Source of the DNA: Acidipropionibacterium timonense
GTDB lineage: Bacteria; Actinomycetota; Actinomycetes; Propionibacteriales; Propionibacteriaceae
Reading direction: 5' to 3'
DNA length: 64,000 nt
NCBI RefSeq assembly: GCF_900605005.1
Contig: NZ_LR027558.1
Coordinates: 306,588 to 370,587, forward strand
Of the stretch, positions 1 to 64,000 are shown in pieces. The translations under genes were made by a program, and so were the position numbers. The notes under the pieces were generated by a model. That model was not told the origin of the DNA. It did no database searches and saw only the letters and a list, made by a program, of their open reading frames with translations. Position 1 is the first letter of the stretch; the number at the start of each line of letters is the position of its first letter.

Positions 1-1179
1 CAGCCGGGTGGGGTGCTCGAGGCCGGCCAGTACACCACCGGACGGCGCCACCTCGCCCAAACAGCCTGGGCCGCCTACGACGAGCTCGCCGCCGCCCACG
101 ACCTCGTCCTGTGCGAGGGGGCCGGATCGCCGGCCGAGATCAACCTGCGCCGGGGTGACTACACGAACATGGGCCTGGCCAGGGCGAGGAACCTGCCGGT
201 GGTGCTCGTCGGCGACATCGACCGCGGCGGGGTCCTGGCGTCCCTCTACGGCACCTGGGCCCTGCTCGAGGAGGCCGATCGCGCCCTGCTCGCGGGCTAT
301 CTCATCAACAAGTTCCGGGGTGACGACGCCATCCTCGCTCCCGGGCTCGAGGAGATCACCCGGCGTACCGACATGGACTGTCTCGGTGTCCTGCCGTGGG
401 TGCCCGGGGTCTGGCTCGACGGGGAGGACGCCCTCGAGGTCGGTCGCTGGCGCCACGAGGGGGACGCCGTCGACCCGTCGGCGCTGCGGGTCGCGGTGGT
501 GCGCTTCCCCCGGATCTCGAATGCCACCGACGTCGATGCCATGGCCGGCGAGCACGGGGTCGACGTCCAGGTGACGACGAGTCCGGACACCTGCGCGACG
601 GCCGATGTCGTCGTCCTGCCCGGGTCGCGATCGACGGTGAGCGACCTCGACTGGCTACGACGCACCGGCCTGGCCGACGTCGTCACCCGTCGGGCCGCCC
701 AGGGACGACCGGTTGTCGGCATCTGCGGTGGCTACCAGATGCTGTGCCGCACCATCACCGATCCCGCCGGTCAGGAGGCCGCCCCGGGCAGCGTCGTCAA
801 GGGGCTCGGCCTGCTGCCGGTGGACGTCGACTTCGGAGTCGCCAAGACCCTCGCCCTCTCGCAGGGGTCCTGGCGGGGGATCGAGGTCGGCGGGTACGAG
901 ATCCACCACGGCGTGTGCCGCCCGATGGAGCCGGCCGAGCAGTTCCTCGACGGCGTCCACGTCGGGTCGGTGTGGGGGACGATGTGGCACGGCGCCTTCG
1001 AGCACGACGAGTTCCGGCGGGCCTGGCTCGAGCAGGCCGCGCACGACGTGGGCTCGCCGTGGCGTCCGGACCGGTCGAGGATCGGCTACGCGGCACGACG
1101 GGAGGCCATGATCGACACCTTGGCCGACGCTCTCGAGGAGCACGTCGACGTCGAGCGCATCCTCGCGATGGCGCGCTGA
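1..1179 (+). CDS. cobQ: Cobyric acid synthase CobQ, 5'-truncated by window edge
   Basis: Glutamine-dependent amidase that amidates side chains b, d, e and g of adenosylcobyrinate a,c-diamide to give cobyric acid. Only the last 392 residues are in the window; the family is about 490 residues, so roughly 100 N-terminal residues, including the P-loop, lie outside. Visible are the dethiobiotin-synthetase-like ATPase motifs (EGAGSPAEINLR, GDIDRGGV, INKFRGD) and a C-terminal triad-type glutaminase domain with the nucleophile in GICGGYQML (Cys at codon 242 of the visible part) and the downstream His-containing segments YEIHHG and MWHGAFEHDEFR. No cobalamin gene follows directly; the next genes are an unrelated exporter operon. 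Confidence 0.95.
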   Translation, partial: QPGGVLEAGQYTTGRRHLAQTAWAAYDELAAAHDLVLCEGAGSPAEINLRRGDYTNMGLARARNLPVVLVGDIDRGGVLASLYGTWALLEEADRALLAGYLINKFRGDDAILAPGLEEITRRTDMDCLGVLPWVPGVWLDGEDALEVGRWRHEGDAVDPSALRVAVVRFPRISNATDVDAMAGEHGVDVQVTTSPDTCATADVVVLPGSRSTVSDLDWLRRTGLADVVTRRAAQGRPVVGICGGYQMLCRTITDPAGQEAAPGSVVKGLGLLPVDVDFGVAKTLALSQGSWRGIEVGGYEIHHGVCRPMEPAEQFLDGVHVGSVWGTMWHGAFEHDEFRRAWLEQAAHDVGSPWRPDRSRIGYAARREAMIDTLADALEEHVDVERILAMAR

Positions 1180-1188
1180 TGTCTGCAT

Positions 1189-1217
1189 TTGACTGACCGG
1201 TCAGTCAGTTTCATGAT
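1189..1217 (+). promoter_or_regulatory. Promoter with a perfect 18-bp TetR-type operator palindrome
   Basis: The perfect palindrome TGACTGACCGGTCAGTCA occupies 1190-1207. It lies between a -35-like TTGACT (1189-1194) and a -10-like CATGAT (1212-1217) spaced by 17 bp. The -10 ends 6 nt before the ATG at 1224, so the transcript would be leaderless. A repressor bound here would block RNA polymerase. The TetR-family gene at 3903 at the end of the same gene group is the obvious candidate; that link is inferred. Confidence 0.8.
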
Positions 1218-1223
1218 GGAGGC

Positions 1224-1642
1224 ATGACCTCCACGGAGCCCCTCGTCCACGCGCGCGCCTTGACCCTGTCGGGACGCCGCGGCGCCGTCTTCGGCCCGGT
1301 CGACCTCGAGCTGGCCCCGGGTTCCTGTGCCGCCCTGCTCGGCCCCGAGGGGTCGGGCCGCACGGCGCTCCTGCTCACCCTGGCCGCGCCAGGCACGTGT
1401 GGCAGCTCGACCCCCTCGACCGCCAGCGACTGCGCCTCTGCTTCACCCTCCTCAGCGATCCCGAGCTGCCGTGCGTCGACGACGTCACCGCCCTGCACGG
1501 CCCCGACGACCAGCGCCGGCTGTGGGACTGCCTCGAGCGGGTCCGCGCCGGCGGGACGACCGTCGTCGCCGCCACGACCAATCCCGACACCATCCCGGGG
1601 GACGTCCTCACCGTGCCCATGACCACCCACCCGGAGAACTGA
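1224..1642 (+). pseudogene. ABC-type ATPase partner of a YhgE/Pip exporter, internally deleted and frameshifted
   Basis: The first ~55 codons encode a normal ATPase start with Walker A GPEGSGRT. The reading frame then becomes meaningless, and homologous sequence resumes in a different frame from about 1397, where a Walker B-like LPCVDDVTAL and the following switch-like VVAATTNPD are seen, ending at 1642. The Q-loop/signature part between them (roughly 70-80 residues in comparable short ATPases) is missing and the total length is not a multiple of three. This fits an internal deletion that also shifted the frame. The next gene is also broken, so the exporter is probably non-functional. An assembly error at both places cannot be excluded. 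Confidence 0.75.
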
Positions 1643-1643
1643 C

Positions 1644-3888
1644 ATGACGCTCCACCTGCCGCATGCCCTCAACGAGGTGCGCAAGTTCCGCTTCTTCCCG
1701 GCGGCCATCGTCATGGCCGTCCTCATCCCGCTCATCTACTCGGGCATCTATCTCGCTGCCTTCTGGAACCCCACCGGCCACCTCGACCGCGTGCCGGTGG
1801 CCCTCGTCGTCGAGGACACACCGGCCCGCCGGGACCGACGGGACGACGCTCGACGCCGGTCGCACGGTCGCCGACACCATGACGTCGACCGACACCTTCG
1901 ACTGGCACGAGGTCTCCGCGCAGACCGCCCGCGACGGGGTCGACGACGACACCTACGCCGCCGAGGTGCTCATCCCCGAGGGCTTCTCGGCACCCCTGGC
2001 CGGTTCCGGCTCCGACCTGAGGGCAGCCCGGATCCGCGTCGTCTACAACGACGCCAACGGCTACACGACGCGCACCGTCGTCTCCACCGTCGTCACCCGC
2101 ATTCATGACGCCGTCTCCCAGTCCCTCGGCAGCCAGCTCGCCGACAAGCTGTTCCTGGGCTACACGTCCATCCATGACCAACTGTCCGGTGCGTCGACCG
2201 GGGCACGGACCCTGGCCGACGGGGCCGGCAGCCTCGACTCCGGCGTCCTCAAGCTGTCGACGGCCTCCGCCCAGCTCGCCTCCGGGACAGCCACCCTGGC
2301 CGGTGGCGTCCACGAGGCGGCAACCGGGTCGACGGCACTGGCCGACGGGGCCAGCACCCTCTCCGGCAAGCTGGAACAGGCCCGATCCGGGGCACGGCAG
2401 GTGTCCGCCGGAGCCACGAGACTCTCCCAGGGGCTCCCGGCGGCGGTGAGCGGCGCGACGACCTTGGCCCAAGGGGCGAGCGCGCTGGCCGACGGCGCGA
2501 CGACGGCCGCGTCCTCCTCGTCCACCCTCGCGGACTCCCAGCAGACCGCCGCCACCTCGGCGTCGACCCTGGCGAGCACGCTCTCCCAGGCCTCCACCGG
2601 AGCCACCCAGCTCGCCGCCGCCCTCGCGGCGGGCCCCTCGAGCCAGCAGCAGGCAGCCATCGCCCAGTTCACCGCCACCCTCAGCGCGCCCCAACAACAG
2701 GCCTTCGCGACCCTCCTCGGCTCCCTCCAGGCCAACCAGCGGACCGCGGCGACCGCCGCCGGGCTCACCCGGGCCTCGACGGGGGCATCCACCCTGGCCG
2801 CAGGCCAGCAGCGGATCGCCACGGGGCAGACGCAGCTCACCGCCGGTCTGTCGACGCTGGCCTCCAAGGAGAAGACGTGGTCGACCGGGGCCGCAACCCT
2901 CCACAGCTCGCTGGTGACCGCCGCCGGCGGAGCGTCCTCCCTGGCCACAGGCGCCTCCAGCCTGTCGAGCGGGGTCGACCGGCTCGCCACTGGTGCGTCC
3001 ACCCTGGCCCAGAGCAGCCGGACCCTCTCCGACGGCCTGGGGCGCCTGGACACCGGATCGGCAACCCTGGCCTCCGGATCGAGCCAGCTCGCCACCGGCG
3101 CAGCGAGCGCCAGATCCGGGTCGAGCAAGGTGGCCTCGGGGGCGTCGTCCATGTCCTCGGGGAACGCCAAGGCGGCCACCGCCGTACCCAGCTACTCCAG
3201 CGCCCGGGCCTCGGCCAACGCCAAGGTCGTCGCCCAGCCGGTCGAGGAGTCCCAGTCGTGGCTGCACCGGGCCTCCGGCAACGGCGAGGGGTTCGCGCCC
3301 TACTTCGCCGGGGTGAGCCTCTACGTCGGCGGCATCATCCTGTGGATCCTCCTGCGGCCCCTCAATCGACGCAACCTCCTCACCCCGGTGTCCGCCCGGC
3401 GGATCGTCGTGCGCGAGTACGTGCCCGCCTGCGCTCTCGGGGTGATGGGGTCGATCGCCCTGGTGTCGATGCTCGTGTGGGGCATGGGTCTGCACCCTGG
3501 GCACCTCGTCGCCATGTTCGGCGTGGCCGCCCTGGCCAGCCTGTGCTTCCTGGCTCTCCAGCAGATGCTCGTCATCTGGTTCCGGACGCCCGGACGGCTG
3601 CTGGCGATCATCCTCCTCATCGTCCAGCTCGCCTCGGCCAACGGCACCTATCCGGTCGCCACCTCGCCGGCCTTCTACCGAGCGGTGAGTCCGTGGCTGC
3701 CGATGACCCACGTCGTCACCGGGCTGCGCCAGGCCATCACCGGAGACCTGGGGGTGCCGTTCTGGACCGCCGTGCTCTTCCTCGCCCTGGGCTGTCTGGC
3801 ATGCCTGGTGGTCTCGATGATCGGCGCCGCCCGGTCGCGCACCTGGACCCTGTCCTCGCTCCATCCGGCGCTCAAGGTCGCCGTGTGA
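1644..3888 (+). pseudogene. YhgE/Pip-family ABC-2 type exporter membrane protein, frameshifted near its N-terminus
   Basis: Family proteins have one N-terminal membrane helix, a long extracellular helical domain and an ABC-2 membrane domain. Here the N-terminus (helix at about residues 15-38, then VPVALVVEDTPA) is in one frame, and the continuation from GTDGTTLDAGRTVADTM onward is in the next. One extra base near 1827 in a C/G run explains it. The rest is intact: a Ser/Ala/Gly-rich region with dozens of ASTLASGA-like repeats (about 2185-3170) that would form a long coiled rod, then six hydrophobic segments typical of ABC-2 permeases. Without correction the product is a ~60-residue stub with a wrong-frame tail. 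The C-terminal part might be restarted internally but would lack the first helix. Confidence 0.75.
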
Positions 3889-3902
3889 GTAGGGTCGGGG
3901 CC

Positions 3903-4541
3903 ATGGTCGAGTCACAGGCGTCCGGGAAGACGACGCGACAAGGTCGGCGGGACCGCACCCGTTCCGAGATCATGTCCGCGGCGATCCCGCTCTTCGCCGA
4001 TCAGGGATACGGGTTGACGAGCATGGACCAGGTGGCCCAGGCCGCGGGGGTGAGCAAGGGGCTCATCTTCCACACCTTCGGATCGAAGGCCGGGCTGTTC
4101 GAGGCGATCTTCCAGACCTTCGCCGACCGAGCCCTGTCCTGCATCCTCGAGGCTCGTGAGGGCAAGGTGGGCTTCGCCGCCCTCGACGCCATCACCGGCA
4201 GCCTGCTCCACCTGGTGTGCGAGCACCCCACGCAGGCGACGATCATCCTCACCGAGATGTGGCGGGCCGACCGCCCCTGGCAGGAGGTCACCGAGCGCTT
4301 CCGGCGGTCGGTGACGGACCCGGTGGCCCAGGTCGTCGGCGAGGTGTACCAGGACCGACGCAAGGCCGGGCTGGTCGACGTCGACCGTAGTCAAGAAGAC
4401 TTCGAGACGGTGGCGCAGGCCTACTTCGGGGCAGCGGTCGTCGCCGGGCTCGACCACGTGCTGCGCAATCCGCAGGGGTCGGTCGATGACCTCCACGCGA
4501 CGGTCCGGGTGGCCATGACCTCGCTGGTGAGGACGCCCTGA
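3903..4541 (+). CDS. TetR/AcrR-family transcriptional regulator
   Basis: A 212-residue repressor with an N-terminal helix-turn-helix at about residues 20-65 (IPLFADQGYGLTSMDQVAQA, then GVSKGLIFHTFGSKAGLFEA) and a helical ligand-binding domain. It follows the broken exporter genes by 14 bp and is the likely owner of the palindromic operator at 1190-1207. A TAGGGT hexamer at 3890-3895 lies 7 nt before the ATG, with no Shine-Dalgarno, so the gene may have its own leaderless promoter overlapping the stop of the previous gene. It is intact although its presumed targets are damaged. The ligand is unknown. Confidence 0.9.
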   Translation: MVESQASGKTTRQGRRDRTRSEIMSAAIPLFADQGYGLTSMDQVAQAAGVSKGLIFHTFGSKAGLFEAIFQTFADRALSCILEAREGKVGFAALDAITGSLLHLVCEHPTQATIILTEMWRADRPWQEVTERFRRSVTDPVAQVVGEVYQDRRKAGLVDVDRSQEDFETVAQAYFGAAVVAGLDHVLRNPQGSVDDLHATVRVAMTSLVRTP

Positions 4542-4577
4542 CGTGCCCCTGACGCCCTGCCGCTATGCTCGTCCTGC

Positions 4578-4706
4578 GATCGGGCAGGGAGGAATCCGGT
4601 GTCACTCCGGAGCGGTCCCGCCACTGTGAGCCGTCCCCGGGGCGGTGCAGCCAGACACTCCGCCGATCGAGTGACGTCATCGGGCGCGGACACCTGAGGA
4701 GGGCGA
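4578..4706 (+). ncRNA. Cobalamin riboswitch upstream of cobI
   Basis: The leader contains the conserved core GAGCGGTCCCGCCACTGTGA (4610-4629) and a B12-box-like GCAGCCAGACACTCCGCC (4648-4665). The stem ATCCGGTGTCACTCCGGA sits just before the core. The leader ends in GAGGAGG directly before the cobI ATG, so translational control by hiding the ribosome site is plausible. A -10-like TATGCT lies at 4564-4569. It is very similar to the leader before cobO (15026-15140). It should repress the cobI-cobM-cbiEGH-cbiX genes when adenosylcobalamin is abundant. Confidence 0.9.
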
Positions 4707-4707
4707 C

Positions 4708-5463
4708 ATGACAGTCGGTGCAGCACGGACCCTGGTCGGGGTGGGGGTGGGTCCCGGTGACCCCGAACTCGTCACCCTCAAGGCGCGACGCCTTCTCGAG
4801 GAGGCCGACGTCGTCCTCGTGCCGGCCACCGAGAAGTCGGGTGAGGGACCGGGCCGGGCCGAGGCCATCGTCCTGGCGGCCTGCCCGCGGATGCGAGGGG
4901 AGCTGCGTCGGATCCCGTTCTCGATGGAGCAACGACGTGGCATCGGTGCCAAGCGGATCGAGTCCTGGCAGGTGTCGGCCGACGCCGCCGTCGCCGCCTT
5001 CGAGGCCGGGGCGCGGACCGTCGCCCTGGCCACCGTCGGCGACCCCGCCGTCTTCTCGACCTTCACCTATCTGCGCGCCAGCGTCGAGGAGCGCATGCCC
5101 GACGTCGTCGTGAGCCTCGTCCCGGGGATCACCGCCATGCAGGCCCTGGCCGCAGCCTCCGGGACGCCCCTGGTCGAGGGCCGCGAGATCCTCGCCCTCG
5201 TCCCGGCGACCGTCGGCGTCGACAAGCTCGGCGAGGTCCTCGACGTCGTCGACTCGGTGGCTGTCTACAAGGGAGGACGCACCCTGCCGCAGGTCCTCGA
5301 CGAGATGAGGGCGCGTGGGCGTGACGCCGTCCTCGGCACCGACGTCTCCCTGCCCACCGAGCACCTGCTCGGCCTGGCCCAGGTGGACGCCGGGGCGACC
5401 GCACCGTACTTCTCGACCGTTCTGTCGGTCCCCGAACGCACCGTCACGGGAGGAAAACTGTGA
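4708..5463 (+). CDS. cobI: Precorrin-2/cobalt-precorrin-2 C20-methyltransferase
   Basis: SAM-dependent methyltransferase of the tetrapyrrole methylase family that methylates C-20 of (cobalt-)precorrin-2 (CobI/CbiL). The 251 residues show the glycine-rich GVGVGPGDPELVTLKA (11-26), the SAM-site GDP (111-113) and VPGITAMQALAAASG (138-152). First gene behind a cobalamin riboswitch; its stop overlaps the GTG of cobM by four bases (GTGA), indicating translational coupling. With CbiX and CbiG nearby, the physiological substrate is probably cobalt-precorrin-2. Confidence 0.95.
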   Translation: MTVGAARTLVGVGVGPGDPELVTLKARRLLEEADVVLVPATEKSGEGPGRAEAIVLAACPRMRGELRRIPFSMEQRRGIGAKRIESWQVSADAAVAAFEAGARTVALATVGDPAVFSTFTYLRASVEERMPDVVVSLVPGITAMQALAAASGTPLVEGREILALVPATVGVDKLGEVLDVVDSVAVYKGGRTLPQVLDEMRARGRDAVLGTDVSLPTEHLLGLAQVDAGATAPYFSTVLSVPERTVTGGKL

Positions 5464-6308
5464 GCACACCGACCAGCGGGAAGGTCGTCTTCGTCGGGGC
5501 CGGGCCGGGCGCCGCCGATCTGGTGAGTGTGCGTGGCGCCAAGGTCATCGCCGCCGCCGACATCATCATCTGGGCATCCAGCCTCGTCCACCCCGACATG
5601 GTCGCCGACCACAAGCCCGGGGCCGAACTCATCGACTCGGCGTCGATCCCGCTCGAGGATCTCGAACCGGTGTACACCCGCGCCCGGGACGAGGGCCTGC
5701 TGGTGGCTCGGGTGCACACTGGCGACCCCTCCATCTACGGCGCCACCGCCGAACAGCGAGACCTGTGCCGTCGGGTCGGCATCGACTTCGAGACCATCCC
5801 GGGCATCTCGGCCTTCTCGGCCGCCGCCGCGCGCATGGACGTCGAGATCACCGTGCCCGAGGTGTCCCAGTCGCTCGTCCTCACCCGGTTGGAGGGGGGC
5901 CGGACCCCCATGCCCGACGGGGAGACCGTCGAATCCTTCGCCCGGCACGGTGCCACCATGGCCATCTACCTGTCGGCCGCGCGCAACCGTGCCCTCCAGG
6001 AGGCCCTCCTGTCCGGCGGCTACCCCCCGGACACGCCGTGCATCATCGGCTTCTCGGTCTCCTGGCCCGAGGAACTCATGATCCGCTGCGACCTGGCCCA
6101 CCTGTCCGAGACGATGCGCGAGCACAAGCTGTGGAAGCACACCGTCGTCCTCGTCGGCCCGGCCCTGGCCGAGGGGCCACTGGCCACCCGCAGCCACCTC
6201 TACCATCCCGGGTTCCGCCACGAGTACCGCGGAGCCGACCCGGCCGCCCACGCCGACCTGAAGGCCCACGGCACCCGTGGCGTGCTCGAGGAGGAGAAGC
6301 ACTCATGA
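5460..6308 (+). CDS. cobM: Precorrin-4/cobalt-precorrin-4 C11-methyltransferase
   Basis: CobM/CbiF-type methylase of 282 residues that adds a methyl group at C-11 of the ring-contracted macrocycle. Motifs are VGAGPGAADLVSVRG near the N-terminus, HTGDPSIYG (GDP 88-90), ETIPGISAFSAAAA (111-124) and LTRLEGGRTPMP. GTG start overlapping cobI by four bases. Its own stop overlaps the ATG of the next gene (ATGA), so cobI, cobM and the cbiEGH fusion form one coupled unit. Confidence 0.95.
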   Translation: MSTPTSGKVVFVGAGPGAADLVSVRGAKVIAAADIIIWASSLVHPDMVADHKPGAELIDSASIPLEDLEPVYTRARDEGLLVARVHTGDPSIYGATAEQRDLCRRVGIDFETIPGISAFSAAAARMDVEITVPEVSQSLVLTRLEGGRTPMPDGETVESFARHGATMAIYLSAARNRALQEALLSGGYPPDTPCIIGFSVSWPEELMIRCDLAHLSETMREHKLWKHTVVLVGPALAEGPLATRSHLYHPGFRHEYRGADPAAHADLKAHGTRGVLEEEKHS

Positions 6309-8728
6309 TCCGCGTCCACGGCTACCTCGGCACCATCACCGAGGCCATGAGATCCGACGTCGACGCCGCCGACCTCGTCGTCGGAGGACGCCGCCACCTC
6401 GACGCCCTCGGGGTCGGCGAGGCGCGTCGTCAGGTCCTCGGCGGGATCGGCCCGGCGGTCGACCGCATCCGGGCCCTGGGTGAGGACGCCCGGGTCGTCG
6501 TCGTCGCCTCGGGCGACCCGCTCTTCTTCGGCGTCGTCCGACGCCTGCGCGCCGAGGGACTGCGCCTCGAGGTCGTCACCGCGCCGACCTCGTTGCAGGC
6601 GGCCTTCGCCGCCGTCGCCCTGCCCTGGGACGACGCCCAGCTCGTCAGTGCCCATGCCGGCGGCCTCGGGACCGCCATCCGGATGGCCAGGGTGCACCCC
6701 AAGGTCGGCATCCTCACCGCCCCGGGACGGGGTCTGCCCGAACTCGTCGCCGGACTGGGCGGCCTGGACCGCACCTTCGTCCTGGCCGAACATCTGGGGG
6801 AGGAGGGACAGCGCGTCCGGGTGCTCGACGCGGCCGCCGCGCGAGCCGTCGACCCGCACGACATCGCCAGCCCCAACGTCGTCCTCGTCCTGGCCCATCA
6901 CCCCGACTCCGCGGAGGCCCTCGGTGTCAGCCCGGTCCTCGCCGGGGACGCCGATCTGCCCGACCCCGACGACCCGGCCCCCGGCCAGGACCGCAACCCC
7001 GACGGGTCCGACCGCCAGCCCATCGTCGGGCAGGTCGTCAACAGTGACCTGGCTCGGACCCACGCCCAGGCCATCGAGAACGCCCTGGGTCGGCCCACCC
7101 GTCTCTACGACGGACCCTCGCGGACCGGCCTGGCCAAGGCCTGGGGGGAGTGCGACCTCATCGTCTCGCACCTGGCGCTCGGAGCCACGACGCGGATCAT
7201 CGCCCCATTGCTGGAGTCGAAGAAGACCGATCCCGGTGTCGTCGTCGTCGACGAGGCCGGACACTTCGCCATCCCGCTGGTCGGTGGGCACGTGGGCGGG
7301 GCCAATGACCTGGCCCGCACCATCAGCGCCGCCTTGGGGGGAACCGCCGTCGTCTCCACCGCCACCGACTCCCTCGGTGTGCCCGCCCTCGACCAGCTCG
7401 GCTGGGCCTATGAGGGGGACGTCGCCACGGTCACCGGGGCCATCCTCGCCGGGCGTCCGGTGCGGGTCGTCCGGGAACAGCCCTGGCCCCTGCCGCCGCT
7501 GCCGCGCAATGTCGGCGAGGACGCCGCCGATCCCGTCGCCCGCATCCTCGTCACCGACCGTGAGGTCTTCGTCGAGGACCTGCCGACCGTCGTCCTGCAC
7601 CCGCGCTCCCTCGTCGTGGGAATGGGCTGCAACAGCGGCACCGACGTCGACCACCTGCGCCAGCTGCTCGACGACACCCTCCGCGAGGCCGGCCTGGCCC
7701 GCGGATCGGTGAGCATCCTGGCCAGCCACGAGGTCAAGGCCGGGGAACTCGGGCTCATCAAGCTCGCCCACGAGCTCGGCGTCGAGTACCTCACCCAGCC
7801 CGCCGAGGTGCTCGCCGCCCAGGACGCCCCGACCCCCTCGCAGGTCGTCGCCCGCGAGGTCGGCACGCCGAGCGTCGCCGAGGCCTCCGTCCTGGCCCAC
7901 GGGGCGACGCTCCTGGTGCCCAAGCACAAGACGACCGAGGCGACCATCGCCGTGGGCCGCATCCCCGCGCGCGGCCACCTGTCGGTCGTGGGCCTGGGGC
8001 CGGGCTCCCGGGACCTGCTCACCCCGCGCGCCGTACGCGCCATCCAGGACGCCACCTTCGTCGCCGGGTACGCCCCCTACGTCCGGCAGATCCGCGACCT
8101 CGTGCGGCCCGGGGCGACGATCCTCGCCACGAAGATGGGCACCGAGGAGGAGCGCACCGCCGCCGCCATCGACGCCGCCCGCTCCGGGGCCAACGTCGCC
8201 TTCGTCTGCGGGGGAGACCCGGCCATCTACGCCATGGCCTCTCCCACCCTCGAGATGGGCACCGACGGCATCGACGTCGAGATCATCCCCGGGGTCACCG
8301 CCGAACTGGCCGTCTCGGCCATCCTCGGCGCCCCGCTCGGCCATGACCACGCGACGATCAGCCTGTCGGACCTCCACACCGACTGGGAGGTCATCCTCAA
8401 GCGGGTCCGGGCCGCCGCCGAGGGCGACCTCGTGACGACCTTCTACAACCCGCGGTCACGCACCCGCACCCACCAGTTGCCCGATGCCCTGGCGATCATG
8501 GCCGACCATCGCCCGCCGACCACCCCGGTGGCCCTCGTCTCGCACGCCGAGCGACGCCAGCAGGAGGTCATCATGTCGACCCTCGCCGACTTCGACCCGT
8601 CCTGGGTCGGCATGACGACCCTCGTCGTCGTCGGCTCGTCGACCTCGAAGTACGTCACCTCAGGGGACGGGCGTCGTCTCCTCGTCACCCCCCGCGACTA
8701 CCACTGGATGAAGGAGTCCCATGACTGA
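6305..8728 (+). CDS. cbiEGH: Trifunctional fusion: CbiE - CbiG - CobJ/CbiH
   Basis: A single 807-residue protein with three successive corrin-ring enzymes. Residues 1 to ~220 are a C5-methyltransferase (CbiE) with ASGDPLFFG at 68-76. About 235-550 are a cobalt-precorrin-5A hydrolase (CbiG), with VVVVDEAGHFAIPLVGGH near 311-328 and GMGCNSGTDVDHL near 440. Residues ~556-807 are a C17-methyltransferase catalysing ring contraction (CobJ/CbiH), with LSVVGLGPGSRDLLTPRA at ~558 and VCGGDPAIYA at ~634. CbiG occurs only in the anaerobic cobalt-early pathway. A fused cbiEGH gene is, from memory, known in Propionibacterium freudenreichii. All three domains look full length with intact motifs. Confidence 0.93.
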   Translation: MIRVHGYLGTITEAMRSDVDAADLVVGGRRHLDALGVGEARRQVLGGIGPAVDRIRALGEDARVVVVASGDPLFFGVVRRLRAEGLRLEVVTAPTSLQAAFAAVALPWDDAQLVSAHAGGLGTAIRMARVHPKVGILTAPGRGLPELVAGLGGLDRTFVLAEHLGEEGQRVRVLDAAAARAVDPHDIASPNVVLVLAHHPDSAEALGVSPVLAGDADLPDPDDPAPGQDRNPDGSDRQPIVGQVVNSDLARTHAQAIENALGRPTRLYDGPSRTGLAKAWGECDLIVSHLALGATTRIIAPLLESKKTDPGVVVVDEAGHFAIPLVGGHVGGANDLARTISAALGGTAVVSTATDSLGVPALDQLGWAYEGDVATVTGAILAGRPVRVVREQPWPLPPLPRNVGEDAADPVARILVTDREVFVEDLPTVVLHPRSLVVGMGCNSGTDVDHLRQLLDDTLREAGLARGSVSILASHEVKAGELGLIKLAHELGVEYLTQPAEVLAAQDAPTPSQVVAREVGTPSVAEASVLAHGATLLVPKHKTTEATIAVGRIPARGHLSVVGLGPGSRDLLTPRAVRAIQDATFVAGYAPYVRQIRDLVRPGATILATKMGTEEERTAAAIDAARSGANVAFVCGGDPAIYAMASPTLEMGTDGIDVEIIPGVTAELAVSAILGAPLGHDHATISLSDLHTDWEVILKRVRAAAEGDLVTTFYNPRSRTRTHQLPDALAIMADHRPPTTPVALVSHAERRQQEVIMSTLADFDPSWVGMTTLVVVGSSTSKYVTSGDGRRLLVTPRDYHWMKESHD

Positions 8729-9962
8729 CGATCTCACGGCAGGAATCCCCCTCGTCATCGCCGCCCACGGCACCCGGAGCGCCGAGGGCATCGCCCAGTG
8801 CCGGGCTCTGGTCGACCGGGTCCGGCGGATGCTCCCGGGCACCCCGGTCGAACTCGGTTTCGTCGAGCTGGCCGAACCCGGGATCGACGAGGCCGTCGAA
8901 CGGGCCATCGCCGGCCAGAGTTCGCCCGTCGACGACGACAGCCCGCGGGCCGTCGTCGTCCCGCTCATGCTGCACACCGGTGGGCACGTGCGCCAGGGCA
9001 TTCCCGAGGCCATCGACGCGGGACGCCACGAGGAGCGGGTCGTGTACTCGCGGCCGCTGTCCCCGGACCCGCGACTGCGGCGCGTCCTCGTCGACCGGGT
9101 CACCGAGCTGCTCGGCTCCGACTGGCGCGCCCGCGACACCGACGCCGTCCTCGTCGGACGCGGGGCCGACGTCGCCGAGGCCAACGCCGCCCACTACACC
9201 CTCACCCGGATGTTCTGGGAGGAGTCCGGGCTGGCCCGGGTCGAGCCGGCGTTCATCCAGGTGACCCGCCCCTCCGTGCCCGAGGCGCTGTCCGCCCTGG
9301 CCGCCCGCGGCCAGGACCACATCCTCGTCCTCGGCAACTTCCTGTTCACCGGCAAACTCGACGAGTGGCTCCACGAGCAGGTCGACGCCTGGGCGGCCGC
9401 CCACCCGGGGATCGAGGTGCGCGTCGCCCCGGTCATCGGGGACTGCGAGGAGCTCGCCCGGGTCGTCGTCGACCGCTACCGGGAGCCGCTCGACGAGGCC
9501 GGACTGGGGGAGGGCGCCCCGGTGTACATGTCGGCCCTGCGCCTGCAGGACCGTCCGGTGCTCGTCGTGGGTGCCGGACGGGTCGCCGAACGGCGCATCG
9601 TGAGGTTGCTCGAGGCTGGGGCCCAGGTGCACGTCGTCGCCCCCAATGCCGGGATCCGGGTCTCCCGGATGGCCGCACAGGGTCAGGTGCGCTACGACAA
9701 GCGGCCCTTCGCACCGGACGATCTCGACGGCGTCTGGTTCGTCCAGGCCCTCACCAACGACCCGCAGGTCAACGCGGAGGTGGGGCGCCTGTGCCAGGAG
9801 CGCCGCATCTTCTGCGTGCGGGGCGACGCCGGACGTCTCGGCTCGGCCTTCACCCCGGCCACCGGGCAGGCCGGCGGCATGACGGTGAGCGTCGTCGGTG
9901 ATCGCACCCCGCGCCGGTCGGCGAAGCTGCGCGACGAACTCATCAAGGCCCTCCAGGACTGA
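8721..9962 (+). CDS. cbiX: Fusion: sirohydrochlorin cobaltochelatase CbiX - precorrin-2 dehydrogenase (SirC-like)
   Basis: The 413-residue protein carries a two-lobe CbiX chelatase (about 1-265), with AAHGTRS (His16) and LMLHTGGHVRQG (His85, His89) as candidate metal and substrate residues. A second part (about 269-413) contains a Rossmann-type NAD site, VLVVGAGRVAERR, as in SirC/Met8/CysG-N. The fusion would oxidise precorrin-2 to sirohydrochlorin and insert cobalt in one polypeptide. It overlaps the cbiEGH stop by 8 bp, has AAGGAG just upstream (8711-8716), and ends the riboswitch-led group. Confidence 0.92.
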   Translation: MTDDLTAGIPLVIAAHGTRSAEGIAQCRALVDRVRRMLPGTPVELGFVELAEPGIDEAVERAIAGQSSPVDDDSPRAVVVPLMLHTGGHVRQGIPEAIDAGRHEERVVYSRPLSPDPRLRRVLVDRVTELLGSDWRARDTDAVLVGRGADVAEANAAHYTLTRMFWEESGLARVEPAFIQVTRPSVPEALSALAARGQDHILVLGNFLFTGKLDEWLHEQVDAWAAAHPGIEVRVAPVIGDCEELARVVVDRYREPLDEAGLGEGAPVYMSALRLQDRPVLVVGAGRVAERRIVRLLEAGAQVHVVAPNAGIRVSRMAAQGQVRYDKRPFAPDDLDGVWFVQALTNDPQVNAEVGRLCQERRIFCVRGDAGRLGSAFTPATGQAGGMTVSVVGDRTPRRSAKLRDELIKALQD

Positions 9963-9994
9963 GCCGACCGGCCCGGGGCCTCTAGGATCGACGG

Positions 9995-10756
9995 GTGATC
10001 GCCCACGACCTGCACTCCCTCGGTTTCGACGCCGACACCCTCGACACCCTCGTCGACTCCGCCGTGCGCGCCGGGGTGACGGGGGTCGAGGAGGTCGGTG
10101 GGTTCGACCTCCTGGCCGCCTACACCGACCCCTCCGGCGCGCGGCTGGCACTGCTCGGGCGCGAGGGCCGGATCGAGACGATGGCCTCGCTCGTCGCCCC
10201 GACGACCCACCGTGCCCACGTGCTCCGGCTCACCCCGACGGTGGCGCGGGTCGATCTCGTCGACGCCGACGGGCAGGCCCTGGCGCGGTTCCTGGCCGAC
10301 GTCGACGACCCCGTGGAGTACCCGCTCACCGAGCCGCCGGCGACCGTCGAGCACCTGCGTGTCGGGGCGGTGGCCAATGGGTACATCCGCGTGTACGACT
10401 CCGAGGAGGCCTACGGGGCCTCGGAGGAGGGGGCGATCGGCACCTCGGGCCAGGTGCAGTTCGCCGCCGGACACCTCATCAGCCCCTGGCTCATGGAACT
10501 CAACGCCGGTCGGGCCCGACCCGAGGAGGTGAGCCCGGCCGCCGAGATGACGATGGTCGTCCAGCGGGTCGACCGGCGCACCAATGAGCTCACCGGGGTG
10601 GACTGGTGGCGGGTCATGGGCTCGGTCGGGGTCGACCTCACCCTGTCCCTGCCCTGTGATCTGCCCCACGAACCCCGTCCGGGGTCGGTCCTGTCGGGCC
10701 GGGTGGTGCCGGTCGTGTCGTCGGGGGTGTGGGAACAGGGACGGTTCTGGGGTTGA
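9995..10756 (+). CDS. Conserved-looking hypothetical protein
   Basis: A 253-residue soluble protein that I do not recognise. It has no signal peptide or membrane segment and no obvious catalytic motif; the middle (residues ~125-175, GAVANGYIRVYDSEEAYG) is the most structured-looking part. The GTG start has no Shine-Dalgarno but is preceded by TAGGAT (9983-9988) with a 6-nt gap, so it appears leaderless and transcribed separately from cbiX. It ends 3 bp from the convergent cbiC. A role in B12 metabolism is not supported beyond its position. Confidence 0.75.
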   Translation: MIAHDLHSLGFDADTLDTLVDSAVRAGVTGVEEVGGFDLLAAYTDPSGARLALLGREGRIETMASLVAPTTHRAHVLRLTPTVARVDLVDADGQALARFLADVDDPVEYPLTEPPATVEHLRVGAVANGYIRVYDSEEAYGASEEGAIGTSGQVQFAAGHLISPWLMELNAGRARPEEVSPAAEMTMVVQRVDRRTNELTGVDWWRVMGSVGVDLTLSLPCDLPHEPRPGSVLSGRVVPVVSSGVWEQGRFWG

Positions 10757-10759
10757 TCC

Positions 10760-11413
10760 TCAGCGGTGCTCGTTGGTGAGTTCGTCGGTCGAGGCGATGG
10801 CGTTGACGGCGGCCACCGTCACCGCCGAGCCACCCCGGCGTCCCAGCAGGGTGATGTACTCCAGGCCCAAGGGGGAGTCGACGAGGGCCTGCTTGGACTC
10901 GGCCGCCCCGACGAAGCCGACCGGGATGCCGACGACGGCCGCCGGACGGGCCCCGGTGCGCTCACACACCTCGAGCATCCGGAACAGGGCGGTCGGGGCG
11001 TTGCCGATGGCGACGACGGCCCCGTCGAGACGGTCCTCGGAGGCCCACAGGTCGACGGCCGCGCAGGTCTTCGTCGTCCCGTGTTCGGCGGCCAGGGCGG
11101 CCAACCGCGGCTCCTTGATGTGGCAGACGACGTCGACGCCCTTCGGCAGACGCGACCGGATGATGCCGGTGGCCGTCATCGACGAGTCGCAGAGGATCTG
11201 CGCCCCTCCGGCGAGAGCAGCCCTGGCCGAGGCGACGACCCCCGGGGTGAAGGCGATGGAGTCGGCGATGGCCGGATCGGCCGCCGCGTGCACCATGCGG
11301 ACGACGACCCGCTCGACGTCGGCCGGGAAGCGCTCGAGGTTCGACTCGGCCCGGATGATCCGGAACGACTCGCGGTAGATGTCGGACCCGTTGTTGACGT
11401 AGTCGTTGACCAT
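10760..11413 (-). CDS. cbiC: Precorrin-8X/cobalt-precorrin-8 methylmutase
   Basis: CobH/CbiC moves the methyl group from C-11 to C-12, giving (hydrogeno)cobyrinate. The 217 residues contain the family segment VRMVHAAADPAIA with the catalytic-type His at 42, plus ILCDSSMTATGI and AAVVGIPVGFVGAAESK. The ATG at 11413 is preferred over upstream codons because AGGAGG (plus-strand 11421-11426) lies 7 nt upstream. A TAGGCT -10 (11451 to 11446) would give a leader of only ~28 nt, so this gene, unlike the neighbouring cbiM, is not behind a riboswitch. Divergent from cbiM. Confidence 0.95.
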   Translation of the reverse strand: MVNDYVNNGSDIYRESFRIIRAESNLERFPADVERVVVRMVHAAADPAIADSIAFTPGVVASARAALAGGAQILCDSSMTATGIIRSRLPKGVDVVCHIKEPRLAALAAEHGTTKTCAAVDLWASEDRLDGAVVAIGNAPTALFRMLEVCERTGARPAAVVGIPVGFVGAAESKQALVDSPLGLEYITLLGRRGGSAVTVAAVNAIASTDELTNEHR

Positions 11414-11524
11414 CCGTCGACCTCCTGTTCGCCTGGGACGGTTCGAGCCTACCGACCCCCACCCCGGTGCCACCGACCGCACCGGGTGTGACAGACTGTC
11501 GCCTGACAACTCAACACATCTCGA

Positions 11525-11640
11525 TCCGACGGTCGGAAGCCGGGAGACGCCGGCACGGTCGCGCCACTGTGAACGTCCCGCCATGCGCGGACGGAAGTCA
11601 GAATGGCCGTCGGGGACGAGCCTTTCCAGGACGGGACGCG
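11525..11640 (+). ncRNA. Cobalamin riboswitch upstream of cbiM
   Basis: The core GGTCGCGCCACTGTGAA (about 11557-11573) and B12-box-like GGAAGTCAGAATGGCC (11593-11608) are present. The core is more divergent than in the other three leaders of this window. A stem CGGGAGACGCCGG precedes it. The transcript continues to AAAGGAGA before the cbiM GTG. It should shut off cobalt import when cobalamin is sufficient. Confidence 0.85.
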
Positions 11641-11667
11641 AGATCCCGAGAAAGGAGAAGGATCCCC

Positions 11668-12369
11668 GTGCACATCGCGGAGGGAATTCTCTCACCCACA
11701 CAGTGCGCCATCTGGTATGCCGCCAGCGCGCCCTTCGTCATCCACGGCGCCCGTGAGGTCGTCCGTCAGGTCCGCCATCATCCGGAGAACAAGCTGCTGC
11801 TCGCCACCGCGGGGGCCTTCACCTTCGTCCTGTCGGCCATCAAGCTGCCCAGCGTCTCGGGTTCCTCCTCGCACCCGACCGGCACCGGCGTCGGCGCCAT
11901 CCTCTTCAAGCCGCCGGTCATGGCCTTCCTCGGCATGATCGTCCTCATCTTCCAGGCCCTGCCGCTGGCCCACGGCGGCATCTCGACCCTGGGAGCGAAC
12001 ACCTTCTCGATGGCCATCGCCGGGCCGTGGGCCGGCTACGCCTTCTACAAGCTCACGAAGAAACTCGGTGGTCCGGACGCCCTGGCGGTGTTCCTCTGCA
12101 TGGTGTTCTCGGACTTCGTCACCTACTGCGTCACCAGCGTCCAGCTCGGCATCGCCTTCCCGGACGCCACCTCGGGCGTGTGGGGGGCTGCCGTGAAGTT
12201 CCTCGGCATCTTCGCCATCACGCAGATCCCGCTGGCCATCATGGAGGGCCTCGTCGGCATCGTCCTGTTCCGTTTCCTCGCCAAGGTCGCCGGCCCGCAG
12301 CTGCACCAGCTCGGCGTGCTGCGTGACGCCCCGGTCACCGAGCCCGTGAAGGAGGCCGCTCATGTCTGA
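11668..12369 (+). CDS. cbiM: ECF cobalt transporter, substrate-capture subunit CbiM
   Basis: A 233-residue, multi-helix membrane protein that binds Co(II). It begins MHIAEGIL after a GTG start; the His2 near the free N-terminus is a known metal ligand of CbiM/NikM, which makes the choice of this start important and supports it. A Shine-Dalgarno AAAGGAGA sits 9 nt upstream. Further family segments are SHPTGTGVGAIL and HGGISTLGANTFSM. First gene of cbiMNQO; its end overlaps cbiN by 8 bp. Confidence 0.96.
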   Translation: MHIAEGILSPTQCAIWYAASAPFVIHGAREVVRQVRHHPENKLLLATAGAFTFVLSAIKLPSVSGSSSHPTGTGVGAILFKPPVMAFLGMIVLIFQALPLAHGGISTLGANTFSMAIAGPWAGYAFYKLTKKLGGPDALAVFLCMVFSDFVTYCVTSVQLGIAFPDATSGVWGAAVKFLGIFAITQIPLAIMEGLVGIVLFRFLAKVAGPQLHQLGVLRDAPVTEPVKEAAHV

Positions 12370-12748
12370 GGCCGTGCACCATGACACCTCACTGACGAAC
12401 TCCAAGAAGTGGGTGACGCCGCTCCTCCTGGTCCTCGTCGTCGTCATCTTCGTCATCTCGATGGTCTTCGGGTCGCGGCACACCGCCAGCGGCGAGGAAG
12501 GCTTCGGCGGGACGGACGACGCCGCCGCCGAGGCCGCCGAGAAGGCCGGCGCCAAGCCGTGGATCCAGCCGATCTTCGAGCCGAACTCCGGTGAGGTCGA
12601 GTCGGGCCTCTTCGCCCTCCAGGCTGCACTGGGGGCCGGCATCGCCGGCTTCGCCCTGGGCCGCATGTCGGGCAGGCACAAGGCTCGGGAGGAGGCCATG
12701 AAGGCGTCCGACCTCCCCTCGACGATGCCGCTCGTCGACCACTCATGA
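12362..12748 (+). CDS. cbiN: ECF cobalt transporter auxiliary protein CbiN
   Basis: A 128-residue protein with two membrane helices (about 18-36 and 83-102) flanking an extracytoplasmic loop. CbiN proteins stabilise metal loading of CbiM. Sequence similarity within this family is low; the call rests on size, topology and position between cbiM and cbiQ. The loop contains GEEGFGGTDDAA and PWIQPIFEPNSGEVE, which matches the family pattern. Overlaps cbiQ by 4 bp. Confidence 0.93.
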   Translation: MSEAVHHDTSLTNSKKWVTPLLLVLVVVIFVISMVFGSRHTASGEEGFGGTDDAAAEAAEKAGAKPWIQPIFEPNSGEVESGLFALQAALGAGIAGFALGRMSGRHKAREEAMKASDLPSTMPLVDHS

Positions 12749-13566
12749 CGATCACGTCCCTTGACGACGCCGCCTGGGACAGTCCCTGGCGGCGTCGTCC
12801 CGTGGGGGAGAAGGTCGCGCTGAGTCTCGGCCTCCTGCTCACCGCCCTGTGCACCCCCGAGGTGCGCATCGGGTCGCAACCTGTCGGGTTGTGGCCGGGG
12901 GCCCTGCTGGTGGCCCTCATCGCCCTCATCGCCCTGGTGGAGCCGGCGCGGATCCGGCCACGTGTGGTGTGGGAGGCCATGGTGGGCCCGCTCGTCTTCC
13001 TCCTCATCGGAGGGCTGTCCGTGCTCGTGAGCATCGGGACCACCCCGGCCGGCACGACGTGGTGGAGCTGGGGGTTCCTCAGCGTCGGGCCGCGCTCGGC
13101 CGCCCAGGCGGGATCCCTCGTCGAGCACGGCCTCGGCGGCACGCTGGCGCTCATGGTGCTGGCCCTGACGACGCCGATGGTCGACATCCTCACCTGGCTG
13201 AGAAAACTGCGCATTCCCGACCCGCTGCTCGAGATCGCCTCGCTCACCTACCGGCTCATCTTCGTGCTCCTCGACACGGTCGTCAGCGCCACCGAGGCCC
13301 AACGGTGCCGGCTCGGCGATGCCCCGGCCGGCGGGATGCGCCGTCGGATCGAGAACACCGCCGCCCTCATGGGATCGGTGGGAGTCCGGGCGTGGAACCG
13401 GGCCGAACGACTCAACGCCGGCCTGGTCAATCGGGGATTCGAGTCGGCCCTCCTCACCGTGCCGTTGACCCGGCGCGGCTCACGTCAGTTCCAGATCGTC
13501 GCCGCCGCGGCGGTCCTCATGGTGTGGGTGGCCTGCTGGGCGCTCACGGGAAGGGTGTGGCGATGA
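12745..13566 (+). CDS. cbiQ: ECF transporter transmembrane coupling protein CbiQ
   Basis: The 273-residue T-component links CbiM to the ATPase. It has about five hydrophobic helices and two cytoplasmic coupling-helix regions, seen as [13 protein letters not shown] (about 188-200) and [12 protein letters not shown] (about 222-233). The second retains the Arg-Gly of the ATPase-contact motif; the first deviates from the usual ARG. ATGA overlap with cbiO. Confidence 0.94.
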
Positions 13567-14396
13567 CGACACTGCTCGCCACGAGATCACTGTGCGCGAC
13601 CCATCCGGGTCGTCCCCTGGTGTTGTCCGAGGTCGACGTCGACCTGCGTCAGGGAGTGCGCGTCGCCATCCTGGGGGCCAACGGGTCGGGCAAGACGACC
13701 CTGCTGCGATGCCTGTCGGGGTCACTCGAGCCGGTCTCCGGGCAGGTCATGCGCGAGGAGACGGTGCTGCGGTACGGGCGTGCCGACCTTCGGGAGCACC
13801 GCCGCGACGTGCAGCTCGTCCTCCAGGATCCCGATGACCAGCTCTTCAGCGCCGACGTCTTCCAGGACGTCTCCTTCGGGCCGATGAACATGGGGCTGCC
13901 GGTCGACGAGGTGCGTGACCGGGTGGGCGAGGCGCTGGCCCTGCTGGGGGCCGGACATCTGGCCGAGCGGCCCACCCATCAGCTGTCCTACGGCGAACGC
14001 AAGCGGGTGGCCGTCGCCGGCGCCGTCGCCATGCGGCCCAGACTCCTGCTCCTCGACGAGCCGACCGCCGGCCTCGACCCGGTCGGGGTGAGCCAGATGC
14101 TGGCCGCCCTCGATCGGCTGCGGGAGGCCGGGACGACGGTGGCCATGGCGACCCATGACGTCGATCTGGCCCTGGCCTGGGCCCAGGAGGCGCTCATCGT
14201 CGTCGACCACACCGTCGTGCAGGGGCCGATCGACACGCTCCTGGCGGACGCCGACCTCGTCGAGCGGGCGCACCTGCACCTGCCTTGGCCGCTCGAGCTG
14301 GCCCGGCGTCTGGGACTGGCGGTCCGGCCGCGGACGATGGACGAGGTCGTCGAGGCCCTCGGGAAGGGTGTCAGCGAGTCCACGTCCACGCGGTGA
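13563..14396 (+). CDS. cbiO: Cobalt ECF transporter ATP-binding protein CbiO
   Basis: The 277-residue ABC ATPase has a complete motif set: Walker [11 protein letters not shown]-loop LVLQDPDDQ, signature [10 protein letters not shown], Walker [11 protein letters not shown] and H-loop ATHDVD. It powers the CbiMNQ importer; the single ATPase presumably forms a homodimer. The gene ends tail-to-tail with cbiT, overlapping it by 26 bp. Confidence 0.96.
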
Positions 14397-14961
14397 CGGT
14401 GCGGGCGGGCTGCCAGCCGCGCAGCCGCCCGATGTGATCGGCGGTCTCGACGCCGACCCTCATGAGGTCTCCGCCGAGGCGGCCGGACAACTCGATGAGC
14501 AGCGCCTCGGCCTCCATCGTCACCCCATGGATGACCAGACGCCCGCCCTGCCGTAGACGCGGCGTGCAGGCGTCCACGAGGGAGGCCGTGGCCCCGCCGC
14601 CGATGAAGATCGCGTCCGGGTCGGGCAGGCCCTCGGGCAGCCCGGCGGCCAGGTCGGCGTCGATGATGGTCACCTGACCGGGCAGGGTGAGGGACTCGGC
14701 GTTGAGACGCGCATTGTCGGCGCGGTCAGGGTTGCGTTCGACGCCGAAGGCCCGGCAGCTCGGGTCGGCCCGGCACCATTCGACGGCGATCGACCCGGCG
14801 CCGGCACCGAGGTCCCAGAGGACCTCTCCGGCTCGCGGTCGGAGGGCGGCCAGGGCGATGGCCCGCACCGGATGCTTGGTGATGAGTCCGTCATGGACGA
14901 AACGGTCCTCGGCCAGGCCTGGGGTGCGGCCGAGGAGGGTGGCGTCAGGATCGAAGGTCAC
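14371..14961 (-). CDS. cbiT: Cobalt-precorrin-6B C15-methyltransferase (decarboxylating) CbiT
   Basis: The 196-residue class I methyltransferase methylates C-15 and drives decarboxylation of the C-12 acetate; its usual partner CbiE is fused elsewhere in this cluster (start of the 6305 gene). Motifs are [12 protein letters not shown], the SAM-binding [13 protein letters not shown], and FIGGG. A GTG start at 14961 is chosen: TAGGCT (14974 to 14969) lies 7 nt upstream and no Shine-Dalgarno is seen, so it appears leaderless. The divergent leader at 15026 belongs to cobO on the other strand. Confidence 0.94.
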
Positions 14962-15025
14962 GACGGCCAGCCTACGACGGGTCCGGGTGCACCCCGGGGG
15001 CGCCGATGTGCCAGAATCACGCTGA

Positions 15026-15140
15026 TCGATCGGGAGGAATTCCGGTGTGAATCCGGAGCGGTCCCGCCACTGTGAGCCCTCGGGCAAGCCAGGTCGTCCG
15101 GGTCGGTCACCCATCGACAGCGGGCGCGGACCCGCGAGGA
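15026..15140 (+). ncRNA. Cobalamin riboswitch upstream of cobO
   Basis: The core GAGCGGTCCCGCCACTGTGA (15056-15075) is identical to that before cobI. It is followed by a B12-box-like GGCAAGCCAGGTCGTCC (15082-15098). The stem ATTCCGGTGTGAATCCGG precedes it. The 3' part GCGCGGACCCGCGAGGAGG resembles the cobI leader and includes the ribosome site, so the same translational switch is likely. A -10-like CAGAAT lies at 15012-15017. Confidence 0.9.
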
Positions 15141-15147
15141 GGCCACC

Positions 15148-15738
15148 ATGTCAGAGTCATCGGGGACGACACGGGAGCGCAGGCTGCGCCCGGTCGTCAT
15201 CGTCAACACCGGTGAGGGCAAGGGCAAGACGACAGCGGCCATGGGCACCGCGCTGCGCGCATGGAACCAGGGCTGGCGGGTCGGCGTCTTCCAGTTCGTC
15301 AAGTCGGGCAAGTGGCACGTCGGGGAGCAGAACGCCCTGCAGGCCCTCGGACGACTGCACGACGAGTCCGGGATCGGAGGCCCGGTGACCTGGGAGGTCA
15401 TGGGCACCGGATGGTCGTGGACGCGAGCCTTCGACGCCGGCGTCGACCCGGCGGAGGCCGCCCGGGAAGGGTGGCGTCACGTCCGCGGGCTGCTCGAGTC
15501 GCAGGCCCTCGACCTCTACGTCCTCGACGAGTTCACCTACCCGCTCACCTGGGGATGGCTCGACGTGGCCGAGGTGGTCGAGGTGCTGAGGTCGCGGCCC
15601 GGGGTGCAGCAGGTCATCATCACCGGACGGAACGCCCCCCGGGAGCTGGTGGACGCCGCCGACCTCGTCACCCACATGACGAAGGTCAAGCATCCCTTCG
15701 ACGAGGGCCAGCGAGGGCAGGCGGGAATCGAGTGGTGA
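15148..15738 (+). CDS. cobO: Cob(I)yrinic acid a,c-diamide adenosyltransferase
   Basis: CobO/BtuR-type enzyme that transfers the adenosyl group of ATP to the corrin cobalt. The 196 residues carry a P-loop TGEGKGKTTA (21-30), FQFVKSGKW, YVLDEFTYPL and the C-terminal segment THMTKVKHPFDEG. Behind its own riboswitch. Its TGA overlaps the ATG of the cobB-cobC fusion by one base. Confidence 0.96.
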   Translation: MSESSGTTRERRLRPVVIVNTGEGKGKTTAAMGTALRAWNQGWRVGVFQFVKSGKWHVGEQNALQALGRLHDESGIGGPVTWEVMGTGWSWTRAFDAGVDPAEAAREGWRHVRGLLESQALDLYVLDEFTYPLTWGWLDVAEVVEVLRSRPGVQQVIITGRNAPRELVDAADLVTHMTKVKHPFDEGQRGQAGIEW

Positions 15739-18188
15739 TGAGACTTCCCAGGATCCTCCTGGCCGCACCGGCCTCCGGGGGCGGCAAGACGACGCTGGCG
15801 ACCGGACTCATGGGGGCACTGCGGGCCGCCGGGCATCGGGTGGCCCCGTTCAAGGTGGGGCCCGACTACATCGACCCCGGGTACCACACGCTGGCCGCCG
15901 GCCGACCCGGGCGCAATCTCGACGCCGTCATGTGCGGGGCCGATCTCATGGCGCCCCTGTTGGCACACGGCTCGCTCGTGCCCGAGCCGGCGGACGTCGC
16001 CGTCATCGAGGGGGTCATGGGGCTCTTCGACGGGCGTCTGGGCGACGGGGAGGGGTCGAGCGCGCAGATTGCCGCGCTCACCGGGACACCGGTCGTGCTC
16101 GTCATCGACACGGCCCACGCGTCGCTCACCCATGCGGCGGTGGCGGCCGGCCTGGCCTCCTTCGACCCGCAGGTGCGGGTGGCGGGGGTCATCCTCAACC
16201 GGGTCGCCTCGCCGCGGCACGAGGCGGAGGTCCGGCGCGGGTTGGAGCGGGTGGGGCTGCCGGTGCTCGGGGCGGTGCCACGGGATGCGGCCATCGCGGT
16301 TCCGTCGCGTCACCTCGGGCTGGTACCGGCGGCCGAGAGGGAGCAGTCGGCCGGGCAGGTGACGCAGTTGGCCGGTCTGGTGGGCGAGCACGTCGACCTG
16401 TCCGCGGTGCTCGACGTCGCCCGGTCGGCACCCGACCTGGACGTCGACCCGTGGGATCCGGTGGCGGCGCTGGCCGGGGTCGGGTTCGTTCGGCGGAGCG
16501 GCACGCGGCCGCTGGTGGCCATGGCCGGTGGGCGCGCGTTCACCTTCCGGTACCCGGAGACGGCGGAGTTGCTCGAGGCAGCCGGGATCGACGTCGTCGA
16601 CGTCGATCCGCTCGTCGATGCGCGTCTGCCCGAGGGGGTGGCCGGGCTGTACCTCGGCGGCGGGTTCCCCGAGATGCACGCGGCGGAGTTGTCGGACAAC
16701 GAGTCGCTGCGCGCGGACATCCGAGACCGGGTGGCGGCCGGGCTGCCGGTCGTCGCCGAGTGCGCCGGGCTGCTGTACCTGTGCCGCGAGCTCGACGGTG
16801 TGCCGATGACGGGTGTCCTCCCGCTCGACGCGGCGATGGGTCCGCGACTGACGATGGGGTACCGGCAGGCGCAGGCGCCGGCCGACACGCCTGTCGTACG
16901 GTCCGGGGAGCGGGTCGTCGGGCACGAGTTCCATCGCACGACGGTGACCCCGGTCGACGATGCGGCGGCGCTGACGGTGAGGTCGGCGGCCTGGCGGTTC
17001 GACGGGGAGCCCGCACGGGAGGACGGGGCGGTCGCCGGGAACGTGCACGCCTCGTACCTGCACCTGCACTGGGCCGGGGCCCCGGCGGTGGCCGCAGGGT
17101 TCGCGCGGCTGGTCGAGCGGTTCGCGGAGGGTCGTCAGGGTCGCGACGAGCCCGATCTGCTGCACCACGGGGACCACGACGTCCAGCCGGGGCTCGTCGA
17201 CCTCGCCGTCAACGTGCGGGTGCCGGCGACGCCGACCTGGCTCGTCAACGACATCGTCGCGGGACAGTCCTGGGCGTCCTACCCGGATGCCGGACCGGCC
17301 CGTCACGCCTTGGCCGCGATGCACGGTGTCGACGCGAGGCAGGTGTTGCCGACCGCTGGCGGAGCGGAGGCGTTCACCCTGGTGGCGCGGGCCCTCCGAC
17401 CGCATCACGCGGTCATCGTCCATCCCCAGTTCACCGAGCCCGAGGTGGCGCTGCGAGCCGCCGGGCACGACGTCGACCGACTCGTGCTCGGACCGGATGA
17501 CGGGTTCTCCCTCGACCCGCGGACGATACCTGCGGATGCCGACCTCGTCGTCGTCGGCAACCCGACGAACCCGACCGGGCGGCTCCATCCGCGCGCCCTG
17601 CTCGAGCAGCTGCGTCGGCCCGGGCGGGTCCTCGTCGTCGACGAGGCCTTCATGGACGCCACGGACGAGGCCGAGTCGCTCGTCGGGGGTCCCATGGACG
17701 ACCTCCTCGTCCTGCGGTCGCTGACGAAGACCTACGGCCTGGCCGGGGTGCGCGCCGGCTACGTCGTCGGTGACCGTGCTCTCGTCGGGCGCCTGGAGGC
17801 CCAGCAGCCACCGTGGTCGGTGTCGACGCCGGCCGCCACCGCCATGGTCTCGATCACGGGGGACCTGGGGCGTGCCCACCGCCTCGATCTGGCTCGGGCG
17901 CTCCCGCGCCAGCGGGCCGACCTGGTGAGCCGGCTCGAGGCACTCGGTCTGGGGGTCGTCGAGTCGGGGGCCCCCTTCGTCCTCGTCGACACGTCCTCGT
18001 TCGGTCCGCGGTCGATACGCCCGGCCCTGGCACGACGCGGGTTCGCGGTGCGACGAGGGGAGACCTTCCCCGGGCTCGGACCGACCTGGATCCGCGTCGC
18101 CGTCCGGGACGCCCGCACCCACACGCTGTTCGCCGAGGCCCTCGGTGACCTCATCGCCCACCCCGATTCGATCCAGGAGACCCCATGA
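15738..18188 (+). CDS. cobB: Fusion: cobyrinate a,c-diamide synthase CobB/CbiA - threonine-phosphate decarboxylase-like CobC
   Basis: An 816-residue fusion. Residues 1 to ~465 are CobB/CbiA: P-loop APASGGGKTT (10-19), FKVGPDYIDPGYH, LYLGGGFPEMHA and the glutaminase Cys342 in VVAECAGLL. It amidates the a and c side chains. Residues ~480-816 are a fold-type I PLP enzyme of the histidinol-phosphate aminotransferase/CobC group, with NPTNPTGRLHP, VVDEAFMDAT and the PLP lysine at 664 in SLTKTYGLAG. It probably makes the aminopropanol phosphate unit from threonine phosphate. The ATG at 15738 overlaps the cobO stop; two GTGs just upstream (15732, 15735) are alternatives. The next gene, cobA, overlaps by 4 bp. 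Confidence 0.9.
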   Translation: MRLPRILLAAPASGGGKTTLATGLMGALRAAGHRVAPFKVGPDYIDPGYHTLAAGRPGRNLDAVMCGADLMAPLLAHGSLVPEPADVAVIEGVMGLFDGRLGDGEGSSAQIAALTGTPVVLVIDTAHASLTHAAVAAGLASFDPQVRVAGVILNRVASPRHEAEVRRGLERVGLPVLGAVPRDAAIAVPSRHLGLVPAAEREQSAGQVTQLAGLVGEHVDLSAVLDVARSAPDLDVDPWDPVAALAGVGFVRRSGTRPLVAMAGGRAFTFRYPETAELLEAAGIDVVDVDPLVDARLPEGVAGLYLGGGFPEMHAAELSDNESLRADIRDRVAAGLPVVAECAGLLYLCRELDGVPMTGVLPLDAAMGPRLTMGYRQAQAPADTPVVRSGERVVGHEFHRTTVTPVDDAAALTVRSAAWRFDGEPAREDGAVAGNVHASYLHLHWAGAPAVAAGFARLVERFAEGRQGRDEPDLLHHGDHDVQPGLVDLAVNVRVPATPTWLVNDIVAGQSWASYPDAGPARHALAAMHGVDARQVLPTAGGAEAFTLVARALRPHHAVIVHPQFTEPEVALRAAGHDVDRLVLGPDDGFSLDPRTIPADADLVVVGNPTNPTGRLHPRALLEQLRRPGRVLVVDEAFMDATDEAESLVGGPMDDLLVLRSLTKTYGLAGVRAGYVVGDRALVGRLEAQQPPWSVSTPAATAMVSITGDLGRAHRLDLARALPRQRADLVSRLEALGLGVVESGAPFVLVDTSSFGPRSIRPALARRGFAVRRGETFPGLGPTWIRVAVRDARTHTLFAEALGDLIAHPDSIQETP

Positions 18189-18961
18189 CCTACGCCCCCG
18201 ACCTCGTCCCCGGCACCGTCACCCTCGTCGGGGGTGGCCCCGGAGATCCCGGGCTGCTCACCGTCGCCGGGCTGGAGGCGGTTCGCCAGGCCGATGTCAT
18301 CCTCTTCGACCGGCTCGCCCCCGTCGCGGTCCTCGACGAGAACCCGCACGCCGTCAAGGTCCCCGTCGGCAAGGTGCCGCGGGGTGAGTACGTGCCCCAG
18401 GAGCGGATCAACGAGTTGCTCGTCGAGCACGCCCGTGCCGGTGAGCGGGTGGTGCGTCTCAAGGGTGGTGACTCCTTCGTGTTCGGTCGGGGTGGGGAGG
18501 AGTGGCAGGCCTGCGCCGCGGCGGGGGTCCCGGTGCGGGTCATCCCCGGGGTGACGTCGTCGGTCGCCGGGCCGGAGCTCGCCGGGGTGCCGCTCACCCA
18601 CCGGCATCTCGTCCAGGGATTCACCGTCGTCTCCGGGCACGTGGCGCCCGGCGACAGCCGCTCCGAACTCGACTGGACCCAGATCGCCCGGACGGGTACG
18701 ACCCTCGTCATTCTCATGGGGGTTGCCCACATCCGGGGCATCTGCGACAAGCTGCGCGCCGGCGGCCTGGCCGAGTCGACCCCGGTCGCCGTCGTCTGCG
18801 ACGCCTCCCTACCGACCCAGCGGGTGCTCACGTCGACCCTCGGTGGGGTCGCCGACGCCATGGATGAGGCCGGGGTGAAGCCGCCGGCGATCGTCGTCGT
18901 CGGCGATGTCGCCGGGCTGGACCTCGACCACACGACGGTCCACGATCCCTCCGATCACTGA
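18185..18961 (+). CDS. cobA: Uroporphyrinogen-III C-methyltransferase CobA
   Basis: Methylates uroporphyrinogen III at C-2 and C-7 to give precorrin-2, the entry step to cobalamin and siroheme. 258 residues with LVGGGPGDPGLLTVAG, RLKGGDSFVFGRGGEE and the typical IPGVTSSVAGPELAGVPLTH. It has no CysG N-terminal domain; that dehydrogenase function is fused to CbiX at 8721. ATGA overlap with the cobB-cobC fusion. Converges on cobK with a 7-bp tail overlap. Confidence 0.96.
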   Translation: MTYAPDLVPGTVTLVGGGPGDPGLLTVAGLEAVRQADVILFDRLAPVAVLDENPHAVKVPVGKVPRGEYVPQERINELLVEHARAGERVVRLKGGDSFVFGRGGEEWQACAAAGVPVRVIPGVTSSVAGPELAGVPLTHRHLVQGFTVVSGHVAPGDSRSELDWTQIARTGTTLVILMGVAHIRGICDKLRAGGLAESTPVAVVCDASLPTQRVLTSTLGGVADAMDEAGVKPPAIVVVGDVAGLDLDHTTVHDPSDH

Positions 18962-19686
18962 CGGTCTGCCAGCCAGGCGAGCGCGTCCTCGACGGTGCCG
19001 ACGTCGTCGCCCCACGAGGGGGTGGGCGCGCGGGAGACCATGACGACGTCGATGCCGCGCTCGCGGGCGACGACGAGCTTGGGGTCGAGGTCGGCGCCAC
19101 CGGAGTCCTTGGAGACGAGGACCCTCGCGCCAGCGAGCGCACGACGTTCGTGATCGAGGTCGAAGGGCCCCCGTTCGCACCGGACCGTCCACCCCTCGGG
19201 GAGGACCTCGTCAGGCGGATCGACACAGCGAAGGACGACCTCGCGGGGGCCGATGGGCAGGTAGTGCGCGGCCGGTTGCCGCCCCACGGTGAGGACGACC
19301 GGACCCGTGGTCGACGCGACGACCCGCGCAGCCTCGTCATGGTCGGCCACCCACGTCCAGGCCGAGGCCCCGGGGGCCGGACGCCAGCTCGGCTGGCACA
19401 GCCGCAGCAGGGGGACGCCGAGCGAGCCACACGCCGCCGCAGCGTGGTCGTGCATGGTCGAGGCGAAGGCATGGGTGGCGTCGACGAGGAGGCGGACCTG
19501 CTCGGTGACGAGGAAGCGCTCGAGACCTTCGACGCCGCCGAACCCACCGGTTCGTGTGGGCCCGGGCAGGGGACGCGGTGATCGCGTACGGCCCGCGATG
19601 GAGGTGAGGACGTCGACGCCGTCGTCGACGAGGCGCTCGACCAGCCGGCGGCCGAGGGTCGTACCGGCGAGCACGAGGACATCCAT
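18955..19686 (-). CDS. cobK: Precorrin-6A/cobalt-precorrin-6A reductase
   Basis: CobK/CbiJ uses NADPH to reduce the macrocycle of (cobalt-)precorrin-6A. 243 residues: it starts MDVLVLAGTTLGRRL (nucleotide-binding loop), has VDATHAFAS typical of the family, and ends with a VEDALAWLADRQ tail. The ATG at 19686 sits 6 nt after a TTGGAT hexamer with TTGAGC 17 bp further upstream, so a leaderless promoter can serve it independently of the HNH gene 37 bp upstream on the same strand. Confidence 0.93.
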   Translation of the reverse strand: MDVLVLAGTTLGRRLVERLVDDGVDVLTSIAGRTRSPRPLPGPTRTGGFGGVEGLERFLVTEQVRLLVDATHAFASTMHDHAAAACGSLGVPLLRLCQPSWRPAPGASAWTWVADHDEAARVVASTTGPVVLTVGRQPAAHYLPIGPREVVLRCVDPPDEVLPEGWTVRCERGPFDLDHERRALAGARVLVSKDSGGADLDPKLVVARERGIDVVMVSRAPTPSWGDDVGTVEDALAWLADRQ

Positions 19687-19692
19687 GCCCCC

Positions 19693-19721
19693 ATCCAACT
19701 CCGCGGGTCGTCCGTGCTCAA
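19693..19721 (-). promoter_or_regulatory. Candidate leaderless promoter of cobK
   Basis: On the minus strand TTGAGC (19721-19716), a 17-bp spacer and TTGGAT (19698-19693) end 6 nt before the cobK ATG. The stop codon of the upstream HNH gene lies at 19726-19724, only 3 bp from the -35, so the promoter fills the gap between the two genes. Confidence 0.55.
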
Positions 19722-19723
19722 CG

Positions 19724-21124
19724 TCATGCCGCCTCCCGAGCGAACCAGTCCCGCCCCGGGTCGACCGAGCGGCCGTCCGGGTGGGTACACCGGGTCGTCC
19801 TTCCACCTTCGACGACGTAGCGGAATCCCAGCGGCGAAGTCCACTCGTACCGACCGGGCCTGGGCTGGGTCAGTCGCCACCCACCGAAGGTCTTCACCCG
19901 GTGTTCCAGGCGAGCCAGTGGGCCGAGGTTCGACGGCCTCGTCTGTCCTGGGCGCCCTGAGGCTCGCCACGGATCGGTGTGGTCGAGGTCGCAGCGGCGT
20001 GCCCGGTGGGCGGAGAAGGGGAACACCGAGACCGGTTCGCGCAGGGCGACGTGTCGGTGGATCGGTCGTGTTGGAAGGTAACCGTCGATGACGGGGTCGT
20101 CCGCCAGGTCGACGACCGGCAGCACGCGCACCGTGTTTCCGCCCAGGATCGCTGCGAGATCGTCGGTGAGCACGGCTCCCAGATCGGTGCCGGGTCCCTC
20201 GACCTGGGCGACCCCGATGGCCCCGGTGGCCGCCGACGTGAGCTCGGTCCGGCTGATGTGGACCACCATCGTGGCCCGGCCGGTCGGGGCCTTGGCTGGT
20301 GCGGCCCCGGACCGCGCGAGGATGCCCAGGGCATCGGCGGCCAGGGCCGCCGAGTCACCATCGCGAGTCGGATCGTCGTCGAGCAGCGCACTGCTGATCT
20401 GGTCGAGTCGGTGGGTCAGCGCGAGGGCATCGGGGGTGGGCAGGCGGCCCAGGAGCGTCGTCATGCCCGTCTCGTCGTGTCGCATGACGAGGAACCGCCG
20501 TCGTCTCGCCTCATGACGTCGCGCTGCGGCCCGCTGTGGGTCCACGGCGGCGATGAGACCGGTGAGACGACGTCGAACACGGGCCCAGGGCATGGCGCCC
20601 CAGCATGGGGCGAGCCGGTGGTCGACCCACAGTGCGGCACGCTCGTCGAGCCCGGCGTCGCGGCATGCGGCCGCCACCTGACGGGCCTGCCAGGCCTCGG
20701 CGCGATCGTCGGCCAGGGCTGCCCAGGCATGGGGATGCCGATGGGCAAGGCACACGACGTCCCGGACCAGGGTCCACGCCGAGGCGATCCCCGTGCCCAG
20801 GAGGGCTGCGAGTTCGGGGACGAGGAACTCGTCGACAGCGGGCACCCCGTCGGCCACCGGTGTGCCGCGCGTGGCACCGGGGATGCCCGGGTCCTGGGGC
20901 ACCTGGTACTCCTCGACCAGCGACGCGATGAGCATGAGGCGACGGGCAGCTGCCCGACGCTCCTCGACGACCGTCTCGAGGATGGCGTCCGCCACCCGTC
21001 GGGGCGCCGGGACGCACGAGTCCGACCCGGGACCCGGGGGCGGTGGCTGAGCCGATGTGGACTGGCTCGGCTCGACTCGGATGTCCAGCGATTGGTGGTG
21101 CGGTGTGGTGCAGGTGTTCGACAT
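19724..21124 (-). CDS. DUF222/13E12-type HNH endonuclease-like protein
   Basis: The 466-residue protein has the long helical DUF222 region (about 35-330) and a C-terminal HNH-like segment, CDLDHTDPWRASG followed by NLGPLARLEHRVKTFGGW. Such proteins occur in many near-identical copies in actinobacterial genomes (13E12 repeats) and behave like dispersed elements. The N-terminal zinc-cysteine pair seen in many HNH members is not evident here; the segment reads VFPFSAHRARRC. The gene interrupts the cobalamin cluster, between cobK and the cobT riboswitch. A Shine-Dalgarno (GAGGGAGGG) precedes the ATG. Its biological role is not established. Confidence 0.85.
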   Translation of the reverse strand: MSNTCTTPHHQSLDIRVEPSQSTSAQPPPPGPGSDSCVPAPRRVADAILETVVEERRAAARRLMLIASLVEEYQVPQDPGIPGATRGTPVADGVPAVDEFLVPELAALLGTGIASAWTLVRDVVCLAHRHPHAWAALADDRAEAWQARQVAAACRDAGLDERAALWVDHRLAPCWGAMPWARVRRRLTGLIAAVDPQRAAARRHEARRRRFLVMRHDETGMTTLLGRLPTPDALALTHRLDQISSALLDDDPTRDGDSAALAADALGILARSGAAPAKAPTGRATMVVHISRTELTSAATGAIGVAQVEGPGTDLGAVLTDDLAAILGGNTVRVLPVVDLADDPVIDGYLPTRPIHRHVALREPVSVFPFSAHRARRCDLDHTDPWRASGRPGQTRPSNLGPLARLEHRVKTFGGWRLTQPRPGRYEWTSPLGFRYVVEGGRTTRCTHPDGRSVDPGRDWFAREAA

Positions 21125-21324
21125 GTGCCCTCCCTCTTGACACCGCTATTCAAACATATGTACGATCATCACACAACACATCGAACGAACGTCCCGGTGA
21201 ACATGTCATGAACGAGTCATGACCCTGGGTGTGAGCGGGACGGATGGGAACGGAGAGGAGACGCCATGGAGAGAACAGCCCCAGTCGGGTACCGCCACAC
21301 GACTGTCGTTACCCATGTGCAAGG

Positions 21325-21415
21325 ATGTGGTCTGCTCGAGGTGGAACCCGGTGCGAACCCGGGACGGTCCCGCCACTGTGACGCCATGAGGCGAAGTCAG
21401 GTCATCACCCCGACA
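21325..21415 (+). ncRNA. Cobalamin riboswitch upstream of cobT
   Basis: The core GACGGTCCCGCCACTGTGA (21363-21381) and a B12-box-like GCGAAGTCAGGTCATCACC (21391-21409) are present, with the stem GAACCCGGTGCGAACCCGGG before them. This gene-free stretch runs from 21125 to 21525 (about 400 nt) between the divergent HNH and cobT genes. It contains this leader, a downstream hairpin, and an AT-rich segment at 21145-21190 that probably holds the HNH promoter. Confidence 0.9.
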
Positions 21416-21451
21416 GCCGTCCCCCCACGGGACGGGACACCCGGACGGCTG
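21414..21451 (+). promoter_or_regulatory. Hairpin in the cobT leader, possible riboswitch expression platform
   Basis: CAGCCGTCC (21414-21422) is exactly complementary to GGACGGCTG (21443-21451), leaving a 20-nt loop rich in C and G. It begins a few bases after the B12 box. There is no U-run behind it, so it is more likely a switch helix or an antiterminator/terminator variant than a classical intrinsic terminator. Confidence 0.5.
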
Positions 21452-21525
21452 CCATCGGTCGACCCGTTCACTGCGAGGACACAGCGAACGGCGATGGGGC
21501 ACGTCCATGACGATGGAGGTCCCCG

Positions 21526-22650
21526 ATGACCGTCAACCTGCCCGACGCCGTCGCCGTCGACGGCCTGTTGTCCACGACCGCTCGGCGCATCGTCCCGGCG
21601 GACGAGGCTGCCATGGAGGCGGCCCGTGAGCGCCAGCAGATCCTCACCAAGCCCGAGGGGTCACTGGGGATGCTCGAGGACCTGTCGGTGCGCCTGGCCG
21701 GCATGTGCGGTCGGGTCCCCGTCCCCGTTCCCACTCGGCCCGTCGTCGGGCTGTTCGCCGGCGACCACGGCGTCTGGGCCCAGGGTGTCTCCCCGGATCC
21801 CCAGGAGATCACCGCGCAACAGACGGTCAACATCGCCGCGGGTGGGGCTGCCGTGAGCGTCCTCACGCGCCAGATGGGCGGTCGGGTCATCGTCACCGAC
21901 GTCGGCGTCGCCGGGGACGTGCCGACCGGGGTCGGAGTCGTCGATCGGAAGGTCCGACCCGGCACCGACGACATCTCCCTCGGACCGGCCATGACTCTCG
22001 AGGACGCCGTCGCCGCCCTCGAGGTCGGCATCGGCACCGCGCTGGAGGCCATCGATTCCGGCGCTGACATCCTCGTCACCGGCGAGATGGGCATCGCCAA
22101 CACGACTCCTGCCGCCGTCCTCATCAGCGTCTTCACCGGTACCCCGGCCGCCGAGGTCACCGGGCGCGGTGCCGGGGCGGACGAACGACGTCACGCCCAC
22201 AAGATCGCCGTCGTCGAGAAGGCCCTCGACGTCAACCATCCCAGCCCTGACGCCCCGGTCCAGACCCTGGCCCTCGTCGGTGGGCTGGAGCACGCCGCCA
22301 TGGCCGGGCTCGTCCTGGGCGCCGCCTCCCGCCACGTCCCGGTCATCGTCGACGGCGTCATCGCCTGCTCGGCTGCCCTCGCCGCGGTCGCCATCGCCCC
22401 CGACGCCCGTGACTACATCATCGCCGGGCACGCCGGTGCCGAGCCCGGCATCAGGGCGGCGACGACGGCGCTGGGCCTGCCCGCCCTACTCGATCTGGGC
22501 ATGCGTCTGGGGGAGGGGTCCGGGGCCATCCTCGCCCTGCCCATCGTCCAGGCGGCGGCCCACATCCTCGACGAGATGGCGACCTTCGAGGACGCGGCGG
22601 TCACCGACATCAAAGTCACCGGCGAGACCTCCATCCCGTCCCAGTCCTGA
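21526..22650 (+). CDS. cobT: Nicotinate mononucleotide:5,6-dimethylbenzimidazole phosphoribosyltransferase
   Basis: CobT activates the lower ligand base to alpha-ribazole phosphate. 374 residues with KPEGSLGMLEDL, FAGDHGVWAQGVSPDPQEIT, GEMGIANTTPAAVL, and the catalytic Glu in RLGEGSGAILALPI (about 327-340). All canonical motifs are present, unlike the diverged second copy fused to BluB at 25023. First gene of cobT-cobU-cobS behind a riboswitch. Confidence 0.96.
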   Translation: MTVNLPDAVAVDGLLSTTARRIVPADEAAMEAARERQQILTKPEGSLGMLEDLSVRLAGMCGRVPVPVPTRPVVGLFAGDHGVWAQGVSPDPQEITAQQTVNIAAGGAAVSVLTRQMGGRVIVTDVGVAGDVPTGVGVVDRKVRPGTDDISLGPAMTLEDAVAALEVGIGTALEAIDSGADILVTGEMGIANTTPAAVLISVFTGTPAAEVTGRGAGADERRHAHKIAVVEKALDVNHPSPDAPVQTLALVGGLEHAAMAGLVLGAASRHVPVIVDGVIACSAALAAVAIAPDARDYIIAGHAGAEPGIRAATTALGLPALLDLGMRLGEGSGAILALPIVQAAAHILDEMATFEDAAVTDIKVTGETSIPSQS

Positions 22651-22676
22651 CACCCCAGCCTTCGCAGGAGACATCC

Positions 22677-23243
22677 GTGACAGTCCACATCCCGACCCCG
22701 GTCGACACCCGTGGTCGCCACCTGCTCGTCCTCGGCGGTGCGAGGTCGGGGAAGTCGACCTTCGCCGAGTCGCGGATGGCCGGTCACGAGGTGGTGACCT
22801 ACGTCGCCACGAGTGCGCGCAATCCCGACGACCCCGAGTGGACCGAACGCATTCGGCTTCACCGGGAACGCCGTCCGGAGAGCTGGCGCACGGTCGAGAC
22901 CCTCGACATCGCCGGGGTCCTGGCCCAGGACGACCCGTCGCCGGTGCTCGTGGACTGCCTCGGGGTGTGGATGACGAGGGTGCTCGACGAGGTGGGCGCG
23001 TGGACCGGCCAGGACGGCTGGCGGGACCGCCTCGCCGGGCGGGTGCAGCCGCTGTGCGAGGGCGTCCGCCGCACGCGACGCGAGGTCGTCCTCGTGACGA
23101 ACGAGGTCGGCATGGGGATCGTCCCGGCGACCGAGTCGGGCCGACTCTTCCGCGACGAGCTGGGGCGCCTCAACGCCGCCGTCGCGGCATCCTGCGACGA
23201 GGTGTGGATGTGCGTAGCCGGGATCCCCAAGAGGTGGGCCTGA
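22677..23243 (+). CDS. cobU: Adenosylcobinamide kinase / adenosylcobinamide-phosphate guanylyltransferase
   Basis: Bifunctional CobU/CobP enzyme that phosphorylates adenosylcobinamide and then attaches GMP. 188 residues with P-loop LVLGGARSGKST (17-28), VTYVATSARNPDDPEW, VLVDCLGVWM and VTNEVGMGIVP. GTG start with GCAGGAG upstream. Its TGA overlaps the ATG of cobS by one base. Confidence 0.95.
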   Translation: MTVHIPTPVDTRGRHLLVLGGARSGKSTFAESRMAGHEVVTYVATSARNPDDPEWTERIRLHRERRPESWRTVETLDIAGVLAQDDPSPVLVDCLGVWMTRVLDEVGAWTGQDGWRDRLAGRVQPLCEGVRRTRREVVLVTNEVGMGIVPATESGRLFRDELGRLNAAVAASCDEVWMCVAGIPKRWA

Positions 23244-24067
23244 TGGCGGTGCGTGGTCCCCTCGGAGGGTTGGCGGCCGCGACGTCGCTCTTCACCGTCC
23301 TCCCCTCCCCGGTGCTCGACGACGTCGACCGACAGGTGGCCGCCCGGGCGATCCGGGCCTTCCCGTGGCTCGGTCTGCTCCTGGGTATCGTCGCGGGTGC
23401 GGTGGCGGCGGGTGTCCTGGCCCTGGGTGCCGGTCCATGGCTGGCCGGGGCGTTGGCCCTCGTGTGGCTGGCCGGGGCGACCGGAGGGTTCCACCTCGAC
23501 GGGGTCGCGGACACGGCTGACGGACTGGGGTCGAGGCGCCCGCCGGAGCAGGCGCTGGAGATCATGAAGAAGTCCGACATCGGACCCATGGGCGTCATCG
23601 CGCTGTTGCTCGTCCTCGTCGTCGACGTCGCCGCGCTCACCTCGCTCACCGGGACGGCGGCCGAGCTCGGGTCGGGACACTGGTGGCGGGTCGGGCTGCT
23701 CGTGGCCCTGGGGCCCTCGATGGGTCGCGCCGCGATCCTCCTGGCGACGACGCCGTCGGTGCCGTGCGCCCGGCCCGGGGGCTTCGGGTCCCTCGTGGCC
23801 GGGGTGACGGGCCCGCGCGTCGCGACGATCGACCTGGCGCTGCTCGGCGTCGTGTGGGTCGTCCTCGGCTGGATCGCGGGTGGTTGGAGCTGGGCAGTCG
23901 TGACCCTGGCCGTCGCCGGCGTCACCCTGCTCGCGGCGCGGTGGTGGATCACGCATCTCGTCAAGCGACTGGGCGGCATGACCGGGGACTGCTTCGGGTC
24001 GGTCAACGAGCTCGCCCAGACCGTCATGTGGGTGCTGTTCGCCCTGGCCCTGCCGGTGGTGGGATGA
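23243..24067 (+). CDS. cobS: Adenosylcobinamide-GDP ribazoletransferase (cobalamin synthase)
   Basis: Membrane enzyme of 274 residues that joins adenosylcobinamide-GDP to alpha-ribazole (phosphate), the last assembly step. The acidic Mg-binding motif GGFHLDGVADTADGLGS and the C-terminal RLGGMTGDCFGSVNELAQ are intact. Six or more hydrophobic helices. Follows cobU directly. Confidence 0.95.
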   Translation: MAVRGPLGGLAAATSLFTVLPSPVLDDVDRQVAARAIRAFPWLGLLLGIVAGAVAAGVLALGAGPWLAGALALVWLAGATGGFHLDGVADTADGLGSRRPPEQALEIMKKSDIGPMGVIALLLVLVVDVAALTSLTGTAAELGSGHWWRVGLLVALGPSMGRAAILLATTPSVPCARPGGFGSLVAGVTGPRVATIDLALLGVVWVVLGWIAGGWSWAVVTLAVAGVTLLAARWWITHLVKRLGGMTGDCFGSVNELAQTVMWVLFALALPVVG

Positions 24068-24071
24068 CGAC

Positions 24072-24842
24072 ATGGCACACCTCGACGATCTGGGAACCCC
24101 GATGGACCTCACAGCGAGTGTGGGGCGCATCGTCAGCCTCGTGCCCTCCATCACCGAGGCGGTGGCGCTCACCTGCCCCGAGCGGCTCGTCGGGTGCACT
24201 GACTACTGCATCCGGCCCGAGGGCCTCGACGAGGTCGTCGGGGCGCCCGTGCGCAGGGTGCGGGGGACGAAGAATCCCGACCGCGCCGCGATCATCGATC
24301 TGGCCCCGGACCTCGTCATCGCCAACATGGAGGAGAACCGCGCCAAGGACGTCGAGCAGCTGCGTGCCGCCGGGTTGCAGGTGTGGGTGACCCGGATCGA
24401 CACCGTGGACGAGGCCCTCGTCAGCCTCGGTCGGCTCTTCGACGCCCTCGACTGCGGCACCCCGACCTGGCTGTCCCGGGCCCGCCAGGAGTGGCAGGCG
24501 CCGTTCGACGGGATCGAACTCACGGCGGTCGTGCCGGTCTGGCGCGACCCGTGGATGTGCGCCGGCCCGGACACCTACCTGGCCGACGTCCTCGCGCACT
24601 GCGGGGTCCGACTCGCACCGCTGCCCGATGACGGCACGAGGTACCCGCACGTGCCCCTCGAGGTGCTCCGGGCCCTCGACGTCGACCGCATCGTCCTGCC
24701 CGACGAGCCGTACCACTTCGGGCCGGATGACGCGGCGGACCTGCCCGGCCACGACGTCCGTCTCGTCGACGGGCAGCGGTTGGTCTGGTACGGGCCGATG
24801 ATGGTGGGCGCCCGTGCCGAACTCACCTCGGCCGTGCGCTGA
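24072..24842 (+). CDS. BtuF-like helical-backbone metal-receptor protein, no export signal
   Basis: The 256-residue protein matches the periplasmic-binding-protein class used for cobalamin and siderophores: RIVSLVPSITEAVALTCPERLVGCTDYC, IDLAPDLVIANMEENRAKDVEQL and a long connecting helix. It lacks a signal peptide or lipobox at either possible ATG (24072 or 24102), so as read it is cytoplasmic. It follows cobS by 4 bp, supporting a corrinoid-related role such as binding or sensing rather than import. No permease or ATPase genes accompany it here. Confidence 0.8.
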   Translation: MAHLDDLGTPMDLTASVGRIVSLVPSITEAVALTCPERLVGCTDYCIRPEGLDEVVGAPVRRVRGTKNPDRAAIIDLAPDLVIANMEENRAKDVEQLRAAGLQVWVTRIDTVDEALVSLGRLFDALDCGTPTWLSRARQEWQAPFDGIELTAVVPVWRDPWMCAGPDTYLADVLAHCGVRLAPLPDDGTRYPHVPLEVLRALDVDRIVLPDEPYHFGPDDAADLPGHDVRLVDGQRLVWYGPMMVGARAELTSAVR

Positions 24843-24907
24843 GGAGGCACGGCGAGCGTCCACGCGACGAATCGTGCCAGAATGTCCCGTGCCCCTGCGG
24901 GGGCCAG

Positions 24908-24983
24908 GCCTCTGTAGCTCAGTTGGTAGAGCGCCGCTCTTGTAAAGCGATGGTCGCGGGTTCGAATCCTGTCAGAGGCTCCA
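24908..24983 (+). tRNA. tRNA-Thr (anticodon UGU)
   Basis: Acceptor stem GCCTCTG/CAGAGGC, D-arm AGCTCAGTTGGTAGAGC, anticodon loop CTTGTAA giving TGT, T-arm CGGGTTCGAATCCTG and an encoded CCA at 24981-24983. The 27-43 pair of the anticodon stem is a C-A mismatch. A -10-like CAGAAT lies about 24 nt upstream. Confidence 0.95.
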
Positions 24984-25022
24984 CCCTCCATGACGCCACA
25001 GCGCCCCCGATATCGTCGAACC

Positions 25023-26837
25023 ATGACCTCCTCGTCCTGGCAGCGACCCGTTCCCACCATCGGCGACGCGACCTCCTCGGTCGATCGCAGGGAGTCCCCT
25101 GACGGCTGGCGGATGGGCGAGGACGTCGTGCGCCACCTCGACGAGGTCATCGGTGCCCGCCGCGACATCCGCCGCTACCGTGACGCAGCCGTTCCCGCCG
25201 ACCTCGTCCACGAGGTCATCGACGCCGGTCACCACGGCCCCAGCGTCGGCCACAGCCAGCCCTGGCGGTTCATCGTCATCGACGCCCCCGCCGTTCGCGA
25301 CCGCGCCGCCCTCATGGCCGACCGGGAACGACTGCGCCAGGCCGACCTGCTCACCGCGGATCGTCGTGCCCGGCTGCTCGACCTCCAGCTCGAGGGGATC
25401 CGTGAGGCCCCGCTCGGCATCGTCGTCGCGTGCGACCGACGCACCCCTGCGTCCGGGGTCCTGGGTCGCAACACCTTCACCGACGCCGACCTGTGGAGTT
25501 GCGCCGCTGCCATCGAGAACATGTGGCTGGCCGCCCGCGCCCGCGGCCTGGGCATGGGATGGGTGACCCTCTTCGATCCCGCCGAGCTGGCCGGGCTGCT
25601 CCACCTGCCGGACGGCGTCGAGACCCTCGGGTGGATGTGCCTGGGGTGGCCGGACGAGCGCCCGCCGGCCCCCGGACTCGAGCGTCGGGGATGGTCGCGC
25701 CGCCTCCCGGTCGACTCCCTCATCATGACCAACCGGTGGCCCGACGCCGCCGAGCCGGCGTCCCCCGTCTCCGGACTGCCCACCCCTGCGGCGACGAGTT
25801 CGGCCGTACCGCGGATCATTGCCCCCGACCAGCGCCACGTCGTCGACGCCCACGACGGCGCCGACCGACTGCTCACCCCGCCGGGTTCCCTCGGCAAGCT
25901 CGACCAGGTCCTCGATCGCCTCATCGCTGCTGCCGGCGACGAGGTCTCCACCGGAACCCTCGTCCTGGCCGGCGCCGACCACCCGGTACGCGCACACGGC
26001 GTCTCGGCCTTCGACGGCTCGGTCACGGCCGAGGTCATGGCGGCCTCGGTGGCGGGAACCGCCCTCGGGGTCGCGACCGCGGAATCGGTGGGCCTGGGCC
26101 GGATCGTCGTCGACGCCGGCGTCGACACCCCCGTCCCCGGTGCCATCGACGCCCGCGCGCAGGGCGAGCGCGGCGACCTCGTCACCACCGACGCCATGTC
26201 CGCAGCCCAGGTCGATGCCGCCATCGAGCGGGGCATCGCCATCGCCGTCGACCTCGCCGACGACAACACCTCCGATCTCGAAGACCACGCCGGGCGCCGA
26301 GGTCTGGTGTGCCTGGGGGAGGTCGGCGTGGCCAACACGACGGTCGCGGCCGCCCTGGCCTGCGCCCTCGCCGGCATGGACCCCGCCGAGACCGTCGGCC
26401 TCGGTGCATCGAGCGACTCGGCCATGGTCGAGCGGAAGGTTGACGTCGTCTCCAGGGCCCTGGCCCGGGCGGCCTCCACCCACGACGACCTCGCCGATCC
26501 CAGAACCGCGCTGGCCGCCGTCGGCGGCCCGGAACTCGCGGTGCTCACCGGTGTCGTCCTGGGGGCGGCATCGGTCGGTCGCCCGGTCGTCCTCGACGGT
26601 CTGGCCACGAGTGTCGCCGCCCTGGCCGCGGTGCGGTCGGACCCCGCCGTCCAGTCCTGGCTCGTCGCCGGTCAGGTGAGCCGGGAACACGCCCATGCGG
26701 CGGTGCTCCGTGAACTCGGCCTGGAACCCCTGCTCGACCTGCGGTTGCGCGCTGGGGAAGGGGTCGGCGCCTGTCAGGCGGCCGGGCTCATCCTCACGGC
26801 CCTGGACGTCCGTCGTCGCGCTGCCCGCTGGGCCTGA
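25023..26837 (+). CDS. bluB: BluB - CobT2 fusion: 5,6-dimethylbenzimidazole synthase and phosphoribosyltransferase-like domain
   Basis: Residues 1 to ~230 are BluB, which converts FMNH2 plus oxygen to the lower base DMB (RRDIRRYR 46-53, GPSVGHSQPWRF 72-83). Residues ~258-604 are a CobT homologue with GSLGKLDQVLDRL, GEVGVANTTVAAAL and RAGEGVGACQAAG. The CobT half departs from the canonical pattern: ADHPVRAHGVSAFDGSVTAE replaces ADHG...PQEVTAQ. A BluB/CobT2 fusion is, from memory, described in Propionibacterium freudenreichii. The ATG at 25023 is preferred over 24990 because TATCGT (25011-25016) lies 6 nt upstream with no Shine-Dalgarno. Not behind a riboswitch. Confidence 0.93.
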   Translation: MTSSSWQRPVPTIGDATSSVDRRESPDGWRMGEDVVRHLDEVIGARRDIRRYRDAAVPADLVHEVIDAGHHGPSVGHSQPWRFIVIDAPAVRDRAALMADRERLRQADLLTADRRARLLDLQLEGIREAPLGIVVACDRRTPASGVLGRNTFTDADLWSCAAAIENMWLAARARGLGMGWVTLFDPAELAGLLHLPDGVETLGWMCLGWPDERPPAPGLERRGWSRRLPVDSLIMTNRWPDAAEPASPVSGLPTPAATSSAVPRIIAPDQRHVVDAHDGADRLLTPPGSLGKLDQVLDRLIAAAGDEVSTGTLVLAGADHPVRAHGVSAFDGSVTAEVMAASVAGTALGVATAESVGLGRIVVDAGVDTPVPGAIDARAQGERGDLVTTDAMSAAQVDAAIERGIAIAVDLADDNTSDLEDHAGRRGLVCLGEVGVANTTVAAALACALAGMDPAETVGLGASSDSAMVERKVDVVSRALARAASTHDDLADPRTALAAVGGPELAVLTGVVLGAASVGRPVVLDGLATSVAALAAVRSDPAVQSWLVAGQVSREHAHAAVLRELGLEPLLDLRLRAGEGVGACQAAGLILTALDVRRRAARWA

Positions 26838-26839
26838 TC

Positions 26840-27304
26840 TCAGGCCATGACCTGCTGCCACTCGTCCCGGCGCTCGAGCATGGCCCTGGCCGCCGCCTGC
26901 GCCCCGGCCAGACTGTGGTGGGCCCCCCAGCCGCACTGCACCTCGTTGGCGGCCGGGACGGCGTCGAGGTCGAGGATGTCGCTCAGCGTCGTCGCGACGA
27001 GGTCGCACACCGCCGGGACGTCGGGCTCGCCGACCATGATGAGGTAGAACCCGGTCTGACAACCCATGGGGCCGAAATCGATGACGGCGTCACTGTGGTT
27101 GCGGACGCACTCGGCGAAGGAGTGCTCCACCGAATGGACGGCGTCCATCTCGAGGTGCTCGACATTGGGCTGGCAGAACCGGACGTCGTACTTGGTGAGG
27201 GTGTCACCGGCCGGGAGGTGCTTGACGTCGGCCACCCGGATGAAGGGTGCGGCGACCTTGGTGTGGTCCAGGTTGAAGCTCTCGACGTTCATGCGTTGCG
27301 TCAT
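26840..27304 (-). CDS. luxS: S-ribosylhomocysteine lyase LuxS
   Basis: Cleaves S-ribosylhomocysteine to homocysteine and the autoinducer-2 precursor, recycling SAH formed by methyltransferases. 154 residues; the metal ligands HSVEH (His57, His61) and Cys124 in [10 protein letters not shown] are present, as are NLDHTKV and GCQTGFYL. The Shine-Dalgarno GGGAGGA precedes the ATG. It converges with bluB-cobT2, leaving 2 bp between stops. Its neighbourhood to a SAM-heavy pathway may be coincidental. Confidence 0.95.
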
Positions 27305-27379
27305 GCGGCCATCCTCCCGCACCGGCCCCGACCCCGCACACCGGTGACATCCGCACACCGGCGAGGCCACGCCCGACCC

Positions 27380-28567
27380 TCACCCCAGACCGGCCGTCGC
27401 CAGGAATCCGTCGCAGTTGCCGTGCACCTGCACCTGTTCCCCGGCCGGGATCCACACGGCCTGACCGTGGACGATCTCCTCGGTGCCGGCTGACCCGCTG
27501 CACACGGCGTACCCGCCGGTGACCAGGAGGATGCGGGCCAGATCACTGCTCGGCAGCATGGCCGGCGCTGCGACGGACAGGTCCAGACGCCACAGCCGGT
27601 ACTGCGCATCGGGCGTCGGGTAGCGCCACAGGCCGGCTCCCTCGTCGATCGGATGGAGGATCGTCGGCGGCTCGGTGTCGAAGGTGACGATCGACACGAG
27701 CGACTCGACGTCGATGTGCTTGTCGGTGATGCCTCCGCGCACGACGTTGTCGGAGTTCGCCATGATCTCGACGCCGGTCCCGTGCAGGTAGGCATGGAGC
27801 ACGCCTGGGCTGACCCGCAGGCCGTCCCCCGCCCGCAATCGGATCCGGTTGAGCAGCAGGGCCGCCATGATCGACGGGTCGCCGGGGTGCTGTTCGTCGA
27901 GTTCGACGGCGGTGCGCGCGAAATCACCGAACTCGCCGGGCTCCGAGACATGGTTGACGGCTGCCGAGACGACCTCCTCGACCCAGGCCTGGCGTTCGGC
28001 GCCGCCGGTGAGGCAGTCGAGGAAGACCTCCGCCAACCCGGCCGACCCGTGCCTCTCGGTGAGCGGACCGAGGACGGCGTCGAGGGACACCCGAAGGTCG
28101 AGGGCGTCGAAGAGGCTTCGCGAGACGAGCGGGTCACGGAACCCGCAGAGGACGTCGACATCGCCCAGGGCGACGAAGAGCTCGGGTTTGGGCCAGCCGT
28201 CCCGGAAGGTCCGGATGGGATCGTCGAGGGCCAGACCGCGTCGGTTCTCGGCCTCGAACCCCGCTGCTGCAGCGTCGGCGTCGGGATGGGCCTGCAGGCT
28301 CAGTGGCCGCTCGGCGGCCAGGATCTTGAGGAGGAAGGGCAACCGGTCCCCGAAGGTCTGCCGACTCCCCGCGCCGAGTTCCTCGGGCCTGGCGTCGATG
28401 CGCGCGCCCAGACTGGTGCCGTCGGCCAGGGTCGAGGGAGCCAGCGGGTGGGCGCCGAGCCAGTACTCGGCCTGCGGGTCGCCTGTCGGCTCCGTGCCGA
28501 GGATCGCCGGGATGGCGTCGAGCGACCCCCACGAGTAGGTACGGATGCTGCCCGCGAGTCGTTCCAT
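27380..28567 (-). CDS. manA: Mannose-6-phosphate isomerase, class I
   Basis: Zinc enzyme interconverting mannose-6-P and fructose-6-P. 395 residues with AEYWLGAHPLAPS, PFLLKILAAERPLSLQAHPD (the two metal-ligand clusters), HAYLHGTGVEIMANSDNVVRGG and a C-terminal cupin-like part. The N-terminal M-x-x-L-x-G-x-x-Q/R-x-Y-x-W-G pattern (SIRTYSWGS) supports the ATG at 28567; AGAGGA lies upstream. Confidence 0.95.
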   Translation of the reverse strand: MERLAGSIRTYSWGSLDAIPAILGTEPTGDPQAEYWLGAHPLAPSTLADGTSLGARIDARPEELGAGSRQTFGDRLPFLLKILAAERPLSLQAHPDADAAAAGFEAENRRGLALDDPIRTFRDGWPKPELFVALGDVDVLCGFRDPLVSRSLFDALDLRVSLDAVLGPLTERHGSAGLAEVFLDCLTGGAERQAWVEEVVSAAVNHVSEPGEFGDFARTAVELDEQHPGDPSIMAALLLNRIRLRAGDGLRVSPGVLHAYLHGTGVEIMANSDNVVRGGITDKHIDVESLVSIVTFDTEPPTILHPIDEGAGLWRYPTPDAQYRLWRLDLSVAAPAMLPSSDLARILLVTGGYAVCSGSAGTEEIVHGQAVWIPAGEQVQVHGNCDGFLATAGLG

Positions 28568-28668
28568 GTCGAGGGTCCTCTCCGGTCCGTCCACAGCTGC
28601 GGATGCATCCTTGCAGCCGAGTGTGGCCACCTCCTATGTAACCACTGTCGGGCCAGCGGCGTCCCCGC

Positions 28669-28705
28669 GACCCCCTGACCCCCTGACCCCCGAGCCTCGA
28701 GCCTC
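28669..28705. repeat. Short tandem repeat, about 3 x GACCCCCT then 2 x GAGCCTC
   Basis: GACCCCCT occurs at 28669 and 28677, with a truncated third copy (GACCCCC) at 28685. It is immediately followed by GAGCCTC at 28692 and 28699. It lies in the intergenic region between the manA promoter side and the DUF3263 gene. Such blocks can change length by slippage; no function is visible. Confidence 0.7.
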
Positions 28706-28772
28706 GACCTGCCCCGGGCCTCGAGCGATCCGGGACCGAGTCGCGGGGGAGCGGCCGGCTACGATCGGACGA

Positions 28773-29027
28773 ATGAGTGGCGACCTGGATCCCGTCGACG
28801 CCGCCCTCCTCGCCTTCGAGGAGGACTGGCAGTCCGGTCGTCTCCACGGGGACAAGGCTGCCCTCATCCGTGACCGGCTCGACCTCTCGTCACCGCGCTA
28901 CCACCGGCGCCTCAACGAACTCATCGATGATCCCGTCGCCCGGGCCCAGGCGCCCTCCCTGCTGGGGCGCCTGGACAGGGTCCGGGCCGGACGCCGCCAC
29001 GACCGGTCGGCCGACCTGCTGCCCTGA
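28773..29027 (+). CDS. DUF3263 family small protein
   Basis: The 84-residue acidic-to-basic protein has the family pattern ALLAFEEDWQ..GDKAALIRDRLDLSSPRYHRRLNELIDDP, a predicted helix-turn-helix-like fold seen across actinobacteria next to LytR or groEL genes. Leaderless start: TACGAT (28760-28765), 7-nt gap, ATG. Its last 130 bp are opposed by the tail of the minus-strand gene at 28898. Confidence 0.85.
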   Translation: MSGDLDPVDAALLAFEEDWQSGRLHGDKAALIRDRLDLSSPRYHRRLNELIDDPVARAQAPSLLGRLDRVRAGRRHDRSADLLP

Positions 29028-29482
29028 GCCCGGCGTGCCCGGTCGCCGTCCCCGTCGTCCCGCTCACCCGAACCGGCCACCACGTACCCGCCCAGGACGA
29101 GGTCGGCGTCCTGCTCGAACCAGTTGGCCAGCCCGACGTCCCCGGTGCGCAGCATCGACCACCCCGCGGCCACGGCGTACGCCGGCAGCATGAGGAGGCC
29201 CCCGAAGCAGGCGTACTGGAGGGCGTGGTTCTCCTCGTGGACGAGGAGTCCGGGCCGCTGTCGACACAGCTCGTCGAGGCTGGGGGAGGCCGTCATGACG
29301 ACGTCGCCCAGGGTGAAGGCCGACCCATTGGGGTACCGGAACCGGTAGCCGTCGGCCAGCCACAGGCCATGTGGCCCGTGGCGCACCCTGCCGCAGCAGC
29401 TGCGGGCCACGAGCAGCCCGACCGGGGTCGACAGGTTGAACCAGTTGAGGGCGGCGCGTACCCGGTGACGGCGGTTCTCCAC
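28898..29482 (-). CDS. Actinobacterial hypothetical protein with HEENHALQ motif, C-terminus doubtful
   Basis: The 194-residue product starts at a GTG with GGAGGAG upstream. The first ~150 residues are convincing: ALNWFNLSTPVGLLVARS, FRYPNGSAFTLGDVV, LLVHEENHALQYACFGGLLMLPAY. HEENH resembles a HExxH metalloprotease motif (Glu-Glu-Asn between the His residues), suggesting a zinc site. The last ~45 residues are Arg/Ser-rich and lie antisense to the DUF3263 gene. They may be a real extension or the result of a frameshift that removed the natural stop near 29030. Confidence 0.6.
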   Translation of the reverse strand: MENRRHRVRAALNWFNLSTPVGLLVARSCCGRVRHGPHGLWLADGYRFRYPNGSAFTLGDVVMTASPSLDELCRQRPGLLVHEENHALQYACFGGLLMLPAYAVAAGWSMLRTGDVGLANWFEQDADLVLGGYVVAGSGERDDGDGDRARRAQGSRSADRSWRRPARTLSRRPSREGAWARATGSSMSSLRRRW

Positions 29483-29565
29483 GGTCTCCTCCGATCCTAT
29501 CGGCCCCGAACCCGTCCGACGGGACGGAGCCGCAGGCCCCGCGTCGATCTCGGTGTGCCCGATCC

Positions 29566-29592
29566 TTTGCACTCGCGTAGGGGGAGTGCTAA
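29566..29592. promoter_or_regulatory. CIRCE operator 1 (HrcA site) upstream of groEL
   Basis: TTTGCACTC (29566-29574), 9-nt spacer, GAGTGCTAA (29584-29592). The right arm is a perfect CIRCE half-site and the left arm differs by two bases from TTAGCACTC. It overlaps a plausible groEL promoter (TTGCAC at 29567). HrcA would repress until heat or misfolding stress. Confidence 0.9.
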
Positions 29593-29598
29593 ACATGA

Positions 29599-31425
<1,827 letters not shown>

Positions 31426-31447
31426 CCCAGCTCTTCCGAGCCTGACA

Positions 31448-31478
31448 GGGGGCGGTCCCGCACGGGGCCGCCCCCTTC
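31448..31478 (+). terminator. Intrinsic terminator after groEL
   Basis: GGGGGCGG (31448-31455) pairs exactly with CCGCCCCC (31468-31475); inner CCC/GGG pairs lengthen the stem, followed by a short TT. Situated 23 nt after the groEL stop. The U-tract is minimal, as is usual in this high-GC sequence. Confidence 0.75.
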
Positions 31479-31529
31479 CGCGTCCCGTGCCGTCCCGTCC
31501 TGGCCCCGTCCCTCCCCTAGGATCGGCGG

Positions 31530-32411
31530 GTGATCACCGTTCCCGACGACCCACGGGTCGGATCCAGCCCAGCCCTGGAGTTCCTCTCCCGGGCCGGCCG
31601 GCTCCACCCCTTCGCGATCATCCTCGGGGCCCTGGCCGTCGTCGCCATCGGGCAGGGGATCGTCGCCCTGCCCGTCCAGGCGGCGCTCGGCTCCTCCCCC
31701 GTCGCCACCTCCTTCACCGCGGTGAGCTCCTTCATCGGTGTCTGGCTCGCCCTGTGGCTGTGGATGAGGTTCGTCGACCATCGCCCGCTGCGCGACCTCG
31801 GCCTCGTCGGCAGGCCCCGCGACCTGTGGATCGGGGTTCTCATCGCCGTGGCCATCCTCGGGCTCGACGTCGTCGTCATGGCAGCCGGGGGATGGGCCGA
31901 CCCCGCGTGGGCCCACCCGGGGGCCAAGGGCCTGGGGATCATCCTGGGCACCCTCATCCTCTTCGCCATCCAGGGCCCGGCCGAGGAGATCGTCCTGCGC
32001 GGCTACCTCATGCAGGGCGTCGCGGCTCGGTGGGGCATCCCGGCCGGGCTCGGTCTCCAGGCCGTGCTCTTCGCCCTGCTCCACGGCGCCAACCCCGACA
32101 TGAGTTGGCTGGCCGTCCTCAACATCGCCCTCTTCGGGCTCCTGCTCGGCATGCTCGTCCTGTGGCGCGGTTCCCTGTGGGCCGCCATGGGGTTCCACGC
32201 CCTGTGGAACTGGCTGCAGGGTCTCGTCCTCGGATTCGACGTCTCGGGCATGTCCTTCGGGACCTCCCTGCTGGCCCAGCACCCGCGAGCGGGGGCCGCC
32301 CTGTGGACCGGCGGGTCCTTCGGTGCGGAGGGGTCGGTGCTGACGACGTCGTTCTGCACCGTGGCCATCGTCGTCGTCGCGGTGGCCTGGCGCCGGTCGA
32401 CCGCGCGATGA
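31530..32411 (+). CDS. CPBP-family intramembrane glutamic protease
   Basis: Multi-pass protein of 293 residues with the ABI/CPBP signature: PAEEIVLRGYL (EEIVLR 152-157), FALLHGANP with the motif-2 His near 185, and GFHALWNW near 222. Family members cleave membrane substrates such as prenylated proteins or bacteriocin leader peptides; the substrate here is unknown. Leaderless GTG start behind TAGGAT (31518-31523). Confidence 0.9.
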   Translation: MITVPDDPRVGSSPALEFLSRAGRLHPFAIILGALAVVAIGQGIVALPVQAALGSSPVATSFTAVSSFIGVWLALWLWMRFVDHRPLRDLGLVGRPRDLWIGVLIAVAILGLDVVVMAAGGWADPAWAHPGAKGLGIILGTLILFAIQGPAEEIVLRGYLMQGVAARWGIPAGLGLQAVLFALLHGANPDMSWLAVLNIALFGLLLGMLVLWRGSLWAAMGFHALWNWLQGLVLGFDVSGMSFGTSLLAQHPRAGAALWTGGSFGAEGSVLTTSFCTVAIVVVAVAWRRSTAR

Positions 32412-32418
32412 TGTGACC

Positions 32419-33102
32419 ATGGCTCTGCTCGAGGTCATCTGCCTGCACGAGAACGACGCCCGCCGGGCCGCGCGCGGGGGAGCCGACCGGGTCGAACTCG
32501 TCGGATCGATGGAGGACGGGGGCATGTCCCCCGAGCCCGACGTCGTCGCCCGGGCCGTGAGTGCCTGCGGGATCCCGGTGCGCCCCATGGTGCGGCTGCG
32601 CCCGGGCTTCTCGACCGACGGGGGAGAGCTGGCCCGGCTTCGTGGGCTCATCGAGTCGTACCTGCGGGTCGGGGCCGAGGGGGTCGTCATGGGATTCCTC
32701 GACCCGCTCACCGCGATCGACCTGCCGGTCATGGGGGCGCTGGCTGACGGCACGTTCAGGTGGACCTTCCACCGGGCCATCGACGCCACCCTGGAGACCG
32801 ACCGTGCCTGGCGCGACCTGCGCGGCCTCGAGGGTCTCGACCAGGTGCTCACCGCCGGGTCGCCCCGCGGCGTCGAGCACGGGCTCGACGACCTCATCCG
32901 GCGGGTCCGCGACGACCCCTTCGCTGCCCGCCTCGTCATGGCCGGTGGGGGACTGGTCCCCGAGCACGTCCCCTGGTTGGCCCGGGCCGGGGTGCGGGCC
33001 TTCCACATCGGCGGTCCGGCCCGCCCGCAACGGTCCTGGAAGGCCTGGGTCGACGCCGACCTCGTCCGCTCCTGGCGCGAGCTGCTCGACAGCCTCGACT
33101 GA
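32419..33102 (+). CDS. cutC: CutC family protein
   Basis: A TIM-barrel protein of 227 residues: LLEVICLHENDARRAARGGADRVELVG, GGMSPEPDVV, GFLDPLTAIDLP, FHRAIDATLE, VLTAGSPRG. CutC was named for copper homeostasis, but the biochemical role is uncertain. The ATG at 32419 is taken; a GATGAT hexamer 6 nt upstream suggests a leaderless start, and a GTG at 32413 is an alternative. Convergent with the hydrolase at 33106. Confidence 0.93.
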   Translation: MALLEVICLHENDARRAARGGADRVELVGSMEDGGMSPEPDVVARAVSACGIPVRPMVRLRPGFSTDGGELARLRGLIESYLRVGAEGVVMGFLDPLTAIDLPVMGALADGTFRWTFHRAIDATLETDRAWRDLRGLEGLDQVLTAGSPRGVEHGLDDLIRRVRDDPFAARLVMAGGGLVPEHVPWLARAGVRAFHIGGPARPQRSWKAWVDADLVRSWRELLDSLD

Positions 33103-33105
33103 GGC

Positions 33106-34065
33106 TCAGCAGGCCGTCGCGAGGTGGGTTCGCACGGCGACGACGCTCGGCGCACCGCAGCGGCTCATCGCCTGGTGACGACCGATCGTCGCCGTGGACC
33201 GGGTCGACGTCGTGGCCCCGCTTCCGGTCGACGAGGTCGTGATGGCCGGGTACTCCCTCGTGGCGAGAATCCGGGACAGCCCCTCGAGGGTCTCGACCTG
33301 CACCGCCATGTCGCCCTCGGTCGACGTGATGAGGCCGGCGACGACGTATGCTCCGGTGCCCGTTCTCGCCGCCACGCTGTTGACGTGCCAACCGTCGTCG
33401 AGCGGCAACCACCCGTTCTTGACGAGCTGTCGGCTGTCGGGAATGGCCGCGGTGAGGCCCCAGTCCTGGTCGTCCTCCACCTGGCTGAGCAGGCTGATGG
33501 CATAGCTGCGCATGTCGGCGTCGATGATGGGGTTGGCCATGGTGAAGTGGCTCATGATGACGACCTGGTCCCGGGCGGTCGTCGTCGTCATGCCCCACGC
33601 CTCGTCGGGCTCGGTCTGGTCGGCTCCCATCGACCGCAGCACCTGACGGACGGCGTCGGGGCCGCCGACATCGTCCCACAGCTCGGTCGTCGCGTCATTG
33701 TCGGAGGCGGTGATCATGGGTTCGAGCAGGGACTTCTCGTCCTCGGTGAGGTCACGGTCGTCCTCCTCGGCCTGCACCATGACGGTCGCCATGACGGCCA
33801 ACTTGACGATCGACGCCGTGATGAAGCGTGACTGCCCCTTGGAGTAGACGTAGATGACGTTCGATCCCGCCTTGCGCATGGCCACCGACGCAGTGCCGGG
33901 CCGGTCGGCCAGGTACGACTCGAGCGGCCCCGGGGAGGGGAATGCCTTCGTCGGGCCCGGGGCGGCAGGGTCACTCACCCGCGCCGAGGCCCGCGGAGCC
34001 GGAGCTCCCAGCAGTCCCAGGGACAGGCCCATCGTCAGGAGCGCGATCCAGACGCGCTGTCTCAT
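33106..34065 (-). CDS. Exported serine hydrolase of the class A beta-lactamase/PBP fold
   Basis: 319 residues with a Sec signal peptide (hydrophobic 6-20, cleavage near ASA). Active-site motifs fit the fold: SIVK at 85-88, SDN at 121-123 and RTGTG at 234-238 in the KTG position. Lys to Arg in that last motif and the missing Glu-rich omega loop leave beta-lactamase activity uncertain; it may be a cell-wall amidase/peptidase. It overlaps the upstream helicase gene by 4 bp, ending a five-gene minus-strand group. Confidence 0.85.
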   Translation of the reverse strand: MRQRVWIALLTMGLSLGLLGAPAPRASARVSDPAAPGPTKAFPSPGPLESYLADRPGTASVAMRKAGSNVIYVYSKGQSRFITASIVKLAVMATVMVQAEEDDRDLTEDEKSLLEPMITASDNDATTELWDDVGGPDAVRQVLRSMGADQTEPDEAWGMTTTTARDQVVIMSHFTMANPIIDADMRSYAISLLSQVEDDQDWGLTAAIPDSRQLVKNGWLPLDDGWHVNSVAARTGTGAYVVAGLITSTEGDMAVQVETLEGLSRILATREYPAITTSSTGSGATTSTRSTATIGRHQAMSRCGAPSVVAVRTHLATAC

Positions 34066-35711
34066 GCGTTCTCCTCGAGGTCGGCGGCGTCGATGATCCG
34101 GTACGAGTAGCCCTGCTCGGCCAGGAACCGTTGCCGGTGCGAGGCGAACTCGGCGTCGACGGTGTCGCGGGCGACGACGGCGTAGAACCGTGCCACGCGG
34201 CCGTCCTTGGGACGCAGCAGACGCCCGAGCCGCTGGGCCTCCTCCTGACGCGACCCGAAGGCCCCCGACACCTGGATGGCCACCTGGGCGCTGGGCAGGT
34301 CGATGGAGAAGTTCGCCACCTTGCTCACGACGAGCAGGTCGATGACGCCGTCACGGAAGTCCTGGTAGATCCGCTGGCGCTGGGTGGGGGAGGTGGCCCC
34401 GGTGATGATCTCGCAGTCGAGTTCGGCGGCGAGCTCCTCGAGCTGGTCGACGTACTGGCCGATGACGAGGGTCGGCTCGCCACGGTGCAGGGACACCAGA
34501 CCGCGCACCACCCGGTTCTTGCTCGGCAGGGTCGACGCCATCCGATAGCGCACGTCGGGTTCGGCCAGGGCGCAGGCCATCCGCTCGTCCTCCTCGAGAC
34601 TCACCCGCACCTCTACGCAGTCGGCCGGGGCGATGTACCCCTGCGCCTCGATCTCCTTCCACGGCGCGTCGTAGCGCTTGGGTCCGATGAGGCTGAAGAC
34701 GTCGTCCTCGTGGCCGTCCTCGCGCACCAGGGTCGCGGTGAGGCCGAGGCGTCGCCTCGCTTGGAGGTCGGCGGTCATCCGGAACACCGGCGCCGGCAAC
34801 AGGTGAACCTCGTCGTAGAGCACCAGTCCCCAGTCGCGGGCCTCGAAGAGCTCCAGATGGGGGTGGACGCCGTTCCGCCTGGTCGTGATGACCTGGTAGG
34901 TGGCGATGGTGACCGGGCGCACCTCCTTGCGCGAGCCGGAGTACTCGCCGATCTCGTCGGGGGTGAGGCTGGTGCGCCGGACGAGCTCGTCCTTCCACTG
35001 TCGTGCCGAGACGGTGTTCGTCACGAGGATCAACGTCGTGCACCGGGCCAGGGCCATCGCCGCTGCCCCGACGACGGTCTTGCCGGCCCCGCAGGGCAGG
35101 ACGACGACGCCCGAGCCGCCGTTCCAGAAGGACTCCGCGGCCATCCTCTGGTAGGGGCGCAGAGACCACCCGTCCTCGACGAGGTCGATGTCGTGGTGTT
35201 CGCCGTCGACGTAACCGGCGAGGTCCTCGGCCGGCCAACCGAGCTTGAGCAGGGCCTGCTTGAGGGTGCCTCGCTGGGACGGGTGGACGACGGCCGTGTG
35301 CTCGTCGATCTGTTCCCCGACGAGACCGCGAACCTGCCGTGACCGCAGCACCTCGGTGAGCACCGCCCGGTCGGTGCTGAGGAGCACCAGACCGTGGGTC
35401 GGGTGCTTCTCGATGCGCAGGCGTCCGTACCGGCCCATCGTCTCGGTGATGTCGATGAGCAGTCCGCTGGCCACGGGGTACCTCGAGTACCTCATGAGGA
35501 CGTCGACGACCTGCTCGGCGTCGTGCCCGGCCGCCATGGCGTTCCACAGCCCGAGGGGGGTGAGCCGGTAGGTGTGGATGTGCTCCGGGGCGCGTTCCAG
35601 CTCGGCGAACGGTGCGATGGCATGACGACACTCATCGGCCAGGGGGTGGTCGATCTCGAGCAGCAGCGTGCGGTCGGACTGGACGATGAGGGGGCCGGGT
35701 GTGGAAGTCAT
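34062..35711 (-). CDS. XPB/Ssl2-type DNA repair helicase
   Basis: SF2 helicase of 549 residues. N-terminal domain with a damage-recognition-like part, then Walker A PCGAGKTV (GAGKT 208-212), DEVH at 300-303, motif III LTATLVREDG, and a C-terminal helicase domain (VSKVANFSIDLP, QRLGRLLRPK). Homologues in mycobacteria are adjacent to the helicase-associated protein found here at 36572. The start at 35711 is favoured by GATAAT (35724 to 35719) 7 nt upstream. 27 bp from the FN3-like gene upstream. Confidence 0.93.
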   Translation of the reverse strand: MTSTPGPLIVQSDRTLLLEIDHPLADECRHAIAPFAELERAPEHIHTYRLTPLGLWNAMAAGHDAEQVVDVLMRYSRYPVASGLLIDITETMGRYGRLRIEKHPTHGLVLLSTDRAVLTEVLRSRQVRGLVGEQIDEHTAVVHPSQRGTLKQALLKLGWPAEDLAGYVDGEHHDIDLVEDGWSLRPYQRMAAESFWNGGSGVVVLPCGAGKTVVGAAAMALARCTTLILVTNTVSARQWKDELVRRTSLTPDEIGEYSGSRKEVRPVTIATYQVITTRRNGVHPHLELFEARDWGLVLYDEVHLLPAPVFRMTADLQARRRLGLTATLVREDGHEDDVFSLIGPKRYDAPWKEIEAQGYIAPADCVEVRVSLEEDERMACALAEPDVRYRMASTLPSKNRVVRGLVSLHRGEPTLVIGQYVDQLEELAAELDCEIITGATSPTQRQRIYQDFRDGVIDLLVVSKVANFSIDLPSAQVAIQVSGAFGSRQEEAQRLGRLLRPKDGRVARFYAVVARDTVDAEFASHRQRFLAEQGYSYRIIDAADLEENA

Positions 35712-35738
35712 CCGTTCAATTATCACCCGGCGACACCG

Positions 35739-36557
35739 TCAGGGCGTCGCGGTGACCCTCGGGGTGGGATCTGCCGACGGCGTGAGGGAGGGTGAGGGTG
35801 TCGGCGTAGGCACGGTCGCCGTGACGGTCGGCGTCGGCGGGACGGCGGAGGTGCTCGGCGACGCGGTGCCGGTCGGTGTCGTGGCCGGTTCCGACGGGGA
35901 CGTCGTGGGCGGGCTGGGAGTCGGGGTCGGCGTGGCGGGGGCCGACGCCGTCGCGCTCGAGGAGGAGGTGGGAACGGCGATCGTCGTCGTCGACGGGGTC
36001 GGTGCGGCGGAGGTGGCCGGGTTCTCGAAGGAGTCCAGGGGTCGACGCGCGACTCGTGTCGTCCTGCCGGGCAGCGGCGGGCCGGCGACCTCGCTGGCCT
36101 CGACGGTGGGCAGCTGCAGCGGGGGCGGGATGATGAACAGGGCCGTCCACGGGCTGTGCACCCCTGCCGGGCTGATCGCGGCGACTTGGATGAGCACCCG
36201 ATTGGCGGAGGCCGGCCAGGCCAGAGTCATCGACTCCAGGCGCACCGTCCCGACCCGGCGACCGTCGAGGAGGACGTCGAACATGACCTGGCCGGCGTCC
36301 GGGGCCGGGGTCCAGGCGATGGTGAAGGTGCTGGCGTCGTTGCTGGCCAGACGCAGGTCGTGGACGGGGGCTGGGACCGACCTGGGGCCGGTCGGCTCCA
36401 CTGCCGACGGGGTCGTCGTGGACGGGACGACCGAGGTGGGGGAGGGCGTCGGCCCGGTGACGTCGTCGTGGGGACTGGAACGCAGCAGAGCCGCCACGGT
36501 CACCGCACCGATCGCGGCGACCGCGACGGCGATGACGACGAGCGGACGCGGGCGCAC
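35739..36557 (-). CDS. Membrane-anchored protein with a fibronectin-III-like domain and Pro/Thr/Ser-rich tail
   Basis: 272 residues: N-terminal membrane anchor (about 6-24), a Ser/Thr/Pro linker, one beta-sandwich domain with FN3-like pattern (DLRLASNDASTFTIAWTP...VLIQVAAISPAGVHSPW, about 66-140) and a ~100-residue tail of Pro-Thr-Ser repeats, which in other actinobacterial envelope proteins spans the wall and may be O-mannosylated. Leaderless GTG: TACGCT (36569 to 36564), 6-nt gap. Function unknown. Confidence 0.8.
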   Translation of the reverse strand: MRPRPLVVIAVAVAAIGAVTVAALLRSSPHDDVTGPTPSPTSVVPSTTTPSAVEPTGPRSVPAPVHDLRLASNDASTFTIAWTPAPDAGQVMFDVLLDGRRVGTVRLESMTLAWPASANRVLIQVAAISPAGVHSPWTALFIIPPPLQLPTVEASEVAGPPLPGRTTRVARRPLDSFENPATSAAPTPSTTTIAVPTSSSSATASAPATPTPTPSPPTTSPSEPATTPTGTASPSTSAVPPTPTVTATVPTPTPSPSLTPSADPTPRVTATP

Positions 36558-36571
36558 GGGTCAAGCGTAGG

Positions 36572-38695
36572 TCAGGAGGGTGTCCGAACCGCGGTGAGCA
36601 CGCGGGCGACCGGCACGACGATCACCCCGCCACCACCACGGATGACGCACCTGGCGGCCCCGGCCCCGACGGCCATGACCCGCACGACGTCGCGTCGACT
36701 CGTCCCGGTGTCGTCGACATGGGTGACCTCGAGCCAGGCCCCGTCGGTCTGGGCGCGGCGCAGCTCGACGAGCACCCGGGTGGGGTCGGTGACGGTCGGC
36801 TCCGGGGCGGTGACCAACCGGTCGACGAGCTGGGAGACATCCGAGGAGGGTCCGGGTGTCGCGGTCGGGGCCGCCGTGCGGATCCGTGCCGGCGCTGGAC
36901 TGTTGAGGACCTCGCCGTGGGAGTCCCGGGCGATCGGGGACAGCCCCTGCTCACGCAGCAGCTCGAGGGCCATCTCGGGTTCGCACTGGGCGAGCAGCAC
37001 CGTCGGCCCGAGCCTGCGCAGCCCCAGGTCGGTGGCTCGCGATGAGCGCAGCAGGGCCTCGGCGACGGCGGGGTCGTCGACCTCGAGGACGGCCGAGGCC
37101 GCCGACACCGACACCCGGCCGTGGTCGCGGACGACGTCGTCGAGGAGGACGAGCAGCCCCTGGGGGACGCCGGTCATCGAATGCTGCGACCACCAGGTGC
37201 GGACCCGTTCACCGGTCCAGCCGGCGTCGAGGGCGCGGCGCAGGCTGGTGCGGGTGAATCGTCGGACGCCGGCGATGCCGGTCGACTCCCGATCGGCGAG
37301 CAGCGCCAGCTCCCCGGCCGTGTCCGGGGTGAGCGGGCCGGGGGCGATGGCGGTGAGGTCGGACTGGAGGATGAGCGTGCCCGACCGCTCGGGCATGCCG
37401 GGGTCGTCCGTGCGGTCCGCCAGTCGGCTCCGCGCTCCCAGGGCGATGGCGCCGATGACGGCCGCCTCGGCCAGGACGGCGTCGATCAGGGGGAGGGAGT
37501 CGTCGACCGGCCAACCGGGGTGTCGCCAGGCCAGGCGCGCGGCCAGGTGGGAGGTGTCGACCGGCGTGCCGGGGGAGGCGGTGCAGATCTCGGCGAGGAT
37601 CTCCTGACGCCAGGCCCTCGCCGTGGCCGGGGCCTGGGCGGTCAGGGTGTTCGAGAGGGTTCCGGGGGTGGCCGGGATCTGCGTCCACGCCTCCCGGAGC
37701 GCGAGCCACTGGGTCCACAGCGCGGCCCGACGCCATCGGTCCGAGGAGACGGTGGGCAGCCACCCGCGGGCGTCGGCGCCGATGAGGCCGGCGGACTCGG
37801 CCAGGGCCAGGTGGAACCATCCGGCGTCCCCCGGCGCGACCCGGGAGAGCGCCTTGACGGCGTCCTTGCGGGCCATGCCGCCGTGGGTGAGGCGGGCGGG
37901 ATGGTGACGGTCGACGGCCTCGAGAAGGGCGGCGGTCGCCGAGACCGCCTCGAGGGCCGTCCCGACGGCCGCGGCGTCGACCCGGTCGAGGTGCGTCGGT
38001 GAGTCGGCGGACGGTTCCGGCCAGGGTGGCGCCGTCGGCGGCACGACGTCGGGGAACAACGCGCCGTCGCGAAGATGGAGGCTCACCTCACGGGGCAGGA
38101 CGACGGTCTCGTCGTCGACGGGCCGCAGCAGGTGATGGGCCAAGGCCAGGTCGATGGGGCCGGTCGCCTCGTCCGGATCGACGACGCGCATCGCGTGCGG
38201 CACGTGTCCGGCCGGTCGCCACAGCAGGCGCTCCAGCACGGGTCGGACGCCGGGTCCTGCCTGGGCCAGCCTCAACCCGATGTCGGGGACGGGGTTCGCT
38301 GACGGTGCCGCCAGGCCGGCCGGGTACGGCCCGAGGACCGCGGCGGCCGCCCCGACGACGTGGACGAGGTCGTCGTCGACGAGGACGAGCAGCAGGCCGG
38401 CGAGTCGGTCGACGGCCCGGTCGACCTGCCGGGGTGTCGCCCCGGTCAGGCCGCGGGCCAGGGTCGACACGGTGACGTCGCCCAGGGCGGTCGCCGCGGT
38501 GAGCACCCGCAGGTGCCAGGCGTCGAGGGAGTCGACGGCGGCACGGACCGAGGCCTGGGTGGTGGCCCGCTCGGCGAGTTCGGCGAGACTGCGCGGTGCC
38601 GGGACGGCCAGGTCGCGTCGGGAGTCGAGGAGGTCGAGGAGCTGGGGGCGCGTCATGGACCGGACGACGGAGGCCACGGTGGAGACCACGGTCAC
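36572..38695 (-). CDS. Helicase-associated domain protein (partner of XPB-like helicase)
   Basis: The 707-residue protein resembles the actinobacterial helicase C-terminal/associated family found next to XPB. The N-terminus LLDLLDSRRDLAVPAPRSLAELAERA and the central TLILQSDLTAIAPGPLTPDT are typical. It lacks Walker A/B motifs, so it is not a helicase itself. The GTG at 38695 is chosen because it overlaps the stop of the upstream gene (GTGA). It probably works with, or regulates, the XPB-like enzyme two genes downstream. Confidence 0.85.
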   Translation of the reverse strand: MTVVSTVASVVRSMTRPQLLDLLDSRRDLAVPAPRSLAELAERATTQASVRAAVDSLDAWHLRVLTAATALGDVTVSTLARGLTGATPRQVDRAVDRLAGLLLVLVDDDLVHVVGAAAAVLGPYPAGLAAPSANPVPDIGLRLAQAGPGVRPVLERLLWRPAGHVPHAMRVVDPDEATGPIDLALAHHLLRPVDDETVVLPREVSLHLRDGALFPDVVPPTAPPWPEPSADSPTHLDRVDAAAVGTALEAVSATAALLEAVDRHHPARLTHGGMARKDAVKALSRVAPGDAGWFHLALAESAGLIGADARGWLPTVSSDRWRRAALWTQWLALREAWTQIPATPGTLSNTLTAQAPATARAWRQEILAEICTASPGTPVDTSHLAARLAWRHPGWPVDDSLPLIDAVLAEAAVIGAIALGARSRLADRTDDPGMPERSGTLILQSDLTAIAPGPLTPDTAGELALLADRESTGIAGVRRFTRTSLRRALDAGWTGERVRTWWSQHSMTGVPQGLLVLLDDVVRDHGRVSVSAASAVLEVDDPAVAEALLRSSRATDLGLRRLGPTVLLAQCEPEMALELLREQGLSPIARDSHGEVLNSPAPARIRTAAPTATPGPSSDVSQLVDRLVTAPEPTVTDPTRVLVELRRAQTDGAWLEVTHVDDTGTSRRDVVRVMAVGAGAARCVIRGGGGVIVVPVARVLTAVRTPS

Positions 38696-39486
38696 CTGTC
38701 CGGCGGACCGGGACGGTCGAGCGGGCTGAGGTGACGATCGGCGATGACCAGGCACACGGGAAGGAGCACCATGCACCCCAACCGGCACGCCCAGCACAGC
38801 TGTTCCAGGGTGTCGCGCACCGGCGTCCCCACCACGGTGAGCACGATGACGACGACGCTCGTCCAGAGGAAGGCCAGTCGCAGGCTCCGGGCGATGACCG
38901 GGTGGGTGGCGGCGAAGACCCACCCCAGGGCCAGTCCCAGCAGTCCGAACCATGACCCGATGAAGCCGAGCACGAGGGCGGCGGGCAGTCCCCAGCCGAG
39001 CAGCCGGATGAGCGATCCGACCGATCGGTCGGCCGTGTGCAGGGGACCGCGGCCGCGCCAGGGGGCCGGCAGCCTGCCGACGGTGCGCTCAACCGGCCCG
39101 ACCTCGTCGGTCCCGGGCGGAGCCCAGCCCCCGACCTCGTCGGCGACGACCGGGTGTGCGTCGGCCTCGGGAGTGGCGCGGATGGACGCGCCGATCTCGA
39201 AGGGCTGACGTGGGTCGTCCCCGGCCTCGCCCCGATGGGTCCATCCGGCGCTCGTCGTGTCGAAGGGTGCGGCGGGGTCACGGGTCGGGCCGGTGCGCGG
39301 CACGAGGGTCGACAGCGGCGGCAGGGGCGGGAGGGAGTAGTCGCCGGGTCGGTCGGTCGGGGCCGGCGGGACGGCGGGGTCGGGCTGCGGGGACGCCAGC
39401 GGCGCCACCCGGGGCATGGCGAATCCGTAGGGGCGCTCCACCTCGTCGACGACGTCGACGCCCCCGGGTCGAGTCGTCACGGTCAT
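38692..39486 (-). CDS. Proline-rich membrane protein of unknown function
   Basis: 264 residues. The first ~150 are Pro-rich and acidic, without a signal, followed by three hydrophobic helices (about 163-250) including LIRLLGWGLPAALVLGFIG. First gene of the minus-strand helicase group. Leaderless: TAGGAT (39499 to 39494), 7-nt gap, ATG. Not recognised further. Confidence 0.75.
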   Translation of the reverse strand: MTVTTRPGGVDVVDEVERPYGFAMPRVAPLASPQPDPAVPPAPTDRPGDYSLPPLPPLSTLVPRTGPTRDPAAPFDTTSAGWTHRGEAGDDPRQPFEIGASIRATPEADAHPVVADEVGGWAPPGTDEVGPVERTVGRLPAPWRGRGPLHTADRSVGSLIRLLGWGLPAALVLGFIGSWFGLLGLALGWVFAATHPVIARSLRLAFLWTSVVVIVLTVVGTPVRDTLEQLCWACRLGCMVLLPVCLVIADRHLSPLDRPGPPDR

Positions 39487-39552
39487 GGATCTCATCCTAG
39501 GCGAGCCGGCGCAGGGCTGACATCGCTCACCAGGATGGTTATCTTGAGCACT

Positions 39553-39581
39553 TTCGGTGATCGACATGAGCGCTTCGGTGA
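39553..39581 (+). repeat. Direct repeats TTCGGTGA in the nagB upstream region
   Basis: TTCGGTGA at 39553-39560 and 39574-39581, 21 bp (two helical turns) apart, just upstream of a -10-like TACCGT (39592-39597). The sequence CGGTGATCGA from the first copy occurs inverted upstream of nagA (about 46565-46575). This could be a regulator site for aminosugar genes; evidence is weak. Confidence 0.35.
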
Positions 39582-39633
39582 GCGTTCTGTCTACCGTGAG
39601 GTCATCGTCCGCAGTTCTGGAGGGAGTCGACCC

Positions 39634-40425
39634 ATGGAGGTCATCATCTGCCGTGACGCCGCCGAGATGGGGCAGATCGCAGCCCGTCACATCGTCTCGG
39701 TGCTGCGTGCCAGCGCACGACCGGTCCTCGGTGTCGCCACCGGGAGCACCCCGCTGTCCACCTACGCCGCCCTGGCCGAGCTCCAGGCCGCGGGCAGGGC
39801 CGACCTGTCCGGCATCTCCGCCTTCGCCCTCGACGAGTACGTCGGGCTCCCGGCCGACGACGAACGCTCCTACGCCGCGACGATCCGACACACCGTCACC
39901 GAGCAGCTCGGGCTCGACCCCGACCACGTCCATGTGCCCGACGGCACCGCGACCGACCTCGTCGCAGGATGTCAGGCCTATGAGGACGCCATCGCCGCCG
40001 CGGGCGGGGTCGACGTCCAGATCCTCGGTATCGGCGCCAACGGGCACATCGGGTTCAACGAGCCGACGTCATCGCTGTCCTCGCGCACCCGGATCAAGAC
40101 CCTGGCCCCGCGCACCCGGGCGGACAACCAGCGATTCTTCGCCGCCGACGAGACCGTCCCCACCCACTGCCTCACCCAGGGGCTCGGCACGATCATGGAC
40201 GCCCGTCACCTCGTCCTGCTGGCCAGCGGCACCGCCAAGGCCGAGGCTCTCGCCGCAGCCGTGGAGGGTCCGGTCAGCGCCATGTGCCCGGCCTCGGTGC
40301 TGCAGTTCCACCGCCACGCCCTCGTCCTGGCCGACGAGGACGCAGCCTCCGCCCTCAAGCTCTCCGACTACTACCGGCACGTCCGCGACAACCAGCCCCA
40401 GGGGATGCGCATCGACACGCTCTGA
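39634..40425 (+). CDS. nagB: Glucosamine-6-phosphate deaminase
   Basis: Converts glucosamine-6-P to fructose-6-P and ammonia. 263 residues with GVATGSTPL, the catalytic ALDEYVGL (Asp67) and GIGANGHIGFNEP (His138). GGAGGG lies 9 nt upstream of the ATG. Works with nagA, which lies 6 kb away at 46650 rather than next to it; both sit behind unrelated neighbours. Confidence 0.96.
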   Translation: MEVIICRDAAEMGQIAARHIVSVLRASARPVLGVATGSTPLSTYAALAELQAAGRADLSGISAFALDEYVGLPADDERSYAATIRHTVTEQLGLDPDHVHVPDGTATDLVAGCQAYEDAIAAAGGVDVQILGIGANGHIGFNEPTSSLSSRTRIKTLAPRTRADNQRFFAADETVPTHCLTQGLGTIMDARHLVLLASGTAKAEALAAAVEGPVSAMCPASVLQFHRHALVLADEDAASALKLSDYYRHVRDNQPQGMRIDTL

Positions 40426-40521
40426 GCGCATCGGCGCCGGTGGAGTTGGGATCGATCGACCGTTAGGCTTGGAGGACGGCCCGGCGCCCCGGGCGGTGAA
40501 TGACGGAGGAGTGAGCCAGCG

Positions 40522-40905
40522 ATGCCAACCGGGAAGGTGCGTTTCTACGACGCCGCCAAGGGGTTCGGTTTCCTGACCAAGGACGGCGGCGGGGACGTGT
40601 ACGTCAACGCCCAGGCGTTGCCCGAGGGGGTGACGACCCTCAAACCTGGCCAGAAGGTCGACTTCGGCGTCGTCGCCGGGCGACGCGGCGACCAGGCGTT
40701 GTCCCTGCAACTCATCGACACCCCGCCGTCGCTGTCGAAGGCCTCCCGCAAGAAGCCGCAGGAGATGGCGGTCATCTGCGAGGACCTCATCAAGATGCTC
40801 GACCAGATCGGCAACGGCTACCGCCACGGGCGTCACCCGGAACCGCGCAGCGCGGAACGGGTGGCCAAGATGCTGCGAGCCGTCGCCGACGAACTGGAGC
40901 TGTGA
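40522..40905 (+). CDS. Cold-shock-domain protein with a C-terminal extension
   Basis: The 127-residue protein has an N-terminal cold-shock domain (GKVRFYDAAKGFGFLT with the RNA-binding Phe residues, then DVYVNAQALP) and a ~55-residue helical extension (PQEMAVICEDLIKMLDQIGNG) absent from ordinary CspA. This longer type is common in actinobacteria next to DUF3027. GGAGGAGTGAG lies ahead of the ATG. One base overlap with the DUF3027 start. Confidence 0.92.
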   Translation: MPTGKVRFYDAAKGFGFLTKDGGGDVYVNAQALPEGVTTLKPGQKVDFGVVAGRRGDQALSLQLIDTPPSLSKASRKKPQEMAVICEDLIKMLDQIGNGYRHGRHPEPRSAERVAKMLRAVADELEL

Positions 40906-41726
40906 TGAGCGAACCCACGACCGAGTCCACCGCCCGCACCCGGCGTCCCCGGGCAGCGGCCAGGCCCAAGGCCGACCCGACGATCGCCAAGGCGGTCGAC
41001 GAGGCCCGGGCCGCCGCGGAGCACCAGGCCAAGGACTTCGGCGTCGGGGAGTACCTCGGGGCGGTCGTCGAGGGCGACCGCCTGCTCACCCACCTCTTCG
41101 AGTGCCCGCATCCGGGCTACCGCGGCTGGCGGTGGGCGGTCACCATGGTCCGAGCCTCCCGCGGCCGCAACGTCACCGTCAACGAGGTCGTCCTGTTGCC
41201 CGGTGACGACGCCCTGCTGGCCCCGGCCTGGGTGCCGTGGAAGGACCGCGTCCGGGCCGGTGACATCACCCCGGGCACCCTCATGCCCACCCCGGACAAC
41301 GACCCACGGCTGGAGCCCGGGTACACCGGCGGGGAACTGGCCGCCGACGAGGACCCGGCCGAGTGGTCGGCCACCCGGGCGGTGGCGTCCGAGCTCGGTC
41401 TGGGACGCGAGCGGGTGCTGTCCCGGCAGGGACGCGACGAGGCCGCCCAGCGGTGGCTCGAGGGGCGTCCCGGGCCCGATGACAGCTTCACCAAGCACGC
41501 CCCGGCCACGTGTCAGAGCTGTGCCTACTTCGTCCGGCTGGCCGACAGCCTCGGTCGTCTCTACGGCGTGTGCACCAACGCGTACTCGCCCTTCGACGCC
41601 TCGGTCGTCCACGTCGACCACGGCTGTGGCGGGCACTCGGACGTCGTCGAGAAGGAGCGCGGGATCGAGTTGCCCGAGCCGGTCTTCGACACCATGACCT
41701 ACGACAGGTCGCTCTTCTCCGAGTGA
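40905..41726 (+). CDS. DUF3027 family protein
   Basis: 273 residues matching the actinobacterial DUF3027 pattern: GVGEYLGAVVEGDRLLTHLFECPHPGYRGWRWAVTMVRASR, DRVRAGDITPGTLMP, and a C-terminal Cys/His cluster (CQSCAYFVRL...GVCTN...DHGCGGHSD) that looks like a zinc-binding module. Function unknown. It overlaps the csp stop by one base, implying co-expression with the cold-shock protein. Tail overlap of 28 bp with the convergent DUF2530 gene. Confidence 0.88.
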   Translation: MSEPTTESTARTRRPRAAARPKADPTIAKAVDEARAAAEHQAKDFGVGEYLGAVVEGDRLLTHLFECPHPGYRGWRWAVTMVRASRGRNVTVNEVVLLPGDDALLAPAWVPWKDRVRAGDITPGTLMPTPDNDPRLEPGYTGGELAADEDPAEWSATRAVASELGLGRERVLSRQGRDEAAQRWLEGRPGPDDSFTKHAPATCQSCAYFVRLADSLGRLYGVCTNAYSPFDASVVHVDHGCGGHSDVVEKERGIELPEPVFDTMTYDRSLFSE

Positions 41727-42007
41727 GCGGTCTGCCGCGCCAGGGGTACTGAGGCGGCACGACGGGACCGACGCCACAGGCAGTACGCCGTCCCGACGAC
41801 CCCCAGGGCGGTGCCGGCCAGGCAGATCCAGAGCCAGTCGTGGTAGCCGGCCTCGGTGAGGCGGCTGCGGAAGGCCAGACTGGCCAGCCCGGCGACGGCG
41901 AAGGCCACCGTACCGATGATCGCGACGACGACGCCGTCCTCGTCGAGGGGGGTCACCGTCGCCTGGACGAGGAGATGGGGTCGGGCGTTCCGGTCGTCGG
42001 CATCCAC
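41699..42007 (-). CDS. DUF2530 family small membrane protein
   Basis: 102 residues with two membrane helices (about 28-46 and 58-78) and the pattern PLDEDGVVVAIIGT...WLWICLAGTALGVVGTAYC followed by a basic tail. Universal partner of DUF3027 in actinobacterial genomes, judging from remembered synteny. GTG start at 42007 supported by TACGAT (42019 to 42014) with a 6-nt gap. Confidence 0.82.
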   Translation of the reverse strand: MDADDRNARPHLLVQATVTPLDEDGVVVAIIGTVAFAVAGLASLAFRSRLTEAGYHDWLWICLAGTALGVVGTAYCLWRRSRRAASVPLARQTAHSEKSDLS

Positions 42008-42117
42008 GAGGCCATCGTAGGCGTCCCGGCGCGCCGGCATCGGGGACCGAGGGTGTCGACAGTTCGGGATCCGGCCCGGCGGCCACGCCGTCCGAGTCGC
42101 TCGATACAGTTCGGCAG

Positions 42118-43632
42118 GTGTCGACCACAGTCACATCCCAACCTGCACCCAGCGGTCTGGACCGCTGGTTCGAGATCACCAAGCGGGGATCGACCCGCTC
42201 CCGGGAGGTGCGCGGTGGCCTGGTGACCTTCTTCACCATGGCCTACATCCTCGCGCTCAACCCCCTCATCATCGGTACCGCGGCGGACAAGAACGGACGG
42301 CTCATCGACGGGGCCCCCAAGTTCCTCGACGCCGCCGGCAAGACCCTCAACACCGCGGCCATCGACCACAACAAGATCCTCGTGCTCGCCGTGACGGCCC
42401 TCGTCGCCGGCGTCATGACGATCGCCATGGGCATCTGGGGACGTTTCCCACTGGGCATCGCCACCGGCCTGGGCATCAACTCGCTGCTCGCCTACGTCGT
42501 CGCCCCGACGATGACCTGGGGCCAGGCCATGGGCCTGGTCGTCTGGGAGGGCATCCTCATCCTCGTCTTCGTCCTCACCGGGCTGCGCGAGATCATCTTC
42601 CGGGCCGTCCCCCGATCCCTCCGATCGGCGATCAGCGTCGGCATCGGCCTGTTCATCGCCTTCGTCGGCCTCGTCGACGGCGGCATCATCCGCAAGGGAG
42701 CCGGTACCCCGGTGACCCTCGGCGTCGGAGGTGACCTCCTCGGCTGGCCGATCCTCGTCTTCCTCGTCGGCTTCTGCCTCGTCGCCGTACTGCACCACAA
42801 GCACGTCAAGGGGTCGATGCTCATCGCGATCATCGGCACCTCGCTGCTCGGTGTCATCGTCGAGGCCGTCGCCCATGTCGGCCCGCAGACCGACACCCAT
42901 CCGACCGGCTGGCAGCTCAACGTGCCTCGCTGGCCGGCGGCCTCGAGCTTCTCCTGGCCCGACCTGTCGCTCGTCGGTCACATCGACCTGTTCGGCGGGT
43001 TCCTGGCCGACGGTCACTTCCGGATCGGCGTCTTCCTGGGCACCCTCCTCATCGTCTTCTCGCTCATGCTCGCCGACTTCTTCGACACCATGGGCACCGT
43101 CGTGGCCATCGGTTCCCAGGCCGGGCTGCTCGACGAGGACGGCAACCCCCCGCACCTCAAGGAGATCCTCACCGTCGACGCCCTCGCCGCCGTCGCCGGC
43201 GGTGTCGGCCAGGCCTCCTCGGCGACGGCCTACATCGAGTCGGCTGCCGGGGTCGGCGAGGGGGCGCGCACCGGTCTGGCCTCGGTGGTCACCGGTGCCG
43301 CCTTCCTCGTGTCGATCTTCCTCTCGCCGATCGTCTCGATCATTCCCTCCGAGGCGGCCGCGCCGGTCCTCGTCTTCGTCGGATTCCTCATGATGGCGCA
43401 GGTGCTCGACGTCGACTGGACCGATCTGGAGGACGGTCTTCCGGCCTTCCTCGGCATGATCCTCATGCCCTTCGCCTACTCCATCACCACGGGCATCGGC
43501 GCCGGCATCATCGCCCACTGCCTCACCAAGGCGGTCGGCGGCAAGGCGCGCACCGTCCACCCATTGCTGTGGGTCGTCGCAGCGCTCTTCGTCATCTACT
43601 TCGCCCAGGGGGTGCTCGTCAAGATCATCTGA
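42118..43632 (+). CDS. NCS2 family purine permease (AzgA-like)
   Basis: A 504-residue transporter with ~12 or more helices. FFTMAYILALNPLIIG, GIATGLGINSLLAYVV, the membrane-embedded SLMLADFFDTMGTVVAIG and GQASSATAYIESAAGVGEGARTGLAS are characteristic of the guanine/hypoxanthine-adenine group. Leaderless GTG: TACAGT (42105-42110), 7-nt gap. No purine-metabolism genes nearby. Confidence 0.93.
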   Translation: MSTTVTSQPAPSGLDRWFEITKRGSTRSREVRGGLVTFFTMAYILALNPLIIGTAADKNGRLIDGAPKFLDAAGKTLNTAAIDHNKILVLAVTALVAGVMTIAMGIWGRFPLGIATGLGINSLLAYVVAPTMTWGQAMGLVVWEGILILVFVLTGLREIIFRAVPRSLRSAISVGIGLFIAFVGLVDGGIIRKGAGTPVTLGVGGDLLGWPILVFLVGFCLVAVLHHKHVKGSMLIAIIGTSLLGVIVEAVAHVGPQTDTHPTGWQLNVPRWPAASSFSWPDLSLVGHIDLFGGFLADGHFRIGVFLGTLLIVFSLMLADFFDTMGTVVAIGSQAGLLDEDGNPPHLKEILTVDALAAVAGGVGQASSATAYIESAAGVGEGARTGLASVVTGAAFLVSIFLSPIVSIIPSEAAAPVLVFVGFLMMAQVLDVDWTDLEDGLPAFLGMILMPFAYSITTGIGAGIIAHCLTKAVGGKARTVHPLLWVVAALFVIYFAQGVLVKII

Positions 43633-43638
43633 ACGGGA

Positions 43639-44331
43639 TCACCCGAAGGCTGGCGCCGGCACCGTCGCGAGGGTGCCGGCGTCGGCGTGCCACACGACGA
43701 TGAGATCGGGCTGGGGTCGGTCGGCGGACGCCGCCAACTCGGTCCAACTCGGGAACGATCCGAGGAAGCCGACGAGATCGGTGATCTGGACGGCGAAGTC
43801 CGGTCCGAGGAACGGCAGTGCCCGCGCCATGGCGTCATGGGTGGCCGCCACGTGGAGGCGTCGCGAGTAGCCCACCCGCATGCCGGGAGCCGGACGCAGC
43901 GGGATCTGCGGGTCCCCACCGAAGAGGCGGTGCAGGGACAGGTGGCTGGGCACCCCGGCCCTGGCCAGGTCGAACTCGAGGTCATCGGCGCGGGCGGCGT
44001 CCAGGACGAGGGAATGGGTGCCCCACGAGAGGTGCTCGAGCCATTCGTCGAGCAGCCGCCAGCACCGGGACAATCTGTCGGGACCGACGAATCGGCCCTG
44101 GATGAGGTCGTCGACGTCCTGGTTCGTCGGCCACCCGGGGCGCACCGAGTGCCGCGCGCGCAGTCGCCCGCGATGACGTCCATGGCGGTCGGTCCGGTCG
44201 GGGTGTTCGGGATCCTCGGTGTCGAATGTCTGCGCCGCCCACAACCTCAGGTGTCGTGCGAGGGCGGCGTCGGCCCCGAACACGTCGCGAACCTCGTCGA
44301 TCGCCATGGCGTGAAGTCGGAACTCACCCAT
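43639..44331 (-). CDS. Hypothetical protein
   Basis: 230 soluble residues not recognised. The N-terminal half is Arg/His/Asp-rich (DTEDPEHPDRTDRHGRHRGR), the remainder has SWGTHSLVLDAARADDLEFDL and ends with LIVVWHADAGTLATVPAP. Leaderless start: TACGGT (44343 to 44338), 6-nt gap, ATG. It converges on the NCS2 permease with 6 bp between stops. Confidence 0.75.
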   Translation of the reverse strand: MGEFRLHAMAIDEVRDVFGADAALARHLRLWAAQTFDTEDPEHPDRTDRHGRHRGRLRARHSVRPGWPTNQDVDDLIQGRFVGPDRLSRCWRLLDEWLEHLSWGTHSLVLDAARADDLEFDLARAGVPSHLSLHRLFGGDPQIPLRPAPGMRVGYSRRLHVAATHDAMARALPFLGPDFAVQITDLVGFLGSFPSWTELAASADRPQPDLIVVWHADAGTLATVPAPAFG

Positions 44332-44378
44332 GGCACCACCGTACCCGCCGGCTTGTCACGAGGCTCTAAGGTGGGCCC

Positions 44379-44468
44379 ATGAACCCCCGATCCCGCCAGT
44401 TCGTCGTCACCGGGGTGCTCACCATCCTCGTCCTCATCGTCGTGCTCGGCGCGATCCTCCACCACTGA
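44379..44468 (+). CDS. 29-residue single-helix membrane protein
   Basis: The peptide begins MNPRSRQFVV and continues as one hydrophobic helix (about residues 8-27) ending ILHH, with positive residues at the N-terminus. A TAAGGT hexamer (44367-44372) stands 6 nt before the ATG, the same leaderless arrangement as many verified genes here, which argues that it is real. The next gene starts 25 bp downstream on the same strand. Similar tiny membrane proteins are easily missed by gene callers. Function unknown. Confidence 0.6.
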   Translation: MNPRSRQFVVTGVLTILVLIVVLGAILHH

Positions 44469-44493
44469 GGTGCCCGTGGCAGGATGGGGGACC

Positions 44494-45441
44494 ATGAACG
44501 CTGCCGCACGCCCTGCCCTCGCGGCCCTGGCCGGTCTCACCGGATGGGCTCTGGCGGTCGCCCCGGCGATGGCGGCGCCGGCAGGTTTCACCATCGGTGT
44601 CCAGGGTGTCAAGCAGATCGTCGGTCTGGCGGCCGATTCCGACGGCGGCCGGTACTGGATCACCGATGGGACCAGCGCGACGACGTCGAGACTCGTCGCC
44701 GTCGACGAGAGCGGTGCGAAGGTGGCCTCGGTGCCCTGGGGGGCCACCCCGACGAGCGTCCAGGCCCTGTCCTGGGCCGACGGGCAACTCTTCGTCGGCG
44801 ACATCGGTGATCCCAAGGGCACCCGTTCGTCCATCCAGGTGCTGTCGCCGACGTCGCTGTCGTCGACGACCTCGAGCTGGAAGGCCTGGGACCTGGCCTA
44901 CCCCGACGGGAAGCACGACGCCGCCGCCATGGCGGTGAGCTCGAAGGGCAACATCTACGTCATCACCCGAGGGTCCTCCCCGGCGATCTACCGGGCACCC
45001 ACGACGCTGAGCAGGGAGTCGGTCAACACCCTCACCAAGGTGGCCAGTGCCCCGGCCGGGGTCACCGACGCCACCTTCCTGCCCGACGGAGCCCGCATCG
45101 CCCTGCGCACCTCCTCGGCGGTGATCGTCGTCGACGCCTACACGTGGAAGACCGTCGGGGCGGCGACGACGTCGACCACCGGTGGCCAGGCCCTCACGAC
45201 CGACCTGGCCCAGAAGGGGCTCGAGGTGGGCACGACGAGCTCGACGGTCGTCGGCGCCGACATCCCCACGGCGGTCGACCCGCAGGCGACCGCGGTGGCC
45301 ACCGCCTCGGCGACGCCGGCCGTCGTCCGGACCACGGCGAAGAGGTCCTCGGGGACCCTCTGGGTGGTCCTGGCGGCCTCGGCCCTGGCCGTGGTCGCCG
45401 GACTCACGGTCGGGCTGTGGGGTCGACGATCCTCTCGATGA
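44494..45441 (+). CDS. Secreted, C-terminally membrane-anchored beta-propeller-like protein
   Basis: 315 residues with a signal peptide (MNAAARPALAALAGL..., cleavage after APAMAA), a body with several short repeats of the type GRYWITD / GQLFVGDIG / GNIYVITRG typical of beta-propeller blades, and a C-terminal helix (about 290-308) plus basic GRRSSR tail. No enzyme motif. Alternative GTG at 44470 rejected because the signal peptide fits the ATG at 44494. Tail-overlaps serC by 38 bp. Confidence 0.78.
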   Translation: MNAAARPALAALAGLTGWALAVAPAMAAPAGFTIGVQGVKQIVGLAADSDGGRYWITDGTSATTSRLVAVDESGAKVASVPWGATPTSVQALSWADGQLFVGDIGDPKGTRSSIQVLSPTSLSSTTSSWKAWDLAYPDGKHDAAAMAVSSKGNIYVITRGSSPAIYRAPTTLSRESVNTLTKVASAPAGVTDATFLPDGARIALRTSSAVIVVDAYTWKTVGAATTSTTGGQALTTDLAQKGLEVGTTSSTVVGADIPTAVDPQATAVATASATPAVVRTTAKRSSGTLWVVLAASALAVVAGLTVGLWGRRSSR

Positions 45442-46540
45442 TCCAGTCGAGGCAGCCGACGAGGGCCTCGACGTCGGCCGGGTCGACGGCGGCGAAGGTG
45501 CCCACGCGGATCTGGTTGCGACCGAGCTTGCGGTAGCCCTCGATGTCGACGATCCCATTGTCGCGGGCGACCTGGCACAGCCGTGCGGCGTCCACGGACG
45601 GGTCGAGGTCGATGGTGACGACGACGGGGCTGCGCAGGGTCGGGTCGGTGACGAAGGGCATGGCCAACGGGTGGTCCTCGGCCCAGCGGTAGAGCAGTCC
45701 GGAGGACGCGTGGGTGCGTTGGCCCACCCAGGCCATGCCGCCCTGGGCGAGCACCCATTCGATCTGGGCGCGGGCCATGACGAGGGTGGCCAGGGCGGGC
45801 GTGTTGAGGGTCTGGTCCGATCGCGAGTTCGTCAGCGCGACCGACAGGTCGAGGATGGCGGGCACCCACCGTGCGGAAGCCGTCAGGCGTTCGGCTCGCT
45901 CGATGGCCCTCGGGGACAGGAAGGACAGCCACAGGCCGCCGTCGGAGGCGAGGTTCTTCTGAGGTGAGAAGTAGTAGGCGTCGGTCTGCGAGAGGTCGGC
46001 GTCGACACCGCCGGCGGCCGAGGTCGCGTCGATGAGGACGAGGGCGTCGTCGTCGACGTCGTCGGGTCTGCGCACCGGGGCCACGACGCCGGTCGAGGTC
46101 TCGTTGTGCGGCCAGCAGTAGGCGTCCACCCCCGGCACGGCCGTGGGGACGGCGAGCTGCCCGGGGTCGGCCTCGAAGACGGCCGGGTCGGCCAGGAACG
46201 GCGCCCGGTGCAGGGCGGTGGCGAACTTGTGACCGAACTCCCCGAAGACCCCGGTGGCGGCGCGGTGGTCGACGAGACAGACGCTGGCGGCGTCCCAGAA
46301 GAGGCTGGCGCCCCCGTTGCCGAGGGCGATCTCGTACCCGTCGGGGGCCCGGTACAGCTCGGCCAGGCCCTCCCGGATGGCGGCGACGATGTGCTTGACC
46401 GGGGCCTGACGGTGCGAGGTGCCCATCACCGAGTCCGGGGCCGACAAGGACTGCAGCACCTCGGTGCGGATTCGGCTGGGGCCCGAGCCGAAGCGGGTGT
46501 CGGCGGGCAGCAGGCCCGAGGGGATACGCAGGTCGTCCAT
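45404..46540 (-). CDS. serC: Phosphoserine transaminase
   Basis: PLP enzyme of serine synthesis, 378 residues: RFGSGPSRIR at the start, GTSHRQAPVKHIV, GNGGASLFWDAA and the PLP lysine 195 in YFSPQKNLASDGG. It is of the actinobacterial-type SerC. Single gene; the upstream region is shared with the divergent nagA. Confidence 0.95.
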   Translation of the reverse strand: MDDLRIPSGLLPADTRFGSGPSRIRTEVLQSLSAPDSVMGTSHRQAPVKHIVAAIREGLAELYRAPDGYEIALGNGGASLFWDAASVCLVDHRAATGVFGEFGHKFATALHRAPFLADPAVFEADPGQLAVPTAVPGVDAYCWPHNETSTGVVAPVRRPDDVDDDALVLIDATSAAGGVDADLSQTDAYYFSPQKNLASDGGLWLSFLSPRAIERAERLTASARWVPAILDLSVALTNSRSDQTLNTPALATLVMARAQIEWVLAQGGMAWVGQRTHASSGLLYRWAEDHPLAMPFVTDPTLRSPVVVTIDLDPSVDAARLCQVARDNGIVDIEGYRKLGRNQIRVGTFAAVDPADVEALVGCLDWIIERIVDPTARP

Positions 46541-46649
46541 GACGACAGTGTCGCAGCCGGAGTGCTCGATCACCGGGGATGTCCACTCGCGGGTTCCGAC
46601 GGGGGTGAGTGTGCGACCATGGGAGGACAACCGACGGAGGTCTGCTGAC

Positions 46650-47816
46650 ATGCTCATGTCGTCCCAGCGCGTTCTGCGACCCGATGGCGCCCTGGCGCCG
46701 GCGACGATCCACATCGAGGGGGATCGCATCGTCGCCGTCGACGACGCCGTCCTGCCGGAGGCCGAGGTCGTCGACCTGGTGATCCTGCCCGGGTACGTCG
46801 ACACCCACTGCCACGGCGCGGCCGGTGCCGATTTCGCCGACCCCGACCCGCAGAAGGTGCGGGCCGCCATCGCCCATCACCGTGCCATGGGCACGACGAC
46901 CCAGTTCGCCAGCACGGTGACCGAGGCCATGGACGACCTCGTCGAGCAGATCGGCCGGCTGCGAGGCTTCGTCGAGGCAGGGGAACTGGCCGGAATCCAC
47001 CTCGAGGGCCCGTTCCTGGCCGAGAGCCGCAAGGGCGCCCACAACCCGGAGCTCCTGCGCGACCCCACCCCCGAAGCGGTCGGGCGGTTGCTCGACGCCG
47101 GTGGCGACGCGGTGCGGATGATCACCCTGGCACCGGAGCGTCGCTGCGGCATCGAGGCGGTCGGCACCATCCACGCCGCCGGGGTCCACGCCGCGTTCGG
47201 GCACTCGGAGGCCGACGCCCGCACCGCCCATGACGCTGTCGACGCCGGTGCCGACGTCGTCACCCATCTCTTCAACGCCATGGCGTCGATCCACCACCGC
47301 AGGCCGGGGCCGATCCCGTGGATGCTCACCGACCCGCGGGTCATGTGTGAGCTCATCTGCGACGGGGTCCACGTCGCCCCGGACGTGCTGCGCATGGCGA
47401 TCGAGACCGCTGGGCCGCGCCGGGTCGCCCTGGTGACCGATGCCATGAGCGCCACCGGTCAGCCCGACGGGCAGTACCGGCTCGGGTCGTTGTCGGTGCA
47501 GGTCGACGACGGAAGGGCCCGGATCCTCAACCCGGACGGGACCCTCGGCGCCATCGCCGGGTCGACCCTCACCATGGGTGCGGCCGTCGAGTTCCTCGTC
47601 CGGGTCGTCGGCATCGACCTGGCCGATGTCGCGACCATGGCGTCCACCACGCCGGCCCGGGTGCACGGGCTGGACGAGGTCGGCGTCATCGAGCCGGGGC
47701 GCCGCGCCGACCTGTGCCTGGTCACGGCCGAGGGGCATCTGGAGCGGGTCATCCGGGGTGGACACGAGGTCGACCGTTCCACGGTCACCGGAACGGAGCC
47801 GTCCGCCGTGCGATGA
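46650..47816 (+). CDS. nagA: N-acetylglucosamine-6-phosphate deacetylase
   Basis: Amidohydrolase of 388 residues that removes acetate from GlcNAc-6-P before NagB. Metal motif DTHCHG (His53, His55), HLEGPFL, FGHSEAD, THLFNAM and the catalytic Asp in LVTDAMSATG. CGGAGG lies 9 nt before the ATG at 46650; a second ATG two codons later is possible. Confidence 0.95.
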   Translation: MLMSSQRVLRPDGALAPATIHIEGDRIVAVDDAVLPEAEVVDLVILPGYVDTHCHGAAGADFADPDPQKVRAAIAHHRAMGTTTQFASTVTEAMDDLVEQIGRLRGFVEAGELAGIHLEGPFLAESRKGAHNPELLRDPTPEAVGRLLDAGGDAVRMITLAPERRCGIEAVGTIHAAGVHAAFGHSEADARTAHDAVDAGADVVTHLFNAMASIHHRRPGPIPWMLTDPRVMCELICDGVHVAPDVLRMAIETAGPRRVALVTDAMSATGQPDGQYRLGSLSVQVDDGRARILNPDGTLGAIAGSTLTMGAAVEFLVRVVGIDLADVATMASTTPARVHGLDEVGVIEPGRRADLCLVTAEGHLERVIRGGHEVDRSTVTGTEPSAVR

Positions 47817-47858
47817 TGCATCTGTCCCCGTCGGGTCGGGGACGGAGCGGAGGACGCG

Positions 47859-48563
47859 GTGAGTGAGCTCATCGACACCACGGAGATGTATCTGCGGACC
47901 CTCTACGAGTTGCTCGAGGAGGGGATCGACCTCAAACGTGCCCGGATCGTCGAGCGCCTGCACCAGTCCGGTCCGACGGTCTCCCAGACCGTCTCACGGA
48001 TGGAACGTGACGGACTGCTCGTCGTGCGACCGGATCGGTCCATCGAACTCACCCAGGAGGGGCACGACGTCGCCCAAGGGGTCATGAGGCGTCATCGGCT
48101 CGCCGAGTGCCTCCTCACCCAGGTCATCGGGCTGGCGCGTCCCCTCGTCCACGATGAGGCATGTCGGTGGGAGCACGTCATCTCGCCGGAGGTCGAGCAA
48201 CGGATCGCCCGGATCCTCGGCGATCCACGGGTCTCCCCCTACGGAACGGCCATTCCGCGGTGCGACCACGGCTGTCCGCCCGATGCGGCCGACTTCTTCC
48301 GGGCCGACTCCCGGCCGCTCGACGAGATGCTCGACGCCGAGCCGACGGGTGGTTCGTTCGTCCTGGTGCGGATGAGCGAGTACTTCCAGGCCACCGAGCC
48401 CAACCTCGAGACCGCCGAGCGGGTGGGAATGCTCCCCGGCAGCCGCATCGAGGCCCATCTGGAGGACGACCTCGTCGTCGTCACGACCGATACCGGTGAG
48501 GCGGAGTTCCCCATGGACGCCGCCTCCGGGCTCTTCGTCGCCGCTGTCGGGGAGACGTCATGA
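47859..48563 (+). CDS. DtxR/IdeR-family metal-dependent repressor
   Basis: 234 residues with the family order: winged helix ([30 protein letters not shown]), dimer/metal domain (RHRLAECLL...[12 protein letters not shown], whose Cys, Glu and His match the primary metal site) and a C-terminal SH3-like domain. Both metal sites appear intact. GTG start with GCGGAGGA upstream. Overlaps the next gene by ATGA, so it leads a three-gene operon. Confidence 0.93.
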
Positions 48564-49630
48564 GTGGGCGCCGTCCGTCCGTCGAACCGATGCCGAACGA
48601 GTCGATCTCGCTGATGTGTCGACACGGGTGGGTCGACGCCGCCGACTCGATGTTGCGTGAGCGCCGTGCCCTGGGCGACGAGGACCCCGCCGTGGGTCGG
48701 GCGGCCGCGCTGGCCTCGGTGGCCCGACGAGTGCTCGTCCTCGACGCCGAGGACTTCCAGGAGATCGCCACCCTCGTGCCCGAGCGGTTCCGGCATCGTC
48801 TCGTCGACGCCGGATTCCCGCACGAACCGCGGGCCATGCGCCGTGGCGCCCTGGGCGACCTGGTGCCGCTCTTCGAACTCATGCTCGAGGTGCTCGACCT
48901 GCGCATGGTGCGTGAGGAACCACAGCACGTCGTCGTCACCGCCCACATCATCGGCGAGTACCTCGGCCAGCTGGCGTGGCAGCCGCGCCTCGGGGACGGC
49001 GGCGACCCCCTCACCCTGCCCGGCAAGGTCGGTGGCAAGTGGGGCGGCGACGGCATCGGGTGCGCCCACACCTCGGCGATGAACGCCACCGCCCGACGGG
49101 CCCTGCACGCCGCCCAGGGGGACGAGACCGGCTACACCTCGTACCTCGACAAGTTCCACTCGCGCCTGGGCGAGGCACTCGGGGTGTGCGCCATGAACCA
49201 CGAGACGATCGAGGCGGGGGAGCGGCCCGACGTCGGCATCACCTGCCCACATCCGTGCGCGTGGGTGCTCCAGGGCAGTCGCCAGGAGCGTCGCGACCTC
49301 GACGCACGGGTGCGCCTGGCGCGGATCTACCAGGAGTCACCGCTGGTGGCCCTGCGTCACCACGCGCCGGTCGGCCATTTCTTCGGGGTGCCCTCGCCCG
49401 CCGAGATCTCGGGGGCGTGGATCGACACCTGGGACAAGCTCAACGAGCAGTGGCCCGACGGTTCGAACCCGCTGCTCGACCCCGCATCACCCGGCCGGGA
49501 CGTGCGGGCCCCCAAGGAGGCCCTGCCGGGTCTGTCACGCCTGGTCTCGGTCATCGGGCGCCAGCAGATCCGTTCCGGGACGCTCCTGCACGACCTGGCC
49601 GACGCCACGATCGAGGAGCTCGGACGGTGA
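48560..49630 (+). CDS. Uncharacterised protein in the dtxR operon
   Basis: 356 soluble residues not recognised. The C-terminal half has a suggestive cluster of conserved-looking Cys/His residues: [33 protein letters not shown] and RHHAPVGHF. These could bind a metal, which would suit its coupling to a DtxR-type repressor. The N-terminal third is helical ([21 protein letters not shown]). ATGA and GTGA overlaps link it to the regulator upstream and the methyltransferase downstream. Confidence 0.8.
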
Positions 49631-50466
49631 GGATCCCGGAGCGCGCAGGAGTGGTCGAGGTCGCCCGGCGGCTGGGTCTGGCCGACCCCGACGAGAGTTG
49701 GCCGGACTACCTGGCGAGGTTCCACGAGGAGCGACCCGGGGTGATCCAGGCGGTGCTCGAGGACTGTCGGGCGGGCAGCCGCGACCCCTACGACTGGCTG
49801 GCCAGATCCGTGTCGAGGTCGGCCCGGGTCGTCGTCGACGTGTGCTGCGGGGCCGGTGCCCTGACGAGGCGACTGGCGATGCCCGGCCGGCAGGTCGTCG
49901 GCGTCGAGGCGCTGGACGCGGAACTGGCCCTGGCTCGATCCCGGGCCGGCGAGGGGGTGCGCGTCGTACGGGGGACGCCGACCGCCCTGCCGATGGGCGA
50001 CGGGCAGGTCGACGCCGTCGTCACCTCGATGGGCATGGTGACGACGCGCGACCCGCGGGCCCTGGCGGCCGAGGCCGCACGGGTGTTGCGCCCGGGTGGG
50101 GTGTTCGCCGCCATGGCGCCGACGGTTCGTCCGGTGCGTCGGGCCATGGTCGGGCCGGCGCTCGAGGTGGCTCGGCGGGTGGGGTCCGTGCCCTCCTTCC
50201 CCGGGGCCCTCGAGATGCGCATGAGGGCGCTGCTGGCCGACGCCGGACTGCGGATGGTCGAGGACGCGCGGTCCTGCTACGGGTACACCGTCGTCGACGA
50301 GGAGGCCGCCTCGAGGGTGATCGGGGCGCTGTACCTGCCCGGATCGACGCCGCGAGGTCGCCGGTCCGCCGTCGCATGGCTGGCGCGACGGGCGGCGTCG
50401 GGGCAACCGGTGACCCTGCCGGTGCCGATGCGTCGGATCGTCGCGGTGAAGTCGCCCGGGGCCTGA
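49627..50466 (+). CDS. Class I SAM-dependent methyltransferase
   Basis: 279 residues with the SAM-binding VVDVCCGAGALTRRL, the acidic loop VVGVEALD, the motif ALPMGDGQVDAVVTSMGM and ARVLRPGGVFAAMAP. An extra ~60-residue helical N-terminus precedes the fold. Substrate unknown; small-molecule methyltransferases of the UbiE/type 11 group look alike. Third gene of the dtxR-led operon. Confidence 0.88.
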   Translation: MRIPERAGVVEVARRLGLADPDESWPDYLARFHEERPGVIQAVLEDCRAGSRDPYDWLARSVSRSARVVVDVCCGAGALTRRLAMPGRQVVGVEALDAELALARSRAGEGVRVVRGTPTALPMGDGQVDAVVTSMGMVTTRDPRALAAEAARVLRPGGVFAAMAPTVRPVRRAMVGPALEVARRVGSVPSFPGALEMRMRALLADAGLRMVEDARSCYGYTVVDEEAASRVIGALYLPGSTPRGRRSAVAWLARRAASGQPVTLPVPMRRIVAVKSPGA

Positions 50467-50580
50467 TCCCCGTCCCCGGGCGCGCGGAACCTGACCCTGT
50501 GCCCGGAATAGTGTGACGCCGTCGGGTGTTCAGTGGACGTACGCCCGTGACCGGGAACCTCAACATCTTCGGAGGACAGC

Positions 50581-50943
50581 ATGGCAACCGTCGCGCTCAC
50601 CAAGGACACCTTCTCCTCGACGATCGACTCGAACGACGTCGTCCTCATCGACTTCTGGGCGAGCTGGTGCGGCCCGTGCCAGCGTTTCTCGCCGATCTAC
50701 GAGGAGGCCAGCGAGCGTCACGACGGGGTCGTCTTCGCCAAGGTCGACACCGAGGACCAGCAGGAGCTGTCGGCCGGACTCGAGATCACCTCGATCCCGA
50801 CCCTCATGGCCTTCCGCGGTGGCTACCTCGTCTTCCGTCAGGCCGGACTGCTCCAGGGCCGTCAGCTCGATGATCTCATCGGTCAGGTCAAGGCCCTCGA
50901 CGTCGAGGAGCTCAAGAAGCAGGCCGCGGCGCAGCAGGCGTGA
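50581..50943 (+). CDS. trxA: Thioredoxin
   Basis: A 120-residue thioredoxin with the active site DFWASWCGPC (Cys30, Cys33), the cis-Pro loop ITSIPTLMAF, and a short Ala/Gln-rich C-terminal tail (KKQAAAQQA). Its Shine-Dalgarno GGAGGACAGC is clear. Single gene. Confidence 0.95.
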   Translation: MATVALTKDTFSSTIDSNDVVLIDFWASWCGPCQRFSPIYEEASERHDGVVFAKVDTEDQQELSAGLEITSIPTLMAFRGGYLVFRQAGLLQGRQLDDLIGQVKALDVEELKKQAAAQQA

Positions 50944-50974
50944 TTCGGTGCTGATGCCCTGACCTCGGGGTCCT

Positions 50975-51039
50975 CCGGCCGGTGGTGATACTCTCACCGC
51001 CGGCCGGCATCGTTTCCGGCCGGACACGCATCGCTGCGT
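50975..51039 (+). promoter_or_regulatory. Promoter and leader of the sugar transporter with three CCGGCCGG palindromes
   Basis: CCGGCCGG occurs at 50975-50982, 51000-51007 and 51016-51023. A GATACT/TACTCT -10 candidate (50987-50994) lies between the first two, embedded in the small inverted repeat GGTGA-N5-TCACC. The last two copies can form a hairpin with an 8-nt loop, followed by a second hairpin ACGCA/TGCGT (51026-51039) just before the Shine-Dalgarno GGAAGGA. Operator or translation-control elements are possible. Confidence 0.5.
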
Positions 51040-51052
51040 CGGAAGGATGGAC

Positions 51053-52693
51053 ATGACCCGTGATGGCGCGCCAGACCCATCGGTCACCGAGCTCGAAGAT
51101 CTCGTCGCGGGGACGCCGCCGTCCGGCCCGCGACGCCGGATCGTCGCGGTTGCTGGTGTGGCCACTCTGGGTTCGTTGCTGTTCGGCTACGACACCGGCG
51201 TCATCTCCGGTGCGTTACCTTTCATGTACCTGCCTCGGGCGGCCGGCGGGCTCCTTCTCACGGCCGGTCACGAAGGTGCCATCGGTGGCACGCTCACTGC
51301 GGGCGCGGCGCTCGGCGCACTGCTGGGCGGGTGGGCCTCGGACCGGTGGGGGCGCCGCCACAACCTCCTCATGCTGGCGCTGCTCTTCTTCGTCGGTGCG
51401 GTGGGGACGGCCTTGTCGCCGTCGGTGTGGGTCATGTACCCCTTCCGGGTCATTCTCGGCATGGCCGTCGGGGCGGGTTCGGCAACGGTGCCGGTGTATC
51501 TGTCGGAGACCTCGCCGCGACAGACTCGTGGCCGCGTCGTCGCCCTCGACCAGTTCATGATCGTGTCGGGTCAGCTCCTGGCCTTCGGCATGAATGCGGC
51601 CATCAGCGCAGCTCACGGTGGGCCCCAGCTCGTCGTCTCGGCAGATCCCTCGGGCCACGTCACTGCCGGCCGGTACACCCTCGATGCCCTGCGTGCCGCT
51701 GCGTCCGGAGGAGGGTCGCGGATCGGCGACCCGGCCTTCCGGGCCTTCCTCGACCAGCTCGTCGTCACGAGTGGAACCGGATCCGCGTGGCGGTGGATGC
51801 TCGTGCTCTGTTCGATCCCGGCCGTCGGGTTGTGGGTCGGGATGCGGGCGATGCCGGAGTCGGCGCGCTGGTACGTGGCTCACGGGAGGTTGCGCGAGGC
51901 GGTCGGTGCCCTCAAGCGGGTGCGCTCAGAGACCGACTCCGTCGAGGACGAGATGCGCGAGATCGTCGACTCCCACCGGGCGGACGAGGCCGCGCTCGGT
52001 CATCGTGAGCAGGTGTCCGTCGTCCGATCAACGCCGTGGTTGCGCCGGCTCATGATCGTCGGAGTTTTCCTGGCGGTAGTCAACCAGACCACCGGAGTCA
52101 ACACGGTGATGTACTACGCGCCCAAGGTGCTCGAGTACGCCGGCATGAGCACGTCGACGTCGATCATCGCCCAGGTCGGGAACGGGGTGATGTCGGTCAT
52201 CGGGGCGGCGGCGGGCCTTGTGCTCATCACACGATTCAGCCGGCGTGGCCTGCTCATCTTCGACGTATTGGCCGTCGCAGCGTGTCTGCTGGCCATCTCG
52301 GCGACCTTCCATTTCGTCATCGCTTCGCACCTGGGGTCCGGAACCTCTGCGCCACGGTGGGCCGCCCTGCTCGTCCTGGCGCTCATGGCAGTGTTCATGC
52401 TCGTCGTCCAGTCGACGAACGGGACGGTGGTCTGGACGATGCTCGGCGAGATGTTCCCGGCGCGTGTGCGTGGGGTCATGAACGGCACGGCGGTGTTCTG
52501 CATGTGGGTTGCCAATGCCGTCATCACGTGGACCTTCCCGACGATGATGGCCGACCTCGGGGGAGCGACGACCTACGCCCTGTACGGGGTGCTCAACATC
52601 GTCATCGCCGCCGTGCTGTTCAAGGTCATGCCCGAGACGCGGGGCCGATCGCTCGAGCAGATCGAGGTCGAGATGTCGAGGCGGTACGCCTGA
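51053..52693 (+). CDS. Sugar-porter MFS transporter with an extra loop insertion
   Basis: The 546-residue permease has the sugar porter signatures: GSLLFGYDTGVISGALPF, GGWASDRWGRRHN, VPVYLSETSPRQTRGR, NQTTGVNTVMYYAPKV, GEMFPARVRGVMNG and PETRGRSLEQIE. Between helices 5 and 6 (about residues 188-242) there is an additional ~55-residue segment, rich in Gly/Ser and charged residues, where typical members go almost directly to WRWML. ATG 51053 is preferred to 51047 because GGAAGGA would overlap the latter. Substrate likely a hexose or polyol. Confidence 0.9.
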   Translation: MTRDGAPDPSVTELEDLVAGTPPSGPRRRIVAVAGVATLGSLLFGYDTGVISGALPFMYLPRAAGGLLLTAGHEGAIGGTLTAGAALGALLGGWASDRWGRRHNLLMLALLFFVGAVGTALSPSVWVMYPFRVILGMAVGAGSATVPVYLSETSPRQTRGRVVALDQFMIVSGQLLAFGMNAAISAAHGGPQLVVSADPSGHVTAGRYTLDALRAAASGGGSRIGDPAFRAFLDQLVVTSGTGSAWRWMLVLCSIPAVGLWVGMRAMPESARWYVAHGRLREAVGALKRVRSETDSVEDEMREIVDSHRADEAALGHREQVSVVRSTPWLRRLMIVGVFLAVVNQTTGVNTVMYYAPKVLEYAGMSTSTSIIAQVGNGVMSVIGAAAGLVLITRFSRRGLLIFDVLAVAACLLAISATFHFVIASHLGSGTSAPRWAALLVLALMAVFMLVVQSTNGTVVWTMLGEMFPARVRGVMNGTAVFCMWVANAVITWTFPTMMADLGGATTYALYGVLNIVIAAVLFKVMPETRGRSLEQIEVEMSRRYA

Positions 52694-52697
52694 CCGG

Positions 52698-53768
52698 TCA
52701 CGTGTGCCCGTGCTGGTGGTGCGCGTCCGGGTAGTGGGCATGGGTGTGCACCAGATGCTCGTGGGTGTGCTCATGGGTGTGACGCACCCCCGGCGGTACC
52801 GGCGGGTTGTGGGTGTGGTTGTGGTGCCCGTCGTCGTGACTGTGCTCGTGGGTGTGGGTCATCGGCTCATGGACGTGCTCGTGGACATGTCGCTCGGTGA
52901 GGTGGAGCCAGATGCCGAAGGCCATGAGCACGCCCGCCACGACGAGAGCCGGGGAGATCCGGTCTCCGAGGACGACCGCCAGGATCGCGCCGAAGAAGGG
53001 CGCCGTCGAGTAGTAGGCGCCGGCGCGGGCTGTGCCCAGGCGACGCATTCCCAGGATGAAGAGGACGAGGCTGACGCCGTAGGCCAGGACGCCCACCGCG
53101 GCCCCGGCCAGGAGAATCACGGGATGGGGGAGCTCCGCGCCGAGGACCAGGCCGAGCGCGAGATTGACCGGGCCGGCGACGAGCCCCTTGACCATGGCCA
53201 GCCAGGTGGCGTCGGTGAGGGCGATACGGCCGGTGAGGTTGTTGTCGACGCCCCAGCACAGGCAGGCACCGAGGATCGCCAGCGACGGCAGGACGCCGGC
53301 GAAGGATGGTTGCCCCGGACAACTGAGGACGATCGCACCGGCGGCGATGGAGACGAAACCCGCGACGATCCGTCGACTCGTCGCCTCCTTGAAGACGAAC
53401 CACGCGATGAGCGCGGTGAAGACACCTTCGGCGTTGAGCAGGAGGGATGCCCCCGAGGCGGGCATCGCCCGCAGCCCGACCATGAGCAGGAGCGGCCCCA
53501 TCGCCCCGCCGAACAGGACCGCCCCGACGAGGTACGGCACATCGCGTCGGGCCAGATGGACGGCGTCAACCCGCCGAAGTCGGCGGTGGAGGGCCAGGGC
53601 CAGGCCGGACGTCGTGTAGAGCAACCCGGCGAGCACCCAGGGGCTCGTCGAACCGAGGAGGAACTTGGCGACGGGCGCCCCCGCTCCGAAGAGCGCTGCC
53701 GACGTCAGGGTGGCGCGGCTCCGCGGTCGATACGGCTCATGGGGTCCATTGTGGTGCCGCGCCGCCAC
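52698..53768 (-). CDS. EamA/DMT-family transporter with a histidine-rich tail
   Basis: 356 residues with ten hydrophobic helices in two EamA repeats. A ~65-residue cytoplasmic-side tail follows in which about every second or third residue is His (HVHEHVHEP, THEHSHDDGHHNH, HTHEHTHEH). Such tails bind Zn, Ni or Co and occur in a recognised DMT subgroup, so metal-related control or transport is a possibility. GTG start assumed; the exact start is uncertain. 4 bp from the convergent sugar transporter. Confidence 0.85.
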   Translation of the reverse strand: MAARHHNGPHEPYRPRSRATLTSAALFGAGAPVAKFLLGSTSPWVLAGLLYTTSGLALALHRRLRRVDAVHLARRDVPYLVGAVLFGGAMGPLLLMVGLRAMPASGASLLLNAEGVFTALIAWFVFKEATSRRIVAGFVSIAAGAIVLSCPGQPSFAGVLPSLAILGACLCWGVDNNLTGRIALTDATWLAMVKGLVAGPVNLALGLVLGAELPHPVILLAGAAVGVLAYGVSLVLFILGMRRLGTARAGAYYSTAPFFGAILAVVLGDRISPALVVAGVLMAFGIWLHLTERHVHEHVHEPMTHTHEHSHDDGHHNHTHNPPVPPGVRHTHEHTHEHLVHTHAHYPDAHHQHGHT

Positions 53769-53829
53769 AGATCATCCACCGGTCCACGACGGTCGATCCA
53801 TCAACCCTTGTCAGGGCGTACATCAAGGG

Positions 53830-53902
53830 CGGCCCCGAAAGGATTCGAACCTTCGACACATGGTTTAGGAAACCACTGCTCTATCCCCTGAGCTACGGGG
53901 CC
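53830..53902 (-). tRNA. tRNA-Arg (anticodon CCU)
   Basis: On the minus strand the acceptor GGCCCCG/CGGGGCC, D-arm GCTCAGGGGATAGAGC, anticodon loop TTCCTAA giving CCT, and T-arm AGGTTCGAATCCT fold cleanly. Reads AGG codons. No CCA is encoded, in contrast to the tRNA-Thr and tRNA-Ala genes of this window. Confidence 0.95.
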
Positions 53903-53958
53903 CACCCGGCCATTGCCGGACCCCCACAGCCTAGTGTGCGCCGTCGGACCCGACCAAC

Positions 53959-55170
53959 TCAGCTCAATTCGTCGATCCGCCCGACGAAGAGCGGGGTCGC
54001 CGTCGCCGCGTGGACGATGGCGTAGAGGAAGGGCCGATCGATGACGAGTTCGTCACCGGGGAGCGGTGCGGCTGCATCGCCGACGTGAATCTCCGTCGCC
54101 GCTGCGGCCTCGATACCGCCCTCGGTCACCTTGATCCACGCCTCGTGGGCGATGTCCTGGATGAACAGTGGCTCATGGGTGGTCGACATCCGTCCGAACC
54201 TGGCCGCCGTCGGGTCGAAGGCGGAGACCAGGCCGGCGTCGACGAGCGCCTGCTTGGGTGACCGCCGGCAGCGTGACTCCCACTGCGGAAGGATGACCTG
54301 CATCCCGTCCTCGAGCTTCTTCGAGGAGTCCCCGGCAAGGGCGCACAACTCGACGACGGAGACCGTCTCCGGGTTCGAGCCCCGGTCCGGGAGGCCGACG
54401 ACGAGGTGGAAGTCCTCGTCGGCCAGGGGAATCGAGATTCCCGTCCAGGTGGACCTGCCGACATGGGAACTCGTGGATCCCAGCGACATCGCCAGGCCGG
54501 ACACCTGACGGTCGCCCGAGCGCCCGTGGAACGTCACGGTCTGCTCATGGGCGATGTGTCCCCACCGTGTCCTGAGGTGCAGCGCATTGACGAAAACCAG
54601 AGTCGTCTGCTCGTTGAAGGCGCCGTCGGCGAAGAGCTTGCCGATGGCTCCCTTCGTCGCCTCGGAGACCCAGTCGTTGAGCTCGCCGACCAGGTCGTCC
54701 TGGTGCCCCCGGGCGAAGGTGCCGACCGGGGACGACAGGGCCTCGAGGTCACTGCGGAACGAGCGCTGTACCGACAGATCATCCCTCACGACGACACGTC
54801 CGGCCGCCTCGAGCCCGACCTTGTCGGACGTGCGCGGGATGCGGGCGAGGCCCCACTCCAAGGCGTCCCGCGCCTGCTCCGGGGACACGCCGAGGACGCG
54901 CGCGAATTCGGAGCGCGTCCTCCCGTCCGCGCCCAGGGCGACGAGCGCGAGAGCCCATCCCAGCGACCACGGCGACCAGATCGTGTTGCCGGGGCGGGCC
55001 GTCGTCGACCGGTGCAGCGTGGCGGTCAAGGTCATGAGCGGCCAGGGCAGGGGACGTGCCCTGCCGGCTGTCTGGGCCTCGGGCATCGTCAGCTCCGCCG
55101 ACGAGCATCCTGACAGTCCGAACGCCGGCATCGCCAGGACGGGCAGCGTGAACAGATCGCGGCGGTGCAT
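53959..55170 (-). CDS. Serpin-family protease inhibitor, predicted lipoprotein
   Basis: 403 residues. The N-terminus MHRRDLF with a hydrophobic stretch and lipobox LSGC (Cys near 22) suggests a surface lipoprotein, with the twin Arg compatible with Tat export. The serpin fold is shown by NTIWSPWSLGWALAL, FVNALHLRTRWGH and IDRPFLYAIVHAAT. The hinge EGGIEAAAATE (about 348-358) has the small residues needed for loop insertion, so it should inhibit by the suicide mechanism. The reactive loop after it is short and contains GDAAAP; the target protease is not predictable. Confidence 0.92.
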   Translation of the reverse strand: MHRRDLFTLPVLAMPAFGLSGCSSAELTMPEAQTAGRARPLPWPLMTLTATLHRSTTARPGNTIWSPWSLGWALALVALGADGRTRSEFARVLGVSPEQARDALEWGLARIPRTSDKVGLEAAGRVVVRDDLSVQRSFRSDLEALSSPVGTFARGHQDDLVGELNDWVSEATKGAIGKLFADGAFNEQTTLVFVNALHLRTRWGHIAHEQTVTFHGRSGDRQVSGLAMSLGSTSSHVGRSTWTGISIPLADEDFHLVVGLPDRGSNPETVSVVELCALAGDSSKKLEDGMQVILPQWESRCRRSPKQALVDAGLVSAFDPTAARFGRMSTTHEPLFIQDIAHEAWIKVTEGGIEAAAATEIHVGDAAAPLPGDELVIDRPFLYAIVHAATATPLFVGRIDELS

Positions 55171-55206
55171 GCCACGTCCTCCTCCGGGAGCGAACAACCA
55201 CCTTCA

Positions 55207-55218
55207 CGGTAGCTACCG
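55207..55218. promoter_or_regulatory. Perfect 12-bp palindrome CGGTAGCTACCG in the serpin/UGPase intergenic region
   Basis: It lies 37 bp upstream of the serpin start codon on the minus strand and overlaps a possible minus-strand -10 (TACCGT). A regulator site for the serpin gene is possible. The divergent UGPase has its own TAGGAT -10 about 25 bp before its ATG together with a GGAAGGA ribosome site. Confidence 0.4.
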
Positions 55219-55315
55219 GCAGTGTCATGAAAGCCGATGTGCACGTGCCCTCCACGACCTGCGTTCGCGGATGTCGGCACCCCATAGGATTGTGGCAGCG
55301 ACCGGAAGGAACACC

Positions 55316-56713
55316 ATGAGCCAGTCAGGACTGGACGCCGCCCGCGCGAAGATGACCGAGGCCGGCGTCGACCCGGTGGCGATCGACGTCTTCGCCGCCT
55401 ACTACGCGCAGCTCGAGCAGGGGAGGACCGGGATCATCCCCGAGGACTCCATCAGCCCGCTGACCGACCCGCCCATGCTCGACGACATCACCGTGGACGA
55501 CGCCGCCGCGGCCGAGGCCCTCGACCACACCGTCATCATCAAGCTCAACGGGGGCCTGGGCACCTCGATGGGTCTGGACCGGGCCAAGTCCCTCCTCCCG
55601 GTGCGCGACGGCAAGACCTTCCTCGACATCCTCGTCGGCCAGATCCGCGCGGCCCGACGCCAGTACGGCGCCCGACTGCCGCTGCTGCTCATGGACTCCT
55701 TCAACACCCGCGACGACACCCTCGCACACTTGGCGCAGTACCCGGACATCGCCGTCGACGGGCTGCCCCTGGACTTCCTGCAGAACCGTGAGCCGAAGTT
55801 GCGTGCCGACGACCTCACCCCCGTCGAGTTCCCGGCCGATCCGCGGCTCGAGTGGTGCCCGCCGGGCCACGGAGACCTCTACACGGCGCTGCTCGGCTCC
55901 GGCGTCCTCGATGCCCTGCTCGACAAGGGCTACCGGTACGCCTCGGTGTCCAACGGGGACAACCTCGGCGCCACCCCGAACGCGCGCATCGCCGGATGGT
56001 TCGCGTCCTCGGGGGCCCCGTACGCCGCCGAGCTGTGCCGGCGCACCATCAATGATCGCAAGGGTGGCCACCTGGCCGTCCGCAGGTCCGACGGCCGCCT
56101 CATCCTGCGTGACACCGCCCAGACCGCCCCCGAGGAGATGGACTACTTCACCGACGAGAACCGTCACCCCTACTTCCACACCAACAACCTGTGGTTCGAC
56201 CTGCGCGCCCTGCGGGACGTGCTCGCCGAACGCCACGGGGTCATGGGTCTGGCCCTCATCCGCAACGAGAAGACGGTCGACCCCAGGGACTCCTCGACGA
56301 CCCCGGTCGTCCAGGTGGAGTCGGCGATGGGTGCTGCGATCGAGGTCTTCGAGGGTGCCACGTGCATCTGCGTCGATCGCTCCCGATTCCTGCCGGTCAA
56401 GACGACGAACGAGCTGCTCCTGCTCCGTTCTGACGTCTACCGTCTCGACGAGTCCGACCACCTGGTCAAGACGACCGACACGACCTGCGCCGTCGACCTC
56501 GACAAGGAGTTCTACAAAAAGGTCGGCGACTTCGAGCGGCGTGTTCCCGAGCCGCCGTCCCTGCGAGAGGCCACCTCGCTCACCGTCGTCGGCGACGTCA
56601 CCTTCGGCAGTGGGGTCGTCGTCCGCGGCGACGCGAGGGTCGAGGCCGAGCAGGCGGCGTCGATCCCGGACGGAGCCGTCCTCAGCGGCGACGTCGTCCC
56701 GTCGTCCCGGTGA
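55316..56713 (+). CDS. UTP-glucose-1-phosphate uridylyltransferase, eukaryote-like UDPGP family
   Basis: The 465-residue enzyme makes UDP-glucose. It belongs to the UDPGP superfamily rather than bacterial GalU: nucleotide loop IIKLNGGLGTSMG (74-86), AKSLLPVRDGKTFLDI, LMDSFNTRDDT, VSNGDNLGATPN, and a C-terminal left-handed beta-helix-like end (LTVVGDVTFGSGVVVRGDARV). In mycobacteria galU lies at the corresponding place near glp/glpR (from memory). The GTGA overlap links it to the small gene downstream. Confidence 0.95.
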   Translation: MSQSGLDAARAKMTEAGVDPVAIDVFAAYYAQLEQGRTGIIPEDSISPLTDPPMLDDITVDDAAAAEALDHTVIIKLNGGLGTSMGLDRAKSLLPVRDGKTFLDILVGQIRAARRQYGARLPLLLMDSFNTRDDTLAHLAQYPDIAVDGLPLDFLQNREPKLRADDLTPVEFPADPRLEWCPPGHGDLYTALLGSGVLDALLDKGYRYASVSNGDNLGATPNARIAGWFASSGAPYAAELCRRTINDRKGGHLAVRRSDGRLILRDTAQTAPEEMDYFTDENRHPYFHTNNLWFDLRALRDVLAERHGVMGLALIRNEKTVDPRDSSTTPVVQVESAMGAAIEVFEGATCICVDRSRFLPVKTTNELLLLRSDVYRLDESDHLVKTTDTTCAVDLDKEFYKKVGDFERRVPEPPSLREATSLTVVGDVTFGSGVVVRGDARVEAEQAASIPDGAVLSGDVVPSSR

Positions 56714-57084
56714 CCCACTCGGCGGCTCAGGCGTGGACGGCCATCGGTGCCGTCCTTGCCGGGCAACGGCTCCGACCCCCGGAGACGGCGAGCTGGGAGG
56801 GATCCGACGTCGTCGCCTGGTTGTCCGAGCAGGGCTGGACGGGTGAGCGCCTGAGGGCCAGGCGTGACGCCGCGCAGGACTCCCGCGCTCCGTGGCCGCA
56901 ACGGCTTCCCGACGATCTGGCCTCAGGGCTCGAGTTCGCCCGGTACGGGGCACTGCTGGCCCAGGTGCGTCGGCTCACCGGTCTGGACGGTCTCCATCCG
57001 GCGATCCACCGCGGGGCCGCGACCATCGGTCCGGAGGAGGCGCGTCTGCTCGCCGAGGTGCCCCCGCACCACGTCGTCCGCTGA
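56710..57084 (+). CDS. Hypothetical 124-residue protein coupled to UGPase
   Basis: Soluble, Ala/Arg-rich, with pattern VVAWLSEQGWTGERLRARRDAAQ and FARYGALLAQVRRLTGLDGLHPAIHRGA. Not recognised. GTG start overlapping the UGPase stop (GTGA). It ends just before a strong bidirectional terminator. Confidence 0.7.
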   Translation: MTHSAAQAWTAIGAVLAGQRLRPPETASWEGSDVVAWLSEQGWTGERLRARRDAAQDSRAPWPQRLPDDLASGLEFARYGALLAQVRRLTGLDGLHPAIHRGAATIGPEEARLLAEVPPHHVVR

Positions 57085-57136
57085 GACGGCGATGCCCGTC
57101 CGGGTTCGGGCCGACGGGCCCATGGGCACCCAGAAC

Positions 57137-57174
57137 GTGCAGAACCCCCGGTCGGGTGACCGGGGGTTCTGCAC
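57137..57174. terminator. Strong bidirectional terminator, 17-bp perfect stem
   Basis: GTGCAGAACCCCCGGTC (57137-57153), loop GGGT, and its exact complement (57158-57174). The two arms are fully paired and stop the convergent transcripts of the UGPase group and mscL. No U-tract is present; the stem itself is exceptionally stable. Confidence 0.85.
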
Positions 57175-57202
57175 GGCGCCGACGGTACGTCGGAGGCCGG
57201 GC

Positions 57203-57571
57203 TCAGTTCTTCGAGGCGAGCAGGTCGCGGATCTCGGTGAGGAGCTCCTCGGTGGTCGGCTCCGGGGCGTCCTCCTGGATGCCCTTGGCGGCCTTGCGAT
57301 GAGCGATGGCCATCTCGTAGGGCTTGACGACGCCGAAGTACACGACGAAGGCGAGCACGACGAAGGCGATGAGGTCGGTGAGGAAGACGCCGACGTGGAC
57401 GCCTCCGGGGACCCACGAGGAGAAGTTCGGCGTGCCACCGAGCTTGCCGAGCAGGTCCATGACGATGGCGGTGAATGACTTGACGACGGTGGCGAAGGCG
57501 CCACCGATGATGAACGCGACGGCCAGTTCGATGAGGTTGCCGCGCAGGAGGAAGTCCTTGAATCCCTTCAC
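57203..57571 (-). CDS. mscL: Large-conductance mechanosensitive channel MscL
   Basis: 122 residues: KGFKDFLLRGNLIELAVAFIIGGAFATVV (N-terminal helix and TM1), TM2 LTDLIAFVVLAFVVYFGV, and a C-terminal helical bundle. It opens under membrane tension to release solutes. The GTG at 57571 fits the invariant MKGFKDF start and has GGAAAGGAA upstream. Last gene of the minus-strand row ygfA-fmdB-SAF-mscL, but with its own upstream region of ~150 nt. Confidence 0.96.
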   Translation of the reverse strand: MKGFKDFLLRGNLIELAVAFIIGGAFATVVKSFTAIVMDLLGKLGGTPNFSSWVPGGVHVGVFLTDLIAFVVLAFVVYFGVVKPYEMAIAHRKAAKGIQEDAPEPTTEELLTEIRDLLASKN

Positions 57572-57659
57572 GGGAGTTCCTTTCCGCTGGGTGTCGCCCG
57601 ATGAGCGGGCGGTGGGGCACCGGGCAACGAGTCTAGGACACCGCCATGAAAAATCTTGC

Positions 57660-57691
57660 ATTCATGGCCGGGTGTTTCGTTCTGCATGAAT
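57660..57691. repeat. AT-rich inverted repeat upstream of mscL
   Basis: ATTCATG (57660-57666) and CATGAAT (57685-57691) flank an 18-nt centre, in a notably AT-rich patch for this sequence (57645-57700). TTGCA precedes the first arm and follows the second. It lies between mscL and the SAF-domain gene. A candidate regulatory site or promoter UP-region for mscL. Confidence 0.4.
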
Positions 57692-57723
57692 TTCCTTGCA
57701 CAGTGGCATGGGCATCATTCGTC

Positions 57724-58386
57724 TCATCGCACGACCAGACCGATCGTGCTGTTCGAGGACTGGACGGCGATCTCGGCCGCTGACCGTTCGTCGGTGGCGA
57801 CGACGACCAGCCCGGTTCCGTTGTCACCGAGCAGGCCCCCGCCGGAGGGGTGCGGGAGCGCCCGGATGACGGCGTCGGCGGCGATGACCTTGGCTGCTCC
57901 GGACTCGCCGCTGACGACTGACACCTTCTGGCCGACTCTCAGCATCGACAGCAGTGCCGGATCGGACAGGTGGACGCCGACCAGGGCCTGGCCCTTGGAC
58001 CCGGCCGCAGCGGTGAGGAAGGAGGCGTCGGTGACGGCGGCACCCTTCGGCAGGTCGGCGACGACAGTCCGGCCGACGACCTCCTCGGGACGACTGCGGG
58101 CACCGTCGGGGGCCAGGTCGAGCGGCATGTCGACGACACGCACCTGGGAGGAGGTGACGGCACTGCCCCCGGGAATGCGCGTGGAGGCCACGACGACCGG
58201 AACGGTGCCTGCCGGGGCGCGATGCATGGCCGTCGTCGCCAGGAAGACCGCAGCGGCCGCCAGGAGGGCGGCGAGCAGCCGGCGATGTCGGGCGACCAAG
58301 ACGTGCAGGCTGCGCCCAGCGCTGTGGCCTCGGGCGGATCGGGATCTGGGTCGGGTCTGGTGGGGGCGGGTGGACGAACCTCTCAT
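57724..58386 (-). CDS. SAF-domain protein (CpaB/RcpC-like), membrane anchored
   Basis: 220 residues: basic cytoplasmic N-terminus, one membrane helix (about 36-54), then an SAF domain (VPVVVASTRIPGGSAVTSSQVRVVDMP...ADLPKGAAVTDASF) as in Flp-pilus CpaB and flagellar FlgA-like proteins. No pilus genes are present, and in actinobacteria this single SAF gene commonly sits between fmdB and mscL. Role unknown. Confidence 0.82.
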   Translation of the reverse strand: MRGSSTRPHQTRPRSRSARGHSAGRSLHVLVARHRRLLAALLAAAAVFLATTAMHRAPAGTVPVVVASTRIPGGSAVTSSQVRVVDMPLDLAPDGARSRPEEVVGRTVVADLPKGAAVTDASFLTAAAGSKGQALVGVHLSDPALLSMLRVGQKVSVVSGESGAAKVIAADAVIRALPHPSGGGLLGDNGTGLVVVATDERSAAEIAVQSSNSTIGLVVR

Positions 58387-58446
58387 GCCCCAGTTATCGG
58401 GGCGTCAGCCTCGATCGGGACAGTTGTCCACAGATTGAAGACGAAA

Positions 58447-58761
58447 TCAGTTCGCGGCGGCCTTGGCTGGGGATGACGCGGAGGAACTCTGGCTCGCCGT
58501 CGAGGAGGTCGAGGGCGAGGAGGAGGTCGTCGACGAGCCGTCGGAGGAGTCCGAACTGGCCACGGCGGCCTTGGCGGCACCGCTCGTGTGGTTGTCGGTC
58601 GAGTAGAAGCCAGATCCCTTGAAGACGACGCCGACCGCACTGAACACCTTGCGCAGTGAGCCGTGACAGGTCGGGCAGACGGTCAGAGCGTCGTCGCTGA
58701 ACCGCTGGAAGATCTCCAGGTCCCTGCCGCAATCGGTGCATCGGTACTGGTAGGTGGGCAT
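58447..58761 (-). CDS. FmdB-family zinc ribbon protein
   Basis: 104 residues: an N-terminal zinc ribbon with Cys8, Cys11, Cys29 and Cys32 (YRCTDCG...CPTCHG), then VVFKGSGFYSTD and a ~45-residue Ser/Ala/Thr-rich disordered tail. Mycobacterial homologues of this family have been linked to redox-regulated chaperone function (from memory). Start MPTYQYRC is diagnostic. Confidence 0.92.
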   Translation of the reverse strand: MPTYQYRCTDCGRDLEIFQRFSDDALTVCPTCHGSLRKVFSAVGVVFKGSGFYSTDNHTSGAAKAAVASSDSSDGSSTTSSSPSTSSTASQSSSASSPAKAAAN

Positions 58762-58831
58762 GTTCTCCTCGTTCCGGGGCGGCCCCGGAAGCCGGGCCGG
58801 ACCACTGGCCCATGATAGGCGGGCGATCGAG

Positions 58832-59458
58832 TCAACTGAAATCACCGTCCATCCCGTACGCCGAGGGGGCAGCGACCGGAGTGCGCAACCCTGACGGCGT
58901 GAGGACGGCGTCGACCGGCACGTCCCAGGGTTCTCGCGGCACCCGGTCGACGACGTCCTCGTCGTCGACGACCGCCCACACCGACGCCCCCGGTCGTCGC
59001 GATCCGAGCGCGCGGTCGTACCAGCCACCACCGACGCCGACCCGGTAGCCCTGACGATCGACCCACAGGGCCGAGCACAGGACGACCTGCGCCTCGCCGA
59101 TGGCCCCGACCTCGAGCAGCGTGCCGTTCGGCTCCGGGATGCCCCACAGGCCCAGGCGCAGGGCGTCCGGGTCGTACCAGCCCCAGGCGGGTCGTCCGAG
59201 CCCGTGACCGTGTCCGTCGGTGAGCACCGGCACGAGCACCCGGGCCCCTCGCTGGTGCAGCTCCCGCGCCAGGTCGAGGGTTCCCGGTTCGTCCCCGCAC
59301 GACAGGTACGTGCACACCGTCTCGACGCCGGCCAGGGATGCCAGGGCTGCCCGGGTGCGGTCGGCGTCGAGACGGTGCCGCCGGGCTCGGCGGTCCGCCC
59401 GAGCCTGCCGGCCCCGGCGTCTCCACTCGCGCTTGAGCTGGGCCACGTCCTCGTCCAT
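58832..59458 (-). CDS. 5-formyltetrahydrofolate cyclo-ligase
   Basis: Converts 5-formyl-THF to methenyl-THF with ATP. 208 residues: N-terminal basic helix (KREWRRRGRQARADR), YLSCGDEPGTLDLAREL, and the ATP-site VGVGGGWYDRALG followed by LTPSG. Leaderless start: TACGGT (59470 to 59465), 6-nt gap. Divergent from the gephyrin-like gene. Confidence 0.92.
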   Translation of the reverse strand: MDEDVAQLKREWRRRGRQARADRRARRHRLDADRTRAALASLAGVETVCTYLSCGDEPGTLDLARELHQRGARVLVPVLTDGHGHGLGRPAWGWYDPDALRLGLWGIPEPNGTLLEVGAIGEAQVVLCSALWVDRQGYRVGVGGGWYDRALGSRRPGASVWAVVDDEDVVDRVPREPWDVPVDAVLTPSGLRTPVAAPSAYGMDGDFS

Positions 59459-59525
59459 GGACCAACCGTAGGTGCTCCGCCGCGTCGTCGTCCCAAGGAA
59501 CGGGCGTCGGTCCTAGTCTGGCGCC

Positions 59526-60800
59526 ATGGCGCTGTTCCGCAGGAAGAAGGTCGAGACGGATGACGAGGCCCCGGTCGACGAGGTGACTCGTCTGCCCGGG
59601 ACGCCCGGGGAGGACGCCTTCGGACGCAGACCCATCGCCGCCCAGCGTGACTACCTCGTCTCCCTCGTCAAGCCGCTCAGCCCCTTTGGTCTGAGCATCA
59701 CCGACGCCCACGGGTTGGCCCTGTGCGAGAACGTTCCGGCACCCGAGGACGTCCCGCACGAGACGACCGCCGCGATCGACGGCTATGCCCTGGCGTCGTC
59801 ATCGACGCGGTTCGCCGGACGACCCGACGAGGTGCGCGTGCAGGTCGACCGGCGTCCGCCCAGCCCGGTCACCGAGGGGACGGCGGTGCTCGTCATGGCC
59901 GGGGCCCGGCTTCCGCGGGGCACCGACGCCGTCGCCTCGGCGAGCCACATGGACGCCGACGGTGAGCTCGTCTTCACCCAGCCGCTCACCCAGTGGTCGG
60001 GCTGCCGACTGGCCGGTACCGATTTCCTCGCGGGCGAGACGTTGCTGCACAAGGGCACGACGATCCACGCGGGATCGGTCGCGCTGCTGGCCAACGCCGG
60101 CGTCGACAAGGTGCTGGCGCGACCGCGCCCCCGGGTCGTCGTCATCGGGACCGGCGGGGGACAGCCCGGGGAGGGCGTGCCCACCCTCGACACCACCGCG
60201 CGGACCGTGGCGGCGGCCGCCCACGTCTCGGGAGCACACGTGTGGCGGGTCGAGGCCGACGGCCAGGATCTCGACGCCCTGCGGGACACCGTCACCGACC
60301 AGCTCATCCGGGCCGACCTCGTCCTGGCGACGAGCGACCGCATGGTTCCCGGGGACCGCGACCCCGTGTCCGTCCTGCTGCCCGAACTCGGCGCCACCGA
60401 CTTCTGCCAGGTGGCCATGGCTCCCGGGTCCCTGCACGGGTTCGGTCTGGTCGGACCGGATGAGACGCCGTTGCTCGTCCTGCCGACGGGCCCCGGGGCC
60501 GCGCTGGCCTCCTTCCATGCCTTCGCCCTACCCATGCTGCGCGCCATGGCCGGCGCCGCCGCAGGTGACGTCCTGCACGTTCCGACGACGGTGCCCTTCG
60601 GCCCCGATCCCGAGCTGACGACGTTCCGTCCGGTGCGGCTCGTGCGGACCGATGGGCACCTGGCGATGGAACCGGTCGGGACCGGCGACATCACCCACGT
60701 GCCCTCCTTGGCCGCGGCCGATGCCATCGCCGTCGTCGAACCCGGGTTGACGACCGTCGGGGTCGGGACGCCGGTGGACTGCTGGCCCCTGTCGCGATGA
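59526..60800 (+). CDS. Gephyrin/MoeA-fold protein (Glp-like) with degenerate active-site motifs
   Basis: 424 residues with MoeA domain order: ~35-residue extra N-terminus, AAIDGYALA (84-88 IDGYA), GTDAVASASHMDADG, and the MPT-binding domain. Canonical MoeA motifs are replaced: GTGGGQPGEG where STGDEL is usual and VLPTGPGAALASF where GLPGNPVS is usual. In Corynebacterium the equivalent protein (Glp) is a cell-division factor binding FtsZ and the membrane receptor GlpR, which is encoded two genes downstream here (61686). Divisome function is therefore more likely than molybdenum insertion. Leaderless ATG: TAGTCT, 6-nt gap. Confidence 0.85.
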   Translation: MALFRRKKVETDDEAPVDEVTRLPGTPGEDAFGRRPIAAQRDYLVSLVKPLSPFGLSITDAHGLALCENVPAPEDVPHETTAAIDGYALASSSTRFAGRPDEVRVQVDRRPPSPVTEGTAVLVMAGARLPRGTDAVASASHMDADGELVFTQPLTQWSGCRLAGTDFLAGETLLHKGTTIHAGSVALLANAGVDKVLARPRPRVVVIGTGGGQPGEGVPTLDTTARTVAAAAHVSGAHVWRVEADGQDLDALRDTVTDQLIRADLVLATSDRMVPGDRDPVSVLLPELGATDFCQVAMAPGSLHGFGLVGPDETPLLVLPTGPGAALASFHAFALPMLRAMAGAAAGDVLHVPTTVPFGPDPELTTFRPVRLVRTDGHLAMEPVGTGDITHVPSLAAADAIAVVEPGLTTVGVGTPVDCWPLSR

Positions 60801-61531
60801 CCTCGTTCCACGGCCCGGCCCCGGACGGCGCACGGCTCACGCCAGCGCCCATGCCCTACGGGGTCGAGCTGCCCAGCCGGGACCGCTGGCCGGTCACCCT
60901 CCGCGCCGGCGCGGTCGTCCTTCGTCCCCTCGTGCGACGTGACCACGCCCAGTGGTCGAGCGTGCGCGAACGCGACTGGGACTGGCTCAGTCCGTGGGAG
61001 GCGACCCGACCGCCGACGAGCACCGAACCCATCCCGACCTTCGCCCGGATGATCGCCCGCAATGAGCGGCGGGCCCGACGGCACGAGCTGCTTCCCTGGG
61101 CGCTGGCGTGGGACGAGGGCTGGCCGCAGGCTCCGACGCGTCGTCCCGATCGCCTGCCACTGGTCGGCCAGTTCACGGTGTTCCAGATCTCCCACGGGTC
61201 GGCACTGTCGTGCTCGATGGGGTACTGGGTCGCTGCCGACCGGGCAGGTCAGGGCATCGTCCCGACCGCCCTGGCGCTGGCCTGTGACTACGTCTTCCAG
61301 GTCATGGGTCTGCACCGTGTCGAGGTGTGCGTCCGACCGGAGAACGCCCCGAGTCTGCGGGTCGTCGAGAAGGTCGGCATGGTCGAGGAGGGGACGCGCG
61401 CGCGGTTCCTCCACATCGACGGCGACTGGCGCGACCACCGGGTGTTCCGGATGATGCCGCAGGACCACCCGCGCGGGGTTCTGCACGACTACCTGGAGCG
61501 GCACGTCCTGCCGGGATCGCCGCTGACCTGA
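60797..61531 (+). CDS. RimJ-like GNAT N-acetyltransferase
   Basis: 244 residues: VTLRAGAVVLRPLVRRDHAQW at the start of the GNAT fold, MGYWVAADRAGQGIVPTALALACDYVF (acetyl-CoA loop region), VEVCVRPENAPSLRVVEKVGM. It belongs to the ribosomal-protein/alanine acetyltransferase group. ATGA overlap with the gephyrin-like gene; the order moeA/glp - rimJ - glpR/sepX is conserved in actinobacteria. Confidence 0.9.
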   Translation: MTSFHGPAPDGARLTPAPMPYGVELPSRDRWPVTLRAGAVVLRPLVRRDHAQWSSVRERDWDWLSPWEATRPPTSTEPIPTFARMIARNERRARRHELLPWALAWDEGWPQAPTRRPDRLPLVGQFTVFQISHGSALSCSMGYWVAADRAGQGIVPTALALACDYVFQVMGLHRVEVCVRPENAPSLRVVEKVGMVEEGTRARFLHIDGDWRDHRVFRMMPQDHPRGVLHDYLERHVLPGSPLT

Positions 61532-61607
61532 GCCGCTGGCGGACCGCTCGACCCACAGGTCGGCGCCCTCGGCTCCGAGCGACAGCATCCGCGCGCTGGC
61601 CAGCTCG

Positions 61608-61625
61608 AATGACATGGATGTCATT
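61608..61625. promoter_or_regulatory. Perfect 18-bp palindrome upstream of sepX/glpR
   Basis: AATGACATGGATGTCATT: two perfect 8-bp arms around GG, in a local AT-rich island within very GC-rich DNA. It lies 48 bp upstream of the sepX -10 (TAGGTT, 61673-61678) and 77 bp after the rimJ stop. The size and symmetry are those of a dimeric repressor site; the cognate regulator is unknown. Confidence 0.55.
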
Positions 61626-61685
61626 TCGCCGACACTCCGGCGCAGCTCAGCTCGACACGCCGGTGGGCCCCCTAGGTTGAGGCCC

Positions 61686-62471
61686 GTGGAAGCAGTCATC
61701 CTGGGTGTGCTCGTCGTGGCGTGGATCGCCTACCTCGTGCCGTGGTTCGTCAACCGGCATCGCGAGCAGCTCGAGGACGTCGAGCGTCCCAGCGGCTTCC
61801 CCGAGACGATGACCGTCGTCTCCCAGGGCGGGATGACCATCACCTCCGACGTCGACGAGGACGCCGCCGAGGTCGAGGTGTCCACCCCGTACACGCGCTC
61901 CTGGGCGCGCCGTGACCTGCGTCTGTCGTGGGCGCGGGCCGCTCGACGCCGTCGCAACACCCTTCTCGTCCTCACCGGCGCCACCGTCCTGGCCGCCGTG
62001 CTCGGCGCGACCTCGCTCATCTCCTGGTGGTTCACCGCCGTCTGCGGTCTGCTGCTCGTCGGGTTCATCGTCCTGGCACGTGTGTCCGTCGTCGGTATGG
62101 CGCGACGGATGGACGCACGGATGGCGCTCATCGACGAGGGGTGGGACGAGGTGACGACGGTCATCGAGGTGCCCGAGTCCTTTCGGCGACCCGAGGCGGA
62201 CTACGAGGCCACCGAGTACGCCATCGACCTGACCGGGCCGGTCGAGCCGCGACAGGGCTCCCTGTGGGACGCCGTCCCGGTGACCGCGCCGACCTACGTC
62301 TCCCAGCCACTCATGGCCCGCACCGTGCGCACGATCGACCTGTCGGCCCCGGGTGCGGTCCTCGGCGAGACGACCTCCCCGGTGGCCCTCGAGGCCGGGG
62401 CCGAGGGTGTCGGCGAGGAGAGCGTCGAGACCTCGAGGATCGACGTGGACCGCGATCGGGAGTCCGCCTGA
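61686..62471 (+). CDS. Divisome membrane protein SepX/GlpR
   Basis: 261 residues: N-terminal helix (about 3-20), a cytoplasmic basic region (RRDLRLSWARAARRRRNTLL), two further helices (about 93-138) and a long acidic C-terminus. Size, topology and place behind the gephyrin-like and rimJ genes match GlpR/SepX, the membrane partner that tethers Glp to the division site. Leaderless GTG: TAGGTT, 7-nt gap. Confidence 0.85.
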   Translation: MEAVILGVLVVAWIAYLVPWFVNRHREQLEDVERPSGFPETMTVVSQGGMTITSDVDEDAAEVEVSTPYTRSWARRDLRLSWARAARRRRNTLLVLTGATVLAAVLGATSLISWWFTAVCGLLLVGFIVLARVSVVGMARRMDARMALIDEGWDEVTTVIEVPESFRRPEADYEATEYAIDLTGPVEPRQGSLWDAVPVTAPTYVSQPLMARTVRTIDLSAPGAVLGETTSPVALEAGAEGVGEESVETSRIDVDRDRESA

Positions 62472-62543
62472 GCGTGGCGGGGTGCGCCATCGCGCCCCAG
62501 ACGCCGTGACCGGTCCGATGGCCGGCGTGACACAATGACCGCC

Positions 62544-63581
62544 GTGCAAGCTGCGCTGCCCGGTCTGACCTTCTGTGCCGTCTTCGCGGCGGTCGTCCTC
62601 GTCGTCTCGGCCGTCGCCAAGATGCGCTCCGACGAGTCGCTGGCCGCGGTCATGGACTCGCTCGGTCTGCCGGGGTCGTCGCTGCCCGCGTGGTTCGTGC
62701 CGCTGCTGCCGTGGGCGGAGGTGGTCCTGGCGGTGGCCCTGCTCGTGCTGCCCGGGGTGGCCGGGGTGGTCGCCGCCTCGCTGGTCACGGCGTTGTTCAT
62801 CGCGTACACGGTGGTCGTCGTGCGGGTCCTGAGGACGATCCCGGACCCGGTGGACTGTCACTGCTTCGGTGACCTGGCACCCGGCGACGTCACCGGGTCG
62901 ACCATCGCGCGCAACCTCGTGTTCGTCGTCCTGGGTGGACTGTCGGTCGTCGCAGCGGCCGTCGATCCTCGTCCGGCGGTCGTGCGCGCCTGTCTCACGA
63001 TGACGACGACCTGGTCGTGGTGGTTGGCGGCGGTGCTGGCCGTCGTCGCCACCGCCCTCATCCTGCACCGGTCGGCCGACGACGCCGATGGTGGCTCCGG
63101 CGAGGGGGGCGACGGTGACTACGTGCCGGTACCGACCCCGCTGGCCGCGGTGACCGACCGGGAGGGCAGACGCCGCACCCTTCGCGAGCTGTCGTCGCGT
63201 CGGCCGGTGCTGCTGCTCTTCGTCTCCACGGGGTGCGGGTTCTGCGCCGAGGTGATCGAGAAGGCCGTCGGCTGGGTGACCCTGCTGCCGGAGGTCGACA
63301 TCCGGTGCGTCCTGGGGCCGACGGCAGGGGTCGACTCCCTGCCGATCGAGTTGCAGGAACTGGCCCTCGTCGACGAGGACGGTGGGGCTCGCGACGTCTT
63401 CGAGGTGCGTGGATTCCCGACGGCCTGGCTGCTCGGCGTCGACCAGCAGGTGGCCGGTGGGCCCCAGGCCGGGCCCTCGAACATCGAGACCATGGTCGGT
63501 GACATGCGGGCCTCCCTCGACGAGGCGGCGGTCGAGGCCGAGCGGTTGCGCGCCGGTCAGTCGGCCATCGAGATCGGGTGA
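62544..63581 (+). CDS. MauE/DoxX-like membrane domain fused to a thioredoxin-like domain
   Basis: 345 residues. The N-terminal ~170 hold four or five helices with the MauE-type CHCFG (DPVDCHCFGDL), which could relay electrons. The rest is an extracytoplasmic thioredoxin-like fold with STGCGFCAE (Cys231, Cys234) and a cis-Pro-like GFPTAWLL. It probably reduces exported substrates, in the manner of CcdA/DsbD plus a thioredoxin. The GTG at 62544 is chosen because CACAAT lies 7 nt upstream, while the ATG at 62535 would fall inside that hexamer. Confidence 0.8.
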   Translation: MQAALPGLTFCAVFAAVVLVVSAVAKMRSDESLAAVMDSLGLPGSSLPAWFVPLLPWAEVVLAVALLVLPGVAGVVAASLVTALFIAYTVVVVRVLRTIPDPVDCHCFGDLAPGDVTGSTIARNLVFVVLGGLSVVAAAVDPRPAVVRACLTMTTTWSWWLAAVLAVVATALILHRSADDADGGSGEGGDGDYVPVPTPLAAVTDREGRRRTLRELSSRRPVLLLFVSTGCGFCAEVIEKAVGWVTLLPEVDIRCVLGPTAGVDSLPIELQELALVDEDGGARDVFEVRGFPTAWLLGVDQQVAGGPQAGPSNIETMVGDMRASLDEAAVEAERLRAGQSAIEIG

Positions 63582-63638
63582 GGTGGGCCCGGCGGTTCGT
63601 CGGGGGAGTCCAGCTGTGGTAGCGTGGACTCTCGCCTT

Positions 63639-63714
63639 GGGGCATTAGCGCAGTTGGTAGCGCGTCTCGGTCGCATCGAGAAGGTCACGGGTTCGAATCC
63701 CGTATGCTCCACCA
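63639..63714 (+). tRNA. tRNA-Ala (anticodon CGC)
   Basis: Acceptor GGGGCAT/ATGCTCC includes the alanine identity pair G3:U70. Anticodon stem TCTCG/CGAGA with loop GTCGCAT gives CGC. T-arm CGGGTTCGAATCCCG and an encoded CCA (63712-63714). Confidence 0.95.
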
Positions 63715-64000
63715 GATCGGACTTGAACACCTGACGTCGGAAGCGTGAGGGCGGCGAACCGCTCGTTGAGCTGGATCGCCGCCTTTTCGTCTTCCGTCAT
63801 GGGGATGCGCTGGTAGAACGCTGGATGGTGAGCCGATTCCCGATACATCCGGGCGCAGTCGGCCAGAATCCGTAGGGCGGTGGTGCGGGGAGCCTGTCCC
63901 GGTTCTTGGGACACCAAGTCCGAGGTGATGGTGGCCCCAGGAAGGGAGTCTGTGAGTTGCCTGCTGCCAGGCCGCTGGCGTTCCGGTGTCGTGTTCTTGG
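63645..64000 (-). CDS. C-terminal end of an unidentified protein running into the window from the right
   Basis: The minus-strand frame is open from the window edge to a TAA at 63647-63645, which lies inside the tRNA-Ala gene. Its last ~20 codons are the antisense of the tRNA and are probably not a real protein segment. Before that it reads TTALRILADCARMYRESA and IPMTEDEKAAIQLNERFAAL, which looks like genuine protein. I do not recognise it. Site and style would fit the tail of an integrase or other protein of an element inserted at the tRNA, but nothing proves this. Confidence 0.45.
   Translation of the reverse strand, partial: KNTTPERQRPGSRQLTDSLPGATITSDLVSQEPGQAPRTTALRILADCARMYRESAHHPAFYQRIPMTEDEKAAIQLNERFAALTLPTSGVQVRSGGAYGIRTRDLLDATETRYQLR

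Follow-up and report, generated by a model that had tools for sequence, protein, structure and literature searches.

Iron control in actinobacteria is usually described as the work of DtxR/IdeR repressors alone. FhuF-type ferric-siderophore reductases carry a [2Fe-2S] cluster and the cysteine motif C-C-x10-C-x2-C. Here we analyse a locus in the 2.8 Mb genome of Acidipropionibacterium timonense in which a dtxR gene is followed by a gene, ORF2, and by a methyltransferase gene; "the window" denotes the whole 64,000-nucleotide stretch of DNA that was analysed. Our best reading is that the ORF2 product is soluble and rich in helices, and that it represents an Actinomycetes family not yet described. 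In the literature, dtxR is tabulated among C. acnes genes (PMC11977785), and DtxR is mentioned in Frankia without ORF2 as a neighbour (PMC4531530). Among the listed titles and abstracts on DtxR or iron in Cutibacterium, Propionibacterium or gene neighbourhoods, and on HEPN, none described the ORF2 protein.

Organisation of the dtxR locus

The open reading frame coordinates place three overlapping genes on the forward strand, with dtxR and ORF2 joined by an ATGA overlap and ORF2 and the methyltransferase gene by a GTGA overlap (Table 1). These three frames, their positions and both overlaps were reported in the first-pass annotation and are all borne out, as are the peptides named there. ORF2 and dtxR are probably transcribed together. 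That annotation further described the operon as DtxR-led. While dtxR is indeed the first of the three overlapping genes, an amidohydrolase gene on the same strand, which we take to be NagA-like, has its stop (47816) only 42 bases before the dtxR start. Given this spacing, and since no promoter was found, the description may be wrong. The consensus promoter scan of positions 46300-51200 (0 found, 0.1 expected) says little, however, because the DNA is GC-rich.

Table 1 Features of the dtxR-ORF2 locus, in window positions
Feature	Position	Strand	Details
Amidohydrolase, NagA-like by inspection	46419..47816	+	Amidohydro_1 7.8e-19; coordinates of the longest ORF, with the real start probably further downstream
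dtxR/ideR, iron-dependent repressor, 234 aa	47859..48563	+	GTG start; PF01325 + PF02742
ORF2, helix-rich, 356 aa, unnamed Actinomycetes family	48560..49630	+	ATG start; no family match
Codon of invariant Cys168 (CxH with H170)	49061..49063	+	64/64
Codon of invariant Cys210	49187..49189	+	64/64
C229-x3-C233, second invariant Cys pair	49244..49258	+	each 64/64; x3 spacing 64/64
R266-H267-x5-H273, best conserved loop (RHxAPVGHxFGVP)	49355..49378	+	64/64; R-x6-H spacing 64/64
Class I SAM-dependent methyltransferase, 279 aa	49627..50466	+	GTG start; Methyltransf_11/25
Thioredoxin (WCGPC), frequent downstream neighbour	50581..50943	+	Pfam Thioredoxin 8.1e-24

Two further genes of the window lie on the reverse strand. 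An EamA-type transporter (52698-53768, Pfam 2.1e-22), 2.2 kb past the operon, has a long His-rich tail that possibly binds metal. A serpin (53959-55197, Pfam 2e-52) has an N-terminus that appears lipoprotein-like by inspection; serpins are uncommon in bacteria.

The iron repressor and its predicted operator sites

The product of the first gene matches both Pfam domains of the family, PF01325 (3.9e-16, 59.4 bits against a cut-off of 26) and PF02742 (1e-24, 86.8 bits, cut-off 27). Its best sequence match in the PDB is a DtxR-family iron repressor (1.9e-56), and IdeR is matched at 2.3e-52. Residues M10, H79, E83, H98, C102, E105 and H106, which we take to be the DtxR metal ligands, are all present with the same numbering. 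It is the only PF01325 match above cut-off in the genome, a second match being partial (25.2 against 26 bits). The cut-off of the NCBIfam actinobacterial DtxR equivalog NF053665 was missed (242 against 290 bits), and the protein is therefore named as a DtxR/IdeR family member by its domains and not as that equivalog. Judged from its sequence, it is DtxR, the iron repressor of the cell.

The genome was scanned with the DtxR-box consensus, allowing up to 3 mismatches and using the reversed pattern as control. Four places were found, compared with one for the control. The nearest frames on one side of these predicted boxes are those of a Rex-like regulator (CoA_binding and Put_DNA-bind_N in Pfam), a ZnuA-type protein and a Peripla_BP_2 protein, together with a short, broken frame that resembles the beginning of a heme oxygenase, such that two of the four adjoin metal-type binding proteins by Pfam (the ZnuA-type and Peripla_BP_2 proteins). 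None of the four lies at the operon, and the window as a whole contains no box. Control of the operon by DtxR was set aside for want of a box in the window; a looser or lineage-specific operator may have escaped the scan.

Outside the window, near G000:C1 373198 (L190), the heme-oxygenase-like frame is interrupted by stops and preceded by a DtxR-box-like site that has two mismatches. The frame was labelled by inspection, with no Pfam match, and reflects either gene decay or a mistake in the assembly.

ORF2 belongs to an unnamed family

ORF2 matches no Pfam or NCBIfam family. When 28 members of the ORF2 family were compared with Pfam, NCBIfam and PADLOC, only weak and scattered rows were returned: PapA_C (0.035) in 3 of 28 members, DUF6525 (0.05) in 2 and two other Pfam families in 1 each; NCBIfam rows with a best value of 0.29, each in 1 of 28; and a single PADLOC row (0.042) in 1 of 28. 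Being scattered over the 28 members, these rows were taken as chance and rejected as signs of remote homology. A PDB search by sequence gave no credible relative (best E 1.1 and 0.61). The earlier statement that the middle protein has no recognised family therefore stands for Pfam, NCBIfam, PADLOC and the PDB sequences. Across seven genomes of the same genus, all 21 pairs of ORF2 gave a dN/dS of approximately 0.03-0.10, where the lower values are rough as dS exceeds 1 in many pairs. This substitution pattern marks ORF2 as a genuine gene that purifying selection maintains.

With the host genome counted, homologues of ORF2 occur in 26 of 57 relatives and in 47 of 198 Propionibacteriaceae genomes, spread over 15 of 29 genera. 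The remaining 151 of the 198 are without a match, as are 102 of the 141 Propionibacteriaceae genomes with a completeness of 90% or more and a contamination of 5% or less. Beyond the family, homologues were found in 15 of 296 genomes at class level and in 2 of 149 at phylum level, both of these belonging to the same class as the host. A single plasmid record, from Nonomuraea gerenzanensis, contains a relative (E 8e-27), and none was present among 117 pattern matches in viral contigs. A scan of genome contigs yielded five ORF2 loci; it used exact short patterns, so distant relatives would escape it. Outside the Propionibacteriaceae the carriers fall into three families, labelled f4, f33 and f20; we regard f20 as Streptosporangiaceae, given the close alignment of its ORF2 copies with that of N. 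gerenzanensis.

Four invariant cysteines and a His/Arg loop

We aligned 64 ORF2 sequences, comprising the window copy, 46 others from Propionibacteriaceae, 4 from f4, 1 from f33 and 12 of the f20 type. Across these four families 40 columns are invariant, and residues C168, C210, C229, C233, H129, H200, R266, H267 and H273 are each found in 64 of 64 sequences. The Cys/His clusters pointed out in the first-pass annotation are thus conserved in part: the four cysteines never change and 62 of 64 sequences retain H170, whereas H214 (45/64) and H231 (6/64) are not constant.

The spacing between the cysteines is C-x41-C-x18-C-x3-C in all 47 Propionibacteriaceae proteins, x41-x14-x3 in all four f4 proteins, x47-x15-x3 in the single f33 sequence and x41-x3-x3 in all 12 of the f20 type, in which the last three cysteines form a C-x3-C-x3-C array. 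Since only the loop between these last three residues shrinks in the f20-type proteins, they are consistent with one shared site. This spacing is not known from any Fe-S motif. ORF2 has no transmembrane-like stretch, the highest mean hydropathy over 19 residues being 1.32.

Predicted fold

A structure prediction of ORF2 built on six sequences produced an all-helical model (mean pLDDT 68.4, pTM 0.72), in which residues 146-236, containing the cysteines, and 266-275 fall below a pLDDT of 50. A second model, of the Micropruina ORF2, was poor (pLDDT 47.8). Foldseek returned nothing at E <= 0.001 for the first model; its top four rows, from E 0.15 upwards, were chains belonging to a single Csm6 entry, and VIA-align ranked six different Csm6 entries first, with Z from 10.0 to 7.6. 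However, a Z of 10 falls within the stated VIA-align background for helical models, and with the second, poorer model Csm6 was found at rank 36 (E 7.6).

Gene neighbourhood across relatives

In the other Propionibacteriaceae, 45 of 46 loci have a dtxR gene in the orientation of ORF2 and no more than 700 bases upstream of it; in the sole exception (L135), a contig of 4.6 kb stops at this point. The same holds for the one f33 locus and for three of four f4 loci, with dtxR in the fourth located 3.9 kb away on the opposite strand. The coupling of ORF2 to an iron regulator, as proposed at first pass, is thus conserved in these three families. No dtxR was found beside ORF2 in nine f20 loci, which cover nine of the 11 f20 genomes. 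All ten f20-type loci, Nonomuraea counted (L047, L065-L067, L136-L141), carry pepN in the same orientation, no further than 2.5 kb upstream. At two of these loci (L067 and L136), LemA-like and membrane-protein-like genes, labelled by inspection, are situated between pepN, which encodes an M1 aminopeptidase, and ORF2. Pairwise identities of dtxR and ORF2 over 51 genomes are only moderately correlated (r 0.55).

The third gene behaves differently. Its product matches Methyltransf_11 (1.5e-16, 61.2 bits, cut-off 21.2) and Methyltransf_25 (2.1e-16, 60.8 bits, cut-off 27), and none of its NCBIfam rows exceeds its cut-off among the 25 of 39 matches listed. A methyltransferase gene comes after ORF2 in 24 of the 46 loci from other Propionibacteriaceae and in all four f4 loci, but is missing from the fetched ORF2 loci of all eight other genomes of the same genus (a statement about the locus only). 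Conversely, dtxR is followed by a methyltransferase gene in 10 of 16 loci of the same order that lack ORF2 (L172-L174, L176, L178, L181-L184 and L186), and the window methyltransferase is 64% identical to the gene after dtxR in one of these (L172). These counts make dtxR the fixed point, while ORF2 and the methyltransferase gene come and go separately. We therefore rejected the idea that the three genes constitute one system. Of the 46 other Propionibacteriaceae loci, 37 have a thioredoxin gene in the orientation of ORF2 and no more than 2.5 kb downstream of it, compared with none of four f4 loci. The methyltransferase and the thioredoxin are neighbours of ORF2 and at most putative partners. 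In all, the first-pass description was right about ORF2 as a gene without a known family and about most of its cysteines, and over-read the three genes as a single system.

Discussion

A metal-dependent function for ORF2 is plausible in view of its invariant cysteines. In the explanation we prefer, which we hold tentatively, residues C168, C210, C229 and C233 would bind a metal centre, with an iron-sulfur cluster somewhat more likely than structural zinc. Beside this centre, an active or ligand site would be made up of H129, H200, R266, H267 and H273, with the His/Arg loop from R266 to H273 as the working site. The protein would serve iron or Fe-S homeostasis in a redox or sensing role that depends on iron. 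The metal centre is suggested by the four unchanging cysteines, the lack of a transmembrane-like stretch and the presence of an iron regulator next door in three of the four carrier families. The metal, the type of cluster, the chemistry and the link to iron are what we infer from these features. The iron-linked role is weakened by the missing DtxR box, by the pepN context in f20 and by the fact that most Propionibacteriaceae genomes searched are without ORF2.

In a rival explanation, which we regard as somewhat unlikely, ORF2 is an enzyme whose four cysteines hold structural zinc, unrelated to iron and linked to dtxR through the inherited order of a housekeeping operon. Genes may keep their order by descent alone, with no common function behind it, the combination of C168-x-H170 with C210, C229 and C233 also suits zinc, and f20-type loci have another context altogether (pepN 10/10, dtxR 0/9), with no DtxR box at the operon of the window. 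Against this, the linkage to dtxR persists in three families while other neighbours vary, and the C-x3-C spacing is unusual for zinc. It is less likely still that ORF2 is a thiol redox protein in which the four cysteines form disulfides, with the neighbouring thioredoxin as partner. The frequency of a downstream thioredoxin gene in Propionibacteriaceae argues for such a role, but thioredoxin genes are also found near dtxR without ORF2 (L172-L176, L178 and L180 of 16 loci), no thioredoxin was matched in the fetched loci of f4 (4/4), f33 (1/1) or f20 (9/9), and the invariant His and Arg residues suggest more than a disulfide.

A HEPN-type ribonuclease, with R266-x6-H273 as the catalytic pair and a helix bundle like the HEPN part of Csm6, was followed up because Csm6 headed both fold comparisons of the first model. 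R266, H267 and H273 are each conserved in 64 of 64 sequences, in keeping with such an enzyme; yet when the invariant letters of ORF2 are shuffled, 27% of the results contain an R-x4-6-H pair, and no HEPN family occurs among the Pfam or PADLOC rows of ORF2 members. PF09659, chosen for a profile comparison with Csm6, matched 0/19 and 0/394 genomes, but it matched no control genome either, so absence is not implied. With a best E of only 0.15 that was not reproduced on the second model, and a motif within chance, we keep this reading solely as a very improbable rival. The boldest form of the iron-linked explanation, in which ORF2 represents a new class of Fe-S protein working directly with DtxR, for example as an enzyme or sensor that would pass the state of its Fe-S cluster on to the repressor, is itself improbable. 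If it were true, Propionibacteriaceae and some other Actinomycetes would possess a two-part iron-sensing unit made of ORF2 and DtxR.

Taken with its 40 invariant positions in 64 sequences, its lack of a family name and the dtxR gene adjacent in 45 of 46 loci from other Propionibacteriaceae, ORF2 stands out as a candidate component of iron or redox homeostasis that has so far gone unrecognised.

Among described systems, the Csm6 HEPN ribonucleases resemble ORF2 in the helical bundle of its first model and in an R-x6-H spacing that may be fortuitous, and provide the top weak fold matches of that model, but ORF2 differs in its four invariant cysteines and has no sequence match to them among the Pfam rows. 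The four cysteines and the iron context would fit the FhuF reductases; however, the ORF2 pattern C-x41-C-x18-C-x3-C (168, 210, 229 and 233) departs from the FhuF motif, and no FhuF model appears among the Pfam rows of the 28 members. The third gene has the domain of class I SAM methyltransferases, and dtxR-methyltransferase pairs occur elsewhere in the order, though it rises above no NCBIfam cut-off among the 25 of 39 rows listed. The first gene belongs to the DtxR/IdeR repressors by both Pfam domains, by the seven ligand residues and by its closest PDB proteins; it differs in scoring below the NF053665 cut-off and in being followed by ORF2.
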